From the NCBI GenBank assembly GCA_021372785.1, contig JAJFTT010000006.1:1-57729 (forward strand): 57,729 bases of DNA, written 5' to 3'. The DNA is from Negativicutes bacterium (lineage in GTDB: Bacteria > Bacillota > JAAYKD01). Shown here piece after piece: positions 1 through 57,729 of the stretch. The stretch's first letter is position 1, and each line of letters starts with the position of its first letter. Made by a program: the position numbers and the translations under genes. The notes under the pieces were generated by a model that was not told where the DNA came from, did not search any database, and was given only the letters and a program-made list of their open reading frames with translations.

Positions 1-716
1 TTCTGAATGACCTTGATCTGTTCGCGCAGAAAATACTCGCGCTGGCTCTTAGCCATCACGGTTTGCGTCTGTGCCTGGATATAACTCTCCAGTTCGTAGC
101 GCTGGATCACTCGCTCGATAAAAACACTCAAATCCAGGAGACGCTGCTCCACCGACAGATCAGCCAGCATAATCTGCTTTTCCTGAAAGGAAAACGGCAG
201 ATGGGTAGCCAAAAAATCCGCGAACAAACCGGGCGTTTGCATCATACCGGCTTCTCTCAGTAGGCTGGCCGGATATTTTTGGTTCAGCCGTATCAATTGC
301 CGCAGTCGTTCCGTGATCCGCTCCACCAATAAAGTTGACTTTTCATCCATAATATCCAGCTCCGTCTGCTCGGTTGCCTGAGCGCGCAGCACATCTTCTC
401 CGTTTGGCAGATAGGTATGCACCAAACCACGCTGCTGACCTTCCAAAATAACCTGCTTTTGACCGCTGGGCAGGCGGATGATTTGCTTTACGCGGCAGAT
501 CGTACCAACCAAAGCCAGTTTATCGGCGTCCACCTGGGCGGCGGTATCATCCGCTTCTTTGCGATAACCCACAATCAGCACCTGTTCACCCCGCGCCATG
601 GCGTCTTCCACATCGCGTTCCACTTTACCTTGCATAAAATCCAGCCGCAGCATGGTATGCGGGAAAACAACAACCTCTTCCAAAGGCAAGACGACATAAC
701 TCTTTGCTTCTGACAA
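1..716 (-). CDS. lon: ATP-dependent protease LonA, N-terminal part (cut by window edge)
   Basis: Reading leftwards from a TTG start at 714-716, the frame stays open to the window edge (about 238 residues). It gives the Lon N-terminal substrate-binding domain: an opening with VVVFPHTMLR, then GTICRVKQI, and near the edge the helix preceding the ATPase domain (KSQREYFLREQIKVIQ). LonA is a cytoplasmic AAA+ serine protease that degrades misfolded and regulatory proteins; the ATPase and Ser-Lys protease domains lie outside the window. A GAGGGG ribosome site sits upstream of the TTG and no in-frame ATG occurs nearby. It follows the rex/phosphatase unit on the same strand and is separated from it by a terminator, so it probably has its own promoter. 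Identity is confident because the domain order and neighbours (clpX, tig) fit. Confidence 0.9.
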   Translation of the reverse strand, partial: MSEAKSYVVLPLEEVVVFPHTMLRLDFMQGKVERDVEDAMARGEQVLIVGYRKEADDTAAQVDADKLALVGTICRVKQIIRLPSGQKQVILEGQQRGLVHTYLPNGEDVLRAQATEQTELDIMDEKSTLLVERITERLRQLIRLNQKYPASLLREAGMMQTPGLFADFLATHLPFSFQEKQIMLADLSVEQRLLDLSVFIERVIQRYELESYIQAQTQTVMAKSQREYFLREQIKVIQ

Positions 717-841
717 GTAAACAGCCCCTCTTTTTATACAATCTGGTTCTCAGATTATGATTCATCCTTAAAATAATTCGCCAAACCTGCCGCAGAATCC
801 TGCCTGCCGCTCACTCGCCCTCAATGCGGCGCCGGAAAGAT

Positions 842-891
842 AAAAAACGGCTTCTTTCGCAATGGCTTGACCGGCGTAAGAAACCGTTTTA
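842..891 (-). terminator. Rho-independent terminator after the rex/phosphatase unit
   Basis: Reading leftwards, AAAACGGTTTCTTACGC pairs with GCGAAAGAAGCCGTTTT, then a run of T's follows. It lies just past the stop of the decayed phosphatase and before lon, so it closes the rex transcript. Confidence 0.7.
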
Positions 892-903
892 TCGGTTCGT
901 CTG

Positions 904-1502
904 CTAATTCTCTTCGATCACTAATTTGCCCATCTGCTCCAATTTCTCGAGAGACGCCTCAACCATCCGGACTTTACGCTTCGGCTCCCGCGTCACGAAA
1001 TTGGCGGTGGTGGAACCGCTAAGGATGTGCAACCCCTCCTGTGCCATGAATTTACCAGCAAACTCCTGATCACTTCTCTTTTGCTCCGGCGGACCGGGCA
1101 GAATCGTTAAACTGAGCGCTTTTCTGCGGTGAATCAGCAGAATCGAGGTATCGTCAGCTGCATAACCGCCGGAGATTTTTTGGTTAATGCAAGGATTTTG
1201 TCCAGCTTTTGCTGCCGGTGCGCATACTCCGTCAGAGCATGCTGCAAATAATCCGCAATTCCACTGGCTCCGATGCCGAAAACATATTTGGCGCCCATGC
1301 CGGCTTGCGTTACGCCGTCAGAACAAAGAAACAAACTTTCATTTTCCCGCAGAATACCGAAACTTTCCCAGATGATCTCAAAACCTGCCGTGTAGCAACG
1401 CGGCTTCATCACCTGCGCTGTCCCTTCACTGATCAGAATCGACCTGGGTGATTCGTGATCCTCTGTTTTCTTATTAATTGCTGTCAGGAAGATGTTCGGC
1501 AA
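904..1502 (-). pseudogene. SpoIIE/PP2C-family phosphatase fragment, frameshifted and 5'-truncated
   Basis: From 1502 leftwards the frame reads the C-terminal half of a PP2C/SpoIIE phosphatase, with the motif LFLCSDGVTQAGMG. It stops at 1134 in the direct frame. A -1 shift at the six-A run near 1170 restores the family ending ISGGYAADDTSILLIH and continues to a TAG at 904-906. The N-terminal half of the domain, with its first metal-binding Asp residues, is missing: an in-frame TGA lies just upstream of the TTG at 1502, and the start overlaps the end of rex. The simplest reading is a decayed remnant. A single sequencing error at the A run would repair the frameshift but not the missing N-terminus. 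SpoIIE-type phosphatases are found near Rex in other anaerobic Bacillota (from memory, not checked). Confidence 0.7.
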
Positions 1503-2127
1503 GGAATTGAGAAATCATCGCCAGAGATGCTGACATATTCTCGCTTTTGATAAAAATCCCATCGGGGACCTTGAGATTGACCGGAGCAAAATTCCAGATG
1601 GCAATGATGCCGCCCGCCAGCATCAGGTCACACACCGATTGCGCCTGATCGGCCGGTACTGTAATAATTCCAATATGAATCTTTCTGCTCTGACACAGAT
1701 TGATGAATTTTCCCATTGGCAGGATCAATTTGCCTTCGATTGTCATATGATGCAAATTGGGGTTGCTGTCAAAACCCGCAACGATATTCAAGCCATAAGT
1801 TTGAAAACCGGGATAGGTAAGCAGAGCCTGACCTAATTTTCCAACACCAACCAGCACGGCTTCATCTTTACTGTCATATCCCAGACGGGATTCAATCCCC
1901 TTGGTCAATTCATTGATATTAAAACCGGTCCGGGGTTTGCCGCCGGTCATACTGACAGCAGCCAAATCTTTTCTGACTTGAACTTCATTCAATTTCAAGC
2001 TGTTGGCAATCATCGTGGCGGAAATGCTGGTGACTTCTTTATGATTGATTGTCTGCAAATAGTGCAAATAATCCGGCAGGCGCTTGAGTGTTTGCATTGA
2101 GATCGGCTTTCGATTTTTCATTGTCAC
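1474..2127 (-). CDS. rex: Redox-sensing transcriptional repressor Rex
   Basis: 217 residues, normal for the family. An N-terminal winged helix (about residues 1-80, with the recognition-helix stretch NEVQVRKDLAAVS) is followed by a Rossmann NAD(H)-binding domain containing AVLVGVGKLGQALL and the acidic FDSNP strand end. Rex binds operators when NADH/NAD+ is low and releases fermentation and hydrogenase genes as NADH rises. The chosen start is GTG at 2127, because AAGGAGGA lies 8 nt upstream; the ATG at 2121 is too far from it. The gene sits between clpX and lon, and its 3' end overlaps the phosphatase fragment by 29 nt. A palindrome over the promoter hints at autoregulation. Confidence 0.95.
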   Translation of the reverse strand: MTMKNRKPISMQTLKRLPDYLHYLQTINHKEVTSISATMIANSLKLNEVQVRKDLAAVSMTGGKPRTGFNINELTKGIESRLGYDSKDEAVLVGVGKLGQALLTYPGFQTYGLNIVAGFDSNPNLHHMTIEGKLILPMGKFINLCQSRKIHIGIITVPADQAQSVCDLMLAGGIIAIWNFAPVNLKVPDGIFIKSENMSASLAMISQFLAEHLPDSN

Positions 2128-2155
2128 AAAAAGAGTCCTCCTTGTGCAGCTTATT

Positions 2156-2192
2156 TCGATAACATTATATCGATTACCGGTGTTCCCGTCAA
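2156..2192 (-). promoter_or_regulatory. rex promoter with palindromic operator candidate
   Basis: On the minus strand TTGACG (2187-2192) and TATAAT (2164-2169) are separated by 17 bp. The inverted repeat TCGATA-N6-TATCGA at 2156-2173 covers the -10 box. It is not a clear match to the Rex consensus (TTGTTAA-N4/6-TTAACAA), so the binder is uncertain. Confidence 0.65.
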
Positions 2193-2245
2193 GAGCAGCG
2201 CTCCTGCATTTTCACCTGATCTCATTGCGCGTTGATTCGGCATTG

Positions 2246-2290
2246 CTGAAAAACAGACTGATCATTCTGCTGTGAAATGATCAGTCTGTT
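2246..2290 (-). terminator. clpX terminator
   Basis: A perfect 15-bp inverted repeat (2252-2266 with 2276-2290, 9-nt loop) is followed on the minus strand by five T's. It lies 43 bp past the clpX stop. Confidence 0.85.
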
Positions 2291-2332
2291 GCCCGAGGGT
2301 TCCATCCCTTGCCGGCGTGCAGGTGATGGTTT

Positions 2333-3661
2333 TTATGCTTCGTTTTGCTCGCCGCCGACCACCTTTTCTCCGTCGGCAAGATAATTGTCATGCGATAACA
2401 GCAGGACCGGTGTTTTTTCTTTGCGCATAACCGCATCATCAATAATCACTTTGCGGACATCCCGGCGGGAAGGTATTTCATACATCGTCTGCATCAAGAC
2501 ACCTTCCAGAATGGCACGCAGCCCGCGTGCTCCCGTATTGCGGATGATGGCTTCTTTCGCAACTTCTCTGAGCGCATCGGCCGTAAATTCCAATTCGACA
2601 GCATCAAGAGCGAACAGCTGCTGATATTGTTTCACCAAAGCGTTCTTCGGTTCGGTCAGAATGCGCACCAGTGTATCTTCGTTCAGCGCATCCAACGTTG
2701 CGATGACAGGAATACGACCGACCAGTTCCGGAATCAGTCCATAACGAATTAAATCAGCCGGAATGACCTGATGGATCAACTCGTTCATGGTCATTTCCTT
2801 TGCAGCCCGCACTTCTGCACCAAAACCGATCGTCTTTTTGCCGACTCTCGTCTCGATCAATTTGTCCAGACCATCAAACGCACCACCCACAATGAAGAGA
2901 ATATTGGTGGTATCCAGTTGGATAAATTCCTGGTGCGGCAATTTGCGGCCGCCCTGAGGAGGCACATTGGCTACGGTGCCTTCCAGAATTTTCAATAACG
3001 CCTGCTGCACGCCTTCGCCGGAAACATCCCGGGTGATGCTGCGGTTCTCGCTGCGGCGGCTGATTTTATCAATTTCATCGATATAGACGATCCCCTGTTC
3101 CGCCCGTTCGATATTATAATCGGCAGCCTGAATCAGACGGAGCAAGATATTTTCCACGTCTTCACCGACATAACCTGCTTCGGTTAAAGTGGTAGCATCG
3201 GAGATGGCAAACGGCACATTGAGGATCTTCGCCAAGGTCTGAGCCAGATAGGTTTTACCCACGCCGGTCGGACCCAGCAGCAGAACATTGCTCTTGGCTA
3301 ATTCCACCTCTTCATTTTTTTGTTTGCTTTTTGATTTTGTTCCCTGGATGCTGCTCTTTTGACGGATTCGTTTATAATGATTGTAGACTGCAACAGACAG
3401 CGACTTTTTCGCTTCTTCCTGACCGATGACATATTGATCCAGTGCCTGCTTAATTTCCAGAGGTTTCATCAATTCCTCCAGCGCAAACGCTTCTTTGGGA
3501 TCATTTTTCAGTTCGTCTTCTAAAATCTCGTTACATAAATCAATACACTCGTTGCAAATAAAAACTCCGTTGCCGGCAACTAATTTACGCACTTGATCCT
3601 GCGGCTTACCGCAGAAGGAACAAAAAAATTGTTTCTTATCGTCCCGAAATCCTTTCGCCAT
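2333..3661 (-). CDS. clpX: ATP-dependent Clp protease ATP-binding subunit ClpX
   Basis: 442 residues. The N-terminal zinc-binding domain has Cys14, Cys17, Cys36 and Cys39. The AAA+ module has Walker A GPTGVGKT (130-137), Walker B with YIDEIDKI, a GYVGEDVE pore-region segment and an Arg-finger region ([17 protein letters not shown]). The small C-terminal subdomain includes GARGLRAI. ClpX unfolds tagged substrates and feeds them to the ClpP barrel. The ATG at 3661 is preceded by GAGGAGAAAG. It lies 41 bp after tig, on the same strand. The usual clpP between tig and clpX is absent here, so its partner must be encoded elsewhere. Confidence 0.97.
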
Positions 3662-3702
3662 CTTTCTCCTCGCTTAATCCAATCAAACCTGAAACGCAAT
3701 GA

Positions 3703-4986
3703 TTATTCCACTGCCGCTTCGGTTAAGAATTCTATTGTTTTTTTATAAGCCACTTCGGCAGCGATTTCCGGATACATTCCTTGATCATTGACGATTTTCT
3801 GGAATGCATCCACTTCCATTTGGTAGGTTTTGGCCATTTCAGCCACTTGTTTTGCGATTTCTTCTTCTGTTGCCACAATGCTTTCCACTTTCGTGATCTG
3901 ATCAATGACCAGAGTCTGTCGCACCGCTTTTTCTGCCTGCGGTTTGAAATCTTCTTTCATATTTTCCGCTGTTTTACCGAGAATCTTTTGGTAATCAGCT
4001 AATTTCAGACCCTGACGCATCAGAGAATTCTCAAAGTTACGCATCATCTGCTCTGTTTGACGACTGATCAGAATTTCCGGAATTTCCACCTGCGCATTCG
4101 CCACTACTTTGGCCAGCACAGCATTCCGCTTGGCTTCTTTGTCCTGTAAGACTGCCGTTTCTTTCAGTGTATTTTCCAGCTGAACTTTCAATTCCGCCAG
4201 CGTCTCCACATCGGAGACATCCTTGGCAAAATCATCGTCCAGGGGCAAAATTTCTTTGCGATGGATTTCAGTGATTTTGCAGAGGAAAACCGCGTCTTTG
4301 CCGGCCAATTCGGCAGCATGATAGCTCTCCGGGAAAGTGACCTGAACCGTAACCTCTTCGTCGATATTTTTACCAATCAATTGATCTTCAAAACCGGGAA
4401 TAAAAGAATTGCTGCCCAATTCCAAATCATAATTCTCCGCTTTGCCGCCTTCAAACGCCACACCGTCCACAGAACCGTCGAAGTTCAATTTAATAAAGTC
4501 ACCCGGTTGCGCGGCGCTTTCCACGGGAACCAGGCGCGCATGTTCATCCTGCAAACGCTTCAGTTCGGCTTCCACCGCAGCTTCGCTGACTTCGCTGTGT
4601 TTTACTTCTACTTTAATCCCTTTGTATTCGCCCAAGACAACTTCCGGATTTACGGTAACCACGAATTTGATTTCCGCCGGCTGTCCTTTGGCGAAGCTGA
4701 GCACATCCACTTCCGGACGGTCGATCGGATCCAGATTGGTTTCTTTCAGCACAAACTCGTAAGCTTCCGGCAATAAGGCATCCACCGCTTCATCATAGAG
4801 CATTTCGACGCCGTAGCGGGCCTCCAGCATGGGGCGCGGAAACTTTCCTTTGCGAAAACCGGGAACATTGATTTGTCTGACCACTTTTCTATAGCTTTTC
4901 TCCAAACCCTGTTCCACTTCCTCCGGGCTCAGTTCTACGTTGAGCGTAACATAATAACGCTCCTGACTTTGAGATTTCAGTTTCAT
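3703..4986 (-). CDS. tig: Trigger factor, ribosome-associated chaperone
   Basis: 427 residues from the ATG at 4986, chosen because AAAGGAGG lies 8-9 nt upstream; the longer frame to 5037 has no ribosome site. The N-terminal ribosome-binding domain carries the signature VPGFRKGKFPR. An FKBP-like peptidyl-prolyl isomerase domain follows (roughly 150-245, beginning around AAQPGDFIKLNFDG), then the helical C-terminal chaperone domain. It binds at the ribosome exit tunnel and shields nascent chains. It is the first gene of a tig-clpX unit. Confidence 0.96.
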   Translation of the reverse strand: MKLKSQSQERYYVTLNVELSPEEVEQGLEKSYRKVVRQINVPGFRKGKFPRPMLEARYGVEMLYDEAVDALLPEAYEFVLKETNLDPIDRPEVDVLSFAKGQPAEIKFVVTVNPEVVLGEYKGIKVEVKHSEVSEAAVEAELKRLQDEHARLVPVESAAQPGDFIKLNFDGSVDGVAFEGGKAENYDLELGSNSFIPGFEDQLIGKNIDEEVTVQVTFPESYHAAELAGKDAVFLCKITEIHRKEILPLDDDFAKDVSDVETLAELKVQLENTLKETAVLQDKEAKRNAVLAKVVANAQVEIPEILISRQTEQMMRNFENSLMRQGLKLADYQKILGKTAENMKEDFKPQAEKAVRQTLVIDQITKVESIVATEEEIAKQVAEMAKTYQMEVDAFQKIVNDQGMYPEIAAEVAYKKTIEFLTEAAVE

Positions 4987-5080
4987 AATATCATATCCTC
5001 CTTTTATTACCGGTCGCGCTGCGCGTCCTTGCTTCATTCCCTCCCTTACCTGGAATCAGGGGAGAGATTCATATACAAAT

Positions 5081-5156
5081 TGGAGCGGAAAACGGGACTC
5101 GGACCCGCAACCTCCACCTTGGCAAGGTGGCGCTCTACCAATTGAGCTATTTCCGC
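5081..5156 (-). tRNA. tRNA-Gly (anticodon GCC)
   Basis: Minus-strand cloverleaf of 76 nt. Acceptor GCGGAAA pairs with TTTCCGC, discriminator T, and CCA is encoded. The anticodon stem CCACC/GGTGG encloses the loop TTGCCAA (GCC, glycine). D and T arms (GGTTGCGGGTCCGAGTCCCG region) are regular. Confidence 0.95.
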
Positions 5157-5168
5157 ACTACGCTTAAC

Positions 5169-5196
5169 ATTATATCAAACAAAGCGGAAAATGCAA
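5169..5196 (-). promoter_or_regulatory. Promoter of tRNA-Gly
   Basis: TTGCAT (5191-5196) and TATAAT (5169-5174) on the minus strand are spaced by 16 bp. The -10 box ends 12 bp before the tRNA 5' end. Confidence 0.65.
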
Positions 5197-5294
5197 GGCG
5201 GTTCCGACGTTATTTTCTACTGAAAAGATGCAGAATATTGTGCTTTTTGCTGATGAAGATCAACAGGGAATCCCTGGCTGTGCCGGGCTTTCTG

Positions 5295-7268
5295 TTAAAG
5301 CGAGGCACGCAATTCCATCATAGCATCGCGGATTCTGGCTGCTTCTTCAAAATCCAGCGCTTTGGCGGCGGCTTTCATATCTTTTTCCAAACGCCCAATC
5401 AAATCCTGCAGCTCACGTTTGTCCATCTTGGCCACTTTCTCTTTGCTGAGATGCTCATAGGAATCCCCTCTGGCAATGGAATCGATCACGCTGTGCACGT
5501 CTTTGCGAATCGTGGTCGGCGTAATATGATGTTCCAAATTGAAAGCGGTTTGGATTTTGCGGCGGCGGTTGGTCTCATCGATGGCAATTTGCATCGAATC
5601 TGTGATGCGATCAGCATATAAAATGACCTTGCCGTTTGAATTTCTGGCCGCCCGGCCGATGGTTTGAATCAGCGAGCGCGCGCTTCTTAAAAAACCTTCC
5701 TTATCCGCATCGAGAATGGCGACCAAAGAAACTTCCGGCAGATCGAGACCTTCCCGCAGCAAATTGATGCCTACCAGCACATCGAAACTGCCCAGGCGCA
5801 GGTCGCGGATAATTTCCATGCGTTCCAAAGAATCGATTTCATGATGCATATAGCGGACTTTCACACCCAGTTGGTTCAGATATTCGGTTAAATCTTCCGC
5901 CATTTTTTTGGTCAGCGTTGTGATCAAAACGCGTTCCTGCCTGGCGGCACGCAGTTTGATTTCCGCCAATAAATCATCGATCTGACCCTTGATCGGTCTT
6001 AAATCCAATTCCGGATCGAGCAGACCGGTTGGCCGGATGATCATCTCCACGGTCTGACTGCTGTGAGCGGCTTCATATTCACTCGGCGTCGCCGATACGA
6101 AAATGACCTGATTGATATGAGCTTCAAATTCGGCGAAGGTCAGCGGCCGATTGTCAAAGGCAGACGGCAGGCGAAAACCGTACTGCACCAGCTTTTCTTT
6201 GCGGGCGCGGTCGCCGCCGTGCATGCCGCGAACCTGCGGAATCGTGACATGCGATTCATCCACCATCATTAAAAAATCATCCGGAAAATAATCCAGCAGA
6301 ACATCCGGCGCTGTGCCGGGCATGCGACCGGAAAGCGGCCGCGAATAATTCTCAATGCCGCTGCAAAAACCCATCTCCATCATCATTTCCAGATCATACT
6401 CGGTGCGCTGTTGAATGCGCTGCGCCTCAATCAATAAGTCATTCTCTTGAAACCAGGCCACCCGCTCTTCCATCTCCTGTTCAATCTCCACAATCGCACG
6501 CTTCACATTCTCTTCCGAAGTGACATAATGACTGGCGGGGTAAATATCAACGGCATTCGGCGTTTCCAGAATTTCCCCCGTCAATACATTAACACAGGAA
6601 ATCCGATCCACCTCATCGCCGAACAATTCAATCCGATAAGCCAGCTCGTTGGTATTGGCCGGGATGACTTCCACCGTATCGCCCCGCACCCGAAAGCGGC
6701 CGCGCTGGAAATCAATTTCATTGCGCTGATACTGAATCGCCACCAGGCGGCGTAAAATATCTTCCCTGCGAATTTGCTGACCCAGTTCCAAATGCAAATG
6801 CAAATTCATATATTCCATGGGGGAACCCAAACCATAAATACAGGAAACCGAGGCGACGATGATCACATCCCGGCGGGTCAGCAAGGCAATGGTCGCCGCA
6901 TGACGCAGTTTATCAATTTCATCATTGATCGAGCTGTCTTTCTCAATATAAGTGTCAGTCTGAGGAATGTAGGCTTCCGGCTGGTAATAATCATAATAAC
7001 TGACAAAATACTCAACGGCATTCTCCGGAAAATACTCTTTGAACTCGCTGCACAACTGAGCTGCCAGAATCTTATTATGAGCAAGCACCAAGGTAGGCCG
7101 CTGGGTTTGCGCAATGACGTTTGCCATTGCAAAGGTTTTGCCGGAACCGGTGACGCCCAGCAAAGTCTGACCCCAATAGCCCGCGTTGATGCCGGCTACC
7201 AATTGCTCAATGGCTTTCGGCTGATCTCCTTGCGGCTGATAGGGAGCGTGCAATTGAAATAGTCCCAT
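5295..7268 (-). CDS. uvrB: UvrABC system protein B
   Basis: 657 residues from the ATG at 7268, where the UvrB beginning [20 protein letters not shown] appears and GGGAGGAG lies upstream. Walker A GVTGSGKT is near residue 40. The damage-probing beta-hairpin segment is [19 protein letters not shown]. Helicase motifs follow, including [17 protein letters not shown] and QTIGRAARN. The C-terminal UVR domain ([15 protein letters not shown]) contacts UvrC. UvrB verifies lesions delivered by UvrA and recruits the UvrC nuclease in nucleotide excision repair. No uvrA or uvrC is adjacent in the window. The upstream S41 peptidase gene is on the same strand 46 bp away. Confidence 0.97.
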
Positions 7269-7314
7269 CTTTGTCTGTTCTCCTCCCAGAAAATCACATT
7301 CACCCGTTGCTGTC

Positions 7315-9201
7315 CTAGTCTGCCGCCAGCAAACCTTGTAGGACTTCCCTTGCTTTCTCGTACTGCGGATCACCGCCGCCGTCCAACAAAACATAACAAT
7401 CGGCGTTTAAATTCTGCACTGTTGCCAAATCCAGTTGACCGGTTGCCTGCAACCCCTTGCTCGTTTGGTAGGCAGCCACCGCGTTTTGGGTTGCCTCAGC
7501 ATATTCCGTTTCTGCCGCCACCGGGAAGCCCAGCGCGTTCAGTTTATATTGCAGTAAAGAGAGATCGGATGGTTTCAATTTTGCCACATCAATCGTGCCA
7601 AGCGGGAACCAGGCATCCACCACGATGAAATCGGGAGTCAAGCCGACATCGGCGACCTGACGACCATTTCTGGTATACCAGTTGCTGGTGGTAAAAGTAA
7701 TTCCGGAACCGTTCGATAAATTGACGGAACTCTGTCCCACCCCTTTACCATAACTCTGCACACCGACCAGCGGTACGCCGCTGTCCTGCAAGGCGCCCGC
7801 CAACACTTCGGAAGCGCTGGCGCTGTATTGGTTGATCAGCACCACCATTGGGAAACCACGCTCTTTCAGCTGGGAAAACTCCTCATCTGTATAACCATTG
7901 GCATAAACAATGGAGAAAATTTTACCCTCCGGCAGCAGACACTGCGCCGATTCCACTACGCCGGTATGCGTACCGCCGCCATTGTTGCGCAGATCGAGAA
8001 TCAACCCGGTCATGCCTTGCGCTTTGAATTCTTCAACCAGGGCGGCTAACTGCTTGCCGGTCTGATCATTAAAGGAAGTCAGTTCGATATCGGCGATTTT
8101 ATCATCGCTCAAACTGCCGGTCACCGTTTTGGTTTCTACGGTCGCTCTGGTGACGGTGACCTGCAAATCCTCCATGCTGCCGGGACGGCGGATGGTCAAA
8201 ACAACATCCGTGTTCACCGGACCGCGCACCAGCGTGACGGCGTCATCGGTGGACCAGCCCACGACATCGACACCATCCACCGCCAGAATCTGATCTCCGG
8301 TTAATAATCCGGCGGCTGCAGCCGGAGAATCCTCATAGGGCTGCACGATGGTAATATAACCGCCGTTTTCAATCACAGACGCTCCGATGCCGGAATAAAA
8401 GCCACTGCTGTCATCCATTTTCATCGAAAAAGTCTCCGGGTCATAATAAGCCGCATATTTATCATCCAGAGCAGCCAGCATGCCTTCGATCGCACCGTCC
8501 ATCAGTTTAGCGGTATCCGGGTTCAGAGTGGAATTTTCGGTTACATACTGATAGGCTTCCATAAACGCCGAGAGATCCGGGTTGGATGAGATCAAATTGG
8601 CCAGATAAGCAGTGTATTTGCTTTCCTCTGTTTCGGTTAAGCTGCCCGATGGGCTGTTCACCATGTTATAACGGCGCCATAATTGCGTGCCGTTAAAGAG
8701 CAGAGCCACAGCGAGCAAAAGACAACCCGCAAAGAAAACCAGATTACCGCGGCCGATCGGCTGTTTCAGCCGAGGCGTCGGTTCCGGCAGCACAGGCAAA
8801 TGCTCCTCTTCGGGCGGCAACAAAATCGCAGGACCCTGCGCCGCGTCCGGCTCCGGCTGCGTCTGAGCGGGCAGTTCCGTTGTTCCCTCTGCCGCCGGCT
8901 CCGGCTGTGTCTGAGCTGGCAGTTCCGTTGTCTCCTCTGCTGCCGGCTCCGGCTGCGTCTGAGCGGGCAGTTCCGTTGTCTCCTCTGCTGCCGGCTCCTG
9001 CGGCGTCTGAGCGGGCAGTTCCGTTGTCTCCTCTGCCGCCGGCTCCGGCTGTGTCTGAGCGGGCAGTTCCGTTGTCTCCTCTGCTGCCGGCTCCTGCGGC
9101 GGTATCTCACTGCCTGGCATACCTTCCGCGTTTGATGCCAGCGGCTTATTGATCCGATCCTGCTCAGCGGGCTCCGGATTTTTCTTTTCCTCGATTTCCA
9201 T
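7315..9201 (-). CDS. S41-family carboxy-terminal processing peptidase with PDZ and peptidoglycan-binding domains
   Basis: 628 residues from the ATG at 9201 (AAAGGAGT 8 nt upstream). Residues about 20-125 are five near-identical 16-residue units rich in Pro, Glu and Thr. One membrane helix follows ([17 protein letters not shown]), then an S41 N-terminal helical region, a PDZ domain ([29 protein letters not shown]), and the peptidase core. The core has the nucleophile region QYSASASEV and the base region [10 protein letters not shown]-terminal peptidoglycan-binding-like domain ([20 protein letters not shown]) ends the protein. With this topology the protease would act outside the cell and the repeats would lie in the cytoplasm. 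CtpA-type enzymes trim wall hydrolases and secreted proteins. It lies next to the ftsEX/M23 unit, which also points to envelope work. Confidence 0.9.
8849..9092 (-). repeat. Five tandem 48-bp repeats inside the S41 peptidase gene
   Basis: The string CAGTTCCGTTGT recurs at 8872, 8920, 8968, 9016 and 9064, exactly 48 bp apart. Each unit encodes 16 residues of the type [16 protein letters not shown]. Units differ at only a few bases, so copy number may vary between strains. Confidence 0.95.
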
Positions 9202-9269
9202 ACAATACGACTCCTTTTGTTGCGGGATTCTCACTCTCGAATCCTGCGCATTCTTGCCAAACCATTCAC

Positions 9270-10409
9270 TTAAGCCAGATAATTCCAGGGGTCAACCCGC
9301 TCTCCGTCGACACGGAACTCAATATGCAAATGCGGTCCTGTGCTCCAGCCGGTAGATCCCACCAGCCCGATCACGTCACCCTGATCGACGGTATCCCAAA
9401 CACCGACTAAAATTTGTGACATATGACCATAGACCGTGACGATGCCGTTACCATGGTCGAGCATGACCATATTGCCATAACCGCCGGTATTCCAGCCGGC
9501 ATAAATCACCGTGGCGTTGTCCACAGCCAAAATATTGGCGCCGTAAGGACCCGCAATATCCAAACCACCATGGAAATTACTATTGCTACCGCCAAAAGGA
9601 TCATCCCGCCAGCCGAATTCATCCGTTGTAACATAAGAGCTGGGCAGAGGCCAGATATACTGTCCGCTGCCGTAGACATTGCCCTGATTCTGCGCCTGCA
9701 ATTGACGGATGGTTTCTGCCAAGGCCACCGCCTGCGCTTCAAAGGCGTCATAGGATGCCTGCCAGCTTTCTTTCTGACTCTGAATGTTCCCCATTAAGCT
9801 GTTGCGCTCCGTTTGCATGCTTGCCAGTTCCTCACTGCGGACGCCGGCCTGGTAGGCCAGTGAGGCTAAATAACTGTTATAGTTTTCCAGAGACGTATTG
9901 ATTTCCTCTTGCTGCTCCCTCAGGAGACGCTGTTCTTCCAGTAATTCGACATCTCTTTGGAACAGCAAAGTGATCTGATCAAAACTGGTCAGAAATTCAC
10001 TGAAGGAGGAACTGCCGAAGAGGACTTCCAGGTAACTGACGTTGCCGTTCTCATAGAGAGCGCGCAACCGTGTTTTGGAAACTTCGTATTTCTTCTGCAG
10101 TTCCGCCTCGATGGAAGCCAATTGCTGCTGCCCTTGCAGCACATTCTGCTCTGTTGTGGCTTTCTCATTTTGCAGATAGGCCAGCTCTTTGCCGGTCCAG
10201 TCCAACTCCCAATCGATTTGGGCCAGTTCCGTCAGAAGACTGTTGGTCTGTTGATTGGCCCATTCAATTTTACCCAGCAGTTCCGCTTTCTGCGCATTGG
10301 CCGCCGCCAGAGCCGCTTCATAATCTGATACTTCATCGGCACTGGCAAAACTAAAAGCGGCAACCAGACAAAGGCAAAGCAGACTGATGATCCATTGCTG
10401 TTTTTTCAT
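9270..10409 (-). CDS. M23 (LytM) murein peptidase with coiled coil, EnvC/PcsB-like partner of FtsEX
   Basis: 379 residues from the ATG at 10409 (TAGGTG upstream). A signal sequence (residues about 1-25, ending SFASADE) precedes a long coiled coil (about 30-235) and a C-terminal LytM domain. The zinc-binding pattern is intact: NFHGGLDIA (His, Asp) and GPHLHIEF (HxH). Position 12 bp downstream of ftsX, plus the coiled coil, match the family whose peptidoglycan cleavage is switched on by FtsEX during division (EnvC in E. coli, PcsB or CwlO in Gram-positives). The catalytic residues are present, so it could cleave directly, unlike degenerate EnvC-type activators. Confidence 0.9.
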   Translation of the reverse strand: MKKQQWIISLLCLCLVAAFSFASADEVSDYEAALAAANAQKAELLGKIEWANQQTNSLLTELAQIDWELDWTGKELAYLQNEKATTEQNVLQGQQQLASIEAELQKKYEVSKTRLRALYENGNVSYLEVLFGSSSFSEFLTSFDQITLLFQRDVELLEEQRLLREQQEEINTSLENYNSYLASLAYQAGVRSEELASMQTERNSLMGNIQSQKESWQASYDAFEAQAVALAETIRQLQAQNQGNVYGSGQYIWPLPSSYVTTDEFGWRDDPFGGSNSNFHGGLDIAGPYGANILAVDNATVIYAGWNTGGYGNMVMLDHGNGIVTVYGHMSQILVGVWDTVDQGDVIGLVGSTGWSTGPHLHIEFRVDGERVDPWNYLA

Positions 10410-10420
10410 TTTTTCACCTA

Positions 10421-11308
10421 TTATACTTTTAAATAACGGCCCAGGGAAAGCGCACTGCCGATAATTCCAATCAGGGCACCCCCGGCTATCAGTGTGAAGA
10501 ATAAACCGCGCATAAACGGGAACACCGGCAGCACCGGCAGAAAGGGAATCGAGGTTGTCACATAACCGACAAAATAATGATAAATCAGAAAAATGAAACC
10601 GCCCGCCAGCAAAGCGCCAAAAATCCCCATGATCATTCCCTCCAAAATGAAAGGCCAACGGATAAACCAATCGGTAGCGCCAACGTACTTCATGATCTGG
10701 ATTTCCTGCCTGCGGGCAAATACAGTCAGGCGAATCGTATTCATCATCACAAATAAGGTCGCGGTAGCCAGAGCCAACATGACTGCAGTCATGCTATAAC
10801 GGATCGCCTGGGTGATACTCAGCAGTTTTTCCACTTCTTCTCTGCCATACTTGACTTCCGCGATCCCATGCAGCTTTTCCAAAGCAGATGCCACCACAGC
10901 GACCTGTTCGATCTCCGTCGTCGTCACTTCAAAGGAATTGCGTAAAGGATTATCGCTTTCATACCCCGCCAATAAATCCGAACGGCTGCCTAATTTTTTT
11001 GAAAGGCGAACCAGTGCTTCCGCATTGGATACGAAGACGGTTTCTTTGACCGCAGGCATGGCTTCAATCTGGCTCTGCAGCAGGGCAATTTCCTCCTGCA
11101 CCACCTGATCGTCCAGATATGCGGTGATCTCCAACTTACCTTCCACATCGCGCGCGATATAATCCAGGTTGGCGGTCAGCACCAGAAAAAATCCCAGTAT
11201 GATAAACATTACCAGCGTAATACCCACCGAAGCAAACATCATCCAGCCGTTGCGGCGCAAACCGGTAAAGGCTTCTTTAAAATAATAAGCGATGGTGTGG
11301 GGTTTCAA
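10421..11308 (-). CDS. ftsX: Cell division ABC transporter permease FtsX
   Basis: 295 residues. The N-terminal helix (MMFASVGITLVMFIILGFFLVL) precedes an extracellular domain (about 55-165). Three further membrane helices follow, with the cytoplasmic FARRQEIQIMKYVGATDWFIRWPFILEG segment typical of FtsX. The start is a TTG overlapping the ftsE stop (TTGA), with GGGGGAT 7 nt upstream, so translation is coupled. FtsX is not a transporter; with FtsE it transmits ATP hydrolysis across the membrane to a murein hydrolase, here probably the M23 protein encoded next. Confidence 0.95.
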   Translation of the reverse strand: MKPHTIAYYFKEAFTGLRRNGWMMFASVGITLVMFIILGFFLVLTANLDYIARDVEGKLEITAYLDDQVVQEEIALLQSQIEAMPAVKETVFVSNAEALVRLSKKLGSRSDLLAGYESDNPLRNSFEVTTTEIEQVAVVASALEKLHGIAEVKYGREEVEKLLSITQAIRYSMTAVMLALATATLFVMMNTIRLTVFARRQEIQIMKYVGATDWFIRWPFILEGMIMGIFGALLAGGFIFLIYHYFVGYVTTSIPFLPVLPVFPFMRGLFFTLIAGGALIGIIGSALSLGRYLKV

Positions 11309-11985
11309 TTGTTATATCCCCCTTCCAGGCGTTCATTTACTTTCTTCCCGCCTTCCATCACAATGACCCGATGCTTCATGCGGTTGACCATTTCTTTATC
11401 ATGCGTCGCCATAATGACGGTCATGCCGCGCTCGTTGACCAAACTCAAAAGGCGCATGATTTCCCAGGAAGTCGCCGGATCCAAATTTCCGGTTGGTTCA
11501 TCACAGATTAATATACCGGGGTCATTTGCCAGCGCTCTGGCAATGGCGACCCGCTGCTTCTCACCGCCGGAGAGCTGATCGGGAAAGGATTTGGATCTGG
11601 TTGACAGACCAACCAATTCCAGCAGCAAAGGCACCCGATTATGAATCTCCCGGTTGGATGATTCCACTACCTGCATAGCAAACGCCACATTTTCATAAAC
11701 CGTCTTCTGCGGCAGCAGCCGGTAATCCTGAAAAACGACGCCAAGTCTGCGGCGTAAGGCCGCCACCCGGTTGCGGCGCAACCGATTGATGATTTGGTTA
11801 TCCAGCGTAATCTTGCCGGCTGTTGGGCGCTCTTCGGCAGTCATCAGGCGTAAAATTGTCGATTTGCCGGCGCCGCTGGGACCCACCAAATAAACAAATT
11901 CCCCTTTCTCGATGGAAAAGGAGACATTATCCAAAGCCTGCACCCGGTTGTTGTAGATTTTACTGACTGAATCAAAAGTAAACAT
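11305..11985 (-). CDS. ftsE: Cell division ATP-binding protein FtsE
   Basis: 226 residues of ABC ATPase: Walker A GPSGAGKST, Q-loop FQDYRLLP, signature LSGGEKQR, Walker B ILICDEPTGNLDP and H-loop MATHDKE. The ATG at 11985 follows GGGGGAGGATC closely. It heads the ftsE-ftsX-M23 unit; S41 and uvrB continue on the same strand. No clear promoter was identified in the 412-bp gap that separates it from divergent rnj. Confidence 0.96.
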   Translation of the reverse strand: MFTFDSVSKIYNNRVQALDNVSFSIEKGEFVYLVGPSGAGKSTILRLMTAEERPTAGKITLDNQIINRLRRNRVAALRRRLGVVFQDYRLLPQKTVYENVAFAMQVVESSNREIHNRVPLLLELVGLSTRSKSFPDQLSGGEKQRVAIARALANDPGILICDEPTGNLDPATSWEIMRLLSLVNERGMTVIMATHDKEMVNRMKHRVIVMEGGKKVNERLEGGYNN

Positions 11986-12214
11986 GATCCTCCCCCTGCG
12001 GCCACCGGCTGCTCCCTACCGGGGCTGCCGAAGATCCGCTGATTGGACACCGATCGATCTGTATCCGATTCTGTCTTGAGTTAAAGACGAATGAAAGTGC
12101 CTAAAATGTTCCTTTTTCATCATAGGAACTTGCATGAATCTTCGACGAAGTGATTTTGTTTTCCTCTGCTATGCGAATTATTTCATAAAGTTAGCAATAA
12201 ATGGATTTTACCTG

Positions 12215-12243
12215 TTGTGAAAAAACGCAAAAGAGAGTAAAAT
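12215..12243 (+). promoter_or_regulatory. Promoter of rnj
   Basis: TTGTGA (12215-12220), 17-bp spacer, TAAAAT (12238-12243), giving a leader of about 150 nt before rnj. The rest of the 412-bp ftsE-rnj gap (11986-12397) shows no gene; it contains a short GTTCC/GGAAC inverted repeat near 12110-12130 of unknown role. Confidence 0.65.
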
Positions 12244-12397
12244 AGAATAACAAGGATTTATGCTGGTCTATTTTTAAGCATTATGATCAAAGACTGCAGC
12301 CAAGACAGATCAAAACGCTGTCATATCGCAAGGCAGTTGAAATCAGAGTAAATTACGGTCAGGATAACAGGATTATCGCGGAACTTATGGAGGCAAC

Positions 12398-14071
12398 ATG
12401 GCTAAAAAAGGTACAAACAAATTACAGCTCATTCCCCTGGGCGGTGTGAGCGAAATCGGTAAGAATATGACGGCACTGCGTTTTGGGCAGGAAATCATCC
12501 TGATCGATACCGGTTTAAAATTTCCCGGGGATGATATGCCCGGCATCGATTACATTATTCCCAATTTTTCCTATGTTCTGGAACACAGGGATCTGATCAA
12601 AGGACTTTGCCTGACTCATGGTCATGAAGATCACATCGGCGGGGTTGCTTATTTGGAACAGCAGCTCAAAATTCCGATCTGGGGTTCCACACTGACCTTG
12701 GGCTTATTGGAAAATAAGCTGAAAGAGCACAAAATAACGGCGGAAACCCACACGATTCAAAATGGCGACATTGTACAGTTCGGTCATCATTTTAAAGTTG
12801 AATTCATTCAGAATAATCACAGCATCCCGGACAGCTTTGCTTTAGCCATCCGCACACCGGCAGGAATCCTGATCCATACCGGTGACTTTAAGATTGACCA
12901 AACGCCGGTCTCTGGACCCACGATCAATCTGCAAAAGCTGGGAGCCTACGGTCAGGAAGGTGTATTGGCTCTGATGATCGACTCAACCAATGCCGAACGG
13001 GAAGGCTTCACCAAATCAGAGCGCGTCGTCGGCAAAACGTTTGAAGAAATTCTGCGCAGCCATACCGAAGGACGCATCCTGATCGCCTCGTTCGCCTCCA
13101 ATATCCATCGCATCCAGCAAGTCTTTGATGTTGCGGAAAAATACGGCCGCAAGGTTTCGGCGGTCGGCCGCAGCATGATCAATAACATTGAGATTGCCGG
13201 CCGTTTGGGCTATTTGAAATATAACGAGAAGAATTATCTGCCGATTGAAGCAGTCAGTTCGATCAAAGACAATGAGCTGCTGATTATTTCTACCGGTTCT
13301 CAAGGGGAACCGCTGGCCGGACTGACCCGCATGGCCATGCAGAGCCATCCCAAAGTCAACATTCGGGAAGGCGATCTGGTGATCCTCTCCTCTTCTCCGA
13401 TTCCCGGCAATGAGCGTTTGGTCAGCAAGGTCATCGACGGTCTCTATCGCTGCGGCGCTACCGTGATCCATCAGGGGATGAGCGAAGTTCACGTTTCCGG
13501 TCATGCCAGCCGCGAAGAATTAAAACTGATCCTCAGCCTGACGCAGCCGCGTTATGTCATCCCTTTCCACGGCGAGTACCGGCATCAGGCAAGCATGGTA
13601 CGTTTGGCCGAAGAAATGGGAATCGGCCGTACCCGCAGCTATCTTGCTGAAATCGGTGATGTGATAGAGATTTCCAACGAATCGCTGCGTAAGGTTGGCA
13701 CCGTCACAGCCGGCCCGGTTTATGTCGACAGCTCGGGAGTCGGTGATGTGGGAAATGCTGTGCTGCGTGACAGAACGCAATTGTCTTTGGATGGTACTCT
13801 AACGGTAGTAATGGCAATGGACCGCAGCCATAAGAATATCCTCAGCGGGCCGGAAATTCTGACGCGCGGTTTTATTTATGTCAAAGAATCGGAAGAACTG
13901 ATGCGGGATATCCGTCAATTGGTCAAGGGTATCGTGGCAGAACAGGTTCAAATCGGCAATACCGACCTAAACCTCATCAAAAACACCTTGCGGGACGCTT
14001 TGAGCGGTTATTTGTTTGAAAAAACCGAGCGTACGCCGATGATCCTGCCGATTATCATGGAAATCAGCTGA
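12398..14071 (+). CDS. rnj: Ribonuclease J
   Basis: 557 residues, usual length. The metallo-beta-lactamase motif THGHEDHIGG supplies His74, His76, Asp78 and His79. The HTGDFKID and beta-CASP motifs (SFASNIHRIQQ, VSGHASREELK) follow. RNase J is a 5'-to-3' exonuclease and endonuclease that processes and degrades mRNA and matures rRNA in Bacillota. The C-terminal domain (ILSGPEILTRGFIY onward) mediates oligomerisation. TATGGAGGCAAC precedes the ATG. It is a single-gene unit with its own promoter and a terminator shared with the convergent mreB. Confidence 0.96.
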   Translation: MAKKGTNKLQLIPLGGVSEIGKNMTALRFGQEIILIDTGLKFPGDDMPGIDYIIPNFSYVLEHRDLIKGLCLTHGHEDHIGGVAYLEQQLKIPIWGSTLTLGLLENKLKEHKITAETHTIQNGDIVQFGHHFKVEFIQNNHSIPDSFALAIRTPAGILIHTGDFKIDQTPVSGPTINLQKLGAYGQEGVLALMIDSTNAEREGFTKSERVVGKTFEEILRSHTEGRILIASFASNIHRIQQVFDVAEKYGRKVSAVGRSMINNIEIAGRLGYLKYNEKNYLPIEAVSSIKDNELLIISTGSQGEPLAGLTRMAMQSHPKVNIREGDLVILSSSPIPGNERLVSKVIDGLYRCGATVIHQGMSEVHVSGHASREELKLILSLTQPRYVIPFHGEYRHQASMVRLAEEMGIGRTRSYLAEIGDVIEISNESLRKVGTVTAGPVYVDSSGVGDVGNAVLRDRTQLSLDGTLTVVMAMDRSHKNILSGPEILTRGFIYVKESEELMRDIRQLVKGIVAEQVQIGNTDLNLIKNTLRDALSGYLFEKTERTPMILPIIMEIS

Positions 14072-14103
14072 CGGAGCGATCGGCCGACCCTTATCACTGT
14101 CTG

Positions 14104-14142
14104 AAAAAATCCGCCCGGGCGATCAGCTCAGGCGGATTTTTA
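14104..14142. terminator. Bidirectional terminator between rnj and mreB
   Basis: AAAAATCCGCC pairs with GGCGGATTTTT. A and T runs on both sides allow it to serve both converging genes. Confidence 0.85.
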
Positions 14143-14161
14143 TAATTAGAAAAGAAATCTT

Positions 14162-15181
14162 CTAACGCTTGCGGCTGCTGATCAGATTCTTCTCCAGGTA
14201 ATTTAAGGAATCCAGCGCCAAACAGGTACCCAGGCCGACACACTCGATCGGGTTATCGGCCACGTAAGTATGAATCCCGGTTTCCTGCGTCATCAATTTA
14301 TCCAGGCCGTCAATCAAAGCACCGCCGCCTGTCATAATGATACCGCGGTCCATGATATCGGCCGCCAGTTCCGGCGGAGTGCGTTCCAAAACAGTTTTTA
14401 CCAGACTGACGATGCTGTCGATCGGTTCCTGCATTGCTGTCATGGCCTGATGAGAAGTAATTGTCACATTTTTGGGTAAACCGGTGACTAAATCACGGCC
14501 GCGCACTTCCAGATAAACTTCGCGCGAGCCCGGAAAAGCGGTGCCGGCTTGAATCTTGATATCTTCTGCGGTGCGTTCGCCAATCAACAGGCGATATTCA
14601 TTGCGCATAAAGCGAATGATTGCTTCATCCATTTTATCGCCGGCAATGCGGGCCGCTAGAGAAACGACAATACCCCCCAGAGAAATGACTGCGACATCAG
14701 TCGTGCCGCCGCCAATATCCACAACAATGGCGCCGTTCGGTTTGGCCACATCAATGCCAGCCCCCATGGCAGCTGCCAGTGGTTCTTCGATCAGGAAGGT
14801 CTGGCGTGCTCCGGCTTCGCTGGCTGCTTCCAGCACGGCTCTTTGCTCGACCGTTGTAATTCCGGAAGGAACCCCAATCATCAGACGCGGCCCGAAGAAA
14901 CGATTTTTACCGCAGACTTTGCGAATAAACGCCTGCAGCATCTGTTGGGTCACATCATAATCGGCAATGACACCTTCCCGCATGGGGCGGACAGCAATAA
15001 TATTGCCCGGGGTGCGACCGATCATTTGACGCGCTTCTTCCCCGATGGCAAGTATCTTGCCGGTATCTCTGTCGACCGCAACAACAGAAGGTTCATTGAG
15101 TACAATACCTTTATTCTTAATGGAAACCAAAACACTGGCGGTTCCCAAATCGATGCCAACATCCATACCAAAACCAAACAT
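14162..15181 (-). CDS. mreB: Rod shape-determining protein MreB/Mbl
   Basis: 339 residues from the ATG at 15181 (GGGGGAGG, 8-nt spacing). Actin-like fold motifs: phosphate 1 GIDLGTASVLV, connect 1, phosphate 2 VVDIGGGTTDVAVISLGG, and the adenosine motif MTGGGALIDGLDKLM. The filament guides the elongation peptidoglycan machinery under the membrane. It is not followed by mreC-mreD, so it may be an Mbl-type paralogue rather than the operonic MreB; sequence alone does not decide. Transcribed towards rnj and sharing its terminator. Confidence 0.93.
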   Translation of the reverse strand: MFGFGMDVGIDLGTASVLVSIKNKGIVLNEPSVVAVDRDTGKILAIGEEARQMIGRTPGNIIAVRPMREGVIADYDVTQQMLQAFIRKVCGKNRFFGPRLMIGVPSGITTVEQRAVLEAASEAGARQTFLIEEPLAAAMGAGIDVAKPNGAIVVDIGGGTTDVAVISLGGIVVSLAARIAGDKMDEAIIRFMRNEYRLLIGERTAEDIKIQAGTAFPGSREVYLEVRGRDLVTGLPKNVTITSHQAMTAMQEPIDSIVSLVKTVLERTPPELAADIMDRGIIMTGGGALIDGLDKLMTQETGIHTYVADNPIECVGLGTCLALDSLNYLEKNLISSRKR

Positions 15182-15419
15182 GTTAAAATCCTCCCCCGTG
15201 TGCCTTTCGATCATTTTCGAACAGGCATGCTTCCGCAGTCCCAATTCAGATTCGCCGCTGTTTTCACTGAATCCTGCCTGTCCTATGAAATTTGTATCTC
15301 CTGTCCGCTCCGATAAAACATTTTTTTAGTCTCAGCACCGCGGCCCACAGCGATTGATGAGAAGCAACAGAATTCTTGATAATTCAAATCAATTCCCGGA
15401 AAAACCGTCTGCCTTACGA

Positions 15420-15986
15420 CTAACTTTTGGACTTCGGTTCTTCCGCAGCTTTTTTACCGGGCAATGGCTGAGGATTCTGCTTTAACCAATATAAACCTTC
15501 ACGCAGTACAACGCGGTCACGCAGCAGGATATATTTCATGGTATAATCAACGCATTGGTTCTTGCGCATGCGGAAACTGGCCTGCTTGGGTGTAAACCAA
15601 CGCAATTCAAAGCCCAGCCGTCTTTCATTGGCACTCAAGTCGTTGCCAATCGCTTCTCCGCTAACCCTGCCGACAAAACAATAAGAAAGCTGCAGATAAT
15701 GATTCTGTGCCTTATGTTCCTCAATCGTACCGATTTCGGCTAAAATTTCCACCGGGAAACCGGTTTCTTCCCGTACTTCTCTGATAAAAGCCGCTTCTTT
15801 GCTTTCGCCGGGCAAGATGCCGCCGCCGGGCAGTTTATAGATGCTGAGTTTTCTTAAGTACATTAAAGCGATTTTGCCCTGATCATTGATGACCACGCCT
15901 CTTGAGCCATAACGGGAAATACGGGACACCAGACCAAGATCTTCCCCGGTCACCTGTCTGTCGGTAATGCGTCCCAAAAAGCGCAT
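15420..15986 (-). CDS. Nudix hydrolase
   Basis: 188 residues. The Nudix box G-x5-E-x7-REVREETGF is complete (from GGILPGESKEAA, about residues 55-77). A strand-rich N-terminus (SRGVVINDQGKIALMYLRK) and a charged C-terminal tail (KKAAEEPKSKS) flank it. Nudix enzymes cleave nucleoside diphosphates linked to another group; the substrate cannot be read from this sequence. GAGGTG precedes the ATG. It lies 111 bp downstream of lysS on the same strand and could be co-transcribed. Confidence 0.85.
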   Translation of the reverse strand: MRFLGRITDRQVTGEDLGLVSRISRYGSRGVVINDQGKIALMYLRKLSIYKLPGGGILPGESKEAAFIREVREETGFPVEILAEIGTIEEHKAQNHYLQLSYCFVGRVSGEAIGNDLSANERRLGFELRWFTPKQASFRMRKNQCVDYTMKYILLRDRVVLREGLYWLKQNPQPLPGKKAAEEPKSKS

Positions 15987-16097
15987 GTTCTTTACACCTC
16001 TTCACTCTGCAGCCTTGACAGTTCTGATTTGAACGCGGTTCGCGGCCTGATCCGCCGCTTTCTGATCCCGGGCCCGGACGCGCTGCCGGTCTTCGTC

Positions 16098-17600
16098 TTA
16101 TCTCGTTTCTGCTTCATCTTCCAAAGGGCGCATCAACGGGAATAAGACTCCGTCGCGAATATTCTCCAGGTTTAAAAGCACCTGCAGTAAACGGTCAATC
16201 CCCATGCCCCACCCCGAAATCGGCGGCATACCATATTCCATACACTTGAGATATTCATGATCGAGCGGCATCGCTTCGGCATCGCCCCGGCTGCGCAATC
16301 CCGCCTGCTGTTCCAAACGGATGCGCTGATCAACCGGATCGACCAATTCAGAATAGGCATTGATCAGCTCCGCACCGTTGACTACCAATTGGAAACGATC
16401 GACAATCTGATTGTTCTCATCATTGCGCCGCGCCAAAGGGGAAAGATCCAAAGGATGACAGATCAAAAAAACCGGACTGATCATAAATGGACGGCTGACC
16501 TTTTTGTATAATTGATCAATCAGATTCCCTTTACCAAGGCTCTCCAGATTTTCATGTTCCAGTTTGATTCCCTGCCCGCGGATGGCGGCCAGCAGTGCGG
16601 CGGCATCCGCACACGCGTCGATATCGATCGCCGTATCTTTGAGAATTAAGTCCCGGAACGAAACGACCGGCCATTCCCGGCTGAAATCAATCTCCTGCTC
16701 ACCGATTTGCAATAAGGTGCTGCCGAACAATTCCTGCAGCACAGTCAGAATCAATTCCCGCAGCATCTTCATATTGTCCCGGTAATTAAAGTAAGCGCTG
16801 TAACCTTCAATCATGGTGAAGTCCTGTAAATGTACCGGACTGATTCCTTCGTTCCTAAAACAGCGGGCAACCTCAAAGACATGCTGAAAGCCTCCCACGA
16901 TCAGGCGTTTCAGATAAGTCTCCGGCGCGATCCGCAGGTAAACATCCAGATCGAGTGAATTATGATGGGTCACAAACGGCGTTGCCAGAGCGCCGGAGGC
17001 CTGATTGGTCAGGATCGGTGTCTCCACCTCCAAAAAGCCTCTGTCTTCCAGAAAATGCCGGATGGTACTCAGCAATTTGGAGCGCATCAGGACAACCTTG
17101 CGTGTTTCTTCATTAGAGATCAAATCAAGATAACGTTGGCGATATCGTAATTCGGTATCCGCCAAGCCATGCCATTTTTCCGGCAATTCCCGCAGCGCCT
17201 TACCCAGAAAAGTATAACTTTCCACTTGCAGAGAACGCTCACCGCTGTTGGTGGTAAACAGGGTGCCGCAAAAACCAAAAAAATCGCCGATATCGACAAT
17301 CTTATGAAAAAAATCATATTGGTCTTCCAATGTGTTCTTCTTGAGGACAAACTGCAGTTTGCCCTCAAGATCCTGCAGATGCCCAAATGTAATCTTACCC
17401 ATCTTGCGCATCGAAACGACACGTCCGGCAATCCGGACATCCGCTGTGCCGTCCGGCAGAAGAAACGCATCTTTTAACGTGTGGCTGACAGAAAAGCGCT
17501 CAGGATAAACTTGAATGCCTGCCTCCTGCAGCAATTTTAGCTTATCGACTCGATAGTCGGCGAACTTATCATAATAGTCTTTATATTGTTCCACATCCAT
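16098..17600 (-). CDS. lysS: Lysyl-tRNA synthetase, class II
   Basis: 500 residues. An N-terminal OB-fold anticodon-binding domain (about 55-165, starting VRIAGRVVSMRKMGKITFGHLQDLEGKLQF) precedes the class II core with motif 2 (FEVARCFRNEGISPVHLQDFTMIE) and motif 3 (GWGMGIDRLLQVL). It charges tRNA-Lys in the cytoplasm. GGTGGAGG lies about 9 nt before the ATG. A recognisable promoter lies just upstream, and no T-box is present in the short 5' region. Confidence 0.97.
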   Translation of the reverse strand: MDVEQYKDYYDKFADYRVDKLKLLQEAGIQVYPERFSVSHTLKDAFLLPDGTADVRIAGRVVSMRKMGKITFGHLQDLEGKLQFVLKKNTLEDQYDFFHKIVDIGDFFGFCGTLFTTNSGERSLQVESYTFLGKALRELPEKWHGLADTELRYRQRYLDLISNEETRKVVLMRSKLLSTIRHFLEDRGFLEVETPILTNQASGALATPFVTHHNSLDLDVYLRIAPETYLKRLIVGGFQHVFEVARCFRNEGISPVHLQDFTMIEGYSAYFNYRDNMKMLRELILTVLQELFGSTLLQIGEQEIDFSREWPVVSFRDLILKDTAIDIDACADAAALLAAIRGQGIKLEHENLESLGKGNLIDQLYKKVSRPFMISPVFLICHPLDLSPLARRNDENNQIVDRFQLVVNGAELINAYSELVDPVDQRIRLEQQAGLRSRGDAEAMPLDHEYLKCMEYGMPPISGWGMGIDRLLQVLLNLENIRDGVLFPLMRPLEDEAETR

Positions 17601-17632
17601 TCACATAACCTCCACCAGTTTACTGAATTATA

Positions 17633-17662
17633 ATTGTAACCCCCCGCATCTGTTAATGTCAA
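17633..17662 (-). promoter_or_regulatory. Promoter of lysS
   Basis: TTGACA (17657-17662), 18-bp spacer, TACAAT (17633-17638), read leftwards into lysS. Confidence 0.65.
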
Positions 17663-17722
17663 GTAGCAGCGAAGAAATTATCATATATCTCATATTTACG
17701 TTAAAATCCAGCCCTTTTCATC

Positions 17723-17751
17723 TTGACACTGCAGCAAAGCGCCTCTATAAT
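17723..17751 (+). promoter_or_regulatory. Promoter of the marR-type gene
   Basis: A perfect-consensus promoter: TTGACA (17723-17728), 17 bp, TATAAT (17746-17751). It is stronger than expected for a regulator; operator-like symmetry nearby is not obvious. Confidence 0.85.
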
Positions 17752-17813
17752 TATATATTAAGGAAGCTAATGGTTTAAGAAACGAATCAAATCGATACGG
17801 AAAGGTAAAAATC

Positions 17814-18245
17814 ATGAAGAACAACGAACTACATATCTATCTTGGCCGCCTGTTCCGCAGTCACTGGCGCGAAACCACCAATCGTTTTGCGAAGATAGGT
17901 CTGAGCAGTGCGCAGCCGAAATTACTGCATTATCTCTCCAACCATCCCGGTGCCATGCAGCGGGAAATTGCGGATGGCTGCAGCATCGAATCCGCTACCG
18001 CCACCAGCATCTTAAGCGGCATGGAACAAGCCAAATTGATTTACCGCGAAGCGGATGGCAAAGACCGCCGGATCATGCGGACTTTCTTAACCGAAAAAGG
18101 ACAGCAAACGCAGCAGGAAATCGATCGTATTTTCTTTGAAGTGGAAAATATCTGCTATCAGGGTTTCAGCGAAGCCGAAATCGAACAATTGTATCTCTTC
18201 CTGGACCGAATGTATCAAAATATGCAGAAAACCGAAAGCGAATAG
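17814..18245 (+). CDS. MarR-family transcriptional regulator
   Basis: 143 residues. The winged-helix core runs from about residue 30 to 105: LSSAQPKLLHYLSNHPG, the recognition helix around CSIESATATSILSGMEQ, and the wing with the family signature DGKDRRIMRTFLTEKG. Flanking helices form the dimer interface. MarR proteins are ligand- or oxidant-responsive repressors; no target gene is adjacent, since downstream lies a convergent gene. It is monocistronic, with a consensus promoter and its own terminator. GGAAAGGT precedes the ATG. Confidence 0.9.
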   Translation: MKNNELHIYLGRLFRSHWRETTNRFAKIGLSSAQPKLLHYLSNHPGAMQREIADGCSIESATATSILSGMEQAKLIYREADGKDRRIMRTFLTEKGQQTQQEIDRIFFEVENICYQGFSEAEIEQLYLFLDRMYQNMQKTESE

Positions 18246-18286
18246 GAAAATCCTGCTTCTTCACGCATAAAATTCCAACCTGAAAT

Positions 18287-18328
18287 AACCGTCTCCCGCT
18301 CTGATTCGCACAGCGGCAGACGGTTTTT
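18287..18328 (+). terminator. Terminator of the marR-type gene
   Basis: AACCGTCTCCCGCT pairs with AGCGGCAGACGGTT (one mismatch), followed by TTT-C-TT on the plus strand. Confidence 0.8.
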
Positions 18329-18348
18329 CTTGCATTCGCTTCTCACTC

Positions 18349-20124
18349 TTATTTTGCATCGGCCCAGCTGTTGCCGATGTTGGCTTCTGCCGTCACGGGA
18401 ACTGTTTTCAGGATGAATTTACCCGCCCGTTCCATTTGAGTCTTTAAAAAATACTTGGCGGCCACGCCATCCTCTTGCGGCACTTCCATCAATATTTCGT
18501 CATGAACGAAGCCGATGAGATGCCACTTGGGATTGACATTTTCCTGATAGATCAGGCAGATCGCTTTTTTGGCAATATCGGCTGCCGTTCCCTGCACCGG
18601 CATATTATATAAGCCGGCCAAACCGGCGACAGTACTCCAAATATAGCGTCTGCCGCTGAGGGTACGCGTTTCTGCCGGGATTCCCGCTCTGCGGTCTGCC
18701 TCATTTTGTAGGCGAACCTTCTGATGCCAGCGGGCAATCCCCCGATAAGCCATAAAAAAGCGCTGCCGGAATTGTTCCGCCTGTTCCAGCGTCATCTCGG
18801 CGCCGTAAGTATCCCGCGCGTAAGTTTGCAGTCCTCTGGCTCCCATGGCGTAGACCAAACCGAAATTAATCGCTTTTGCCGCCTGACGCTGCTTCTTATC
18901 AATTATTTCGATCGGCAGACCGGTAACCAGGGAAGCGGTCAGGCGATGCAGGTCCTCACCCTCCCGATACGCTTTGATCATCCGGGCATCCCGGGCTACT
19001 TCCGCCGCCACCCGCAGTTCAATTTGCGAATAATCGGCTATCACGAGCACGTTACCCGGCGCAGCCTGGAAACAACGGCGAAAGGCTTCTTCCCTGGGTG
19101 TAGCCTGGATATTGGGGGAAGCGCAGGAAAACCTGCCGCTGCCGGCTCCCATTTGCTGATAATGCGAATGAATACGTCCGGTCAGCGGATGGATATAACC
19201 CGGCAGAGCATCAATAAAAGTATTCAGTTGCTTGGCAACTTTGCGGTACTCCAACAGTTGGGCAACTTCCGGATAGGTCTCCGCCAACCGGGTCAGCGTG
19301 TGCCGGCTGGTATCGGGCAAAGCAATGCCGCGGCGTGCCAGGGCGGCGCGCAGTTGTTCCGGGCTGTCCAGATTGACCGCCGTCGTATCCGTCTCTCCCA
19401 GTAAATTCATCTGGGATTTTTCGGAAGAAAGTAATGGAGACAATTCTTTTTCCAGGCGATCAGCTTCCCTGTGCAGCTGATCGCCTAAGGTCCGCAATAC
19501 CTGCTGGTTCAGATACATGCCGGTCAATTCCATATCGGCTACGCCGTACACACAATCAAATTCTATTTTAGCCACATCCACCAGTTGATTTTCCACCAGG
19601 TGCTCCACCATCGCAGCACGCAGCGGCAATAATACTGCGGTGGCCTGCGCCTGCAGCAGCAGCCTGTCTTCCCGGCTGCGCTGCTCCGGACCGTTGTCTT
19701 CCGGCAAAACGGTCAGCGGATACCGCAAAAAAAACCGCGTCAAAGCTGCCAGCTCATATTCCTGTGGCCCCTGCGGCGTTGTGAGCAATTGAGCAGCCAA
19801 GAAAGGATCAAACAAAGTACCGTGCAGCAAAAGATCATTGACTTGACAGAATTCAACCGCTTCTTTGGCATGAAAGATTACTTTCACCGTCTTGGCGTTG
19901 CCGAATAGCCGCCGCAAGGGAGCTCTGTCGGCGGCGCTTGGAAAGCGAGTAAATTCCACCAGCCAGACATCATCCTTGCCTGTATTCAGGCCAATCATTT
20001 GCAGAGGATGCAAATAAGGGTCAGGCCCTGCTGTCCGGATACTGATTGCCAACAGACGCTGTCCGCTCAGCTGTGCTACGGCTTCTTCCAACTGCGCCGT
20101 TTCCGTTATATAATGATATTTCAC
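18349..20124 (-). CDS. Family A DNA polymerase (Klenow-like, no 5' nuclease, degenerate 3'-5' exonuclease)
   Basis: 591 residues, against about 870-890 for full Pol I. The 5' nuclease domain is absent. The exonuclease-fold domain (1-185) has lost its catalytic acids: the DxE position reads ISIRTAG, and the second motif reads IFHAKEAVEF. The polymerase core is intact: motif A ADYSQIELR, motif B KAINFGLVYAMG, motif C VHDEILMEVP. It should therefore extend primers without proofreading, as known for Bacillus-type Pol I. The start is a GTG at 20124 with AGGAGG 8 nt upstream. Whether it is the only Pol I of the organism or a second polymerase cannot be told from this window. Confidence 0.88.
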   Translation of the reverse strand: MKYHYITETAQLEEAVAQLSGQRLLAISIRTAGPDPYLHPLQMIGLNTGKDDVWLVEFTRFPSAADRAPLRRLFGNAKTVKVIFHAKEAVEFCQVNDLLLHGTLFDPFLAAQLLTTPQGPQEYELAALTRFFLRYPLTVLPEDNGPEQRSREDRLLLQAQATAVLLPLRAAMVEHLVENQLVDVAKIEFDCVYGVADMELTGMYLNQQVLRTLGDQLHREADRLEKELSPLLSSEKSQMNLLGETDTTAVNLDSPEQLRAALARRGIALPDTSRHTLTRLAETYPEVAQLLEYRKVAKQLNTFIDALPGYIHPLTGRIHSHYQQMGAGSGRFSCASPNIQATPREEAFRRCFQAAPGNVLVIADYSQIELRVAAEVARDARMIKAYREGEDLHRLTASLVTGLPIEIIDKKQRQAAKAINFGLVYAMGARGLQTYARDTYGAEMTLEQAEQFRQRFFMAYRGIARWHQKVRLQNEADRRAGIPAETRTLSGRRYIWSTVAGLAGLYNMPVQGTAADIAKKAICLIYQENVNPKWHLIGFVHDEILMEVPQEDGVAAKYFLKTQMERAGKFILKTVPVTAEANIGNSWADAK

Positions 20125-20324
20125 AGGTCCCGCCTCCTGCTCTCGCGTTTTCGCCGCCGCAGCCTCTCCTGCTGTCGTCTCTTTTCATTCGAGACACCGG
20201 CAGCCATTTCCTTTGTCAGTCGGTCGATGCACCGATTCGCCGCCCGCGCATGATGCCTTTTGCCGCCGTTTGTTCCGTTAATCGGATTCCTGAATATAAA
20301 CTGCACTTTGCGCGAGGATCTTAC

Positions 20325-20353
20325 TTTACCCTTATTTTGAAATATGCTATACT
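20325..20353 (+). promoter_or_regulatory. Promoter of the Nudix-HAD pair
   Basis: TTTACC (20325-20330), 17 bp, TATACT (20348-20353), 37 bp before the ATG at 20391. Confidence 0.55.
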
Positions 20354-20390
20354 ATGAATATAGTAACAAACCTGCGGGGAGGTGTTTTTA

Positions 20391-20831
20391 ATGATCAATG
20401 AAGAGTCGGCAGGCGGCGTGATCGTCTATCGCGGCAATGTGCTGGTGGCGCGCAACCGCTTTGGCAGCTGGGTTTTTCCCAAGGGCCATCTGGAAGAAAA
20501 CGAGACGCCGGAAATTGCTGCCTTAAGAGAAGTGGAAGAAGAAGTTGGCTTAAAGGCAATCATTCATGAAGCCATTGGAGAAACCAGCTATCAATTTAAT
20601 TCCTCCGGTAAACTGCATAATAAAATCGTGCATTGGTTTTGGATGCGGGTGGAAGATCCCTTTTATACCTTAAACCGACGGGAAGGCTTCATCGAAGCGG
20701 TATTTGCTCCGGTCGAAGAAGTGCAGGCGATGCTGGCTCATGATAATGACCGACTCCTGCTTGATAAGATTGCTCTACGAATTAAAGCAGAGGAGATGCA
20801 ATTACATGAATCCAACCACCCTACTCTTTGA
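20391..20831 (+). CDS. Nudix hydrolase, diadenosine-polyphosphatase-like
   Basis: 146 residues from the ATG at 20391. GGGGAGG is 8 nt upstream and overlaps the GTG at 20382, which rules that earlier start out. The Nudix box is complete: GHLEENETPEIAALREVEEEVGL. The preceding WVFPKG and the later WFWMRV resemble Ap4A hydrolase-type Nudix proteins that clear diadenosine polyphosphates, but the substrate is inferred. Its end overlaps the HAD gene by 26 bp, so the two are translationally coupled. Confidence 0.85.
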   Translation: MINEESAGGVIVYRGNVLVARNRFGSWVFPKGHLEENETPEIAALREVEEEVGLKAIIHEAIGETSYQFNSSGKLHNKIVHWFWMRVEDPFYTLNRREGFIEAVFAPVEEVQAMLAHDNDRLLLDKIALRIKAEEMQLHESNHPTL

Positions 20832-21447
20832 TTTGGACGGGACTCTGATCGACACCCGCGCTTTGGTCGTAGCCTCGTTTCAGCATACCTTTCGCACGGT
20901 GCTGGGTTTGGAGATCTCCGCTGAGGAAGTTCTCAACGACTACGGCCGCCCCTTAACCTATTCTTTCGGCCGTTACACCAACGATGCCGCCGTGATCCGG
21001 GAAATGCTGCAAATCTATCGCCGGCATAATCTGGCGGCGCACGACCAGATGGCACAGCCATTCCCTTTCATTCAGGAAGACTTGCAAGCCTTGCAGCAGG
21101 CGGGTTATCCGATGGGTGTTGTCTCCTCCAAAAAGCGCCTTACCGTCATGAAAGGCATCCGCCTCTTTCAGATGGAAGCGTTTTTTCAGGTTTATGTCTG
21201 CGAAGAAGATACCAAAATTCACAAACCGCAGGCAGAACCCTTGCTGGAAGCTTGCAGACTGCTGCAGATCGAACCGTCCGCCGCGCTCTATACCGGCGAC
21301 AGTCCCTATGATATTCTCTGCGCCAAAGCAGCGGGTTCCCCTTCTGCGGCGGTACTCTGGAGCAACTTCCCCAGCACTGTCTGGGATGAACTGCAGCCTG
21401 ATTATCGTCTGCAGCGTCTGGCCGATTTGTTGGCTTATCTCCAATAA
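20806..21447 (+). CDS. HAD-superfamily phosphatase (PpaX/Gph-like)
   Basis: 213 residues from the ATG at 20806, inside the end of the Nudix gene, with AGAGGAG upstream. HAD motif I FDLDGTLIDT supplies the nucleophile Asp, motif II is VVSSKK, the motif III Lys lies in HKPQAEPLLEA, and motif IV is YTGDSPYDILCAKAAG. A helical cap lies between motifs I and II, as in pyrophosphatase PpaX and phosphoglycolate phosphatase. The specific substrate is unknown. Coupling to a Nudix enzyme suggests shared nucleotide or phosphate housekeeping. Confidence 0.88.
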   Translation: MNPTTLLFDLDGTLIDTRALVVASFQHTFRTVLGLEISAEEVLNDYGRPLTYSFGRYTNDAAVIREMLQIYRRHNLAAHDQMAQPFPFIQEDLQALQQAGYPMGVVSSKKRLTVMKGIRLFQMEAFFQVYVCEEDTKIHKPQAEPLLEACRLLQIEPSAALYTGDSPYDILCAKAAGSPSAAVLWSNFPSTVWDELQPDYRLQRLADLLAYLQ

Positions 21448-21552
21448 AGGCAATTCCCCGGTGCTTCCCGGTTTTTCTACCGCCAGGATCACAACGGTAA
21501 GCGAATAATCCAGCGTTGTCCCGACGGATTTTCCATAAGGATGGTGGCGGGT

Positions 21553-22176
21553 ATGTCTGAGCAAATCTGCGGCATTATTCTCGAAGGACCTTCCTGTTCC
21601 GGCAAGACCTCTCTTTTCAATGCAATTCAGCGCTATCACCTCACGGAAGCGGGAGCCGAACGCAATGTCATCTATTTGGCGGAACATTATTCGCAGAATC
21701 TGAATTGGGTCAACGGTGTCTTGCAGGGAATGAGTCGGGCAGAAAATCTGCAGGTACTGCGGGAGCGAGTTGCCCTCCTGGAGCAATTGAATCGCTATGC
21801 AAATTCCATGGGAATCCATTCCCGCCGCTCACGGGGACTCTTCTTTGTCTTTGAACGCTTTCATTTAAACTTTGCGGTTTGCTTTCGGGATGGCGGCAGC
21901 GAAGAGTATGTAGACTTGCAGCAGCGTTTGACCCAATTGCATGCACTGACCGTCTTATGCACCATCAGTCCGCAAAACGTACTGGCACGCTTAGAGCAGC
22001 GGGAAGCCAGCTCCAACCGCATTTTTACGCAAAATGATATCGATGCCTATAACGAAAAACAGCGGCAGTTCCTTGCCTGTGCGCAGGGTTCCTTGCTACC
22101 GACCGTCATCGTCAACACCGACAGTATGGCCTGGGATGCTTATACCGCTCGGATTTTTCGACGCCTGCGCGCCTGA
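21553..22176 (+). CDS. P-loop nucleotide kinase-like protein
   Basis: 207 residues from the ATG at 21553; an ATG 12 nt earlier (21541) is also possible, and neither has a strong ribosome site. Walker A GPSCSGKTS follows the first strand (CGIILEG). ERFHLNF in the middle recalls the DR/ER loop of deoxynucleoside or thymidylate kinases, and a lid-like region rich in Arg and Glu lies near LARLEQREASSNRIF. I do not recognise a named family; a small-molecule or nucleotide kinase role is inferred from fold motifs. It lies about 105 bp after the HAD gene and ends at a strong shared terminator. Confidence 0.65.
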   Translation: MSEQICGIILEGPSCSGKTSLFNAIQRYHLTEAGAERNVIYLAEHYSQNLNWVNGVLQGMSRAENLQVLRERVALLEQLNRYANSMGIHSRRSRGLFFVFERFHLNFAVCFRDGGSEEYVDLQQRLTQLHALTVLCTISPQNVLARLEQREASSNRIFTQNDIDAYNEKQRQFLACAQGSLLPTVIVNTDSMAWDAYTARIFRRLRA

Positions 22177-22200
22177 TTCCCTGCCAATCTGTTCAGTTAA

Positions 22201-22260
22201 AAAAAAAAGAGGATTGTCCTTTCCTGAGCTCAGCATCGGAGAAAGACAATCCTCTTTTTA
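22201..22260. terminator. Bidirectional terminator
   Basis: AAAAAGAGGATTGTC..CTTTC pairs with GAAAG..GACAATCCTCTTTTT, with A and T runs on both sides. Its right arm includes the tcdA stop codon, so tcdA ends within its own terminator. Confidence 0.9.
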
Positions 22261-23052
22261 ATTTTCTTTTTGCAGCAAGTAACGAATCGCTTCGCCGGCA
22301 GCCAGCAAGCCGGCAACCGACGGCACAAAACTGATGCTGCCCGGCGGTCTGCGTTTCAGTCTGACCGGTTCTTGCCTGCCGGTTTCTGCTTTCACCTTGT
22401 CCGGCGCCTCCGGTAATTTCTCTTCTGTTCCGCCGGTATCAGCACTGTCTGCCACCGTCATCGGCGGCAAGGGGGAATAAATTACCTTGATCCCTTTCTG
22501 GATGCCGCGCCGTTTCAATTCCCGCCGCAGCGCTCTCGCCAGCGGACAGGTGTGGGTCTTGCTGATATCCGTAATCAGAAAGCTGGCGGCATCCAGTTTA
22601 TTACCGGTCCCCATGACACCGAGGACAGGAATCCCGGCCAGGTACATTTCCGCCAATAAAGCCGCTTTCGCCGCCACACTGTCGATTGCGTCGATGACAT
22701 AATCCGGCTTCCGTTCCAGCAGATCCCGTAGATTGGCCGCCGTGACGGTCAGGCACAGCATTTCAATCTGACAATCGGGATTGATATCCCTGATGCGTGC
22801 CGCGGCTGCCGCCACCTTGGTCATACCGATCGTAGAATGCAGCGCCAGTAACTGCCGGTTGAGATTGCTTTCCTCAATAAAATCGTCATCCACCAAAATG
22901 ATGCGGCCAACCCCGGCACGGGCAATCGCTTCCAGCGCAAAAGAACCGACGCCGCCTAAACCAACGATCATCACACTGGCGGCCTGCAGGCGGCTTAAAC
23001 CTTGCTCCCCGATCAGCAAAGCGGTTCGCTGCCATGCTTTGGCATGGCTCAT
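22258..23052 (-). CDS. tcdA: tRNA threonylcarbamoyladenosine dehydratase TcdA (ThiF/E1-like)
   Basis: 264 residues. Rossmann ATP-binding motif VMIVGLGGVGSFALEAIARAG, then the E1-like ATP site DDDFIEESNLNRQ and VIDAIDSVAAKAALL. The C-terminal half has the TcdA pattern TCPLARALRRELKRRGI with KVIYSP and SFVPSVAGLLAAGEAIRYL. TcdA uses ATP to cyclise t6A37 of ANN-decoding tRNAs to ct6A. A stretch of about 45 residues before the last helix (ADSADTGGTEEKLPEAPDK region) looks like a low-complexity insertion. Transcribed alone from its own promoter. Confidence 0.9.
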   Translation of the reverse strand: MSHAKAWQRTALLIGEQGLSRLQAASVMIVGLGGVGSFALEAIARAGVGRIILVDDDFIEESNLNRQLLALHSTIGMTKVAAAAARIRDINPDCQIEMLCLTVTAANLRDLLERKPDYVIDAIDSVAAKAALLAEMYLAGIPVLGVMGTGNKLDAASFLITDISKTHTCPLARALRRELKRRGIQKGIKVIYSPLPPMTVADSADTGGTEEKLPEAPDKVKAETGRQEPVRLKRRPPGSISFVPSVAGLLAAGEAIRYLLQKEN

Positions 23053-23149
23053 ATTGTCATCTCCTCCTTTAAGTCACGCTGCATTTTTACCAGCACCTGC
23101 CGCCTTTCAACGGCGGTTACTTCTCTATTCATACAGCATTTTCTGTTAC

Positions 23150-23178
23150 ATTATAGCACCACCGCCGGCAAAATCCAA
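23150..23178 (-). promoter_or_regulatory. Promoter of tcdA
   Basis: TTGGAT (23173-23178), 17 bp, TATAAT (23150-23155), read leftwards. Confidence 0.65.
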
Positions 23179-23220
23179 ACCTTCTTCTTGATAGATTCAA
23201 GCTTTCGTCACGATTCGCTC

Positions 23221-23249
23221 TTGCGTCACAACAAATTCTGCGATACAAT
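23221..23249 (+). promoter_or_regulatory. Promoter of the SGNH-propeller-cvpA unit
   Basis: TTGCGT (23221-23226), 17 bp, TACAAT (23244-23249), placed just upstream of the SGNH gene. Confidence 0.6.
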
Positions 23250-23285
23250 ACTGAATAGACAAATCGCATGACGCAGGTGAACGAT

Positions 23286-24047
23286 ATGCAGTCCCGTAAG
23301 CTTTCTTTCTTCTGGATTCTCCTGACAATCAGCGCTATTCTGCTGCTCAATGTGCAGCTGGCGGCGCCTCGTGAGCAAATCCAGGAGCTTCCGATACCAA
23401 ACCCGATCCTTTTAGCGAAACCGATTCCCTCGGTTATGGATAATATTGTCGTTCCGGCGGACGGTCAATTAAAGCCGGCTGCTTACGACATTGATTTGGA
23501 TCCTTTTTTTGCCGATAGCTGTTTTATCGGCGATTCTTTTACCAATGGATTGGAAGGTTACACCAGATTAAAGCAACAGGCTGTTTTTCTAGACGAAGTC
23601 GGTATGACCGTGGCAAAAGCGGAGGCACGGCTGAGTGAATTGAGCCAAATAACACCGAAGCGCATTTTTCTGCTGCTTGGCATCAATGATATGGGTTATG
23701 GTTACAGTCCGCAAGAATTTGCGGCGCAATACCAGCAATTGCTGACAAAACTGCAGACGAACTGGCCGCAAGCCAAGATTTACGCACAAGCCATATTCCA
23801 TGTCACTGCCGGTCATGAGTCATTCGACTCCTGTCATACCAACGCAGCCATTGCTGCCTATAATGCGGCTTTGGCCGGGGTTTGCCGTCAATCCGGCTTC
23901 GCTTATCTGGATATCGCTTCTGCTTTTTGTGACCAGGCCGGCGTCATGCGGGAAGCGGAAAGCCCCGACGGGATGCACCTGGAATATTCCGGTCACTTTG
24001 TTTGGTTGGAATTATTAAAACAAATCGTACTGGATTACGAAACGTAA
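23286..24047 (+). CDS. Membrane-anchored SGNH/GDSL hydrolase
   Basis: About 253 residues from the ATG at 23286 (AGGTGA 8 nt upstream); an ATG at 23268 gives six more residues. An N-terminal signal anchor (FFWILLTISAILLLNVQLAA) precedes the SGNH domain. Block I is FIGDSFTNGL (Ser), block III LLGINDMGYG (Asn), and block V DGMHLEYSGH (Asp, His), so the catalytic set is complete. The enzyme would act outside the cell as an esterase or lipase, often on wall polymers or exopolysaccharide acetyl groups. It is the first of three surface or membrane genes with tight spacing. Confidence 0.85.
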   Translation: MQSRKLSFFWILLTISAILLLNVQLAAPREQIQELPIPNPILLAKPIPSVMDNIVVPADGQLKPAAYDIDLDPFFADSCFIGDSFTNGLEGYTRLKQQAVFLDEVGMTVAKAEARLSELSQITPKRIFLLLGINDMGYGYSPQEFAAQYQQLLTKLQTNWPQAKIYAQAIFHVTAGHESFDSCHTNAAIAAYNAALAGVCRQSGFAYLDIASAFCDQAGVMREAESPDGMHLEYSGHFVWLELLKQIVLDYET

Positions 24048-24070
24048 GAAACGAAAGAGGTGATGGATCG

Positions 24071-25312
24071 GTGAAGAAAGCGCGTATTTCCAGCGATACC
24101 AGCAAGAAAGTCGCAGCTTTATCCAAAACGGTCTTCATTCTATTACTGACACTCAGCCTACTGGCCGGTTTAATGATTAGTTTCGTAACCAGCCGAACCC
24201 CCTGGCAAAGAAATTGGTATACCCCTTCCGTCGTTTCACAATTGAGTTTAGTGCAAATTTGGTCGAATGAGTCTCTCCTGCCCAGCGGGATCGGTCAAAT
24301 CAGCGATGACGCAGCCATTGTGGCTTGGATTAATACACAAACCACCGGCACGACATTACTGATCGATGCGGAACAGCATTTGCAGAGTTCCGCCAGTATT
24401 CTCCTGAAAGATTACTCTTTGTTTGTTTATACCGACGGTGTTCAGCAAGTCTGGCTGCATCGCAGTCAGAAAACACTGGAAGCCTATAATTTGGCAGGTG
24501 AAATTCTATGGGAGCATCGTTTCACCAATTGGCCCGGCAATGCCTGGCCCAGCAAAGACGGGTATACGCTTGTAACCACGAAAGAAAATGAAACCGACTG
24601 GCATTTAAGCCTGCTGGACTATCACGGCAATATCGTCTGGGAATATATCGAAACCAACTGCACGATTGACTCTGCCGTGCTGGCACCGGGCGGCGCCGGC
24701 ACTGTCCTCGGTATCACTTCGCTCAACGATGGTTCCTCCTCTTTCCTTTTGATCAACAGCAGCGGTTTTGTCAGCCATCGGATGACGGTCGGCCAATTTA
24801 AAACCGCTGTCCCGGTGATCAGTGACGATGGTCTTACCGCCATGGTCGGTGCGGACGACAGGATTTATCGCTTCACCGATCAGGACAAAATGACGGAAAT
24901 CACCTCAGTCAATCCTGCCACATCTTCAACGGAACAGAATGACCGGTATATCCGGTTACCAGCCGGGATTACTCAGCTCGCACTCAGCCAGACCGATGCT
25001 TCCTTTGCGGCGGCCTGTTGGAGTGAAGCAGATAACAGCGGTTGGATTATCGGTTACGATCAGAACAACCAAATAAAATGGAGCTATGCCCTGACGGAAC
25101 CTGCCCTCAGTCTGAAAATTCATCCTTCCGGTTATGCCGTCTACGGGGGAGGCAAAAGTCTGATTTATGCTCTGTCCAACGAAGGTGCTCTTCTGATTTC
25201 ACAGCGCTATGCAGATAATGACTTATTTGATCTTGCTTTTTCTCCCAGCGGAGAATACCTTTGCGGTCTCGGTCAAAGCGGCCGCTTAACTTTGTGGAGA
25301 ATACCTCATTAA
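24071..25312 (+). CDS. Membrane-anchored beta-propeller protein (DUF5711-like)
   Basis: 413 residues from the GTG at 24071, chosen for AAAGAGGTGA 8 nt upstream. One N-terminal membrane helix (FILLLTLSLLAGLMISFV) is followed by repeated propeller blades, for example VWLHRSQKTLEAYNLAGEIL, WEYIETNCTIDSAVLAPGG and IKWSYALTEPALSLKIHP. These resemble PQQ- or WD-like repeats. No catalytic residues are apparent; a scaffold or sensing role on the outer face is likely. It lies between an SGNH hydrolase and CvpA and is probably co-transcribed with both. Confidence 0.7.
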   Translation: MKKARISSDTSKKVAALSKTVFILLLTLSLLAGLMISFVTSRTPWQRNWYTPSVVSQLSLVQIWSNESLLPSGIGQISDDAAIVAWINTQTTGTTLLIDAEQHLQSSASILLKDYSLFVYTDGVQQVWLHRSQKTLEAYNLAGEILWEHRFTNWPGNAWPSKDGYTLVTTKENETDWHLSLLDYHGNIVWEYIETNCTIDSAVLAPGGAGTVLGITSLNDGSSSFLLINSSGFVSHRMTVGQFKTAVPVISDDGLTAMVGADDRIYRFTDQDKMTEITSVNPATSSTEQNDRYIRLPAGITQLALSQTDASFAAACWSEADNSGWIIGYDQNNQIKWSYALTEPALSLKIHPSGYAVYGGGKSLIYALSNEGALLISQRYADNDLFDLAFSPSGEYLCGLGQSGRLTLWRIPH

Positions 25313-25338
25313 TTTTTCCATAAAAGGACGTGAACGAA

Positions 25339-26067
25339 ATGGAAAGCATTACCCTGCAGAATTATAACTGGGTAGACGGTGTGATCGTTATCATTCTGCT
25401 GTTTGGAGCCTGGCGGGGTTTTCACAACGGTTTTACCAAAACACTGATCAGTCTCCTGGGGGCTGTTGTTGGTTTCATTGCTGCTATTTTCTATTATCCG
25501 ACTGTTGCAGCCTGGTTCAACTCGAATTGGCAGCTGAATCAAAAAATTGTCGACTTCATCGCACCCAAAATCAATATACCTACCATGAGTCTCTCCGAGG
25601 CGGATCCGATTGCCTATTTGATGAAGCAGCTGGCAAGCCTGAAACTACCGCAGGCGGTCCTCGATCAGCTGCAAAAAGCGATCGAAGCGATGGGTACGAT
25701 CAATTTACAGTCCATGTCCAGCAATTTGGGTGAATTGGTAGCAACCCTGCTGGCCAACCTCTTAATCAGCGCACTGGCTTTCCTTGTGATCGTACTGGCA
25801 GTCAATTTGGCCGCCAATCTGCTGCTCTTCTTATTGCGCAATGTGCTGCGGGTCGCCGGCGGTACTTCGGATAAAATCAGCGGTCTCTTGGTTGGTCTGC
25901 TGCAGTCGTTCGCTATTCTGATCGGCATTATTGCAGTCGTACTGCCCATCCTGAGCAGCACCAGTCAATCCGGCTTAACAACTGCCGTGAGCGAATCATA
26001 CCTCGCCAATAAAATGATGGACTTTTTCTATTTCCTGATCGCTTTGTTTTCATCAGAAGGGAGCTAG
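25339..26067 (+). CDS. CvpA-family membrane protein
   Basis: 242 residues from the ATG at 25339 (AAAGG 11 nt upstream). The opening NYNWVDGVIVIILLFGAWRGFHNGF is the CvpA pattern. Further membrane helices lie at GAVVGFIAAIFYY, LLANLLISALAFLVIVLAVN and LLQSFAILIGIIAVVLPIL. CvpA proteins were first linked to colicin V production and more broadly to envelope integrity; the molecular role is not settled. It follows the propeller gene by 26 bp and precedes the DUF951 gene by 3 bp. Confidence 0.85.
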   Translation: MESITLQNYNWVDGVIVIILLFGAWRGFHNGFTKTLISLLGAVVGFIAAIFYYPTVAAWFNSNWQLNQKIVDFIAPKINIPTMSLSEADPIAYLMKQLASLKLPQAVLDQLQKAIEAMGTINLQSMSSNLGELVATLLANLLISALAFLVIVLAVNLAANLLLFLLRNVLRVAGGTSDKISGLLVGLLQSFAILIGIIAVVLPILSSTSQSGLTTAVSESYLANKMMDFFYFLIALFSSEGS

Positions 26068-26070
26068 CTT

Positions 26071-26334
26071 ATGACGGAATATTACTTGGGTGATCTTGTA
26101 AAAATGCGTAAGAGCCACCCTTGCGGCGGCGATACCTGGGAAGTAACCCGGATCGGTATGGATTTTCGTATCCGCTGTACGACCTGTGGTCACAGCCTGT
26201 TATTGCCCAGAGTGAAATTTGAAAAAAGCGTAAAATCCATCCTCCGCAGAGGGGATGCTGTCCTGACCGCACAGCAACGGCCTGCTTTTACCAATACATC
26301 CGACGATAAAAAGGGAAAACAGTCGTTAAAATGA
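26071..26334 (+). CDS. DUF951 family protein
   Basis: 87 residues. The conserved DUF951 pattern is clear: YLGDLVKMRKSHPCGGDTWEV, then RIRCTTCGHSLLLPRVKFEK. A CG..CTTCGH arrangement suggests a small zinc- or RNA-binding fold. In Bacillota this family commonly sits directly upstream of rpsF or ychF; here it precedes rpsF. The C-terminal 20 residues are polar and variable. GGGAGC precedes the ATG. Confidence 0.9.
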   Translation: MTEYYLGDLVKMRKSHPCGGDTWEVTRIGMDFRIRCTTCGHSLLLPRVKFEKSVKSILRRGDAVLTAQQRPAFTNTSDDKKGKQSLK

Positions 26335-26336
26335 AG

Positions 26337-26365
26337 TTGCATTTTCGGTTGAATTATGTTAAACT
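26337..26365 (+). promoter_or_regulatory. Promoter of the rpsF operon
   Basis: TTGCAT (26337-26342), 17 bp, TAAACT (26360-26365), starting just past the DUF951 stop. Confidence 0.6.
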
Positions 26366-26375
26366 TTAATTCGTT

Positions 26376-26417
26376 CCCCCGCTCTGCCAAAGGCAGAGCC
26401 GTATAGTCCGGGGGGGA
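26376..26417 (+). promoter_or_regulatory. S6:S18-binding leader element (autoregulation of rpsF-ssb-rpsR)
   Basis: A helix CCCCCG/CGGGGGG encloses an inner hairpin CTCTGCC-AAA-GGCAGAG followed by an unpaired CCGTATAGT. The exposed CCG next to the hairpin is the hallmark of the S6:S18 binding motif described in rpsF leaders (established knowledge). The 3' arm touches the GGAGGAGGTG ribosome site of rpsF, so protein binding could block translation. Confidence 0.75.
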
Positions 26418-26430
26418 GGAGGTGAATTGA

Positions 26431-26718
26431 ATGAATAGTTACGAATTGATGTATATCATTAATCCCACGCTCGAGGGCGATGCTCTGGAAGCAGTGAGTG
26501 AAAAAGTGAAAACATTAATCGAAACCGTTAAGGGCAGCGTAACAGAGGTGAAAAAATGGGGTAAGCGACGTCTCGCTTATGAAATCAATGATTTCAAGGA
26601 AGGTGTCTACCTGATTGTTACCTTTGACGCCGATCCTTCCGCTATCACTGAAATAGACCGTGTTTTAAAATTAACGGAACCAATTATCCGTTTCATGATT
26701 ACAAAAGTAGAAAAATAG
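26431..26718 (+). CDS. rpsF: Ribosomal protein bS6
   Basis: 95 residues, full length. It begins NSYELMYIINPTLE and contains KKWGKRRLAYEINDFKEGVYLIVTFDAD, the bS6 core. It pairs with bS18 on the 30S platform, and the S6:S18 pair also binds the operon leader described just upstream. First gene of rpsF-ssb-rpsR, with a very strong GGAGGAGGTG ribosome site. Confidence 0.97.
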   Translation: MNSYELMYIINPTLEGDALEAVSEKVKTLIETVKGSVTEVKKWGKRRLAYEINDFKEGVYLIVTFDADPSAITEIDRVLKLTEPIIRFMITKVEK

Positions 26719-26763
26719 CCCTGTCATCTGTCGGCATAACAAACAAAAATGGAGGATGCAACA

Positions 26764-27207
26764 ATGGTTAACAATATCGTCTTAGTCGGACGTCTGACCC
26801 GAGATCCGGAAATGCGTTACACACCCAGTGGTTCTTCGGTTGCCCGTTTTACTTTAGCTGTTGACCGCAATATGAAGGGTCCGAACGGAGAACGTCAGAC
26901 CGATTTTATTCGTTGCAGCGCCTGGAATAAACGCGCCGAGTTCGTCTCCAATTATGTGCATAAAGGCCGGCTGGTTGCTGTGGAAGGTTCTTTGCATATC
27001 AACAGTGTCACCCAACCCGATGGCAGCCGCAGGGATTATACCGAAGTGACCTGCAACAACATCACTCCTTTGGATCGTCCCAAAGAAACCAACATGGAAA
27101 GCGGCGAAATGCCCGGCGATCTGCCGTATGAACCCTATGACAACAATGACAGTAAAACCGGTAAACAGCCCGGCGAAAGTGATGACGATGTTCCGTTCAA
27201 TTTCTAA
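26764..27207 (+). CDS. ssb: Single-stranded DNA-binding protein
   Basis: 147 residues from the ATG at 26764, preceded by GGAGG; the ATG at 26749 overlaps that site and is rejected. The OB-fold runs about 1-105 (VNNIVLVGRLTRDPEMRYTPSG; FIRCSAWNKRAEFVSNYVHKG). A flexible linker leads to the acidic tip DDDVPFNF that recruits replication and repair partners. It coats single-stranded DNA. It is placed between rpsF and rpsR, as usual in Bacillota. Confidence 0.97.
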   Translation: MVNNIVLVGRLTRDPEMRYTPSGSSVARFTLAVDRNMKGPNGERQTDFIRCSAWNKRAEFVSNYVHKGRLVAVEGSLHINSVTQPDGSRRDYTEVTCNNITPLDRPKETNMESGEMPGDLPYEPYDNNDSKTGKQPGESDDDVPFNF

Positions 27208-27244
27208 TTCAAGCAAATAAACATGAGTAAAGGAGTCATTCAAT

Positions 27245-27514
27245 ATGGCCGAATCATACAATCGCGACCGCGGTGATAAAGACGAACGTCGCCCCAAGGG
27301 CCGTCGTCCCAAACGTCGCGTCTGCAGTTTCTGCGTCGATAAAGTGGAAACCATCGATTATAAAGAAGTCGATAAATTACGCCGCTTCCTGACAGAACGT
27401 GGTAAAATTTTACCTCGCCGTATCTCCGGATGCTGCGCAAAACATCAGCGCACCCTGACCCAGGCAATCAAACGGTCTCGTATCGTTGCTCTGCTTCCCT
27501 TCACAACCGAGTAG
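27245..27514 (+). CDS. rpsR: Ribosomal protein bS18
   Basis: 89 residues. A basic N-terminus, then [56 protein letters not shown] in outline, the bS18 fold. The CSFC and CC pairs mark the zinc-binding form of bS18. It pairs with bS6 on the 30S subunit. AAAGGAG precedes the ATG and a terminator follows 15 bp after the stop. Confidence 0.97.
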
Positions 27515-27529
27515 AAACCGCAAGAAACG

Positions 27530-27568
27530 AAGATCGCTTCAAACAGATGGTTTGGAGCGATCTTTTTT
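27530..27568 (+). terminator. Terminator after rpsR
   Basis: AAGATCGCTTCAAAC pairs with GTTTGGAGCGATCTT (one G-T), 4-nt loop, then TTTT. Confidence 0.85.
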
Positions 27569-27668
27569 GCCTTGCCGCTTCTTTTTTCCCAAGCAGGATT
27601 CAATACTGTTTTAAGCGAATAAAGAATAATTGACATTACTTGGCTCCGATGAAACGAGGTGAACATCA

Positions 27669-28703
27669 ATGAATCGTCGATTCTCCGTCCGTATGGTCAC
27701 AGAGGGGGCTATGCTGGCCGCTGTTTTTGTCCTTCTGGCCTTAGTGTCTTACTATACACCGCTGGGAACCCTGGTGATCTTAGCCATGACAACTCCCACC
27801 GCCATCATGACTTGCCGCCATGGTTGGAAAGCCGGTTTGCTTTCTGCCATTGCCGCGGAACTGGTCCTGCTCTTACTGCTGGACCCCGTTTTCGTTATTT
27901 CCGGTTGCACGACACTGCAATTTTCCGGTCTCATTCTCGGCCTCGGAGTAGGGAAAAAATGGAGCCCCTGGACCACTCTGGCTGCCACAACCGCCGCCAC
28001 CCTGATCGGCTTTGTTTTTTTAATTGTGCTTTCCTCCACGTTGATGGATTATAATTTTCTGGATGAAATGGTAAAACTCTATCAGGAAGCATCGCAGATT
28101 TCTCTGGATATGATCGAACAATTCAATTTTCCGGAAGAGCAATTGGATCTGATTCGGCAAATCCCAACCTATGCGGAAGTTTATTTCGGCCCTCTGCTGC
28201 CCATGCTGCTGACCTTAAGTTCGGCCATGAATGCTTTATTGAATTTCCAGATTCTCGGCATCGTGATGAAGCGCATGCACCTGCCGATGGAGCATTTGGC
28301 TCCCTTCCCCTCCTGGCGTTTGCCGGATTATACGGGTTTGATTTTCCTGCTGAGTATTTTGGCTAACTCAGGCGGCAGTTATTTCTCAATTACCTGGCTC
28401 GCCACCTTGGCGCAGAACATTTTTCAGGTGACTTACTATCTGATTTTGATTCAGGGCCTGGCCGTCATGGTCTGGTTTCTGCAAAAAGTACATGTCAGCA
28501 ACCTTTTTCGCTGGCTGCTGCTGATTTTTATTCTGTTTAACCCTTATATCTCTACCGGTGTGATCATTTTGGGTTTAGTGGATTTCATTTTTGACTTACG
28601 AAAAATCGGACCGCGTTCCCGCGCGCGCGCCGAGCTGCAAAAAACCAATGATGCCGAAAAAAATCACGATCAGACAAAAAACGATCCGCCCTCCCTTTCT
28701 TAA
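27669..28703 (+). CDS. yybS: YybS-family (DUF2232) membrane protein
   Basis: 344 residues with about eight membrane helices, starting MVTEGAMLAAVFVLLALVSYY. A long soluble loop sits in the middle (DEMVKLYQEASQISLDMIEQFNFPEEQ). The hydrophobicity pattern and the position between rpsR and rplI match YybS/DUF2232. In Bacillus the c-di-AMP phosphodiesterase gene gdpP lies between yybS and rplI; it is missing here. ECF-transporter-like folding is suspected for the family, but the function is not established. GAGGTG precedes the ATG. Confidence 0.85.
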   Translation: MNRRFSVRMVTEGAMLAAVFVLLALVSYYTPLGTLVILAMTTPTAIMTCRHGWKAGLLSAIAAELVLLLLLDPVFVISGCTTLQFSGLILGLGVGKKWSPWTTLAATTAATLIGFVFLIVLSSTLMDYNFLDEMVKLYQEASQISLDMIEQFNFPEEQLDLIRQIPTYAEVYFGPLLPMLLTLSSAMNALLNFQILGIVMKRMHLPMEHLAPFPSWRLPDYTGLIFLLSILANSGGSYFSITWLATLAQNIFQVTYYLILIQGLAVMVWFLQKVHVSNLFRWLLLIFILFNPYISTGVIILGLVDFIFDLRKIGPRSRARAELQKTNDAEKNHDQTKNDPPSLS

Positions 28704-28733
28704 GGAAAGGGTGCAAGAAAGGAGTGCTGAACA

Positions 28734-29183
28734 ATGGAAGTAATCCTCACGCAGGATGTGAAAGGGATCGGCCAAAAAGGCCAAAAAATCCATGCGGCAG
28801 AAGGCTATTGCCGGAATTATCTCATGCCACGGGGCTTAGCCATCGAAGCGACAGCCGGTGCTCTGCAGCAGATGCAGGAGCGCGATGACAGCAAAGCACG
28901 CAGAGAGCAGCGTGAAAAAGAAAAAGCCCAGGAATTAGCCAAAAAATTAGCAGGTATTTCGGTGATTATTCAGTGCAAACACAGCGAAGGCGGCAAACTC
29001 TTCGGATCTGTTACCAACAGCACCATCGCCGATGAATTGAGCCGCCAGCATAAAATCAGCATTGATCGCAAAAAAATCGAGATAAAGGAACCGATCAAGA
29101 CACTCGGAGTGTATGAAGCGGCTGTGCGGATTTATCCGGGCATGACGGCCAAACTGACCATCAAAATTCATCCTCTCGACTAA
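28734..29183 (+). CDS. rplI: Ribosomal protein bL9
   Basis: 149 residues. The N-terminal RNA-binding domain MEVILTQDVKGIGQKGQ with the YCRNYLMPRGLA signature is followed by a long connecting helix (about 40-75) and a C-terminal domain (GSVTNSTIADELSRQHKISIDRKK). bL9 binds 23S rRNA near the L1 stalk base. AAAGGAG precedes the ATG. A palindrome CCTTTCTTAAGGAAAGG lies between the yybS stop and this gene and could affect readthrough. Confidence 0.97.
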   Translation: MEVILTQDVKGIGQKGQKIHAAEGYCRNYLMPRGLAIEATAGALQQMQERDDSKARREQREKEKAQELAKKLAGISVIIQCKHSEGGKLFGSVTNSTIADELSRQHKISIDRKKIEIKEPIKTLGVYEAAVRIYPGMTAKLTIKIHPLD

Positions 29184-29216
29184 GCAGCCAATAAACAGTT
29201 CTTTCGGGTTTATGAA

Positions 29217-29239
29217 AAGGGCGATCCACCATCGCCCTT
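29217..29239 (+). terminator. Hairpin after rplI, weak terminator
   Basis: AAGGGCGAT pairs perfectly with ATCGCCCTT (5-nt loop), but only a short T run (CTTTT) follows, so it may only attenuate transcription into lonC. Confidence 0.5.
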
Positions 29240-29281
29240 ACTTTTGCTCTTCATCTTAGATTAGTTTTAGGGGGATTGAAA

Positions 29282-31216
29282 TTGCAGCATACCATTCATG
29301 ATTATTTAAACCAGTTCAAGGATTTAAATTGGCAGGATATCGCCAATCAGACAGATCTCTTGACTCAGCGCGTGACTGCCCTGTATGCGCTGATGGCTCA
29401 GGTTCTGGGACCGGATCGCTTGGTCGCTCGTGCCGCAAAAATGGAAATCATCGATCTGGTCAGTGACGATGATGAAATGAAACGCCTTTGGGGCTTACAA
29501 AAGCTGTTAAGTTCCGACCCCACTCTGCCTGAACCCAAAAAAGAAAATCTGGCAGCGGTCATGGAACAAGTGGAAAATGATCTGGCTGAATTCATCGCCC
29601 GCCGCTCCGTGGAAGAGCGTTTGGAAAAAATCGTCAACGAACGCATCCAAAGTCAGCAGGATGACTATATGCGGGACATCAAACTCAGCCTGATCAAAGA
29701 AGAAAACGGGCCTGAAACGGAAATCACCACCCGAAAACTAAAAACATTATTGGCTTTGGAAAAACGCAAAGCGCCAAAAATGGCCATGGAGCAAATGCGG
29801 CCGCATACTTTGGACGAAGTAGTTGGACAAGCCCAGGCCAAAACTGCCTTGATGGCCAAATTGGCCACTCCTTTTCCCCAGCATATCCTGCTCTACGGTC
29901 CGCCCGGTGTCGGTAAGACAACAGTTGCCCGCCTGGTGCTGGAAGCGGCACGCACTTCCCCCCATTCACCCTTCAGCGCCAATGCCCCTTTTATCGAAGT
30001 AGACGGTACCGTGCTGCGCTGGGACCCGCGGGAGATTACCAACCCCTTATTGGGTTCGGTGCATGATCCCATCTATCAGGGTGCCCGGCGGGATTTGGCG
30101 GATAATGCCGTACCGGAGCCAAAACCGGGTCTGGTCACCGACGCGCATGGCGGTATTCTCTTTATTGATGAAATTGGTGAAATGGACTATCAACTGCAGG
30201 CCAAACTGCTGAAAGTACTGGAAGATAAGCGGGTTTTCTTTGAATCTTCTTATTATGACCCGGAGAACACCAACATACCGGAGTATATTCACCGGCTATT
30301 CGAAGAAGGCGCGCCGGCTAATTTCATTCTGATCGGCGCTACCACCCGCAGTCCGGAAGAAATCAATCCAGCCATTCGCTCCCGCTGCGCCGAAGTGTTC
30401 TTCGATCCTCTCGATAAAAAGGATATCGAACAGGTGGTGCTGGGAGCAGCCAAACGCCTGCATATCAATCTGGCCGGGGGAGCGGAAAAACTGATTGCCG
30501 AACATACCGATGAAGCCAGAAAAGCCGTGAATATTCTGGCCGACAGTTACGGTTTTGTGCTCTCCCGGATCAAAGAAAAATTGGATCGCCGGCATAACGT
30601 GGATGTTACGGTCGCCGATGTGCAGGAGATTCTGCAAATCAGCCGTATCACCCCGCAAGCTCCTTATCTGGCGCAGGAAACACCAAGAGTGGGTCAAGTC
30701 TTTGGCTTGGGTGCTTTTGGTTATACCGGCAGTGTCCTGGAGATTGAAGCGGCAGTCTTCCCTGCCGCGGAGAAAGGCAAAGGCAGCATCCGTTTTAACG
30801 ATACCGCCGGTTCGATGGCCAAGGATTCTATTTTTGTCGCCTCGACTGTCCTGCGCAAAGTACTCAATCTGCAGCTGCAGGATTATGATGTGCATGTCAA
30901 TTTTGTCGGTGGCGGCAATGTCGATGGTCCCTCGGCAGGCGGAGCATTGACCCTTGCTCTGATCAGCGCTGTCCGCAATATACCGGTCCGCCAGGATATC
31001 GCCATGACCGGAGAAATCTCCCTGCAGGGACTGATCAAACCGGTCGGCGGCTTATATGGCAAACTATACGGCGCCGCCCGGGCGGGAATGAAAGAAATCC
31101 TGGTGCCGGCGGCCAACAGCAAAGAACTGCCTGCCGAAATGTACGGCGTCAAGCTGACCCCCTACGCAAACATTGAAGAAGCCATGAAAATCATGCTGAT
31201 TGAAGCAGTTGATTGA
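29282..31216 (+). CDS. lonC: Lon-family ATP-dependent protease, LonC type
   Basis: 644 residues from a TTG at 29282, chosen because AGGGGG lies 7 nt upstream; the TTG at 29276 almost touches that site. A helical N-terminus (about 1-150) replaces the LonA substrate domain. The AAA+ module has GPPGVGKTT and ILFIDEIGEM. The protease domain has the dyad Ser551 (GPSAGGA) and Lys594 (GLYGKLYG), 43 apart as in LonA. The LonB/LonC subfamily is linked to endospore-forming Bacillota (family knowledge), so a sporulation role is plausible. Its neighbours are rplI and dnaB. LonA is encoded at the other end of the window, so both types coexist. Confidence 0.88.
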   Translation: MQHTIHDYLNQFKDLNWQDIANQTDLLTQRVTALYALMAQVLGPDRLVARAAKMEIIDLVSDDDEMKRLWGLQKLLSSDPTLPEPKKENLAAVMEQVENDLAEFIARRSVEERLEKIVNERIQSQQDDYMRDIKLSLIKEENGPETEITTRKLKTLLALEKRKAPKMAMEQMRPHTLDEVVGQAQAKTALMAKLATPFPQHILLYGPPGVGKTTVARLVLEAARTSPHSPFSANAPFIEVDGTVLRWDPREITNPLLGSVHDPIYQGARRDLADNAVPEPKPGLVTDAHGGILFIDEIGEMDYQLQAKLLKVLEDKRVFFESSYYDPENTNIPEYIHRLFEEGAPANFILIGATTRSPEEINPAIRSRCAEVFFDPLDKKDIEQVVLGAAKRLHINLAGGAEKLIAEHTDEARKAVNILADSYGFVLSRIKEKLDRRHNVDVTVADVQEILQISRITPQAPYLAQETPRVGQVFGLGAFGYTGSVLEIEAAVFPAAEKGKGSIRFNDTAGSMAKDSIFVASTVLRKVLNLQLQDYDVHVNFVGGGNVDGPSAGGALTLALISAVRNIPVRQDIAMTGEISLQGLIKPVGGLYGKLYGAARAGMKEILVPAANSKELPAEMYGVKLTPYANIEEAMKIMLIEAVD

Positions 31217-31239
31217 GAATCACAGAACGGAGGTATCCC

Positions 31240-32565
31240 ATGCCTGATCGTAACATGCCCCAGAGTTTGGAAGCAGAACAATCTGTGCTTGGTTCGATGC
31301 TGATTGAACGCAACGCCATCACCAGCATCATGGAAGAACTGCGTGAAAACGATTTTTATTGGGAAAACAACCGGGAAATCTACGCGGCCGCCCGTGATCT
31401 CTATGCCCGCGGCGAACCGCTGGATTTGATCACTTTAATCAACGAACTTCGCCGCAAACAAAAACTGGAAACCGCCGGAGGTCTCGCTTATCTCAATCAA
31501 TTGGCGGAAATCGTGCCAACCACCGCTAACCTGCCGGCTTATATCAAAGACCTGCAGGAAAAATCCGCTTTGCGGGCCATGATTGCCAGCGCCCACAAAA
31601 TCAGCAATCTGGCCTTCGCCGCCGAAGAATCCGCCGGTGAAATTCTCAATAAAGCGGAAAAAGAATTCCTGGAGATCGGCAATCGCCGCGGCAGCGGTTC
31701 CACCTACGCGTCCATTGGCAGCATCCTCTTTCATACCTATGAAGAGTTGGAAACCCTGATGAACCAAAAAGGCGGTCTGACCGGCGTTTCCACCGGTTTT
31801 TACGAATTTGACCGTTTTACGGCCGGCATGCAGCGCTCGGATCTGATCATTTTAGCCGCGCGCCCCGGTGTAGGTAAAACGACAATCATGACCAATATCT
31901 TACAGCACGCGGCAGTCAACAATCATGTGCCCTGCGCTTTGTTCAGTCTGGAAATGTCCAAAGAACAGCTGGCGCAGCGGATCCTTTGCAGCGAGGCCAA
32001 TGTCGATCTTTATAAACTGCGTAATGGTTATTTGGAAGAAGAAGACTGGAGCAAGATAACCCAGGCCATCGGTCCGCTATCCGCCGCGCCGATCTATATC
32101 GACGATACCCCCTCCCTCTCGGTGGTGGAATTTCGCTCCCGTCTGCGCCGCATGAAAGCCGAACTGAATATCGGCATGGTTGCCGTCGATTATCTGCAGC
32201 TGATGACCATCGAAAGCAAGCCGGAGTCCCGTCAGCAGGAAATTTCCTTCATCTCCCGGACGCTGAAAGCAATCGCCAAGGAACTCGACCTGCCGATCAT
32301 GGTGGCTTCCCAATTAAACCGCGGTGTGGAAAGCCGCAACGACAAGCATCCGATGTTATCCGACTTGTTGGAATCCGGCGGTATTGAAGCCAACGCGGAT
32401 GTGGTTGTTTTTCTCTACCGTGACGACTATTACAATAATCCCAGCAGCGACCCCAACGGAGCGGAACTGATCATTGCCAAGCAGCGCAATGGCCCGACCG
32501 GAACCGTCAATCTATTTTTTTTGAAAAGCATCAATCGGTTCGTCAATAAAGATAAGCCGGTTTGA
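31240..32565 (+). CDS. dnaB: Replicative DNA helicase DnaB
   Basis: 441 residues from the ATG at 31240 (ACGGAGG upstream); it begins right after lonC. The N-terminal helical domain (PQSLEAEQSVLGSMLIE; FYWENNREIYAAARDLY) is joined by a linker helix to the RecA-like motor. The motor has Walker A ARPGVGKTT, Walker B MVAVDYLQLM, and the motif segment SQLNRGVESRNDKHPMLSDL with the Arg finger region. It unwinds DNA at the fork as a hexamer. No intein is seen. It is the conserved downstream partner of rplI. Confidence 0.97.
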   Translation: MPDRNMPQSLEAEQSVLGSMLIERNAITSIMEELRENDFYWENNREIYAAARDLYARGEPLDLITLINELRRKQKLETAGGLAYLNQLAEIVPTTANLPAYIKDLQEKSALRAMIASAHKISNLAFAAEESAGEILNKAEKEFLEIGNRRGSGSTYASIGSILFHTYEELETLMNQKGGLTGVSTGFYEFDRFTAGMQRSDLIILAARPGVGKTTIMTNILQHAAVNNHVPCALFSLEMSKEQLAQRILCSEANVDLYKLRNGYLEEEDWSKITQAIGPLSAAPIYIDDTPSLSVVEFRSRLRRMKAELNIGMVAVDYLQLMTIESKPESRQQEISFISRTLKAIAKELDLPIMVASQLNRGVESRNDKHPMLSDLLESGGIEANADVVVFLYRDDYYNNPSSDPNGAELIIAKQRNGPTGTVNLFFLKSINRFVNKDKPV

Positions 32566-32586
32566 GTAAAGGAGACCTTTAAAACC

Positions 32587-33987
32587 ATGCCCACTCAATA
32601 TGATGTCATTATCATCGGAGCCGGCCCCGCCGGTATTTTTGCCGCCGCTGAACTGGCCCGTAAAAAGCCAAATTGGCGTATCCTGATTCTGGAGAAGGGC
32701 AATGATATTCAAAAACGCTACTGCCCGATGCACGATAAACACATTCCCTGTATTCACTGTAAAAACTGCTCCATTACCTCCGGTTGGGGCGGCGCCGGTG
32801 CTTACTCCGATGGCAAACTCACGCTGACCACCGAATACGGCGGCTGGCTGGGCGATTTCATCGGCACCAAAGCGTTGGAAGAAATCATCGCTCAGGTAGA
32901 TGATATCTACGTGCGCTACGGCGGTAATTCCAAAGTCTACGGCATGGATCTCGATAAAATCAAAACCATTCAGCGTCAGGCCGCCACTGCCGATCTGCGC
33001 CTGATTCCAGCCAAGATTCGCCACCTGGGTACGGATAAAAACTATGAAATTCTGACCAACCTGCGTCAAGCCCTGGATAAATTGGTGGAAATTCGAACGG
33101 AAACCACGGTGGAACAGCTCCTGGTGCAGGACCGTCAGATCAGCGGCGTTGTCTTGCAGGACGGCAGCGAAATCACCGCCCGCTTTGTCATTGCGGCGCC
33201 GGGCCGCGAGGGGCACGAATGGTTTTCCGAAGAGGCAAAACGCCTGAATCTGCCCACCACCAACAATCAGGTCGATATCGGTGTGCGGGTGGAAGTCCCG
33301 GCTGTGGTGATGTCTGACCTGACCGATGCGATCTATGAATCGAAATTTATTTACTATTCCCACTCCTTCGATGATCAGGTGCGGACTTTCTGTATGAATC
33401 CCTATGGGGAAGTCGTGATGGAAAATACGCGTGGCCTGATCACAGTCAACGGTCACAGCTATGCCGACATGAGAACCGAAAACACCAACTTTGCTTTGCT
33501 GGTCGCCAAGACCTTCACCCAACCGTTCAATGAACCGATCGCCTATGGTAAAAATATCGCAGCCCTGGCGAATATGCTGGGCGACGGCGTCATCGTTCAG
33601 CGTCTCGGCGATCTGCAGTCCGGTCGGCGTTCCACCGAAGAACGGATCAAACGCGGTTTGGTCACGCCCTCCCTGCCGGAAGCCACGCCCGGTGATTTAA
33701 GTCTTGTAATGCCCTACCGTCACCTGGTGGATATCATGGAAATGCTGGCAGCGCTGGATAAAGTAGCACCCGGCGTCAACAGCCGTCATACCCTGCTCTA
33801 TGGCGTCGAAGCCAAATTCTATTCCAACCGCATGCAGGTCAGCAATCAATTGGAAACCAAAATTCACAATCTTTTTGCGGTAGGCGACGGGGCTGGCATC
33901 ACCCGCGGTTTGGTGCAGGCATCGGCTTCCGGCTTAATTGCGGGCAGAGTCATCGCAGAACGCGATGAAAAGAGTTCTGCTCGGTAA
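32587..33987 (+). CDS. FAD-dependent dehydrogenase (COG2509-like)
   Basis: 466 residues. The FAD dinucleotide motif is VIIIGAGPAGIFAAAELA near residue 8-25, followed by an acidic strand end (ILILEKG). The family segment CPMHDKHIPCIHCKNCSITSGWGGAGAYSDGKL is Cys-rich, seen as runs of CIHCKNC and GGAGAYSDGKL. The C-terminal FAD motif is NLFAVGDGAGITRGLVQASASGL. These uncharacterised flavoproteins are common in anaerobes; the substrate is unknown. It follows dnaB by 21 bp and may be the last gene of the long plus-strand unit. Confidence 0.85.
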   Translation: MPTQYDVIIIGAGPAGIFAAAELARKKPNWRILILEKGNDIQKRYCPMHDKHIPCIHCKNCSITSGWGGAGAYSDGKLTLTTEYGGWLGDFIGTKALEEIIAQVDDIYVRYGGNSKVYGMDLDKIKTIQRQAATADLRLIPAKIRHLGTDKNYEILTNLRQALDKLVEIRTETTVEQLLVQDRQISGVVLQDGSEITARFVIAAPGREGHEWFSEEAKRLNLPTTNNQVDIGVRVEVPAVVMSDLTDAIYESKFIYYSHSFDDQVRTFCMNPYGEVVMENTRGLITVNGHSYADMRTENTNFALLVAKTFTQPFNEPIAYGKNIAALANMLGDGVIVQRLGDLQSGRRSTEERIKRGLVTPSLPEATPGDLSLVMPYRHLVDIMEMLAALDKVAPGVNSRHTLLYGVEAKFYSNRMQVSNQLETKIHNLFAVGDGAGITRGLVQASASGLIAGRVIAERDEKSSAR

Positions 33988-34054
33988 ATAAGGGGAATTC
34001 ATCCTATATTAACTGAATTTGCAGAATTCTTTGAAAAACAACACCCCTTTTTTA

Positions 34055-34083
34055 TTGACATTCCACCGACGTTTGTGTATTAT
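34055..34083 (+). promoter_or_regulatory. Promoter of the tRNA-Lys/tRNA-Val unit
   Basis: TTGACA (34055-34060), 17 bp, TATTAT (34078-34083), 20 bp before the tRNA-Lys 5' end. Confidence 0.75.
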
Positions 34084-34103
34084 AGATAAGCGATGTCGCA
34101 AAA

Positions 34104-34178
34104 GGGATACTAGCTCAGGGGTAGAGCACCCGCCTTTTAAGCGGGGTGTCGATGGTTCGATCCCATCGTATCCCACCA
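34104..34178 (+). tRNA. tRNA-Lys (anticodon TTT)
   Basis: 75 nt including encoded CCA. Acceptor GGGATAC pairs with GTATCCC, discriminator A. Anticodon stem CCCGC/GCGGG with loop CTTTTAA. Confidence 0.95.
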
Positions 34179-34182
34179 TTCT

Positions 34183-34258
34183 GGAAGTTTAGCTCAGTTG
34201 GTAGAGCATCTGCCTTACAAGCAGAGGGTCAGCGGTTCGAGCCCGTTAACTTCCACCA
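34183..34258 (+). tRNA. tRNA-Val (anticodon TAC)
   Basis: 76 nt including encoded CCA. Acceptor GGAAGTT pairs with AACTTCC, discriminator A. Anticodon stem TCTGC/GCAGA with loop CTTACAA. Only 4 bp separate it from tRNA-Lys. Confidence 0.95.
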
Positions 34259-34266
34259 TAAAATTC

Positions 34267-34302
34267 AAGCGTGTTTTCATTGAATGAAAACGCGCTTTTT
34301 TT
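34267..34302 (+). terminator. Terminator of the tRNA unit
   Basis: AAGCGTGTTTTCATT pairs with AATGAAAACGCGCTT (one G-T), followed by a T run. Confidence 0.85.
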
Positions 34303-34330
34303 CTCCCCTTAAAAAGCAATTCGGACAGCA

Positions 34331-34416
34331 AAAACAGACTCCGGAACAAGTTGACCGCAGTGAACAACCGCTCAGGGTTGTTCTGCACCGCCACGCTGTT
34401 CGTCTGAGTCTGTTTT
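34331..34416. other. Long nested inverted repeat, possible cysK terminator
   Basis: Outer arms AAAACAGACTC (34331-34341) and GAGTCTGTTTT (34406-34416) enclose an inner hairpin GAACAACC/GGTTGTTC (34362-34369 with 34376-34383). On the minus strand it follows cysK and ends in T's. The 64-nt interior is longer than a plain terminator needs. Confidence 0.5.
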
Positions 34417-34463
34417 GTTTCGCTCTAAGTGAGCAAATATTTGAATTTTTGCCGCAAATGATG

Positions 34464-35468
34464 CTATTTCACCGATTTATAACCAAGCAGTTCGATCTGT
34501 GAAGTGAGGAAACCGGCTTTCACCGGTTCTTCTTTGACATAATCGGTCGAGAGATATTTCTTGCTGTCGTCACTAAAGACGGTCACGATGGTTTTATTGC
34601 CGCCGATCAGATCGCCAACCTTCAAAGCGCCCAAGAGATTCGCACCGGAAGAAATACCGACACCCAGCCCGAGCTGACGGGAAAGCATCTGAGCCATAAT
34701 AATGGAGTCGCCGTCATCCACGGCAATAATGCCATCTACTTGCTCCATTTTCATCAGAGCCGGAATAAATTCATCGGAAATACCGGCGATGCGGTGTTTG
34801 CCAACCTGGTAACCGGTACTCATGGTAGGAGAACTTTCCGGCTCCAAAGGGTAAACTTTGGCGTTGGGATTGATACATTTGATAAAATTGCCGATACCCA
34901 TTACAGTACCGCCGGTGCCGACACCGGCCACAATCGCGTCGGGAATCAAACCGAATTTCTCAAGCTGTTTGACGATTTCCGGTCCGGTTGTGCTGAAATG
35001 CGCTTCCGTGTTATCTTCGTTGGAGAATTGGCAGGGTAAGAAAACGCCGCCTCCTTTGGCGAGTTCTTCGGTTTTCGCAATGCTTCCTACGAAGCCGCCT
35101 TCCTCTTCGCTGACCAAACGGATCTCCGCTCCATAGCTGCGAATCAGATTTTTTCGTTCGCTGCTCATCCAGTCCGGCATGTAAATTATAACTTTATGCC
35201 CCAAATAACTGCAGACCGCGGAAAATGCGATCCCCGTATTGCCGCTGGTTGCTTCAGCGATGATGTCAGCCGGTTTGACCGTCCCTTTGGCATACGCTTT
35301 GCGCATACAATGCAACGCGATGCGGTCCTTGATGCTGCCGGTCAGGTTGTAATATTCGGCTTTGACATAGATTTTTCTGAGTTCACCTTTATACTTCAAA
35401 GAAATCTCCAGCAGCGGCGTATTGCCGATCATACTGGAAAGAGCTGCAAACTTCTCGCTGATATCCAT
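34464..35468 (-). CDS. cysK: PLP-dependent cysteine synthase family protein
   Basis: 334 residues, fold type II PLP enzyme. The Schiff-base lysine is Lys47 in NLTGSIKDRIA. The substrate loop is EATSGNTGIAFSA, and the phosphate-binding glycine loop is VAGVGTGGTVMGIG. O-acetylserine sulfhydrylases make cysteine from O-acetylserine and sulfide. The sequence departs from textbook CysK in the C-terminal third (SISSGANLLGALK region is GVGISSGANLLGAL), so cystathionine synthase-like or other beta-replacement activity is possible. AAAGGAGG lies 9 nt before the ATG. Single gene with its own promoter. Confidence 0.85.
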   Translation of the reverse strand: MDISEKFAALSSMIGNTPLLEISLKYKGELRKIYVKAEYYNLTGSIKDRIALHCMRKAYAKGTVKPADIIAEATSGNTGIAFSAVCSYLGHKVIIYMPDWMSSERKNLIRSYGAEIRLVSEEEGGFVGSIAKTEELAKGGGVFLPCQFSNEDNTEAHFSTTGPEIVKQLEKFGLIPDAIVAGVGTGGTVMGIGNFIKCINPNAKVYPLEPESSPTMSTGYQVGKHRIAGISDEFIPALMKMEQVDGIIAVDDGDSIIMAQMLSRQLGLGVGISSGANLLGALKVGDLIGGNKTIVTVFSDDSKKYLSTDYVKEEPVKAGFLTSQIELLGYKSVK

Positions 35469-35557
35469 AGCAAGAATCCTCCTTTAAAAATAGATATGAA
35501 GCCATTGTCTCACTGCAAATTTCCCCGTAATTTTGCGGAATATTGCATACTTTGCTC

Positions 35558-35586
35558 ATTATACCATTGCAAAAAGGAAATTGCAA
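35558..35586 (-). promoter_or_regulatory. Promoter of cysK
   Basis: TTGCAA (35581-35586), 17 bp, TATAAT (35558-35563), read leftwards; the leader is about 85 nt. No S-box or T-box pattern is visible in it. Confidence 0.75.
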
Positions 35587-35734
35587 GCAAGAAACGACTA
35601 AATAGGACATTACTAAAACATATCCAGTGAATTAGTAAATAAGCCTGAATCTCCGCCGCACGCTGCCGATAATAGTAAAAAACCCACTGGCTGCTTATTT
35701 TTTAAAGCCTATTTTCTGGCAATACTCTCATCTC

Positions 35735-35763
35735 TTGCTATCTCTCACTGCTGCGGCTATAAT
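35735..35763 (+). promoter_or_regulatory. Promoter of the carboxypeptidase-regulatory-like gene
   Basis: TTGCTA (35735-35740), 17 bp, TATAAT (35758-35763), 21 bp before the start codon. Confidence 0.65.
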
Positions 35764-35784
35764 AAGAAAAAAAGAAAAGAGTGG

Positions 35785-36414
35785 ATGGAAATGCCGGATA
35801 CCTATACGCTGCAGGGGACAGTCAAAGATAAAACTGGAAATCCGATCGCAGAAGCGGAAGTCCGCTTGCTCGATCGTCATTTTGAAACCCTTTATAGCGG
35901 TCTGACCGATGCAAACGGAAATTACGCACTGCCGGTGCAAGCAGGCGTTTACCCTTTCTTTTTTGCCTGTAAGGATTATGCGCTCAACAATCTGGAATTC
36001 TGGTGTCAGGACTTGCCGCTCTGGACGGATCTGAGCCTGGATGCTGTCATCGACAAATTGGAAGTCTATGGCCTGCATTGTTTTTCAATTCGTGGAGCAA
36101 GTCCCGCTCTCACCCTTTATTTTCGTCCAATGAGCTTAGAAAAAGTTCTGGCCAAGGAAAATAACCTTTGCCCGGATCTGGAAGCAGCGCAGATCAAGGC
36201 CTGGGTGAATGGGGTTGCCTGCCCTTTGCTGCACTGTAATCGAGTAAGCGAGTATATCAAAGCGGATCAAGCGGCGATGGATGCCTTTTTGATCCAAATC
36301 GCCCGGCCGGATGGTGTTGCCCTGCTGCCCGATGCAACTTACTACCTCCTGCTGGAAATCAACGACTGTCATTCGGGAGCGGTTGGTCAGGCAGGCGTCT
36401 ACTTTACTTATTAA
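35785..36414 (+). CDS. Carboxypeptidase regulatory-like (CarboxypepD_reg) domain protein
   Basis: 209 residues; an ATG 6 nt further in is an alternative start. The first 60 residues form the transthyretin-like fold: YTLQGTVKDKTGNPIAEAEVRLLD, GLTDANGNYALPVQAGVYPFFF. The remaining 150 residues are not recognised; they include LTLYFRPMSLEKVLA and a beta-rich end DATYYLLLEINDCHSGAVG. There is no signal peptide, so it is probably cytoplasmic, unlike many members. It is monocistronic, followed by a terminator-like hairpin and the palindrome repeat field. Function unknown. Confidence 0.75.
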   Translation: MEMPDTYTLQGTVKDKTGNPIAEAEVRLLDRHFETLYSGLTDANGNYALPVQAGVYPFFFACKDYALNNLEFWCQDLPLWTDLSLDAVIDKLEVYGLHCFSIRGASPALTLYFRPMSLEKVLAKENNLCPDLEAAQIKAWVNGVACPLLHCNRVSEYIKADQAAMDAFLIQIARPDGVALLPDATYYLLLEINDCHSGAVGQAGVYFTY

Positions 36415-36434
36415 GCAGCGGGAAGCAATTTGAA

Positions 36435-36712
36435 AAAAATAGCTGACGAAGGTGATGGATGGAAGGGTCGGGGTCCTCCAGACACCATCTTTTTTCAACG
36501 AAGATGCAATTACAAACGATGCGGAGTATCTGTAGGGAACGGTCTTGACCGTTCCGAACATCACAATCCACAACGAATATTTAGTTACAACCAATGCGGA
36601 GTATCTGTAGGGAATGGTCTTGACCATTCCGAACGTAGCAGTTTACAACGAATATTCAATTACACAAGACACAAATACGGAGAACGCGGAGCGGTCAAGA
36701 CCGCTCCCTACA
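36435..36712. repeat. Repeat block A
   Basis: This block recurs as block B (36832-37036) at about 90% identity by eye. It carries one extra 74-bp unit (about 36536-36609). Both contain a terminator-like hairpin, two kinds of palindrome and the linker ATTCAATTACACAAGAC. No coding capacity is credible. Confidence 0.8.
36451..36495 (+). terminator. Imperfect terminator-like hairpin in block A
   Basis: GGTGATGGATGGA opposes TCCAGACACCATC with several mismatches, followed by TTTTTT. It lies 37 bp after the preceding gene. Confidence 0.45.
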
Positions 36713-36831
36713 GGGAGTGCTGCGTCTCCAAATACAACTTACGAGCCATATGATACGAACGTAGCTGGAAATACAGAGAGTGCTGCGCCTCCAAATACAA
36801 CTTGCGAACCATATGATATGAGCAAGATTAT

Positions 36832-37036
36832 AAAAATAGCTGACGAAGGTGGTGTATGGAAGGGTCAGAGTCCTCCAGACACCACCTTTTTTCAACGAAG
36901 ATGCAATTACAAACGATGCGGAGTATCTGTAGGGAATGGTCTTGACCATTCCGAACGTCACAGTTTACAACGGATATTCAATTACACAAGACACAAATAC
37001 GGAGAACGCGGAGCGGTCAAGACCGCTCCCTACATT
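36832..37036. repeat. Repeat block B
   Basis: Second copy of block A, displaced by about 397 bp and lacking the extra 74-bp unit. The last palindrome unit (37045-37110) extends the array further. The whole stretch 36415-37188 holds no gene. Confidence 0.8.
36848..36892 (+). terminator. Well-paired terminator-like hairpin in block B
   Basis: GGTGGTGTATGGA opposes TCCAGACACCACC with a single mismatch and TTTTTT follows. It has no gene directly upstream, so it is probably carried by the repeat. Confidence 0.5.
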
Positions 37037-37188
37037 TCGGCAATGTACTATCGGCAACGCTGACGGAGATTGCGGAGCGGTCAAGACCGCTCCCTACAGA
37101 GAGTGCTGCGTCTCCAAATACAACTTACGAGCCATATAATACGAGCGGGGTTAGAAAAACAACAATCGGAATGATCTAAATTGCTCTT

Positions 37189-38418
37189 CTACTCTGCTAA
37201 ATCCACCTGTCTTGTATAACGTGCAATCGCCGCTACATCTTTATCCCCTCTGCCCGAAAGATTGACAATGATGCAGTCCTCTTTCGGCAAAGTGCCGGCA
37301 AATTGCAGGGCAAACGCCACCGCATGCGCGCTTTCAATGGCCGGGATGATCCCCTCACTGCGGGAAAGCACCTCAAAGGCATGCACCGCCTGGTCATCGG
37401 TCACCGCTGTGTATTCCGCTCTGCCGCTGTCCCGCAGAAACGCATGCTCCGGCCCAACGCCTGGGTAATCCAAGCCGGCAGAGATGGAATAGACCGGAGC
37501 CAATTCGTTTGCCTCTGTCTGGTTGAAATAGGATTTCATGCCATGGAAGGTTCCCACCCGACCCAAGGTCAGTGTCGCGGCGTGATCCGGTGTATCCAGG
37601 CCTCTGCCGGCGGCTTCACAGCCGATCAGGCGAACTTGCTTTTCGCAAGCGAATTCATGGAACAAGCCAATGGCATTGCTGCCGCCGCCCACACAGGCGA
37701 TCACGGCTGCCGGCAGTTTCCCTTCCGCTGCCAGAATCTGCTCTTTGGCTTCCCGGCCGATGATGCTCTGAAACTCACGCACCATTTCTGGAAATGGATG
37801 CGGCCCCACGGCCGAGCCCAGCAAATAATGGGTATCTTCATGACGCTGCATCCAGGACATCAATGCCGCATCCACAGCGTCTTTTAAGGTGCGCGTGCCG
37901 CTGGTGACGGCGTGCACCGTCGCGCCCAGTAATTCCATGCGGTAGACATTTAACGCCTGCCGCTTGGTATCTTCCTCACCCATATAAATATCGCAGCTGA
38001 AGCCCATTAAAGCCGCTACCGTGGCTGTGGCAACACCATGTTGACCGGCGCCGGTTTCGGCAATTAGATGGGTCTTGCCCATGCGTTTGGCTAATAAAGC
38101 TTGTCCCAGCGCATTGTTGATTTTATGGGCGCCGGTATGATTCAAATCTTCGCGTTTTAAATAGATTTTAGCGCCGCCCAATTCGCGGCTGAGATTTTCC
38201 GCATAATAAAGCAGAGAAGGACGTCCCGTGTAAGTCTTGCAGAGATGTAAAAATTCTGCTTGAAACTCCGGATCATGCCGGAATTTTTGCCATGCCAAAT
38301 CCACTTCCTCTACGGTCGGCTGTAATTCCGGCGGGATAAACTGCCCGCCAAATTGACCGAAAAAGCCTGCGGAGAGAGAATTTTGACCAGACTGGAGATT
38401 TTCCTTGGTTTCATTCAT
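37189..38418 (-). CDS. trpB: Tryptophan synthase beta chain
   Basis: 409 residues from the ATG at 38418 (AGGG 8 nt upstream). The PLP lysine is Lys99 in [13 protein letters not shown]. The active-site loop [10 protein letters not shown], the phosphate loop [10 protein letters not shown], and [13 protein letters not shown] are all present, so it is a TrpB1-type subunit that should work with TrpA to join indole and serine. No trpA or other trp gene is adjacent, so the partner is elsewhere or indole is salvaged. Expression is controlled by a T-box leader with a Trp specifier located just upstream. Confidence 0.96.
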
Positions 38419-38556
38419 GGTAATCACCCTATTTCATTGATGGCATGAAACGTTCCTTTCTATTATTCTTATTTTTTTCTGATTAGCAGCAGATTCGATG
38501 CCGAATTAAAAGCAAGCGCTTACTTTTTTCCCTGCAAACCGTCTCTTCGGGTACAC

Positions 38557-38834
38557 AAAAAAAGCCTTTGTCTCCTCTCTAAAAGGGACAAAGGCTTATA
38601 AAAGCTTCTGCGGTACCACCCAATTTGACGGCAAACTGCCGCCCACTCTTTCGCATACCATCATATGCGCTTCCCTGGATAACGGCGGAAGAAGCCGTCA
38701 GCGCCTACTTTTCTAAAAAATTTCGGGCTGCCCTCACAAGTCCATTCACTAAAGCTGATGTTACCGCACTCGCACCATCGGCGGCTCTCTGTTAACAGGC
38801 TGCTTTACCTACTCGTCTTGTTCAATGGTTTATG
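38557..38834 (-). promoter_or_regulatory. T-box leader (tryptophan specifier UGG) of trpB
   Basis: Read leftwards from about 38834. Stem I carries GAATGGAC, with the specifier TGG at 38742-38744 (Trp), matching the downstream trpB. The conserved T-box sequence GGGTGGTACCGC lies at about 38611-38622. A terminator AAGCCTTTGTC/GACAAAGGCTT (38562-38597) ends in a run of T's. When uncharged tRNA-Trp pairs with the specifier and the TGGT bulge, an antiterminator forms and trpB is read. Confidence 0.93.
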
Positions 38835-38840
38835 TTTGAG

Positions 38841-38869
38841 ATTATAAGCCGACAGCATCGCTTTGTCAA
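38841..38869 (-). promoter_or_regulatory. Promoter of the trpB T-box transcript
   Basis: TTGACA (38864-38869), 17 bp, TATAAT (38841-38846), a consensus promoter just after the end of the gene fragment. Confidence 0.9.
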
Positions 38870-38888
38870 GCAGAAAATTCTCTGCTAT

Positions 38889-39203
38889 TTATTCTTTGTA
38901 ACGGCACAGAGTTGTGATCGCCTGCCGGTCCAGCGCCTGTATTTCTCTTAACAATTCTGTGATCGCTCTTCTGTTTTTCGGTTCACGCAAGCCTTGCCAG
39001 CCTTTTTCGCGCAGCACGGCATCCACCTTGCGGCTGCGGTTGCGGATTTTGACAAAGCAGCCGGCCACGTCTTTGATCCCGTTCTCGCGCAGAAAATCAG
39101 CCGCCCAGCCGCGCGCTTCGGCATTGCTGAACAAGAGATTGCGCTGAAGCTTAGGAATTAAGATTACCACATCCTGAGCAGTTGCTAAATAAGCAAACAG
39201 GGC
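38889..39203 (-). pseudogene. Chimeric fragment: DUF262-like N-terminus fused to BtrH/C39-like C-terminus
   Basis: From 39148 leftwards, 86 codons repeat the end of the intact gene at 41861-42874 (RNLLFSNAEARGWAADFLRE onward, three substitutions by eye). Upstream the same frame reads ALFAYLATAQDVVILIPKLQ, which resembles the N-terminus of DUF262 proteins (compare HKIVIPKLQRDYAQ in the gene at 51918). The join falls at CTTCAGCGC or TTTCAGCGC, shared by both parents. A GTG at 39170 could start a 93-residue product, but it has no ribosome site. It is most likely a recombination relic. Confidence 0.7.
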
Positions 39204-39424
39204 ACTAGCAACGCAGCATTCTGTATCATTATATATAATTATGTATCATTTCGCGCTGGCTGTTACTTTATTGATATTAATTAGCATAAAATTCATCGAA
39301 AAGTTGTTATTTTTTTCCCGATTTTCTTCGTGTTTCTATTAAAACGTTCATATTTAATCTTATTTTGGCCATTACTATTGGTGAATTATTTCTCAATGGT
39401 CTTCGGGTTGACACATTTATACTA

Positions 39425-39452
39425 TTGACTTATTTTGGTATATGTTTATAAT
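39425..39452 (+). promoter_or_regulatory. Promoter of the secreted Cys-rich protein gene
   Basis: TTGACT (39425-39430), 16 bp, TATAAT (39447-39452). The stretch 39204-39479 is strongly AT-rich and holds no gene that I can see. Confidence 0.65.
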
Positions 39453-39503
39453 ATTTCTTAGAGGATTATAAAATAAAAAATGAGGATTAAGAGAGGTTTT
39501 GTC

Positions 39504-40211
39504 ATGATTAGGAGAGTCAGAAAATTCATCGCGTGTTTGCTAATAGTCCTAATGTTATCAAGTTCGGTTTTGGCCAATGTAGTGTCTTCCATTGACAATT
39601 GTTCTGATTGTGATTGTGCAGAAAGCTATACTGATTCTGATTTTCGTTTAGAATCTACTTCCGAATTTCAGAGAATACTGAACGATCTCCTAGCAACAAT
39701 CCCTAAAGATGCCACAATTGAGGAATTCCAAAAAACCTTGTCCACCAAGTTTCCGGGAGTTATTGTGGTTAAGAGTGATAAAGTTGACTACGCCAACGAT
39801 TTAGTTAATTCTTTAAACACATTTACCGAAGCAGAAATCGGAATAATTTATTCCAAGGTTAAAACTATTGCTGATATAAGCTCAGAACACAACTTTGAAA
39901 GTTATACAATTATTTGGAAAGATGCTGAACATAATGATTTTTATGTAAAGTCGGCAAAATGGTGTGCCGGATGTGGAGCATTTGTTATGTGGTTATTAGA
40001 CCAAACAGGTTCATATATATTTGATGCACTTGCAAAACGGTTAGAGACTTGGTTAATTGAAAGAGTGACGTGTGCATACAATCACCTTATCTCCGAAACA
40101 AGTACTCTTGTAAGTGTTGAATATGCTCCCACATGTAATATATGTCTCTCTTCTAATAATATGACTTGGAACGGATATTGGTGGTGTACTCTTTGTAATC
40201 AGGCGAAATGA
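39504..40211 (+). CDS. Secreted Cys-rich protein of unknown function
   Basis: 235 residues from the ATG at 39504 (AGAGAGGT 6 nt upstream); an ATG at 39480 is possible but poorly placed. A signal peptide (about residues 1-25, FIACLLIVLMLSSSVLA) leads into CSDCDCAE. A helical middle follows, then a WCAGCGAFVMWLLDQTG segment, and the C-terminus has CNICLSS and WWCTLCNQAK. These look like two CxxC zinc or disulfide knuckles. Codon use and AT content differ from the GC-balanced neighbours, which suggests transfer. I do not recognise a family. A bacteriocin-like or surface role is speculative. Confidence 0.6.
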   Translation: MIRRVRKFIACLLIVLMLSSSVLANVVSSIDNCSDCDCAESYTDSDFRLESTSEFQRILNDLLATIPKDATIEEFQKTLSTKFPGVIVVKSDKVDYANDLVNSLNTFTEAEIGIIYSKVKTIADISSEHNFESYTIIWKDAEHNDFYVKSAKWCAGCGAFVMWLLDQTGSYIFDALAKRLETWLIERVTCAYNHLISETSTLVSVEYAPTCNICLSSNNMTWNGYWWCTLCNQAK

Positions 40212-40221
40212 GGCGAATAAT

Positions 40222-40485
40222 TTGAACATTTTACTTCTCTATGCCGTATATATTGTTGTTTCATCAAGTTCCACGTATTATCTTGCTAGACTATTTCTAA
40301 AAAAAGTAAATGTTTCATGGTTGTTTTTATTCTTGATATTGAACTCTTCGTGTGTGTTTTTTCGCTGGAGTAATAATTTGACTCCTCCAACATATACACT
40401 AGTAATAACTAAGTCATTGATTTCTCTCGTCTTTTTTTTGAAAGATTTCTCAAAATGGAAAAGATCAACACAACGGTCACTATAA
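40222..40485 (+). CDS. Small membrane protein of unknown function
   Basis: 87 residues from a TTG at 40222 (GAGGCG upstream), 10 bp after the secreted protein gene. Two or three hydrophobic segments (LLYAVYIVVSSSSTYYLA, WLFLFLILNSSCVFF, LVITKSLISLVFFL) suggest an integral membrane protein. The same AT-rich composition and tight spacing suggest a two-gene unit with the secreted protein. An immunity or partner role would fit a toxin cassette but is only a guess. It ends just before the group II intron relic. Confidence 0.5.
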   Translation: MNILLLYAVYIVVSSSSTYYLARLFLKKVNVSWLFLFLILNSSCVFFRWSNNLTPPTYTLVITKSLISLVFFLKDFSKWKRSTQRSL

Positions 40486-40493
40486 TAGAAATC

Positions 40494-41597
40494 AATCGGG
40501 AGGTCGGCTATCCATTAATTGGATAGCCGACCTCCCACAGCATCGTACGTACTTCGGTAAACGGTACTTCCTCAGTTTACACAATCATCAACTCGTAACA
40601 GTTTGCAGAAATAAAGTATCCGGCTCTCAGAAGGTGCTGGTTGGTAAGAGAGCTAGACAGGATTGGGCTATGGGCTGTTCGCCAATAGCCCTTTCTTGTA
40701 TTTGCCCACATCATGCCAGATCAGTCTTGATTCCAAGATGAACCAGCTGAGTGTTGCGTGTTTTTACTCACTTCCATCGCTTCCAGGTGACCATTCTGAT
40801 TCGACTTCTTGTCCACTCATCCAGGCCCTCCAACAGCGCTTTCATATCCGCTAGGTAGAAGCAGTTCACCCATCCTTTTATTAAGTAGTGAGTTCTTTCT
40901 TACGTCGGTCTATGCTCATCCCATTGCTTCTTGCTGTGATTTCTTTAATTTTGACTTTTCAATTTCTCAGTGCTTTGCTTGTTCACACGCAAGCGACCCT
41001 TTCCTTTGTATAGGTAAAAGCTGTATCCCAGATATTACTCTCTTCCTGCATAGGCGACTTGTGTTTTCTCACGGTTCACTCGCAGCAGCAGTTTCTTTTT
41101 AATAAAGGGGATTAAGCTGTTCAGGACGTGCTCAGTTGCTCAGCGGCTTTTACAAAAGATCAGCGTGTCCTCCGCACAACGCACAAAGTGATGCCCTCTG
41201 CGTTCTAACTCCTTGTCGCATTCGTTGAGCATGATGTTTCCCAGTAATGGACTAAGGGTCCTCCCTGAGGGATTCCTTCCGGTCTTCCTTCCATCCAGCC
41301 TTCTACTATAACTCCTGCTCTTAAGAATTTGTGAATGAGTGAGAAGACCCTGCCGTCTTTTATGGAGTTCGAAAGGATTTGCACCAATTTACTCTGGTTC
41401 ACGGTGTCAAAATATTTCTCTATATCCAAGTCCACAACATAGTGGTAATCCTCGCTTAAGTTGTCTTGACATTTTCTTAATGCATCATGGGCACCTCACT
41501 TCGGTCGAAAACCATAATGTTGTCCGAGAACTGTTTTTCGTAAATGGGTGTAAGCACTTGGCAGATTGCCTGTTGGATCAAGCGATCTACGACAGTG
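40494..41597 (-). mobile_element. Degenerate, 5'-truncated group II intron with reverse transcriptase/maturase remains
   Basis: Read leftwards from 41597, pieces of an LtrA-type reverse transcriptase appear in changing frames: PTVVDRLIQQAICQVLTPIY, then LDIEKYFDTVNQSKLVQIL (at 41435-41205), GVPQGGPL-like GIPQGGPL, then RGHHFVRCAEDTLIFCKS, where the YADD box reads CAED. Stops and frameshifts interrupt it throughout. The 3' end keeps a domain V/VI-like region with GTACGTACG and the hairpin GAGGTCGGCTATCCA/TGGATAGCCGACCTC (40500-40534). Ribozyme domains I-III and the RT N-terminus are missing at the junction with the leader copy, so it cannot move. Confidence 0.85.
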
Positions 41598-42120
41598 GGT
41601 AATCACCATATTTCATTTGATGGCATGAAACGTTCATTTCTATTTTTTTTACTTTTTTACTGACACAGCAACAGATCCGATGCCGAATAAAAAGCAAGCG
41701 CTTACTTTTTTCTCCTGCAAATCGTCTATTGGGTACACAAAAAAGCCTTTGTCTCCTCTGAAAAGGACAAAGGCTTATGAAAGCTTCTGCGGTACCACCC
41801 ATTATGTTTGAGATTATAAGCCGACAGCATCGCTTTGTCAAGCAGAAAATTCTCTGCTATTTATTCTTTGTAACGACACAGGGCTGTGATCGCCTGCCGG
41901 TCCAGCGCCTGCATTTCTCTTAACAATTCTGTGATCGCTCCTCTGTTTTTCGGTTCACGCAAACCTTGCCAACCTTTTTCGCGCAGCACGGCATCCACCT
42001 TGCGGCTGCGGTTGCGGATTTTGACAAAGCAGCCGGCCACGTCTTTGATCCCGTTCTCCCGCAGAAAATCAGCCGCCCAGCCGCGCGCTTCGGCATTGCT
42101 GAACAAGAGATTGCGCTGAA
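41598..42120. repeat. Direct repeat copy 2 (decayed trpB leader plus tail of BtrH/C39-like gene)
   Basis: Homologous to 38419-39148, but lacking the counterpart of 38623-38829 (207 bp). On its right it continues into the intact gene 41861-42874; on its left it stops where the trpB start codon should be and meets the intron relic. Confidence 0.85.
41730..41840 (-). promoter_or_regulatory. T-box relic without stem I
   Basis: The promoter TTGACA (41835-41840), 17 bp, TATAAT (41812-41817) is intact. It is followed almost at once by GGGTGGTACCGC and the AAGCCTTTGTC/GACAAAGGCTT terminator. The specifier stem is deleted, so it cannot read tRNA-Trp identity and should terminate constitutively. No gene remains downstream. 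Confidence 0.85.
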
Positions 42121-42874
42121 ACTGATAACGCATTTTCAGAGTGGCATCGTCAAAGTCCGCGGCCGTTGCAATCAAGTCGATCCAGGCGTCATAAGCCGCC
42201 TGCCCCGCCAGATAATCTTCGACTTTTCTCTGCTTCAGGATCGACAAACCGTAAGCCAATACAGCGGATAGCTTGAGCCGGCGTGCGGTTTTCTCGCCCG
42301 GAAACACGAGAAAATAGAGGTTCTTCTGCCAATCCGCCTGGCGAAACATGCCGTTCGGCTCTTCTTCAGAGGGAGCGATGACCTGGAAATGGCTCCAGCC
42401 CAGCAGTACTTCCCCCGCCTGATCATAGCCGGCGATCAGACTGCACTCCGGCGGTCCGATGACGCCAAAGGCCAGCACCGGTTTGTTGCGGTCAATCGAG
42501 GCCACGATCTCTGCTTTCATTGCTTCGTAGCTCGTCTGATCGGGCCGTACAATCCGATAATCGTAACCTGCCCAGGCAAAGGCACGGCTGACCGCCTCGA
42601 TACCGATGGTCAAATCGAAACTGCTCGGGCAGAGTGTTTCGTGCCAGAGCAATTGAAACGCCATGCCGCTGGCGGTGATAAATTGCTGATAGCCGCTGCG
42701 TTTGATGTAACGGCGGCCTTCCGAATAGCTGATTTTCAACGGATAATCCTCTCCTAAGTATTCCATCAGGGAGGTCATGCAGGCCGGAAACGGCAAACTT
42801 TCCGGTGCTCGCTGATCGCCGGTGTAGCCGGGGAAACCAACGCGTTTCACCTCAAGCACTTTTTTCTCTGGCAT
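41861..42874 (-). CDS. BtrH/C39-like papain-fold protein of unknown function
   Basis: 337 residues. The N-terminal half has the pattern of BtrH-type or C39-like cysteine-acyltransferase folds: FPACMTSLMEYLGEDY (candidate Cys), then KPVLAFGVIGPPECSLIAGYD and GEVLLGWSHFQVI (candidate His in the SHFQ position). The C-terminal 100 residues are helical and Arg-rich (NAEARGWAADFLREN; RKVDAVLREKGW). Similar proteins occur in Bacillota without assigned roles. The ribosome site AGAAAGAAG is weak. It is the intact source of the fragment at 38889-39148. Catalysis is inferred from the fold only. Confidence 0.65.
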   Translation of the reverse strand: MPEKKVLEVKRVGFPGYTGDQRAPESLPFPACMTSLMEYLGEDYPLKISYSEGRRYIKRSGYQQFITASGMAFQLLWHETLCPSSFDLTIGIEAVSRAFAWAGYDYRIVRPDQTSYEAMKAEIVASIDRNKPVLAFGVIGPPECSLIAGYDQAGEVLLGWSHFQVIAPSEEEPNGMFRQADWQKNLYFLVFPGEKTARRLKLSAVLAYGLSILKQRKVEDYLAGQAAYDAWIDLIATAADFDDATLKMRYQFQRNLLFSNAEARGWAADFLRENGIKDVAGCFVKIRNRSRKVDAVLREKGWQGLREPKNRGAITELLREMQALDRQAITALCRYKE

Positions 42875-42919
42875 TCTTCTTTCTAACCCCCTAAAAAGCC
42901 AAATCTTGATTAAACCTTG

Positions 42920-44038
42920 CTAAACCGCTTCAAATGGAAAGGTAAAGGGCAACTGTAATTGGTCTCGGATCTGGATAAATTCCTGCTGCACCGCACTTCC
43001 AATCGGCACACCTTTGCTTTTGCGCTGCAGCCAAATCAAATATTCCTTTTCTCCGGCGGTGTAGATTCGTTCCTGCCCGGGCGCTCTGGTTGAACTGCGC
43101 AGTTCTCGTAAAATTGCTCCAGCCGTGTGCTTGAAACTCTCCGCACCCATAAAAGCTTCCGGATCAATCGCCAAAAAGAAATGGCCTAAATGGACGGGCA
43201 CTTTTTCTCTCTGCTCCCCAATGCCGGTCAGCATCTTGAGATAACTGCCTGCCTGCAGCGCCGCCGAAAGTATCTCCACGACCGTGGCATAACCATAACC
43301 TTTATAACCGGCCAGCGTCTCGCCAATGCCGCCCAGCGGTGTCAGAGCAGCGCTGCCGCTGACCAAATCCAGCAGAATTTGCTTGCTGTCGGTCTGCGTG
43401 GAACCATCCCGTTCGATTACCGTGCCGGCCGGCGTCTCCAAACCGGCTCTGGCGTAATATTCAATTTTGCCGCGCTGAATGATACTGGTGGCGCAGTCCA
43501 GCACGAAAGGAAATTCTTCATCCGTCGGCAGGCCAAAGGTCAGGTCAGGGGATTGGTGCCCAGCATATTTTCCACGCCAAAGGTGGGAGCAATGGAGGGT
43601 CTGGTATTGGTCCCGGTCAGACCGATCATATTCTGCCGGGTGGCCATGGTGGCATAATAACCGGCGATACCGTAATGGGTGGAATTGCGCGCCGCCACCA
43701 TACCCATGCCGTAGGTTTTGCTTTATCAATCGCCATCTGCATGGCTTTGACCGCGACGACCATGCCCATACCGTCGTGTCCGTCCACCACAACCGTTGTG
43801 GCGGTTTCGCGGATTACTTCGAACTCTCTGTTACCGGCTGCTGAATTCCAGCTTGAATGCGGTCAATATAGATCGGTTTAAAACGATTGCAGCCGTGACT
43901 CTCAATGCCGCGCCGGTCGCTCTCCATTAAAACATCGGCGCAAATCAAAGCGTCCGCCGGCGGCACGCCCACTTTGATCAGGGCCGCCGTCAGAAAATCA
44001 GCGGTTAGCTGTCAGGAAAGATAAGGTCTTGTTTCCAT
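42920..44038 (-). pseudogene. Ldh2-family malate/ureidoglycolate dehydrogenase, inactivated
   Basis: The full-length family pattern can be followed across frames. It starts METRPYLS at 44038, passes SDRRGIESHGCNRF, DGHDGMGMVVAVKAM, NSTHYGIAGYYA, TNPLTFGLPTDEEF and DCATSIIQRGKIE, and ends TFPFEAV. Four lesions are visible: a TGA at codon 9 (44012-44014), shifts near 43824 and 43715, and a 5-bp tandem duplication (GGTCA) at about 43538-43547. These NAD(P)-dependent enzymes oxidise 2-hydroxyacids. The C-terminal 290 codons remain open but cannot make the NAD-binding protein. Confidence 0.9.
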
Positions 44039-44127
44039 CGTTGACCTTCTTTTTCCTTGCCGCACTCTCTTTTCTTTAGCAAAAAGGGGACGCAATCGTC
44101 TCGCATCCCCTTCGTTGTGATAACAGC

Positions 44128-45621
44128 CTAGAAATAAATCCTGCTGTATTTGTCTTTCAGGTAATTGACATAATAATGCGGGTCAAAGGATTCGCCGCTG
44201 GCATTGATCATCAGTTCATCCGGCGTCAATAAGCCGCCATGGCGGTGAATCTTTTCGCGCAGCCAGGCGTTGATGGTCTGCATGCGGTCGTTGGCGATTT
44301 CTTTTTCCACATCTACCTCTTGGCAGAGCGCATGGAAGAATTGCGCGCCGTAAGCGGTGCCCAGCGCGTAGGTGGGGAAATAACCAAAGGAACCGTTGGC
44401 CCAGTGGGTATCCTGCAGGATGCCTTCGCTGTCGTTCTGCGGACGCACGCCAAGGTATTCCTCCATCTTGTCGTTCCACATTTCGGGCAACCGCATAATA
44501 TCTACTTCGCCGGACATGATTTGACGTTCCAACTCATAGCGAACCATGATGTGCATCGGATAAGTCAGTTCATCCGCATCGAGACGAATCAAGCCCGGTT
44601 TGCTGCGGTTTGCCATCTGGTAGAAAGATTCCGGATCGTAAGCGGCCAGCTGCTGCGGAAAAATATTCTGCAGCTTATAGAAATGGCGCTGCCAGAAGGC
44701 GTGGCTGCGGCCGATATAGTTTTCATAGAAGCGCGACTGCGATTCGCCGATGCCCATGCCGGCGCCGCCGATCATACGGCCTTCCTGGGCGGGATCGCCT
44801 TGCTGCGAATGAATGGCATGTCCCATCTCGTGCATTCCCAGGAAAATAGAGGCCGGCAGATAATGCTCCAGGTAACGAGCGGTCACCCGCATGTCGTTAT
44901 AGGAAGCGCCGCTGGTGAAGGGATGGGCGGATTCGCTGATCACACCGCGGTTTAAATCATAACGCAAGACGCCGGCGAGATATTCCAAAAACTTGCGCTG
45001 ATCGGCTTTGGGATAATATTGATACAGCGCGCTGTCGTCGATTTTTTTGCCTTCCGTTTGAATTTTCTTGGTAAAAGGAACCAGCTCCGCGCGCAGCAGG
45101 CCAAAGAAAGCATCATAACGCTCCATGTTCATGCCTTCTTCGAAATCATCCAGCAGCGTGTTATAAGGATGCCCGACATAGCCGCGATATTCGGCAGAAA
45201 TCTTATTATGTTCAATGTTTTTGGCAAGATATGGCGCAAACATGGCAAAATTGTTTTGCTTTCTGGCTTCTTCCCAGACCTTTTTGGCCATGGCATTGTC
45301 CTGCTGGCGGGCGACCATTTCCTCCTGCGGAATCTTGGCGTTCTTGTTAATCTCCTTCAGCATTTTGGCGGCGGCAAATTGATCGAGCGGGTCAATCTCT
45401 GTCATTTGGCTGACGGCTTCCAGCATGGCGATATTCTTGGGATCGCGCTGCATGGAATAGTTATCCTTGCTCAAAATACCCAGCATTTTGCCGCGATAAG
45501 CAGCCGACATCGGCGGCGCTTCGGTGGAGGCATCCCAACTGATGTGAAACATGGCAAAACGGAAGGCTGCCATTCTGTTTTGATATTCATGGAACTGTTT
45601 TAACGTAGTTTCCTTGTCCAT
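44128..45621 (-). CDS. M32 family metallocarboxypeptidase (carboxypeptidase Taq)
   Basis: 497 residues from the ATG at 45621 (AGAGGTG upstream). The helical M32 fold carries HExxH in GMHEMGHAIHSQQ (about residue 270), with the downstream Glu in MGIGESQSRFYEN and the family signatures MRVTARYLEHYLP and HWANGSFGYFPTYALGTAYGAQ. It removes C-terminal amino acids from peptides in the cytoplasm, with broad specificity except after Pro. It sits between a dead dehydrogenase and the remains of a second M32 gene, next to an M20 hydrolase: a peptide-use cluster. Confidence 0.93.
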   Translation of the reverse strand: MDKETTLKQFHEYQNRMAAFRFAMFHISWDASTEAPPMSAAYRGKMLGILSKDNYSMQRDPKNIAMLEAVSQMTEIDPLDQFAAAKMLKEINKNAKIPQEEMVARQQDNAMAKKVWEEARKQNNFAMFAPYLAKNIEHNKISAEYRGYVGHPYNTLLDDFEEGMNMERYDAFFGLLRAELVPFTKKIQTEGKKIDDSALYQYYPKADQRKFLEYLAGVLRYDLNRGVISESAHPFTSGASYNDMRVTARYLEHYLPASIFLGMHEMGHAIHSQQGDPAQEGRMIGGAGMGIGESQSRFYENYIGRSHAFWQRHFYKLQNIFPQQLAAYDPESFYQMANRSKPGLIRLDADELTYPMHIMVRYELERQIMSGEVDIMRLPEMWNDKMEEYLGVRPQNDSEGILQDTHWANGSFGYFPTYALGTAYGAQFFHALCQEVDVEKEIANDRMQTINAWLREKIHRHGGLLTPDELMINASGESFDPHYYVNYLKDKYSRIYF

Positions 45622-45679
45622 TTCTGACGCACCTCTTTCTTCTGATTGTTTTCTTGTGTAAACCGCTTTGGTTGTTGTT

Positions 45680-46015
45680 TTAAAAATAAATCTTGCTGAA
45701 TTTTTCCTTGATGTACTCAACGAAATACTTGGGATCAAACGACTCGCCGGTCACTTTCCGCATCAATTCATCCGGTTCAAGCGGACCGCCATACTGATGA
45801 ATCTCTTGCTTCAGCCAGGCGTTGACATTTTCCATGCGGTCATTGGCAATTTCCTGTTCCAAATCGACCGATTTGAGTATGGTATGGTAAAATTGCGCGC
45901 CGGCTTGCGGTGCCCGGGTAGAAGCGTCCCGGCTGATGTGAAAACGCATGAAATTATAAGCAGCCATTTGTTCCCGGTATTCCGTAAATTAAGACAGCGG
46001 GGTTACTTTATTCAC
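45680..46015 (-). pseudogene. Second M32 carboxypeptidase, internally deleted remnant
   Basis: The start (GTG at 46015, VNKVTPLS) is followed by a TAA at codon 9, then FTEYREQMAAYNFMRFHIS, matching the N-terminus of the intact neighbour. After STRAP the frame jumps directly to the C-terminal 75 residues (QAGAQFYHTILKSVDLEQEI to EKFSKIYF). About 400 codons including HExxH are gone, and the deletion is in frame. The start overlaps the M20 stop, so the two were once an operon. Confidence 0.88.
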
Positions 46016-47282
46016 CAAAATGCACCTCTTTTAAGCTGTCGGCATAGTAATCGGTTACGCTGCCGGCAAACGGTGTGAAAGGAATGGCTGTTTCATTGTT
46101 GAGGAACGCCAGGGCAAACGCCACGGTGGCGGCCGCACCGTTGATCATGGCTTTTTCATCAATATCGAAAAACTGGTTATGAATCTCGGCACCGCTGCCC
46201 ACCGCGGGATTGGCAATGCCCAGTTTGGCAAAACAAGCCGGCGCGTAATTGGCGTAAGCCGGGAAGCTTTCGGAACCCATGGCGGGCATGCCTTCCACAA
46301 CATGATCGGCGCCGACGACGGCCGTAATCGCATCCCAAGCAAGCCGGGTTGCCTCCGGTTGGTTAATCAGCGGTTTGCCATGCCGGACCGTATAATCGAT
46401 CTTGCAGTTATAGAGCTTGCTCAAGGCCTCCGCGCTCGCGGCCATATGCTTTAAGAAGGGCAGAGCCGATTTTTCTTCGTCAAAGAAACGCGCCGTACCG
46501 GCAAACTCCGCCGTATCGGGAATCACATTTTGCACCGTTCCGGCCTGAATCAGCCCGATAGACAGCGTAAACGGTTCAAAGGGATTGGTATATTTCATCG
46601 GAGCCTTATACAAATCGTCCAGCACCGCCAGCATGCAGTCGATGGGGCTCCTGGAAAGATCCGGACGGGAGCCATGGCCGCCTTCACCGGTGATTTTATA
46701 GCGGAAGACGAGCGAACCCGCCATGCAGCCGCCGGCGCGAATGCCAAGAGTACCGGTCGGCATATCCTGGAAGCAATGCAGACCCCAGGCGCCGTCCCAG
46801 GTAACCTCGTGATCTTCCATATAGTGCATGATTTGTCGGATGTTGCCGGCCGCCTCTTCGCCGCGTTCGAATACGAGCAGGATTTCGCCTTTGATCTCAT
46901 CCCTGTGCTGATTGAGAATTTTTGCCGCTCCCAGCAGCATGGCGGTGTGAGCGTCATGTCCGCAGGCATGCATGACGCCGTCATTCCGGCTGACGCAAGT
47001 CCGTTCTGTCTTCAGGTTGACTGGCGGTTCCTGAATGGGCAAGGCATCCACGTCGGCGCGCAGCAAGACGGTTTTGCCGGGGCGCATACCTTTGATAAAA
47101 CCAAGCACACCGCCGTTTTCTACCTCAACGAAAGGGATCTGCAAAGCCTTCAGCTCTTGCATGATGTACTGAACCGTTTCGAATTCCTTGCCGGACATCT
47201 CCGGATGAATATGCAGATAACGCCGGTGTTTTACCATGTAATCAAATTGTTCCTGAGCCGATTTTTGAATCTCCATTTTCAT
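46008..47282 (-). CDS. M20 family amidohydrolase (HipO/AbgB-like)
   Basis: 424 residues from the ATG at 47282 (AGAGAGGTG upstream). Metal ligands and catalytic residues are present: RADVDALP, HACGHDAHTAM, ERGEEAAGN, GLHCFQDMPTG. A lid/dimerisation domain lies at about 190-310 (KITGEGGHGSRPDLSRSP). The C-terminal His is in GAEIHNQFFDIDE. Such enzymes cleave N-acyl or N-aminoacyl amino acids (hippurate, p-aminobenzoyl-glutamate, N-acetyl amino acids); the substrate here is unknown. First gene of the former M20-M32 unit. Confidence 0.92.
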   Translation of the reverse strand: MKMEIQKSAQEQFDYMVKHRRYLHIHPEMSGKEFETVQYIMQELKALQIPFVEVENGGVLGFIKGMRPGKTVLLRADVDALPIQEPPVNLKTERTCVSRNDGVMHACGHDAHTAMLLGAAKILNQHRDEIKGEILLVFERGEEAAGNIRQIMHYMEDHEVTWDGAWGLHCFQDMPTGTLGIRAGGCMAGSLVFRYKITGEGGHGSRPDLSRSPIDCMLAVLDDLYKAPMKYTNPFEPFTLSIGLIQAGTVQNVIPDTAEFAGTARFFDEEKSALPFLKHMAASAEALSKLYNCKIDYTVRHGKPLINQPEATRLAWDAITAVVGADHVVEGMPAMGSESFPAYANYAPACFAKLGIANPAVGSGAEIHNQFFDIDEKAMINGAAATVAFALAFLNNETAIPFTPFAGSVTDYYADSLKEVHFGE

Positions 47283-47363
47283 TAACACCTCTCTCATACA
47301 GATTCTCTGCCATAATTCTATTCTAATTATTAGTCGTTTGAGGGAATAAATCCTTTCGCCTAT

Positions 47364-47440
47364 AAAAAAATCCGAACGAATTACCGGCGGACTCTCTCAG
47401 AAAATGAGCGGGCGGCTGCGCGAAACTCTTCGGATTTTTA
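47364..47440 (-). terminator. Terminator of the B3/B4 gene
   Basis: Outer arms AAAAATCCGAA and TTCGGATTTTT enclose about 50 nt that can form further stems; a T run follows on the minus strand. Confidence 0.65.
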
Positions 47441-47454
47441 TTGGTTTCATTGTC

Positions 47455-48183
47455 TCATAACTGACCGGCTAAATCAATTTCGGCAGCGTCCCGCGTCAGA
47501 ATTTTTGTCGCAGCCTGACCGCCCAGATACTGCACCGCTGTCTTCGCCAGCAAGTCCAGGGCCGCCAACAGATCCGCGTGACGGCTGGGATCGACCGATT
47601 CAATCACCAAAACGGCATTTTTTGTGCCCTCCGTCAGCATCGTGCGCTGACCATCGCGCCAGTTCCAGCAGCGGCAGACCGCGCCCTGATCGTCCAGATA
47701 GCAGACTTCCCCCGGCAGGGTCGGATCGCTCTCTTCATCGCCCAGCGCCAGAAAGCCATCGCCGCCGGCGGTGACCGTCAGGCGTAAATCACCGGCAAAG
47801 CAATCGAGATCCTCCCCGCCGCAAGGTAAGCCATAGCGCAGCGAGACCGTGTTATATATGTCCACCAGGGGATTAATCGGACCTACTGCATTGCCTTTTT
47901 CGATGCGTTTCAAGAGCGCTTCAATGGAGGAGCGGGCGCCTTTCCTGGTCTTAAACTGAGTAAACGCCTGACGCCAAATCGCCACGACCGGATTTTGGCT
48001 GAACGCCGCCCCGGTTAAATATTTCTTTGCCTCGCGGTTCGCATTTTCCAACTGTCCGATCCGCTGCCGGCGGAACGGCTCGCTGCCCGCTTCGCTGTTG
48101 TCGATGCCATGCAGCACAACCACGCCAATCTCACACTGTGGGAACAGCTGCCAGAAAGACGGTTCAATCCGAAATTTGCTCAT
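47455..48183 (-). CDS. B3/B4 tRNA-binding-domain protein (PheT editing-domain-like)
   Basis: 242 residues. The stand-alone B3/B4 domain of phenylalanyl-tRNA synthetase beta chains is recognisable from SIEALLKRIEKGNAVGPINPLVDIYNTVSLRYGLPCGG and the later FLALGDEESDPTLPGEVCYLDD pattern (in pieces). Stand-alone B3/B4 proteins are thought to edit misacylated tRNA or act on amino-acid adducts; the substrate is not established. AAGGGGGAC precedes the ATG. It is the only gene of its unit. Confidence 0.85.
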   Translation of the reverse strand: MSKFRIEPSFWQLFPQCEIGVVVLHGIDNSEAGSEPFRRQRIGQLENANREAKKYLTGAAFSQNPVVAIWRQAFTQFKTRKGARSSIEALLKRIEKGNAVGPINPLVDIYNTVSLRYGLPCGGEDLDCFAGDLRLTVTAGGDGFLALGDEESDPTLPGEVCYLDDQGAVCRCWNWRDGQRTMLTEGTKNAVLVIESVDPSRHADLLAALDLLAKTAVQYLGGQAATKILTRDAAEIDLAGQL

Positions 48184-48381
48184 AAAAAGTCCCCCTTAAA
48201 CGTCAAATTTTCCATTTCAAACTCTTACTCCGGATGATACACGAAAACAAAGCGCAGCGTCAGCCTAAAATGCCAGAAAGCTGCGACGCCCTTTGCGGGT
48301 CCCCAAACGGCAGCGCAGCATTTTTTTGCGTTCGGCGAAATTTTCCATTATAATAATATAAAATCAGTCTGCAGTTTTCTC

Positions 48382-48410
48382 TTGCCGATTCTCCTGTTTT
48401 CTCTTATAAT
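48382..48410 (+). promoter_or_regulatory. Promoter of the small C39-like gene
   Basis: TTGCCG (48382-48387), 17 bp, TATAAT (48405-48410), leader about 100 nt. The 333-bp gap 48184-48516 also holds a hairpin GCTGCG/CGCAGC followed by seven T's (about 48281-48328) of unclear use. Confidence 0.7.
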
Positions 48411-48516
48411 GATTCTTATGCATCCAGCCGCAACACCTCAAAAATGGCGAATAGCGGATCACAGTATTGGCAATTTTTGCAAGAGCGGTTATTTTTCGCT
48501 GAACAAAGGAGAAAAC

Positions 48517-49104
48517 ATGAACGGCAAAGACCTGGATTTTTTAAACATCAACAACACTTATGGCGGCAATCAATATAAATTTCTGCACCCAATGATGAAC
48601 CGCGGCGGTTGTTCCACCGTCTGCGCCTGCCATGCCGCCGCCTTACTGGCAATGCACGACCGGACAAGAGCCGCCCTTTACCCTTACGATACGCTGACCC
48701 TAACCGAAGCAGAATTCAAAGCCTTTGCCAAGACGATGTACCAATATGTCTTCCCGAGCTTTCGCGGCATGCCGGAAACCCGGCTTTTCCGGGAAGGCTT
48801 TGAAAGATACGCCCAAAGCGTTGCCGTCAAGGTAGAATATGCCGAACTGCAGGGAGACGAGAGCGTTGAGGCAGCCCGGCAATTCATCCATCGGATGATT
48901 GACGATGGCATCAGTGTGCAATTCCTGCTGCTGAAGCATCAGAACGAAGCGTTTTCGGAAATTGAATGGCACTGGTTCACCATCACCGGCTACACGGATG
49001 AAAACATCATTTATTCCACCTGGGGTGAGCGCTGCCTGGCTTCTCTGCCCGATCTCTGGGATACCGGCTATCCGGAAAAAGGCGGCCTAATCGCCATCTA
49101 TTAA
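48517..49104 (+). CDS. Small C39-like/papain-fold protein of unknown function
   Basis: 195 residues from the ATG at 48517, preceded by AAAGGAG; the longer frame to 48382 overlaps the promoter and is rejected. A candidate catalytic Cys lies in RGGCSTVCACHAAALLAM, a His in EWHWFTITGY and a polar residue in YSTWGER, the order expected for C39-like papain folds. There is no signal peptide. Substrate and role are unknown. Transcribed alone, ending at a strong terminator. Confidence 0.65.
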   Translation: MNGKDLDFLNINNTYGGNQYKFLHPMMNRGGCSTVCACHAAALLAMHDRTRAALYPYDTLTLTEAEFKAFAKTMYQYVFPSFRGMPETRLFREGFERYAQSVAVKVEYAELQGDESVEAARQFIHRMIDDGISVQFLLLKHQNEAFSEIEWHWFTITGYTDENIIYSTWGERCLASLPDLWDTGYPEKGGLIAIY

Positions 49105-49126
49105 GCGCTCTCAGCCAATCTACCGG

Positions 49127-49167
49127 CTGTCTCCTGTGATTAAATTCGCAAGAGACAGTTTTTTTTT
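49127..49167. terminator. Terminator between the C39-like gene and ybaK
   Basis: CTGTCTC pairs with GAGACAG over an 18-nt loop, with nine T's on the plus side. It mainly serves the plus-strand gene. Confidence 0.75.
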
Positions 49168-49176
49168 ATGAAGAGG

Positions 49177-49641
49177 TTACTCGACGAGATCGCCATAATA
49201 TCCCTTGCTCATCTGCAATAAATCCTGCGGTGTCAATTGTACCTGAACTCCCTTTCTCCCGGCGCTGCAGGTAATCGTCTCAAATAAACCGGCCGTATCA
49301 TGCACCACCGTCACAAACTTCTTTTTCATACCCAGCGGAGAGCAGCCTCCATGCAGATAACCGGTCAAAGGCAATAGCTCCTTTTGCCTGATCATTTCAA
49401 TGCTCTTCACTTTCACCGTTTTGGCCGCTTTTTTTAAGCTGAGTATGCAGTTTACCGGGATCACAAAAACATAATACTGCCTGTCGCTGCCAATCGTCAC
49501 CAGAGTCTTAAATACTGTGTCCGGATCTTTACCGATTGCCGCTGCGACCTGTTCTCCCTCTGTAAGCTCAGCATCATATTCATATGCAGTATAGTCTATC
49601 TCATTGATCTCCAGCAAGCGCATGACATTTGTTTTTTCCAT
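49177..49641 (-). CDS. ybaK: YbaK/EbsC-type Cys-tRNA(Pro) deacylase
   Basis: 154 residues. The YbaK fold is clear: DPDTVFKTLVTIGSDRQYYVFVIPVNCILSLKKAAK in outline, with the conserved Lys in FKTLV, then LTGYLHGGCSPLGMKKK and the C-terminal SAGRKGVQVQLTPQDLL. The enzyme hydrolyses Cys mis-attached to tRNA-Pro. AGAAGG precedes the ATG. It lies just downstream of the DUF262 pair on the same strand, but is probably unrelated to it. Confidence 0.92.
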   Translation of the reverse strand: MEKTNVMRLLEINEIDYTAYEYDAELTEGEQVAAAIGKDPDTVFKTLVTIGSDRQYYVFVIPVNCILSLKKAAKTVKVKSIEMIRQKELLPLTGYLHGGCSPLGMKKKFVTVVHDTAGLFETITCSAGRKGVQVQLTPQDLLQMSKGYYGDLVE

Positions 49642-49689
49642 CCAATAAAACCTTCTTTACAGAAACCTATGCTCAATCGAGCCGGTCTC

Positions 49690-51918
49690 TTACAACTTTT
49701 TCAGGCTTTCGATCAGGCGGATGCCTTTCTCAATTCTGTCTTCTTCGTCCAGACCGGCGGCGGATTGTTTGATCTTGCAGAAAAAGTCCGGCGTAAGCGC
49801 ACCGGAGCGGCTCATTTTTTTCAGCAAAGCATGGCCGGCCGCTCCGACAGCCTGTAATTGGAAACCGGCATTCTGATTGCTGATCTGCAGTTCGACCTCT
49901 CCTTTGAGATACTTGAGGGGAGAAGCTTTCTTTTCCAGCGTGACCAGACTGCCCAGTTTATTCTTGATGGTCAACAGGAACGGATCCCAATGACTGCCCT
50001 CAATTGTTTTCTTGTTCAGCAACATGCACTCGTAGGGTTTGGCGGCATCGTTCCAGGCATAATACCCCTCCATAAATGTCCTGAACTCGCTGTAGCGAAT
50101 AAAATAATAGCGCCAGTCTTTCTCTTTGTTGGGGTTCTGAGCAAAAGCAGCCAGATAGGAGCTCACCACTTCTTCCACTGTCAGGTTCGGGTTTGCCCGC
50201 ATGGCATTCAGGAGTTTATAGAGCACCTTCTGGGTGTTTTCATAATCGCCGCGCCGTTGGCTGCGGCTGAATAATTCACGCCAGACATACTCTCTTTTAT
50301 TGCCGAACCTTCTGGTTTTGCCTACCGTCTGCGAATAATCGGCAAACGTGAGCAGCGCGCAGCTGATGGTGTCATAATTGCAGTCTTTGGCAAAAACCCG
50401 CTCGAATTGCCTGGCATATTCGCCGAGATCGGGTGTCAATTTAAAAATCGCCAGCGCACCCTGCAGCAGAGCATGATCCTCCAGATGATAAAGCGGTTTG
50501 GCCAGCTTGGCATGCTGCCGGATCAGAGCTGCCTTCTCATTCTCTTCGGCAATCTGCCGGGTGTTGAATTTTGTCTCCGCCGATAAGTGATCGGTGCTGA
50601 TCAGCTCGGCGACGGAATTGAGCAGAGCGGCCAGGTTTTCCTTACGCATGCTATCCTCGGAATTGGCAATGAGATTGCGCAGCTTACGAATCCTGACTTT
50701 GAATTGCACGGTTGACTGCAGCAGATGAACGATACAGCCGTAAAGCATCAGCTGCTCTCCCATGGAAAAGGGATTGCTGCGCTCTTCTGTATCGTAGACA
50801 TTGGCGCATTTTTTGAACAAATTGGCATCCGCATTGAAAAAGAACAAACGTATTTTGCCTTCCGCCTCCGGACCGGATTCTACCGTGAACAGTGAGGTGA
50901 AGAAAGCCGGATCGCGCTGCTCCAGGGCCACAAAAGCATCCAGCACGCCAAAAAGAAACTCAACATTCTCTTTGACGGCATAAACTTGCCCGAACAGCTG
51001 CCACTCCTCCGCGCTCTCTTCCCGGCTTCGATTGCTTTTACCTACGATGAGATCGGTGATGAAGCGGAAAAAGCGCAGGAACCCCTCATCCACTTTTTTG
51101 GCGATATCCGTCAGCTCGTCCTGCCGGTAGAGGTTCCAGAATAAATCCGACCAATCCAAATCCGCTTTGCGCGTGAAGGTTTTCGCCGGGTCCGCCGCGA
51201 ATTTCTTGCTGTTTTGCGCGAGCAGCTCGGCAAAGCGAATCTTGAAATATTCAAACTCGGTCAATTCTTTGCCCCGGGAATTCATTTTGATGTATAAATC
51301 ATCGGGCAGACCGAGCCGCTCCATCGGCAGCAAATAGAAGAAAACCGGCGCTTTGTCCGCGGTCAGCATAGGCCACAGCCTGGCTAAACGATACCCGGCC
51401 AGCTTTGCCTGAATTGCATCGAGCATGACCAGCATCGAGCGGATGGTCGGATCGTTTTCCCAGGCGGTGAAAAACCAGGGTTGATTGATGATATCGCTGC
51501 GGATCGATTCCGTAAAATTCTGCGGCTGATAATTGACCAATTCGGAACAAAACAGGCCGGAGCTGTGCCTGGTTTCGTAAGTGAATTTTGCTAAAACAGG
51601 AGCGGCGGCCTCGCCATAGCCTTCTTTGGCTGCGACATACCAATGCAGCAAAAACAAGGTGGTTAAGCGCTGCTGTCCGTCCAGCGGATAAAAAATTTTG
51701 CGCTCTTTCTCTCCGCTTTTGCTTTGATTGGTATAGCCGTAGATAAAATCCAATTCCAGCGGTTTTGTCTTGCCTTGCAGGGCATCACAAATTGCAGTCA
51801 GGATATTTTCCCGAATCGCGGCGATCTTGCCGGAATCGCGGCCCTGGGCGTAATCGCGCTGCAGTTTGGGGATTACGATTTTATGCGTTTGGATCAACTG
51901 CCAAAAACTCGTCGCCAT
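49690..51918 (-). CDS. DUF262 (GmrS/ParB-like NTPase) protein, 742 residues
   Basis: The N-terminal DUF262 domain starts HKIVIPKLQRDYAQGR, continues with PLDGQQRLTTLFLLHWY (the conserved DGQQR nucleotide-site motif) and YIKMNSRGKELTEFE. The rest is mostly helical and has no HNH motif that I can find, so this is not a full GmrSD fusion. DUF262 proteins of the GmrS type use NTP to restrict modified phage DNA (family knowledge). The ATG follows GGAGGAGTAGAG, which contains the stop of the upstream DUF262-DUF1524 gene, so the two are translationally coupled. Likely one two-component defence system. Confidence 0.88.
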   Translation of the reverse strand: MATSFWQLIQTHKIVIPKLQRDYAQGRDSGKIAAIRENILTAICDALQGKTKPLELDFIYGYTNQSKSGEKERKIFYPLDGQQRLTTLFLLHWYVAAKEGYGEAAAPVLAKFTYETRHSSGLFCSELVNYQPQNFTESIRSDIINQPWFFTAWENDPTIRSMLVMLDAIQAKLAGYRLARLWPMLTADKAPVFFYLLPMERLGLPDDLYIKMNSRGKELTEFEYFKIRFAELLAQNSKKFAADPAKTFTRKADLDWSDLFWNLYRQDELTDIAKKVDEGFLRFFRFITDLIVGKSNRSREESAEEWQLFGQVYAVKENVEFLFGVLDAFVALEQRDPAFFTSLFTVESGPEAEGKIRLFFFNADANLFKKCANVYDTEERSNPFSMGEQLMLYGCIVHLLQSTVQFKVRIRKLRNLIANSEDSMRKENLAALLNSVAELISTDHLSAETKFNTRQIAEENEKAALIRQHAKLAKPLYHLEDHALLQGALAIFKLTPDLGEYARQFERVFAKDCNYDTISCALLTFADYSQTVGKTRRFGNKREYVWRELFSRSQRRGDYENTQKVLYKLLNAMRANPNLTVEEVVSSYLAAFAQNPNKEKDWRYYFIRYSEFRTFMEGYYAWNDAAKPYECMLLNKKTIEGSHWDPFLLTIKNKLGSLVTLEKKASPLKYLKGEVELQISNQNAGFQLQAVGAAGHALLKKMSRSGALTPDFFCKIKQSAAGLDEEDRIEKGIRLIESLKKL

Positions 51919-51920
51919 CT

Positions 51921-53744
51921 CTACTCCTCCGCCGGCTCTTGCTGCGGCAAATAAGCCTGCAGCACTGTTTTCATTTCCCGCAGATAATTGACCCGGTCAT
52001 CATGGCTCCAAAAATAGAACTGCTCTGCGGAAGATAAGGGGTTGTAGTATTTGAGGAAGACTCTGCGGGTGCAGATGGGGATATACTTTCCCTCTTTATC
52101 CAGTTGAATGATCGCCCGGCGCTTCACTTCAAAAACGGAATTATTCAGAACATTGTTATCCGGCTGGCTGAGAAGTGCTAGATTGGCAATACTGTGCATG
52201 TCGTCGCCCGATTCGCCGCTGGTTTTGGAGAAGAGTTCAATGATCCGCTCAGAAACGGCGCTGAATTTCTCCCAGCTTAAACGGCTGCGATCCATGGTTT
52301 TGACTTCCCGGATCAGCTCCTCCATCTTCTGGCGGCGCTCCTTGCTCTGATTTTTTTTGACTTCCTCCATCAGGGCAAGATGATAGTTCAGCCAGGTCAG
52401 CCATTGCTCTTTCTTATTACGGTCGAGCCCTTCGGAATTCTGCGCGTGGATATGCTCAAGACTCCAGCGGGTTGATTTATGAAAACGGAATGGGTATTTC
52501 TCCGCGATGCCGGCGTTGCTGCGGATGGACTCCACATTGAACAGCAGCAGCGCGCGCGAAATTTTCTCATAATCGGCGTTCTCTTCATAACTTAAATCGG
52601 CCAGCTGAAAATTGACTTTCTCGCGGATCAGGTCGTCCAGCTTGCCTTCAAACTTATCTTTTCTGGTTTGCAGCGAGGCGGTGATCAGATCATCCAAATT
52701 TTCGCCAACATGGATCAGATAGCCCACTTTATGATAGAGATTTTTATTTTTATACCATTCGCACAACGTCTGATCGTATTGTTCAATGGAAAACCACAAT
52801 TTCCTTAACGATTGATCCTTTGCTTTGACGCGCTGGTATAAATGAATAAAGGTATAAAGCGGATCGAATTCCCGCTTCCTTTTTTTGGCCATCATATCAA
52901 AGAGCAGCTCGATCTTATTGGCATAATTCGACTGCGGCTCGTTGCTGATGAAAGCCCAAAAATCCGGATCGGCCAGGCGCAGTTCCATTTCGTCCCAGAG
53001 CAGCGCGATTTCATTCTTCATTTGCTGTTTTTCGGCTTCGTCAATCGCTTCGTCATCAAAACCGGAAGAAGACAAAAACAAGGCTTTGATCAGCTCCGAG
53101 TTGGTCAGCGGAATCTTGCCCATATTCAGCCGCGTGAAGAGTTCCCTGCCATCCGCCTGCGCTTCCGCCTCATACCAGATAATCTGCACCGAGAAGCGGT
53201 CTTCTTCTTTGCCCAGAATGGTACTGAGAAAATTCTCGCGGTCGCTGCGGTCTTTCATATTTTGGCCGTTGCTGAACCAGTCTTTGATCACCCGGTAGGC
53301 TTTGGACATGTAATAGAAATCGATATTGGACGTATCGTCGTGAATCTCCCGCAAAAATTGCTCGCTTTGTTTTCGGGTTTCATAGCGCAGCGTGAAACTG
53401 TTCCTGCCGTAGTGAGCCTGCAGGCTGTCGGTATGCAGGTATTCCCTGCTGATGTAATACAGAATGATATAAAGCGTGGTCAGCCGCTGCTGGCCGTCGA
53501 TGACTTCCCAGCCCTGCAGCCGTTTGCCGTCTTCCTGCCAGCTTTTCTTTTTTACGACAATGGGCTGCAGACAATAGAATTCCGCCTCGGTGGTGCGTCG
53601 GCTTTTACAACGGAAGGCCCAGATATCATCCAGGAGATCCAGCACCTGCTGTTCGGTCCAGCGGTAACCGCGTTGATAAGCAGGAATAAAAAAATTCTCT
53701 CCCAGCAGCCGGTTGATGGATTTTAAGACTAAGTTAGCGGGCAT
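51921..53744 (-). CDS. DUF262-DUF1524 (GmrSD-like) nuclease
   Basis: 607 residues from the ATG at 53744 (AGAGGTGA upstream). The DUF262 half has FFIPAYQRGYRWTEQQVLDLLDDI, EVIDGQQRLTTLYIILYYI and LFTRLNMGKIPLTNSELIKA. The C-terminal half has the DUF1524 His-Me nuclease pattern SLEHIHAQNSEGLD, then SIANLALLSQPDNNVLNNS with FEVKRR. This arrangement matches GmrSD-type type IV restriction enzymes. First gene of the pair, two bases before the coupled DUF262 gene. The next genes upstream form a toxin-antitoxin module, as is usual in defence islands. Confidence 0.9.
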   Translation of the reverse strand: MPANLVLKSINRLLGENFFIPAYQRGYRWTEQQVLDLLDDIWAFRCKSRRTTEAEFYCLQPIVVKKKSWQEDGKRLQGWEVIDGQQRLTTLYIILYYISREYLHTDSLQAHYGRNSFTLRYETRKQSEQFLREIHDDTSNIDFYYMSKAYRVIKDWFSNGQNMKDRSDRENFLSTILGKEEDRFSVQIIWYEAEAQADGRELFTRLNMGKIPLTNSELIKALFLSSSGFDDEAIDEAEKQQMKNEIALLWDEMELRLADPDFWAFISNEPQSNYANKIELLFDMMAKKRKREFDPLYTFIHLYQRVKAKDQSLRKLWFSIEQYDQTLCEWYKNKNLYHKVGYLIHVGENLDDLITASLQTRKDKFEGKLDDLIREKVNFQLADLSYEENADYEKISRALLLFNVESIRSNAGIAEKYPFRFHKSTRWSLEHIHAQNSEGLDRNKKEQWLTWLNYHLALMEEVKKNQSKERRQKMEELIREVKTMDRSRLSWEKFSAVSERIIELFSKTSGESGDDMHSIANLALLSQPDNNVLNNSVFEVKRRAIIQLDKEGKYIPICTRRVFLKYYNPLSSAEQFYFWSHDDRVNYLREMKTVLQAYLPQQEPAEE

Positions 53745-53808
53745 TGGGCAGTCACCTCTTTCAAAAACCAAGCGCAGGCTGCGGCTTTACCGTGAAAAAA
53801 CCACAGTA

Positions 53809-54858
53809 TTACACTATATCATATTTCATTTTTAAGGTATTCATTCTATTGTATGGAACATAGCTTTCTTTTTGAAGTCGTCCTAAAACAATTCCAGGCG
53901 CGATTTTAATCTTTTGTGCAAATGCAAGAATAGAGTCCTCTGTAAATTCATGTGAATCAGTATATTCTTGATAGAGCTCTGGCGGTATGAGCATATTTGC
54001 TGCAAAAACATTCGCTGCAATTTCCTGCTGCTGCTTATCTTCCTCTAACGCACCTATATGCCCTAAAACAATGTGACCCACTTCATGAAAAAGGCTAAAC
54101 CAAAACTTATCTGCATCTTTACCACGAACTGTTAACCCCATAACGATGCGGTTGCCATCATAAAAGGTGGCTCCATCTAGAAAAGAACCTCCAATATGCG
54201 GCAAAAGCACCAAAGCAACCCCACATTGCGTAAATAAATTGATGAGTTCGCTGCAAAATACATCAGGAGTAGTTCGTGTCATCTCGCGGATGCGAGGCAA
54301 TTCCAATTCTAACTTGCTGATATTGATTGCTGCCGTTTCATATTGCCTTGCTTCAATTCTTGCTTTCTGTGCCCATATAGCAAGGCTATAGTCAGATACT
54401 TCATTCGCATCTGCTTTTCGGTAAACAATGCCCGGTATTCTTAAATTTTCCAACAATTCCAGTTTTGCCACTTCAAAGAAGGCTCTTAAATGTATCGCTT
54501 TTTCTTCTGCATTTCTTGTTGCTGCAACCCATCCTAAAGCTGCAATTTTTGCATAGGGAAATTTTTCTGCGAGTTCCACATCTTGAGCCAATTCATTTTC
54601 CGCAATAACACGAGCCAGTTTTTCTCTGTAGATGGCTTCGAGATTGTTCCAAAAGCCCGCCGGTACACCCAAAACAGACTCAAGCCTTAACGCGACTTCC
54701 TGAGTCAATTCAACCTGACCATTGATCAAGCGGCTAATGTGTTTCTCGGATAATCCCATGCGAGAAGCAAATTCTTTTTGTTTCATACCTCGATTTTCGA
54801 GTTGTTCCCGGATTGTTGCACCCGGTGGAACAGCAATTGTACTATTGCTGTAGATCAT
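53809..54858 (-). CDS. higA: HigA-type antitoxin with XRE HTH and ImmA/IrrE metallopeptidase domain
   Basis: 349 residues. The HTH (about 15-70: REQLENRGMKQKEFASRMGL, SEKHISRLINGQ) is the HigA type. The C-terminal half has the zinc-peptidase motif LFHEVGHIVLGH and the downstream EIAANVFAANMLIPPE, as in ImmA/IrrE proteins. The protein probably binds its own promoter, neutralises HigB, and may also cleave or sense a repressor. AAGGAGAG precedes the ATG. It follows higB by 53 bp. It is AT-richer than its neighbours, which suggests acquisition. Confidence 0.88.
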   Translation of the reverse strand: MIYSNSTIAVPPGATIREQLENRGMKQKEFASRMGLSEKHISRLINGQVELTQEVALRLESVLGVPAGFWNNLEAIYREKLARVIAENELAQDVELAEKFPYAKIAALGWVAATRNAEEKAIHLRAFFEVAKLELLENLRIPGIVYRKADANEVSDYSLAIWAQKARIEARQYETAAINISKLELELPRIREMTRTTPDVFCSELINLFTQCGVALVLLPHIGGSFLDGATFYDGNRIVMGLTVRGKDADKFWFSLFHEVGHIVLGHIGALEEDKQQQEIAANVFAANMLIPPELYQEYTDSHEFTEDSILAFAQKIKIAPGIVLGRLQKESYVPYNRMNTLKMKYDIV

Positions 54859-54911
54859 AATTAATCTCTCCTTATCACATGACTACATCAAAATCACAAG
54901 ACGATATCAAA

Positions 54912-55211
54912 TCAATGGTAGTCTTCGATCTTGATCACCTGCACTACCTGGCTCTCCTCTTCACTTAGTATAAATACTAAGCGATATGGTTGCACTAAAT
55001 CCATAGCATACTGACCTTTTCGATCCCCCACAAGCGGATGACATTTGCCAATACGAAATTTGACAAGCATCTGAACCGAATCAGCAGCATTAAGCTCTGC
55101 AATCCGTTGATGGATGAGCACCGCCATGCTATCACCATGATTTTTCTTAGCTGTTGAAAAGTTTGTGCATTCCTCTTTCAACTTTCGAGTTTTGTAAGTT
55201 ATCCGAAGCAA
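54912..55211 (-). CDS. higB: HigB-type toxin (RelE/ParE family)
   Basis: 99 residues from a TTG at 55211 (GAGGTGG upstream). The sequence follows the HigB pattern: ITYKTRKLKEECTNFSTAKK, IHQRIAELNAADSVQML, GKCHPLVGDRKGQYAMDL and PYRLVFIL. These toxins cleave mRNA on the ribosome. It precedes higA (toxin first), the usual higBA order. A strong promoter lies upstream. Full length, so probably active. Confidence 0.88.
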   Translation of the reverse strand: MLRITYKTRKLKEECTNFSTAKKNHGDSMAVLIHQRIAELNAADSVQMLVKFRIGKCHPLVGDRKGQYAMDLVQPYRLVFILSEEESQVVQVIKIEDYH

Positions 55212-55242
55212 CTCACCACCTCTTTACCTGTAAGGTTAATTT

Positions 55243-55271
55243 ATGATAACATAATTCACGGCAACTGTCAA
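55243..55271 (-). promoter_or_regulatory. Promoter of higBA
   Basis: TTGACA (55266-55271), 17 bp, TATCAT (55243-55248), read leftwards. The AT-rich, partly symmetric TTATGATAACATAA at the -10 box is a plausible HigA operator. Confidence 0.75.
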
Positions 55272-55447
55272 TAGAAGATATACCTTATGGGTTAATTATC
55301 TACGGGTGGAACTTCTTGCTCAGTATCGCTCTTCTTTAATTGAGGTAAAAAGGTCTCATCTCAAGGGTTGCTTGCATCAACCGTCTTTCGTATGTTACGA
55401 TGTCATCAGCAATACTGTTCTGGCGATTCAGCAAAAGGAGGCTCTTC

Positions 55448-57559
55448 ATGCAAAAAATTTATCAAGTGAAACGTACCCTGCTGCTTTCCCTGCTTCTGCT
55501 GCTCGTGTTGGCTAAGCTGGGTTTTGCGCCGGCCAACGTGCTGGCCGCGGACGGAAACCGGGCCGATGCCATCGTCGACAGCTTTCGGCTGCCCTACACG
55601 GCGGACTCCGGTTATCCTTATATTGACGCCAACAACCGCACACAAGTGCCGCTGCGCCTGACCTGCGAGGCCATCGGCTGCCAGGTCGCCTGGGACGCAA
55701 ACCGCAAAGAAGCCACCATCAGCAAAGGTGCGGTCAGCGTGCTGGTTGCCATCGATTCCAGTACCATCTACCGCAACAATCAGGCGATCGCCAATGATAC
55801 GACCGCGGTGATCAACCCCGCCGACGGCCGCACCTATCTGCCCATCCGCGTTGTCCTGGAAGCCTTTGGCTGCAAAGTTAATTGGGATCAGGCAAACCGG
55901 ACCGTCCTGGTCGACAGCCAATGCAGCGCCGCTTATGCGAAATCCCTGGAAACCGGCGCGGTCGCCCGGGCCAACTACTGGCCGAATTTTAACGCCGGTC
56001 TCGCCGCCTGTCAGAGCGGAGCCTATCCGGCGGCGATTCCCCAATTGGAACAGGCGGTCTGTGATCTCAGCGTTTATGGCGGCGGAGACGGTCTGAACGG
56101 CAAGTATACCAATCTCGCCCTGGCTTTTTTCAATCTAGGCACTTGCCAGGCCAAAGTTGGCAATTACGACCGGGCGGCGGCCAGCTATCTGCGGGAAGCC
56201 GATTACTGGCAGCTGCTCCATGCCGAATACAGCGCTGCCGCCGACAGCTACAATGCCAATCAGGCCGAACAGATGATCATCGACGCCCGACGCCGGGCGG
56301 AGTATTGCGCTGCCGGGATCAGCCTGTATGCCGTCACCAACGACGCGAGTTTATCGCTGGTCAACCATTACGGCGAAGCCGGAGAAAGCAAAAACGGCAT
56401 TCTGCTGGGCGCTTATGCCGAGGCGGAAAAGGCGCTGAGCGGCAACTATACCACCTTCTCCCATTATGTTGGCAAAACGCACGGAGCTTATCTGATTTAT
56501 TACTCCGTCGGCGCCAATCTGGAGGCGCAATATGGCCTCAAACAGTATATCCGCCTGGCGCAGGAAAGCAACACCGTCCTGCAAATTGCGCTGCAGCCGC
56601 TGAGCGGCCTCGATTACGTGCTGTCGGACCAGGGCAAGACGTGGCTGGAGAACTTCGCGAAATACCTGGCAACCACCGGCGTGCCTGTTTATGTGCGCTT
56701 TGCCGCCGAAATGAATCTCGAGAGTACGCCCTGGTTCACCGGCGGCGCTCGTTATATTGAAGCCTTCCGCCGTGTTTATACCATAATACATCAATATGCC
56801 GGCAACGTGGCGGTCGTCTGGTCGCCGAATTTTTATCCCACAACCAATTACGAAACCTTCTATCCCGGTGATGACTATTGCGATTATGTCGGCGTTTCGG
56901 CTTATCAAAACTACAGCGATGCCCTGGCCGCCACCGATCCGCTGGGCGAAGGCAAAGTGCGCCAGCGTTTCATCAACAGTCCGGCGGCGCTCTATATGCT
57001 TTATGGCGGTAAAAAGCCGATCATCATCTCGGAAGGCGCCGCAACCTTTGTTTCGCAAGAAGGCAGCGACGTCACCGCTTTCGCCAACTGGCAATTGAAA
57101 GATTTTTATACCTATCTGCCTATCCTCTACCCCAATGTCAAAGCCATGTTTTACTTTGATTCTGCCGATAGCGGCGCGGTCATCCGCAACTTTATGCTCT
57201 CGCAAAACGCCACCCTGCGCAGCACCTACAGCAGCGTGATCCAGTCTGCCAGTTATTTGTCTGACTATACCGCCGGCGCAAAATTAGCGACCTACTATGT
57301 GCCTCTGTTTGGCGTCTCCATTCCGGCTGACACCGCGCAGTTGTGCAGCTATGTCAATTATATCGACAACGAAGCGGTCGCCAGCGTAAGCTATCAGATC
57401 AACGGCAGCAAGCTTGGCACGGCCTACACCGCTCCCTTTACCATCTCCTGCGATCTGACCGCTTACCGGGGCATGCAAGATGTTGAGTTTTTAGTGTCTG
57501 CCTATGACAGTGCGGGCCGGCTGCTGCTGCAGCGCAGCTTCCAGGCGGATCTTCGCTAA
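55448..57559 (+). CDS. Secreted GH26-like glycoside hydrolase with copper-amine-oxidase-like N-terminal domain
   Basis: 703 residues from the ATG at 55448 (AAAGGAGG upstream). A signal peptide (about 1-35) is followed by a copper amine oxidase N-terminal-type domain (about 50-160: QVPLRLTCEAIGCQVAWDANRKEATI, TYLPIRVVLEAFGCKVNWDQANRTVLV in pieces) and a TPR-like stretch (about 165-285). The GH26-like barrel has the acid/base candidate Glu421 (VRFAAEMN) and nucleophile candidate Glu529 (IIISEGA), then a C-terminal Ig-like domain. GH26 enzymes cut beta-mannans or related glucans. The protein probably sits in the wall. The substrate is inferred only. Confidence 0.82.
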   Translation: MQKIYQVKRTLLLSLLLLLVLAKLGFAPANVLAADGNRADAIVDSFRLPYTADSGYPYIDANNRTQVPLRLTCEAIGCQVAWDANRKEATISKGAVSVLVAIDSSTIYRNNQAIANDTTAVINPADGRTYLPIRVVLEAFGCKVNWDQANRTVLVDSQCSAAYAKSLETGAVARANYWPNFNAGLAACQSGAYPAAIPQLEQAVCDLSVYGGGDGLNGKYTNLALAFFNLGTCQAKVGNYDRAAASYLREADYWQLLHAEYSAAADSYNANQAEQMIIDARRRAEYCAAGISLYAVTNDASLSLVNHYGEAGESKNGILLGAYAEAEKALSGNYTTFSHYVGKTHGAYLIYYSVGANLEAQYGLKQYIRLAQESNTVLQIALQPLSGLDYVLSDQGKTWLENFAKYLATTGVPVYVRFAAEMNLESTPWFTGGARYIEAFRRVYTIIHQYAGNVAVVWSPNFYPTTNYETFYPGDDYCDYVGVSAYQNYSDALAATDPLGEGKVRQRFINSPAALYMLYGGKKPIIISEGAATFVSQEGSDVTAFANWQLKDFYTYLPILYPNVKAMFYFDSADSGAVIRNFMLSQNATLRSTYSSVIQSASYLSDYTAGAKLATYYVPLFGVSIPADTAQLCSYVNYIDNEAVASVSYQINGSKLGTAYTAPFTISCDLTAYRGMQDVEFLVSAYDSAGRLLLQRSFQADLR

Positions 57560-57590
57560 GCAGCAACGAACCTGTTTTTCACTTGCTTAT

Positions 57591-57615
57591 GCCTGAGGTA
57601 AATAGGCGATTTTTT
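57591..57615 (+). terminator. Weak terminator candidate after the GH26-like gene
   Basis: GCCT pairs with AGGC around GAGGTAAAT, followed by GATTTTTTG. The stem is only 4 bp. The remaining 114 bases to the window end show no gene. Confidence 0.3.
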
Positions 57616-57729
57616 GATGGAAGGCATTTTTCTCAAATCGTTGAAAATAGTACTGTTTACAAAAAAGTGGTAAGCGTCAAATAACACCCACATAGTCAAA
57701 CGAACTTCGAAATGAGATAATACCTCCTA

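What the first reader, a model, noticed from the sequence alone, without database searches (positions are those of the whole stretch)
36435..37110. Palindrome array with compensatory mutations
Six 20-bp palindromes share the core GGTC-TT/AA-GACC, but their arms vary in step (AAC/GTT, AAT/ATT, AGC/GCT). Paired changes mean that the hairpin itself is maintained. The palindromes are embedded in larger duplicated blocks with fixed flanks (CTGTAGG/CCTACA). Such dispersed elements may be REP-like units moved by a transposase encoded elsewhere, or binding or processing sites.
Basis: seen in the sequence. Interest (0 to 1): 0.65.

Follow-up and report, generated by a model that had tools for sequence, protein, structure and literature searches.

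The report
REP hairpin array served by transposase
The six palindromes are copies of a short mobile-DNA hairpin (a REP element) found about 75 times in this genome, including around its single-copy partner transposase gene on another contig: a well-described kind of bacterial repeat, so the finding is real but largely ordinary.

Summary
Six perfect 20-bp palindromes (GGAxxGGTC-TT-GACCxxTCC) lie at window 36532-37097, each directly preceded by GTAG; shuffled sequence gives none. The arms vary in step (AAC/GTT once, AAT/ATT twice, AGC/GCT three times). About 75 units lie in about 17 mostly intergenic clusters on 14 contigs of this 2.1-Mb genome. Flanks are unrelated between clusters, so the conserved unit is only AAA(t/g)-GTAG-hairpin-GC; the larger duplicated blocks are a local tandem duplication. 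The genome encodes one REP-associated tyrosine transposase (RAYT/TnpA-REP) inside a cluster of these same REPs (C18:4489-4965 -), with intact HuH and Tyr motifs; a profile of its family matches E. coli TnpA-REP (PDB 4er8, E = 4e-9). In 22 of 31 loci with RAYT relatives, GTAG-tagged hairpins of other sequence lie by or in the gene (71 seen, 0 expected). This is a REP/BIME array of a REPtron resembling Quentin subclass 2.4: a new member of a known kind.

The parts
36532..36555 (+). REP unit, AAC/GTT arms (GTAG|GGAACGGTC.TT.GACCGTTCC), the genome's commonest type
36607..36630 (+). REP unit, AAT/ATT arms; forms a head-to-head dimer with 36688-36711
   Evidence: the pair folds as one long hairpin, (z -4.2)
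36688..36711 (-). REP unit, AGC/GCT arms (GTAG at 36711)
36929..36952 (+). REP unit, AAT/ATT arms; head-to-head dimer with 37010-37033
37010..37033 (-). REP unit, AGC/GCT arms
37074..37097 (-). REP unit, AGC/GCT arms
36424..36820 (.). first copy of the local array block (about 397 bp), repeated in part at 36821-37161; the block carries a terminator-like hairpin plus REPs
   Evidence: D1, D2
36821..37161 (.). second, partial copy of the array block
35785..36414 (+). left neighbour: 209-aa protein with CarboxypepD_reg domain; its 3' end faces the array
37189..38427 (-). right neighbour: PALP-fold enzyme, probably tryptophan synthase beta (TrpB; the name is from general knowledge), convergent with the left gene, so the array lies between two 3' ends

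Best explanation
The palindromes are REP elements of the GTAG superfamily, arranged as a BIME-like cluster of head-to-head dimers and tandem units in a convergent intergenic region. They are the non-autonomous substrates of the genome's own REP-associated tyrosine transposase (RAYT/TnpA-REP, resembling subclass 2.4) encoded on contig C18 inside a cluster of the same REPs. Proposed working: when the REP strand is single-stranded (for example during lagging-strand synthesis), GTAG plus the hairpin is recognised by the HuH-Tyr enzyme, which cuts next to it and joins the strand elsewhere, seeding new copies. Local arrays then grow and shrink by tandem duplication or recombination. Shown here: the GTAG-hairpin anatomy, the copy number, the RAYT gene among cognate REPs with its catalytic motifs, and the recurrence of the GTAG-hairpin/RAYT linkage in relatives. 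Inferred: binding, cutting, transposition and present activity.
For: Six perfect copies with 0 expected. 73 genome pattern hits against 0 in the control, about 75 units by covariance model. No copies in 60 relatives, including same family and order. Conserved unit limited to AAA(t/g)GTAG-hairpin-GC with unrelated flanks between clusters, which points to independent insertions. A Y1_Tnp gene (Pfam above cut-off; best NCBIfam model REP_Tyr_transpos, 68.4 bits, E 5.8e-19) lies among seven REPs on C18. H-x-H, W and the Y of YIxxNP are invariant among the 15 aligned relatives. Profile hit to PDB 4er8 TnpA-REP, E 4.2e-9, with both catalytic motifs aligned. 71 GTAG-hairpins in 31 loci of RAYT relatives against 0 in shuffles. 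The REP type at G297's RAYT locus is dispersed in G297 (16 hits), absent from the own genome and found once in one other of the 11 genomes searched. Compensatory arm changes within the family. Clusters are intergenic, mostly between convergent or same-strand genes.
Against: The RAYT scores below NCBIfam's curated cut-off for REP_Tyr_transpos (68.4 vs 80). About 75 copies in about 17 clusters is modest and strongly array-dominated, so tandem duplication explains much of the copy number. No empty-site comparison was possible: the nearest relative (same family, other genus) is not syntenic here. Nine of 31 relative loci show no GTAG-hairpin under the strict search.
Confidence: 0.92

Rival explanations
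1. The hairpins are mainly functional RNA or DNA sites (mRNA 3'-end stabilisers, terminators, or binding sites for a host protein such as gyrase or IHF), kept for that role rather than spread by a transposase.
For: The array lies between convergent 3' ends, and REPs elsewhere have been given such roles (PMC3733652, PMC8266576). Arms keep complementarity.
Against: The REP hairpin is not followed by a T-run and no terminator-like site was found by the scan; the terminator-like hairpin of the left gene is a separate feature. The oriented GTAG tag and the RAYT among cognate copies are not predicted by this model. Clusters of up to 10-11 in one gap are hard to explain by a regulatory role. Secondary use by the host is not excluded.
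Confidence: 0.04
2. A passive local repeat family amplified only by recombination and replication slippage; the nearby RAYT is a coincidence.
For: Tandem duplication in the window and a regular 72-bp array on C64.
Against: Copies sit on 14 contigs with unrelated flanks; the RAYT has seven of them within about 1 kb, and relatives repeat the arrangement with other hairpin sequences.
Confidence: 0.02
3. The second RAYT-like gene on C36 (248 aa) or the IS200/IS605-type Y1 gene on C48, not the C18 gene, serves the REPs.
For: One degenerate REP lies about 210 bp from the C36 gene (C36:146510).
Against: No intact REP lies near either gene (one search finds none in L036 or L047). The C36 protein has a long C-terminal tail and a shorter HuH-Y distance (58), unlike the C18 group.
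Confidence: 0.02

Closest known systems
TnpA-REP/RAYT subclass 2.4 (Quentin et al. 2018, PMC6006769; Bertels group 4) and its REPs
   Same: Short protein ending soon after the catalytic Tyr motif, without C-terminal tail; flanked by canonical GTAG hairpins; homologues carry in-frame REPs between HuH and Tyr motifs, the stated unique feature of 2.4; a 'double foot' REP exists (C25:440-467).
   Different: The own RAYT has no internal REP; its REP has two, not three, G-C pairs at the foot of the stem (GGA..TCC); HuH-Y distance 69 against a stated median of 88 for 2.4.
GTAG-tagged REP families (Di Nocera et al. 2013, PMC3733652)
   Same: GTAG tag, 20-40 bp palindrome, dimers mostly 20-100 bp apart, clusters with segments of flanking DNA, location between convergent or same-strand genes, REPtrons.
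   Different: [quoted passage not shown] neither Firmicutes nor Clostridia is mentioned in its main text.
E. coli TnpA-REP and BIMEs (PDB 4er8; REPtron Ec, PMC8266576)
   Same: HuH-Tyr catalytic core, GTAG tag, BIME arrangement.
   Different: E. coli REPs have a bulge in the stem and the enzyme has a C-terminal tail; here the palindrome is perfect and the protein short.
REPINs (Bertels and Rainey 2011, PMC3116915)
   Same: Inverted REP pairs that can fold as one hairpin (36600-36720).
   Different: Singlets and tandem units predominate; no uniform dimer is copied around the genome. The paper itself was seen only as an abstract.

Membership tests
GTAG-superfamily REP | GTAG (GT[AG]G) tetranucleotide at the foot of a 20-40 bp palindrome | tested here: met
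   All six window copies and nearly all genome copies
GTAG-superfamily REP | Repeated in the genome, dispersed, extragenic | tested here: met
   About 75 units on 14 contigs, intergenic; moderate number, clustered
GTAG-superfamily REP | Stem complementarity kept despite sequence change | tested here: met
   Three stem positions with both-side changes in the own genome; 7 of 9 across families (but its rows were chosen as palindromes)
BIME (REP cluster) | REPs in alternating orientation with linkers, often reiterated | tested here: met
   Order + + - + - - in the window, with a duplicated block
RAYT / TnpA-REP | HuH plus single catalytic Tyr (Y1) transposase core | tested here: met
   NHVH and YIDENP in the C18 ORF, Pfam Y1_Tnp above cut-off, profile aligned to 4er8
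RAYT / TnpA-REP | Passes NCBIfam's curated cut-off for REP_Tyr_transpos (80 bits); a naming threshold rather than a biological feature | tested here: not met
   68.4 bits, E 5.8e-19; the IS200 model reaches only 18.4 bits
RAYT / TnpA-REP | Gene flanked on both sides by cognate REPs | tested here: met
   REPs at L035 5086, 5183, 5325 (upstream) and 4400, 4301, 4022, 3825 (downstream), in both orientations downstream
RAYT / TnpA-REP | Cuts and rejoins the single-stranded cognate REP | not testable with these tools
   needs purified protein
TnpA-REP subclass 2.4 | REPs inserted in frame between HuH and Tyr motifs of the transposase gene | tested here: inconclusive
   Present in homologues L051, L052, L054, L055, L056, absent from the own gene; no subclass tree was built
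TnpA-REP subclass 2.4 | Foot of the canonical REP stem made of three G-C pairs | tested here: not met
   Own foot is G-C, G-C, A-T; relatives such as L050 have three. So it is filed as a RAYT/REP system resembling 2.4, not as a proven member of 2.4.
IS200/IS605 insertion sequence | Transposase carried by a multi-copy element | tested here: not met
   One copy of the C18 gene with many gene-free REPs

The most novel reading that the evidence does not exclude
The RAYT has shifted its REP preference within this lineage, and the AAC, AAT and AGC stem types are successive REP generations preserved side by side, so that this genome records transposase-substrate co-evolution in progress.
Probability: 0.1. 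Interest if true: 0.4.

Novelty: new member of a known kind. Interest (0 to 1): 0.22.

Why it matters
It confirms a true REP/BIME array together with its likely transposase, and adds a REPtron resembling the less studied subclass 2.4, with a perfectly palindromic, TT-looped REP and one cognate gene. That makes a simple pair for biochemistry: the assays in PMC8266576 covered only group 2 and group 3 enzymes. It does not change the general picture of REPs.

Tried and rejected
my first pattern had wrong spacing and missed the array; disregard it. Empty-site test: trpB of the nearest relative G001 was found, but the neighbouring gene is not syntenic and the flank holds what look like tRNA genes and no REP, so no insertion point could be read. 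Rfam: no relevant match. Intrinsic terminator: the REP hairpin lacks a T-run. Overlapping ORFs across the array (36136-36627 -, 36430-36753 +, 36614-37063 +) have no Pfam match and are taken as spurious.

Full report
OBSERVATION. The window holds six perfect palindromes of 20 bp, each preceded by GTAG, at 36532-36555 +, 36607-36630 +, 36688-36711 -, 36929-36952 +, 37010-37033 - and 37074-37097 -. The general form is GTAG|GGAxxGGTC.TT.GACCxxTCC. One copy has AAC/GTT arms, two have AAT/ATT and three have AGC/GCT. Shuffled versions of the window never contain such a site. Folded as single strands the three copies tested form 8-bp stems with a CTTG loop. The array lies in the gap between two convergent genes: a 209-aa CarboxypepD_reg protein (35785-36414 +) and a PALP enzyme, probably TrpB (37189-38427 -). 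A block of about 340-400 bp is duplicated within the gap.

GENOME-WIDE. The window is contig C6 of a 2.1-Mb, 74-contig genome. The REP pattern occurs 73 times with up to two mismatches (a few of these are reverse readings of the same palindrome) and never in the reversed control. A covariance model built from the variants gives about 75 units on 14 contigs. The list made from the held stretches has 50 units of the AAC type, 10 AAT, 3 AGC, 1 ACAGTC/GACTGT and a dozen degenerate, tag or loop variants. AAT is found on five contigs; AGC only in the window. Aligning the copies on the hairpin shows that conservation fades about four bases upstream (AAA t/g) and two downstream (GC); farther flanks are unrelated between clusters. 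The clusters are intergenic, mostly between convergent or same-strand genes (simple ORF calls). Neighbouring units are head-to-tail 32 times, head-to-head 13 times (10 of them 50-66 bp apart) and tail-to-tail 10 times. Several contigs end within arrays, so the true number is probably higher (inference). No copy was found in 60 relatives, including one genome of the same family and two of the same order.

TRANSPOSASE. Y1_Tnp searches find four loci in the genome. One of them, C18:4489-4965 - (158 aa from MDLPN; the longest frame with a start has 194 aa), lies among REPs of this family: three upstream and four downstream within about 1 kb. It has the HuH motif (NHVH), the conserved W and the YIxxNP motif with the catalytic Tyr. 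It passes the Pfam cut-off for Y1_Tnp. Its best NCBIfam model is REP_Tyr_transpos, but at 68.4 bits it is below the curated cut-off of 80. A profile of 15 relatives hits one solved structure only, E. coli TnpA-REP 4er8, at E 4.2e-9, with both catalytic motifs aligned. The gene is single copy.

RELATIVES. Homologues (34-46% identical over the set aligned) were fetched from a Clostridia MAG, Bacteroidota and related groups, a deltaproteobacterium, a Patescibacterium and 19 further genomes of the window's phylum. In 22 of 31 such loci, hairpins directly preceded by GTAG lie by or in the gene: 71 in all, none in shuffled sequence. The stem sequence differs from genome to genome. One tested REP type (from G297) is dispersed in G297 and missing from the window's genome. 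In L051, L052, L054, L055 and L056 a REP lies in frame between the HuH and Tyr motifs. Quentin et al. 2018 (PMC6006769) describe this as the unique feature of TnpA-REP subclass 2.4, so it is known. The window genome's enzyme lacks such an insert.

MECHANISM. For an E. coli enzyme and two group 3 enzymes it is established in vitro (PMC8266576) that TnpA-REP recognises the folded single strand, that GTAG and hairpin features matter to different degrees, and that the enzyme cuts at a nearby dinucleotide and transfers strands. By homology the C18 enzyme does the same with this REP. That step is inferred. Copy growth inside the window's array is better explained by ordinary tandem duplication.

ON THE COVARIATION ARGUMENT. 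Both-side changes occur at three of nine stem positions within the genome and at seven of nine across families, although the rows were picked as palindromes. Correction of imperfect palindromes by template switching could produce the same pattern without selection.

VERDICT. The finding is real and the REP/RAYT interpretation is supported. It is a new member of a known kind; I saw no property that lies outside published REP biology.

Noticed in passing
window 36443-36495 and 36846-36893 (+): Terminator-like hairpin followed by TTTTTT downstream of the 209-aa gene, duplicated together with the REP array; the second copy folds far better than shuffles (z -4.4), the first does not stand out (z -1.1).
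   Followed up: partly
L051, L052, L054, L055, L056 (RAYT genes of relatives): In-frame REP palindrome inside the RAYT coding sequence between HuH and Tyr motifs, encoding peptides such as VGAGSEPAPT; known for subclass 2.4 (PMC6006769).
   Followed up: yes
G000 C25:440-467 (L038): A 'double foot' REP (GTAG...CTAC), as if formed by central deletion of a head-to-head dimer.
   Followed up: no
G000 C36:146510-146534 and 146744-147490 (L036): A degenerate REP about 210 bp from a second RAYT-like gene (248 aa) of another group that has no intact REPs around it.
   Followed up: partly
G000 C64:4791-5616 (L042): Tandem array of REPs with a 72-bp period, nine to ten copies with one inverted copy.
   Followed up: no
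G000 C48 (L031:1393-2992): IS605-like pair: Y1 transposase-type ORF followed by a TnpB-like ORF (zinc-finger motif CSACG..CPVCG), without REPs.
   Followed up: no
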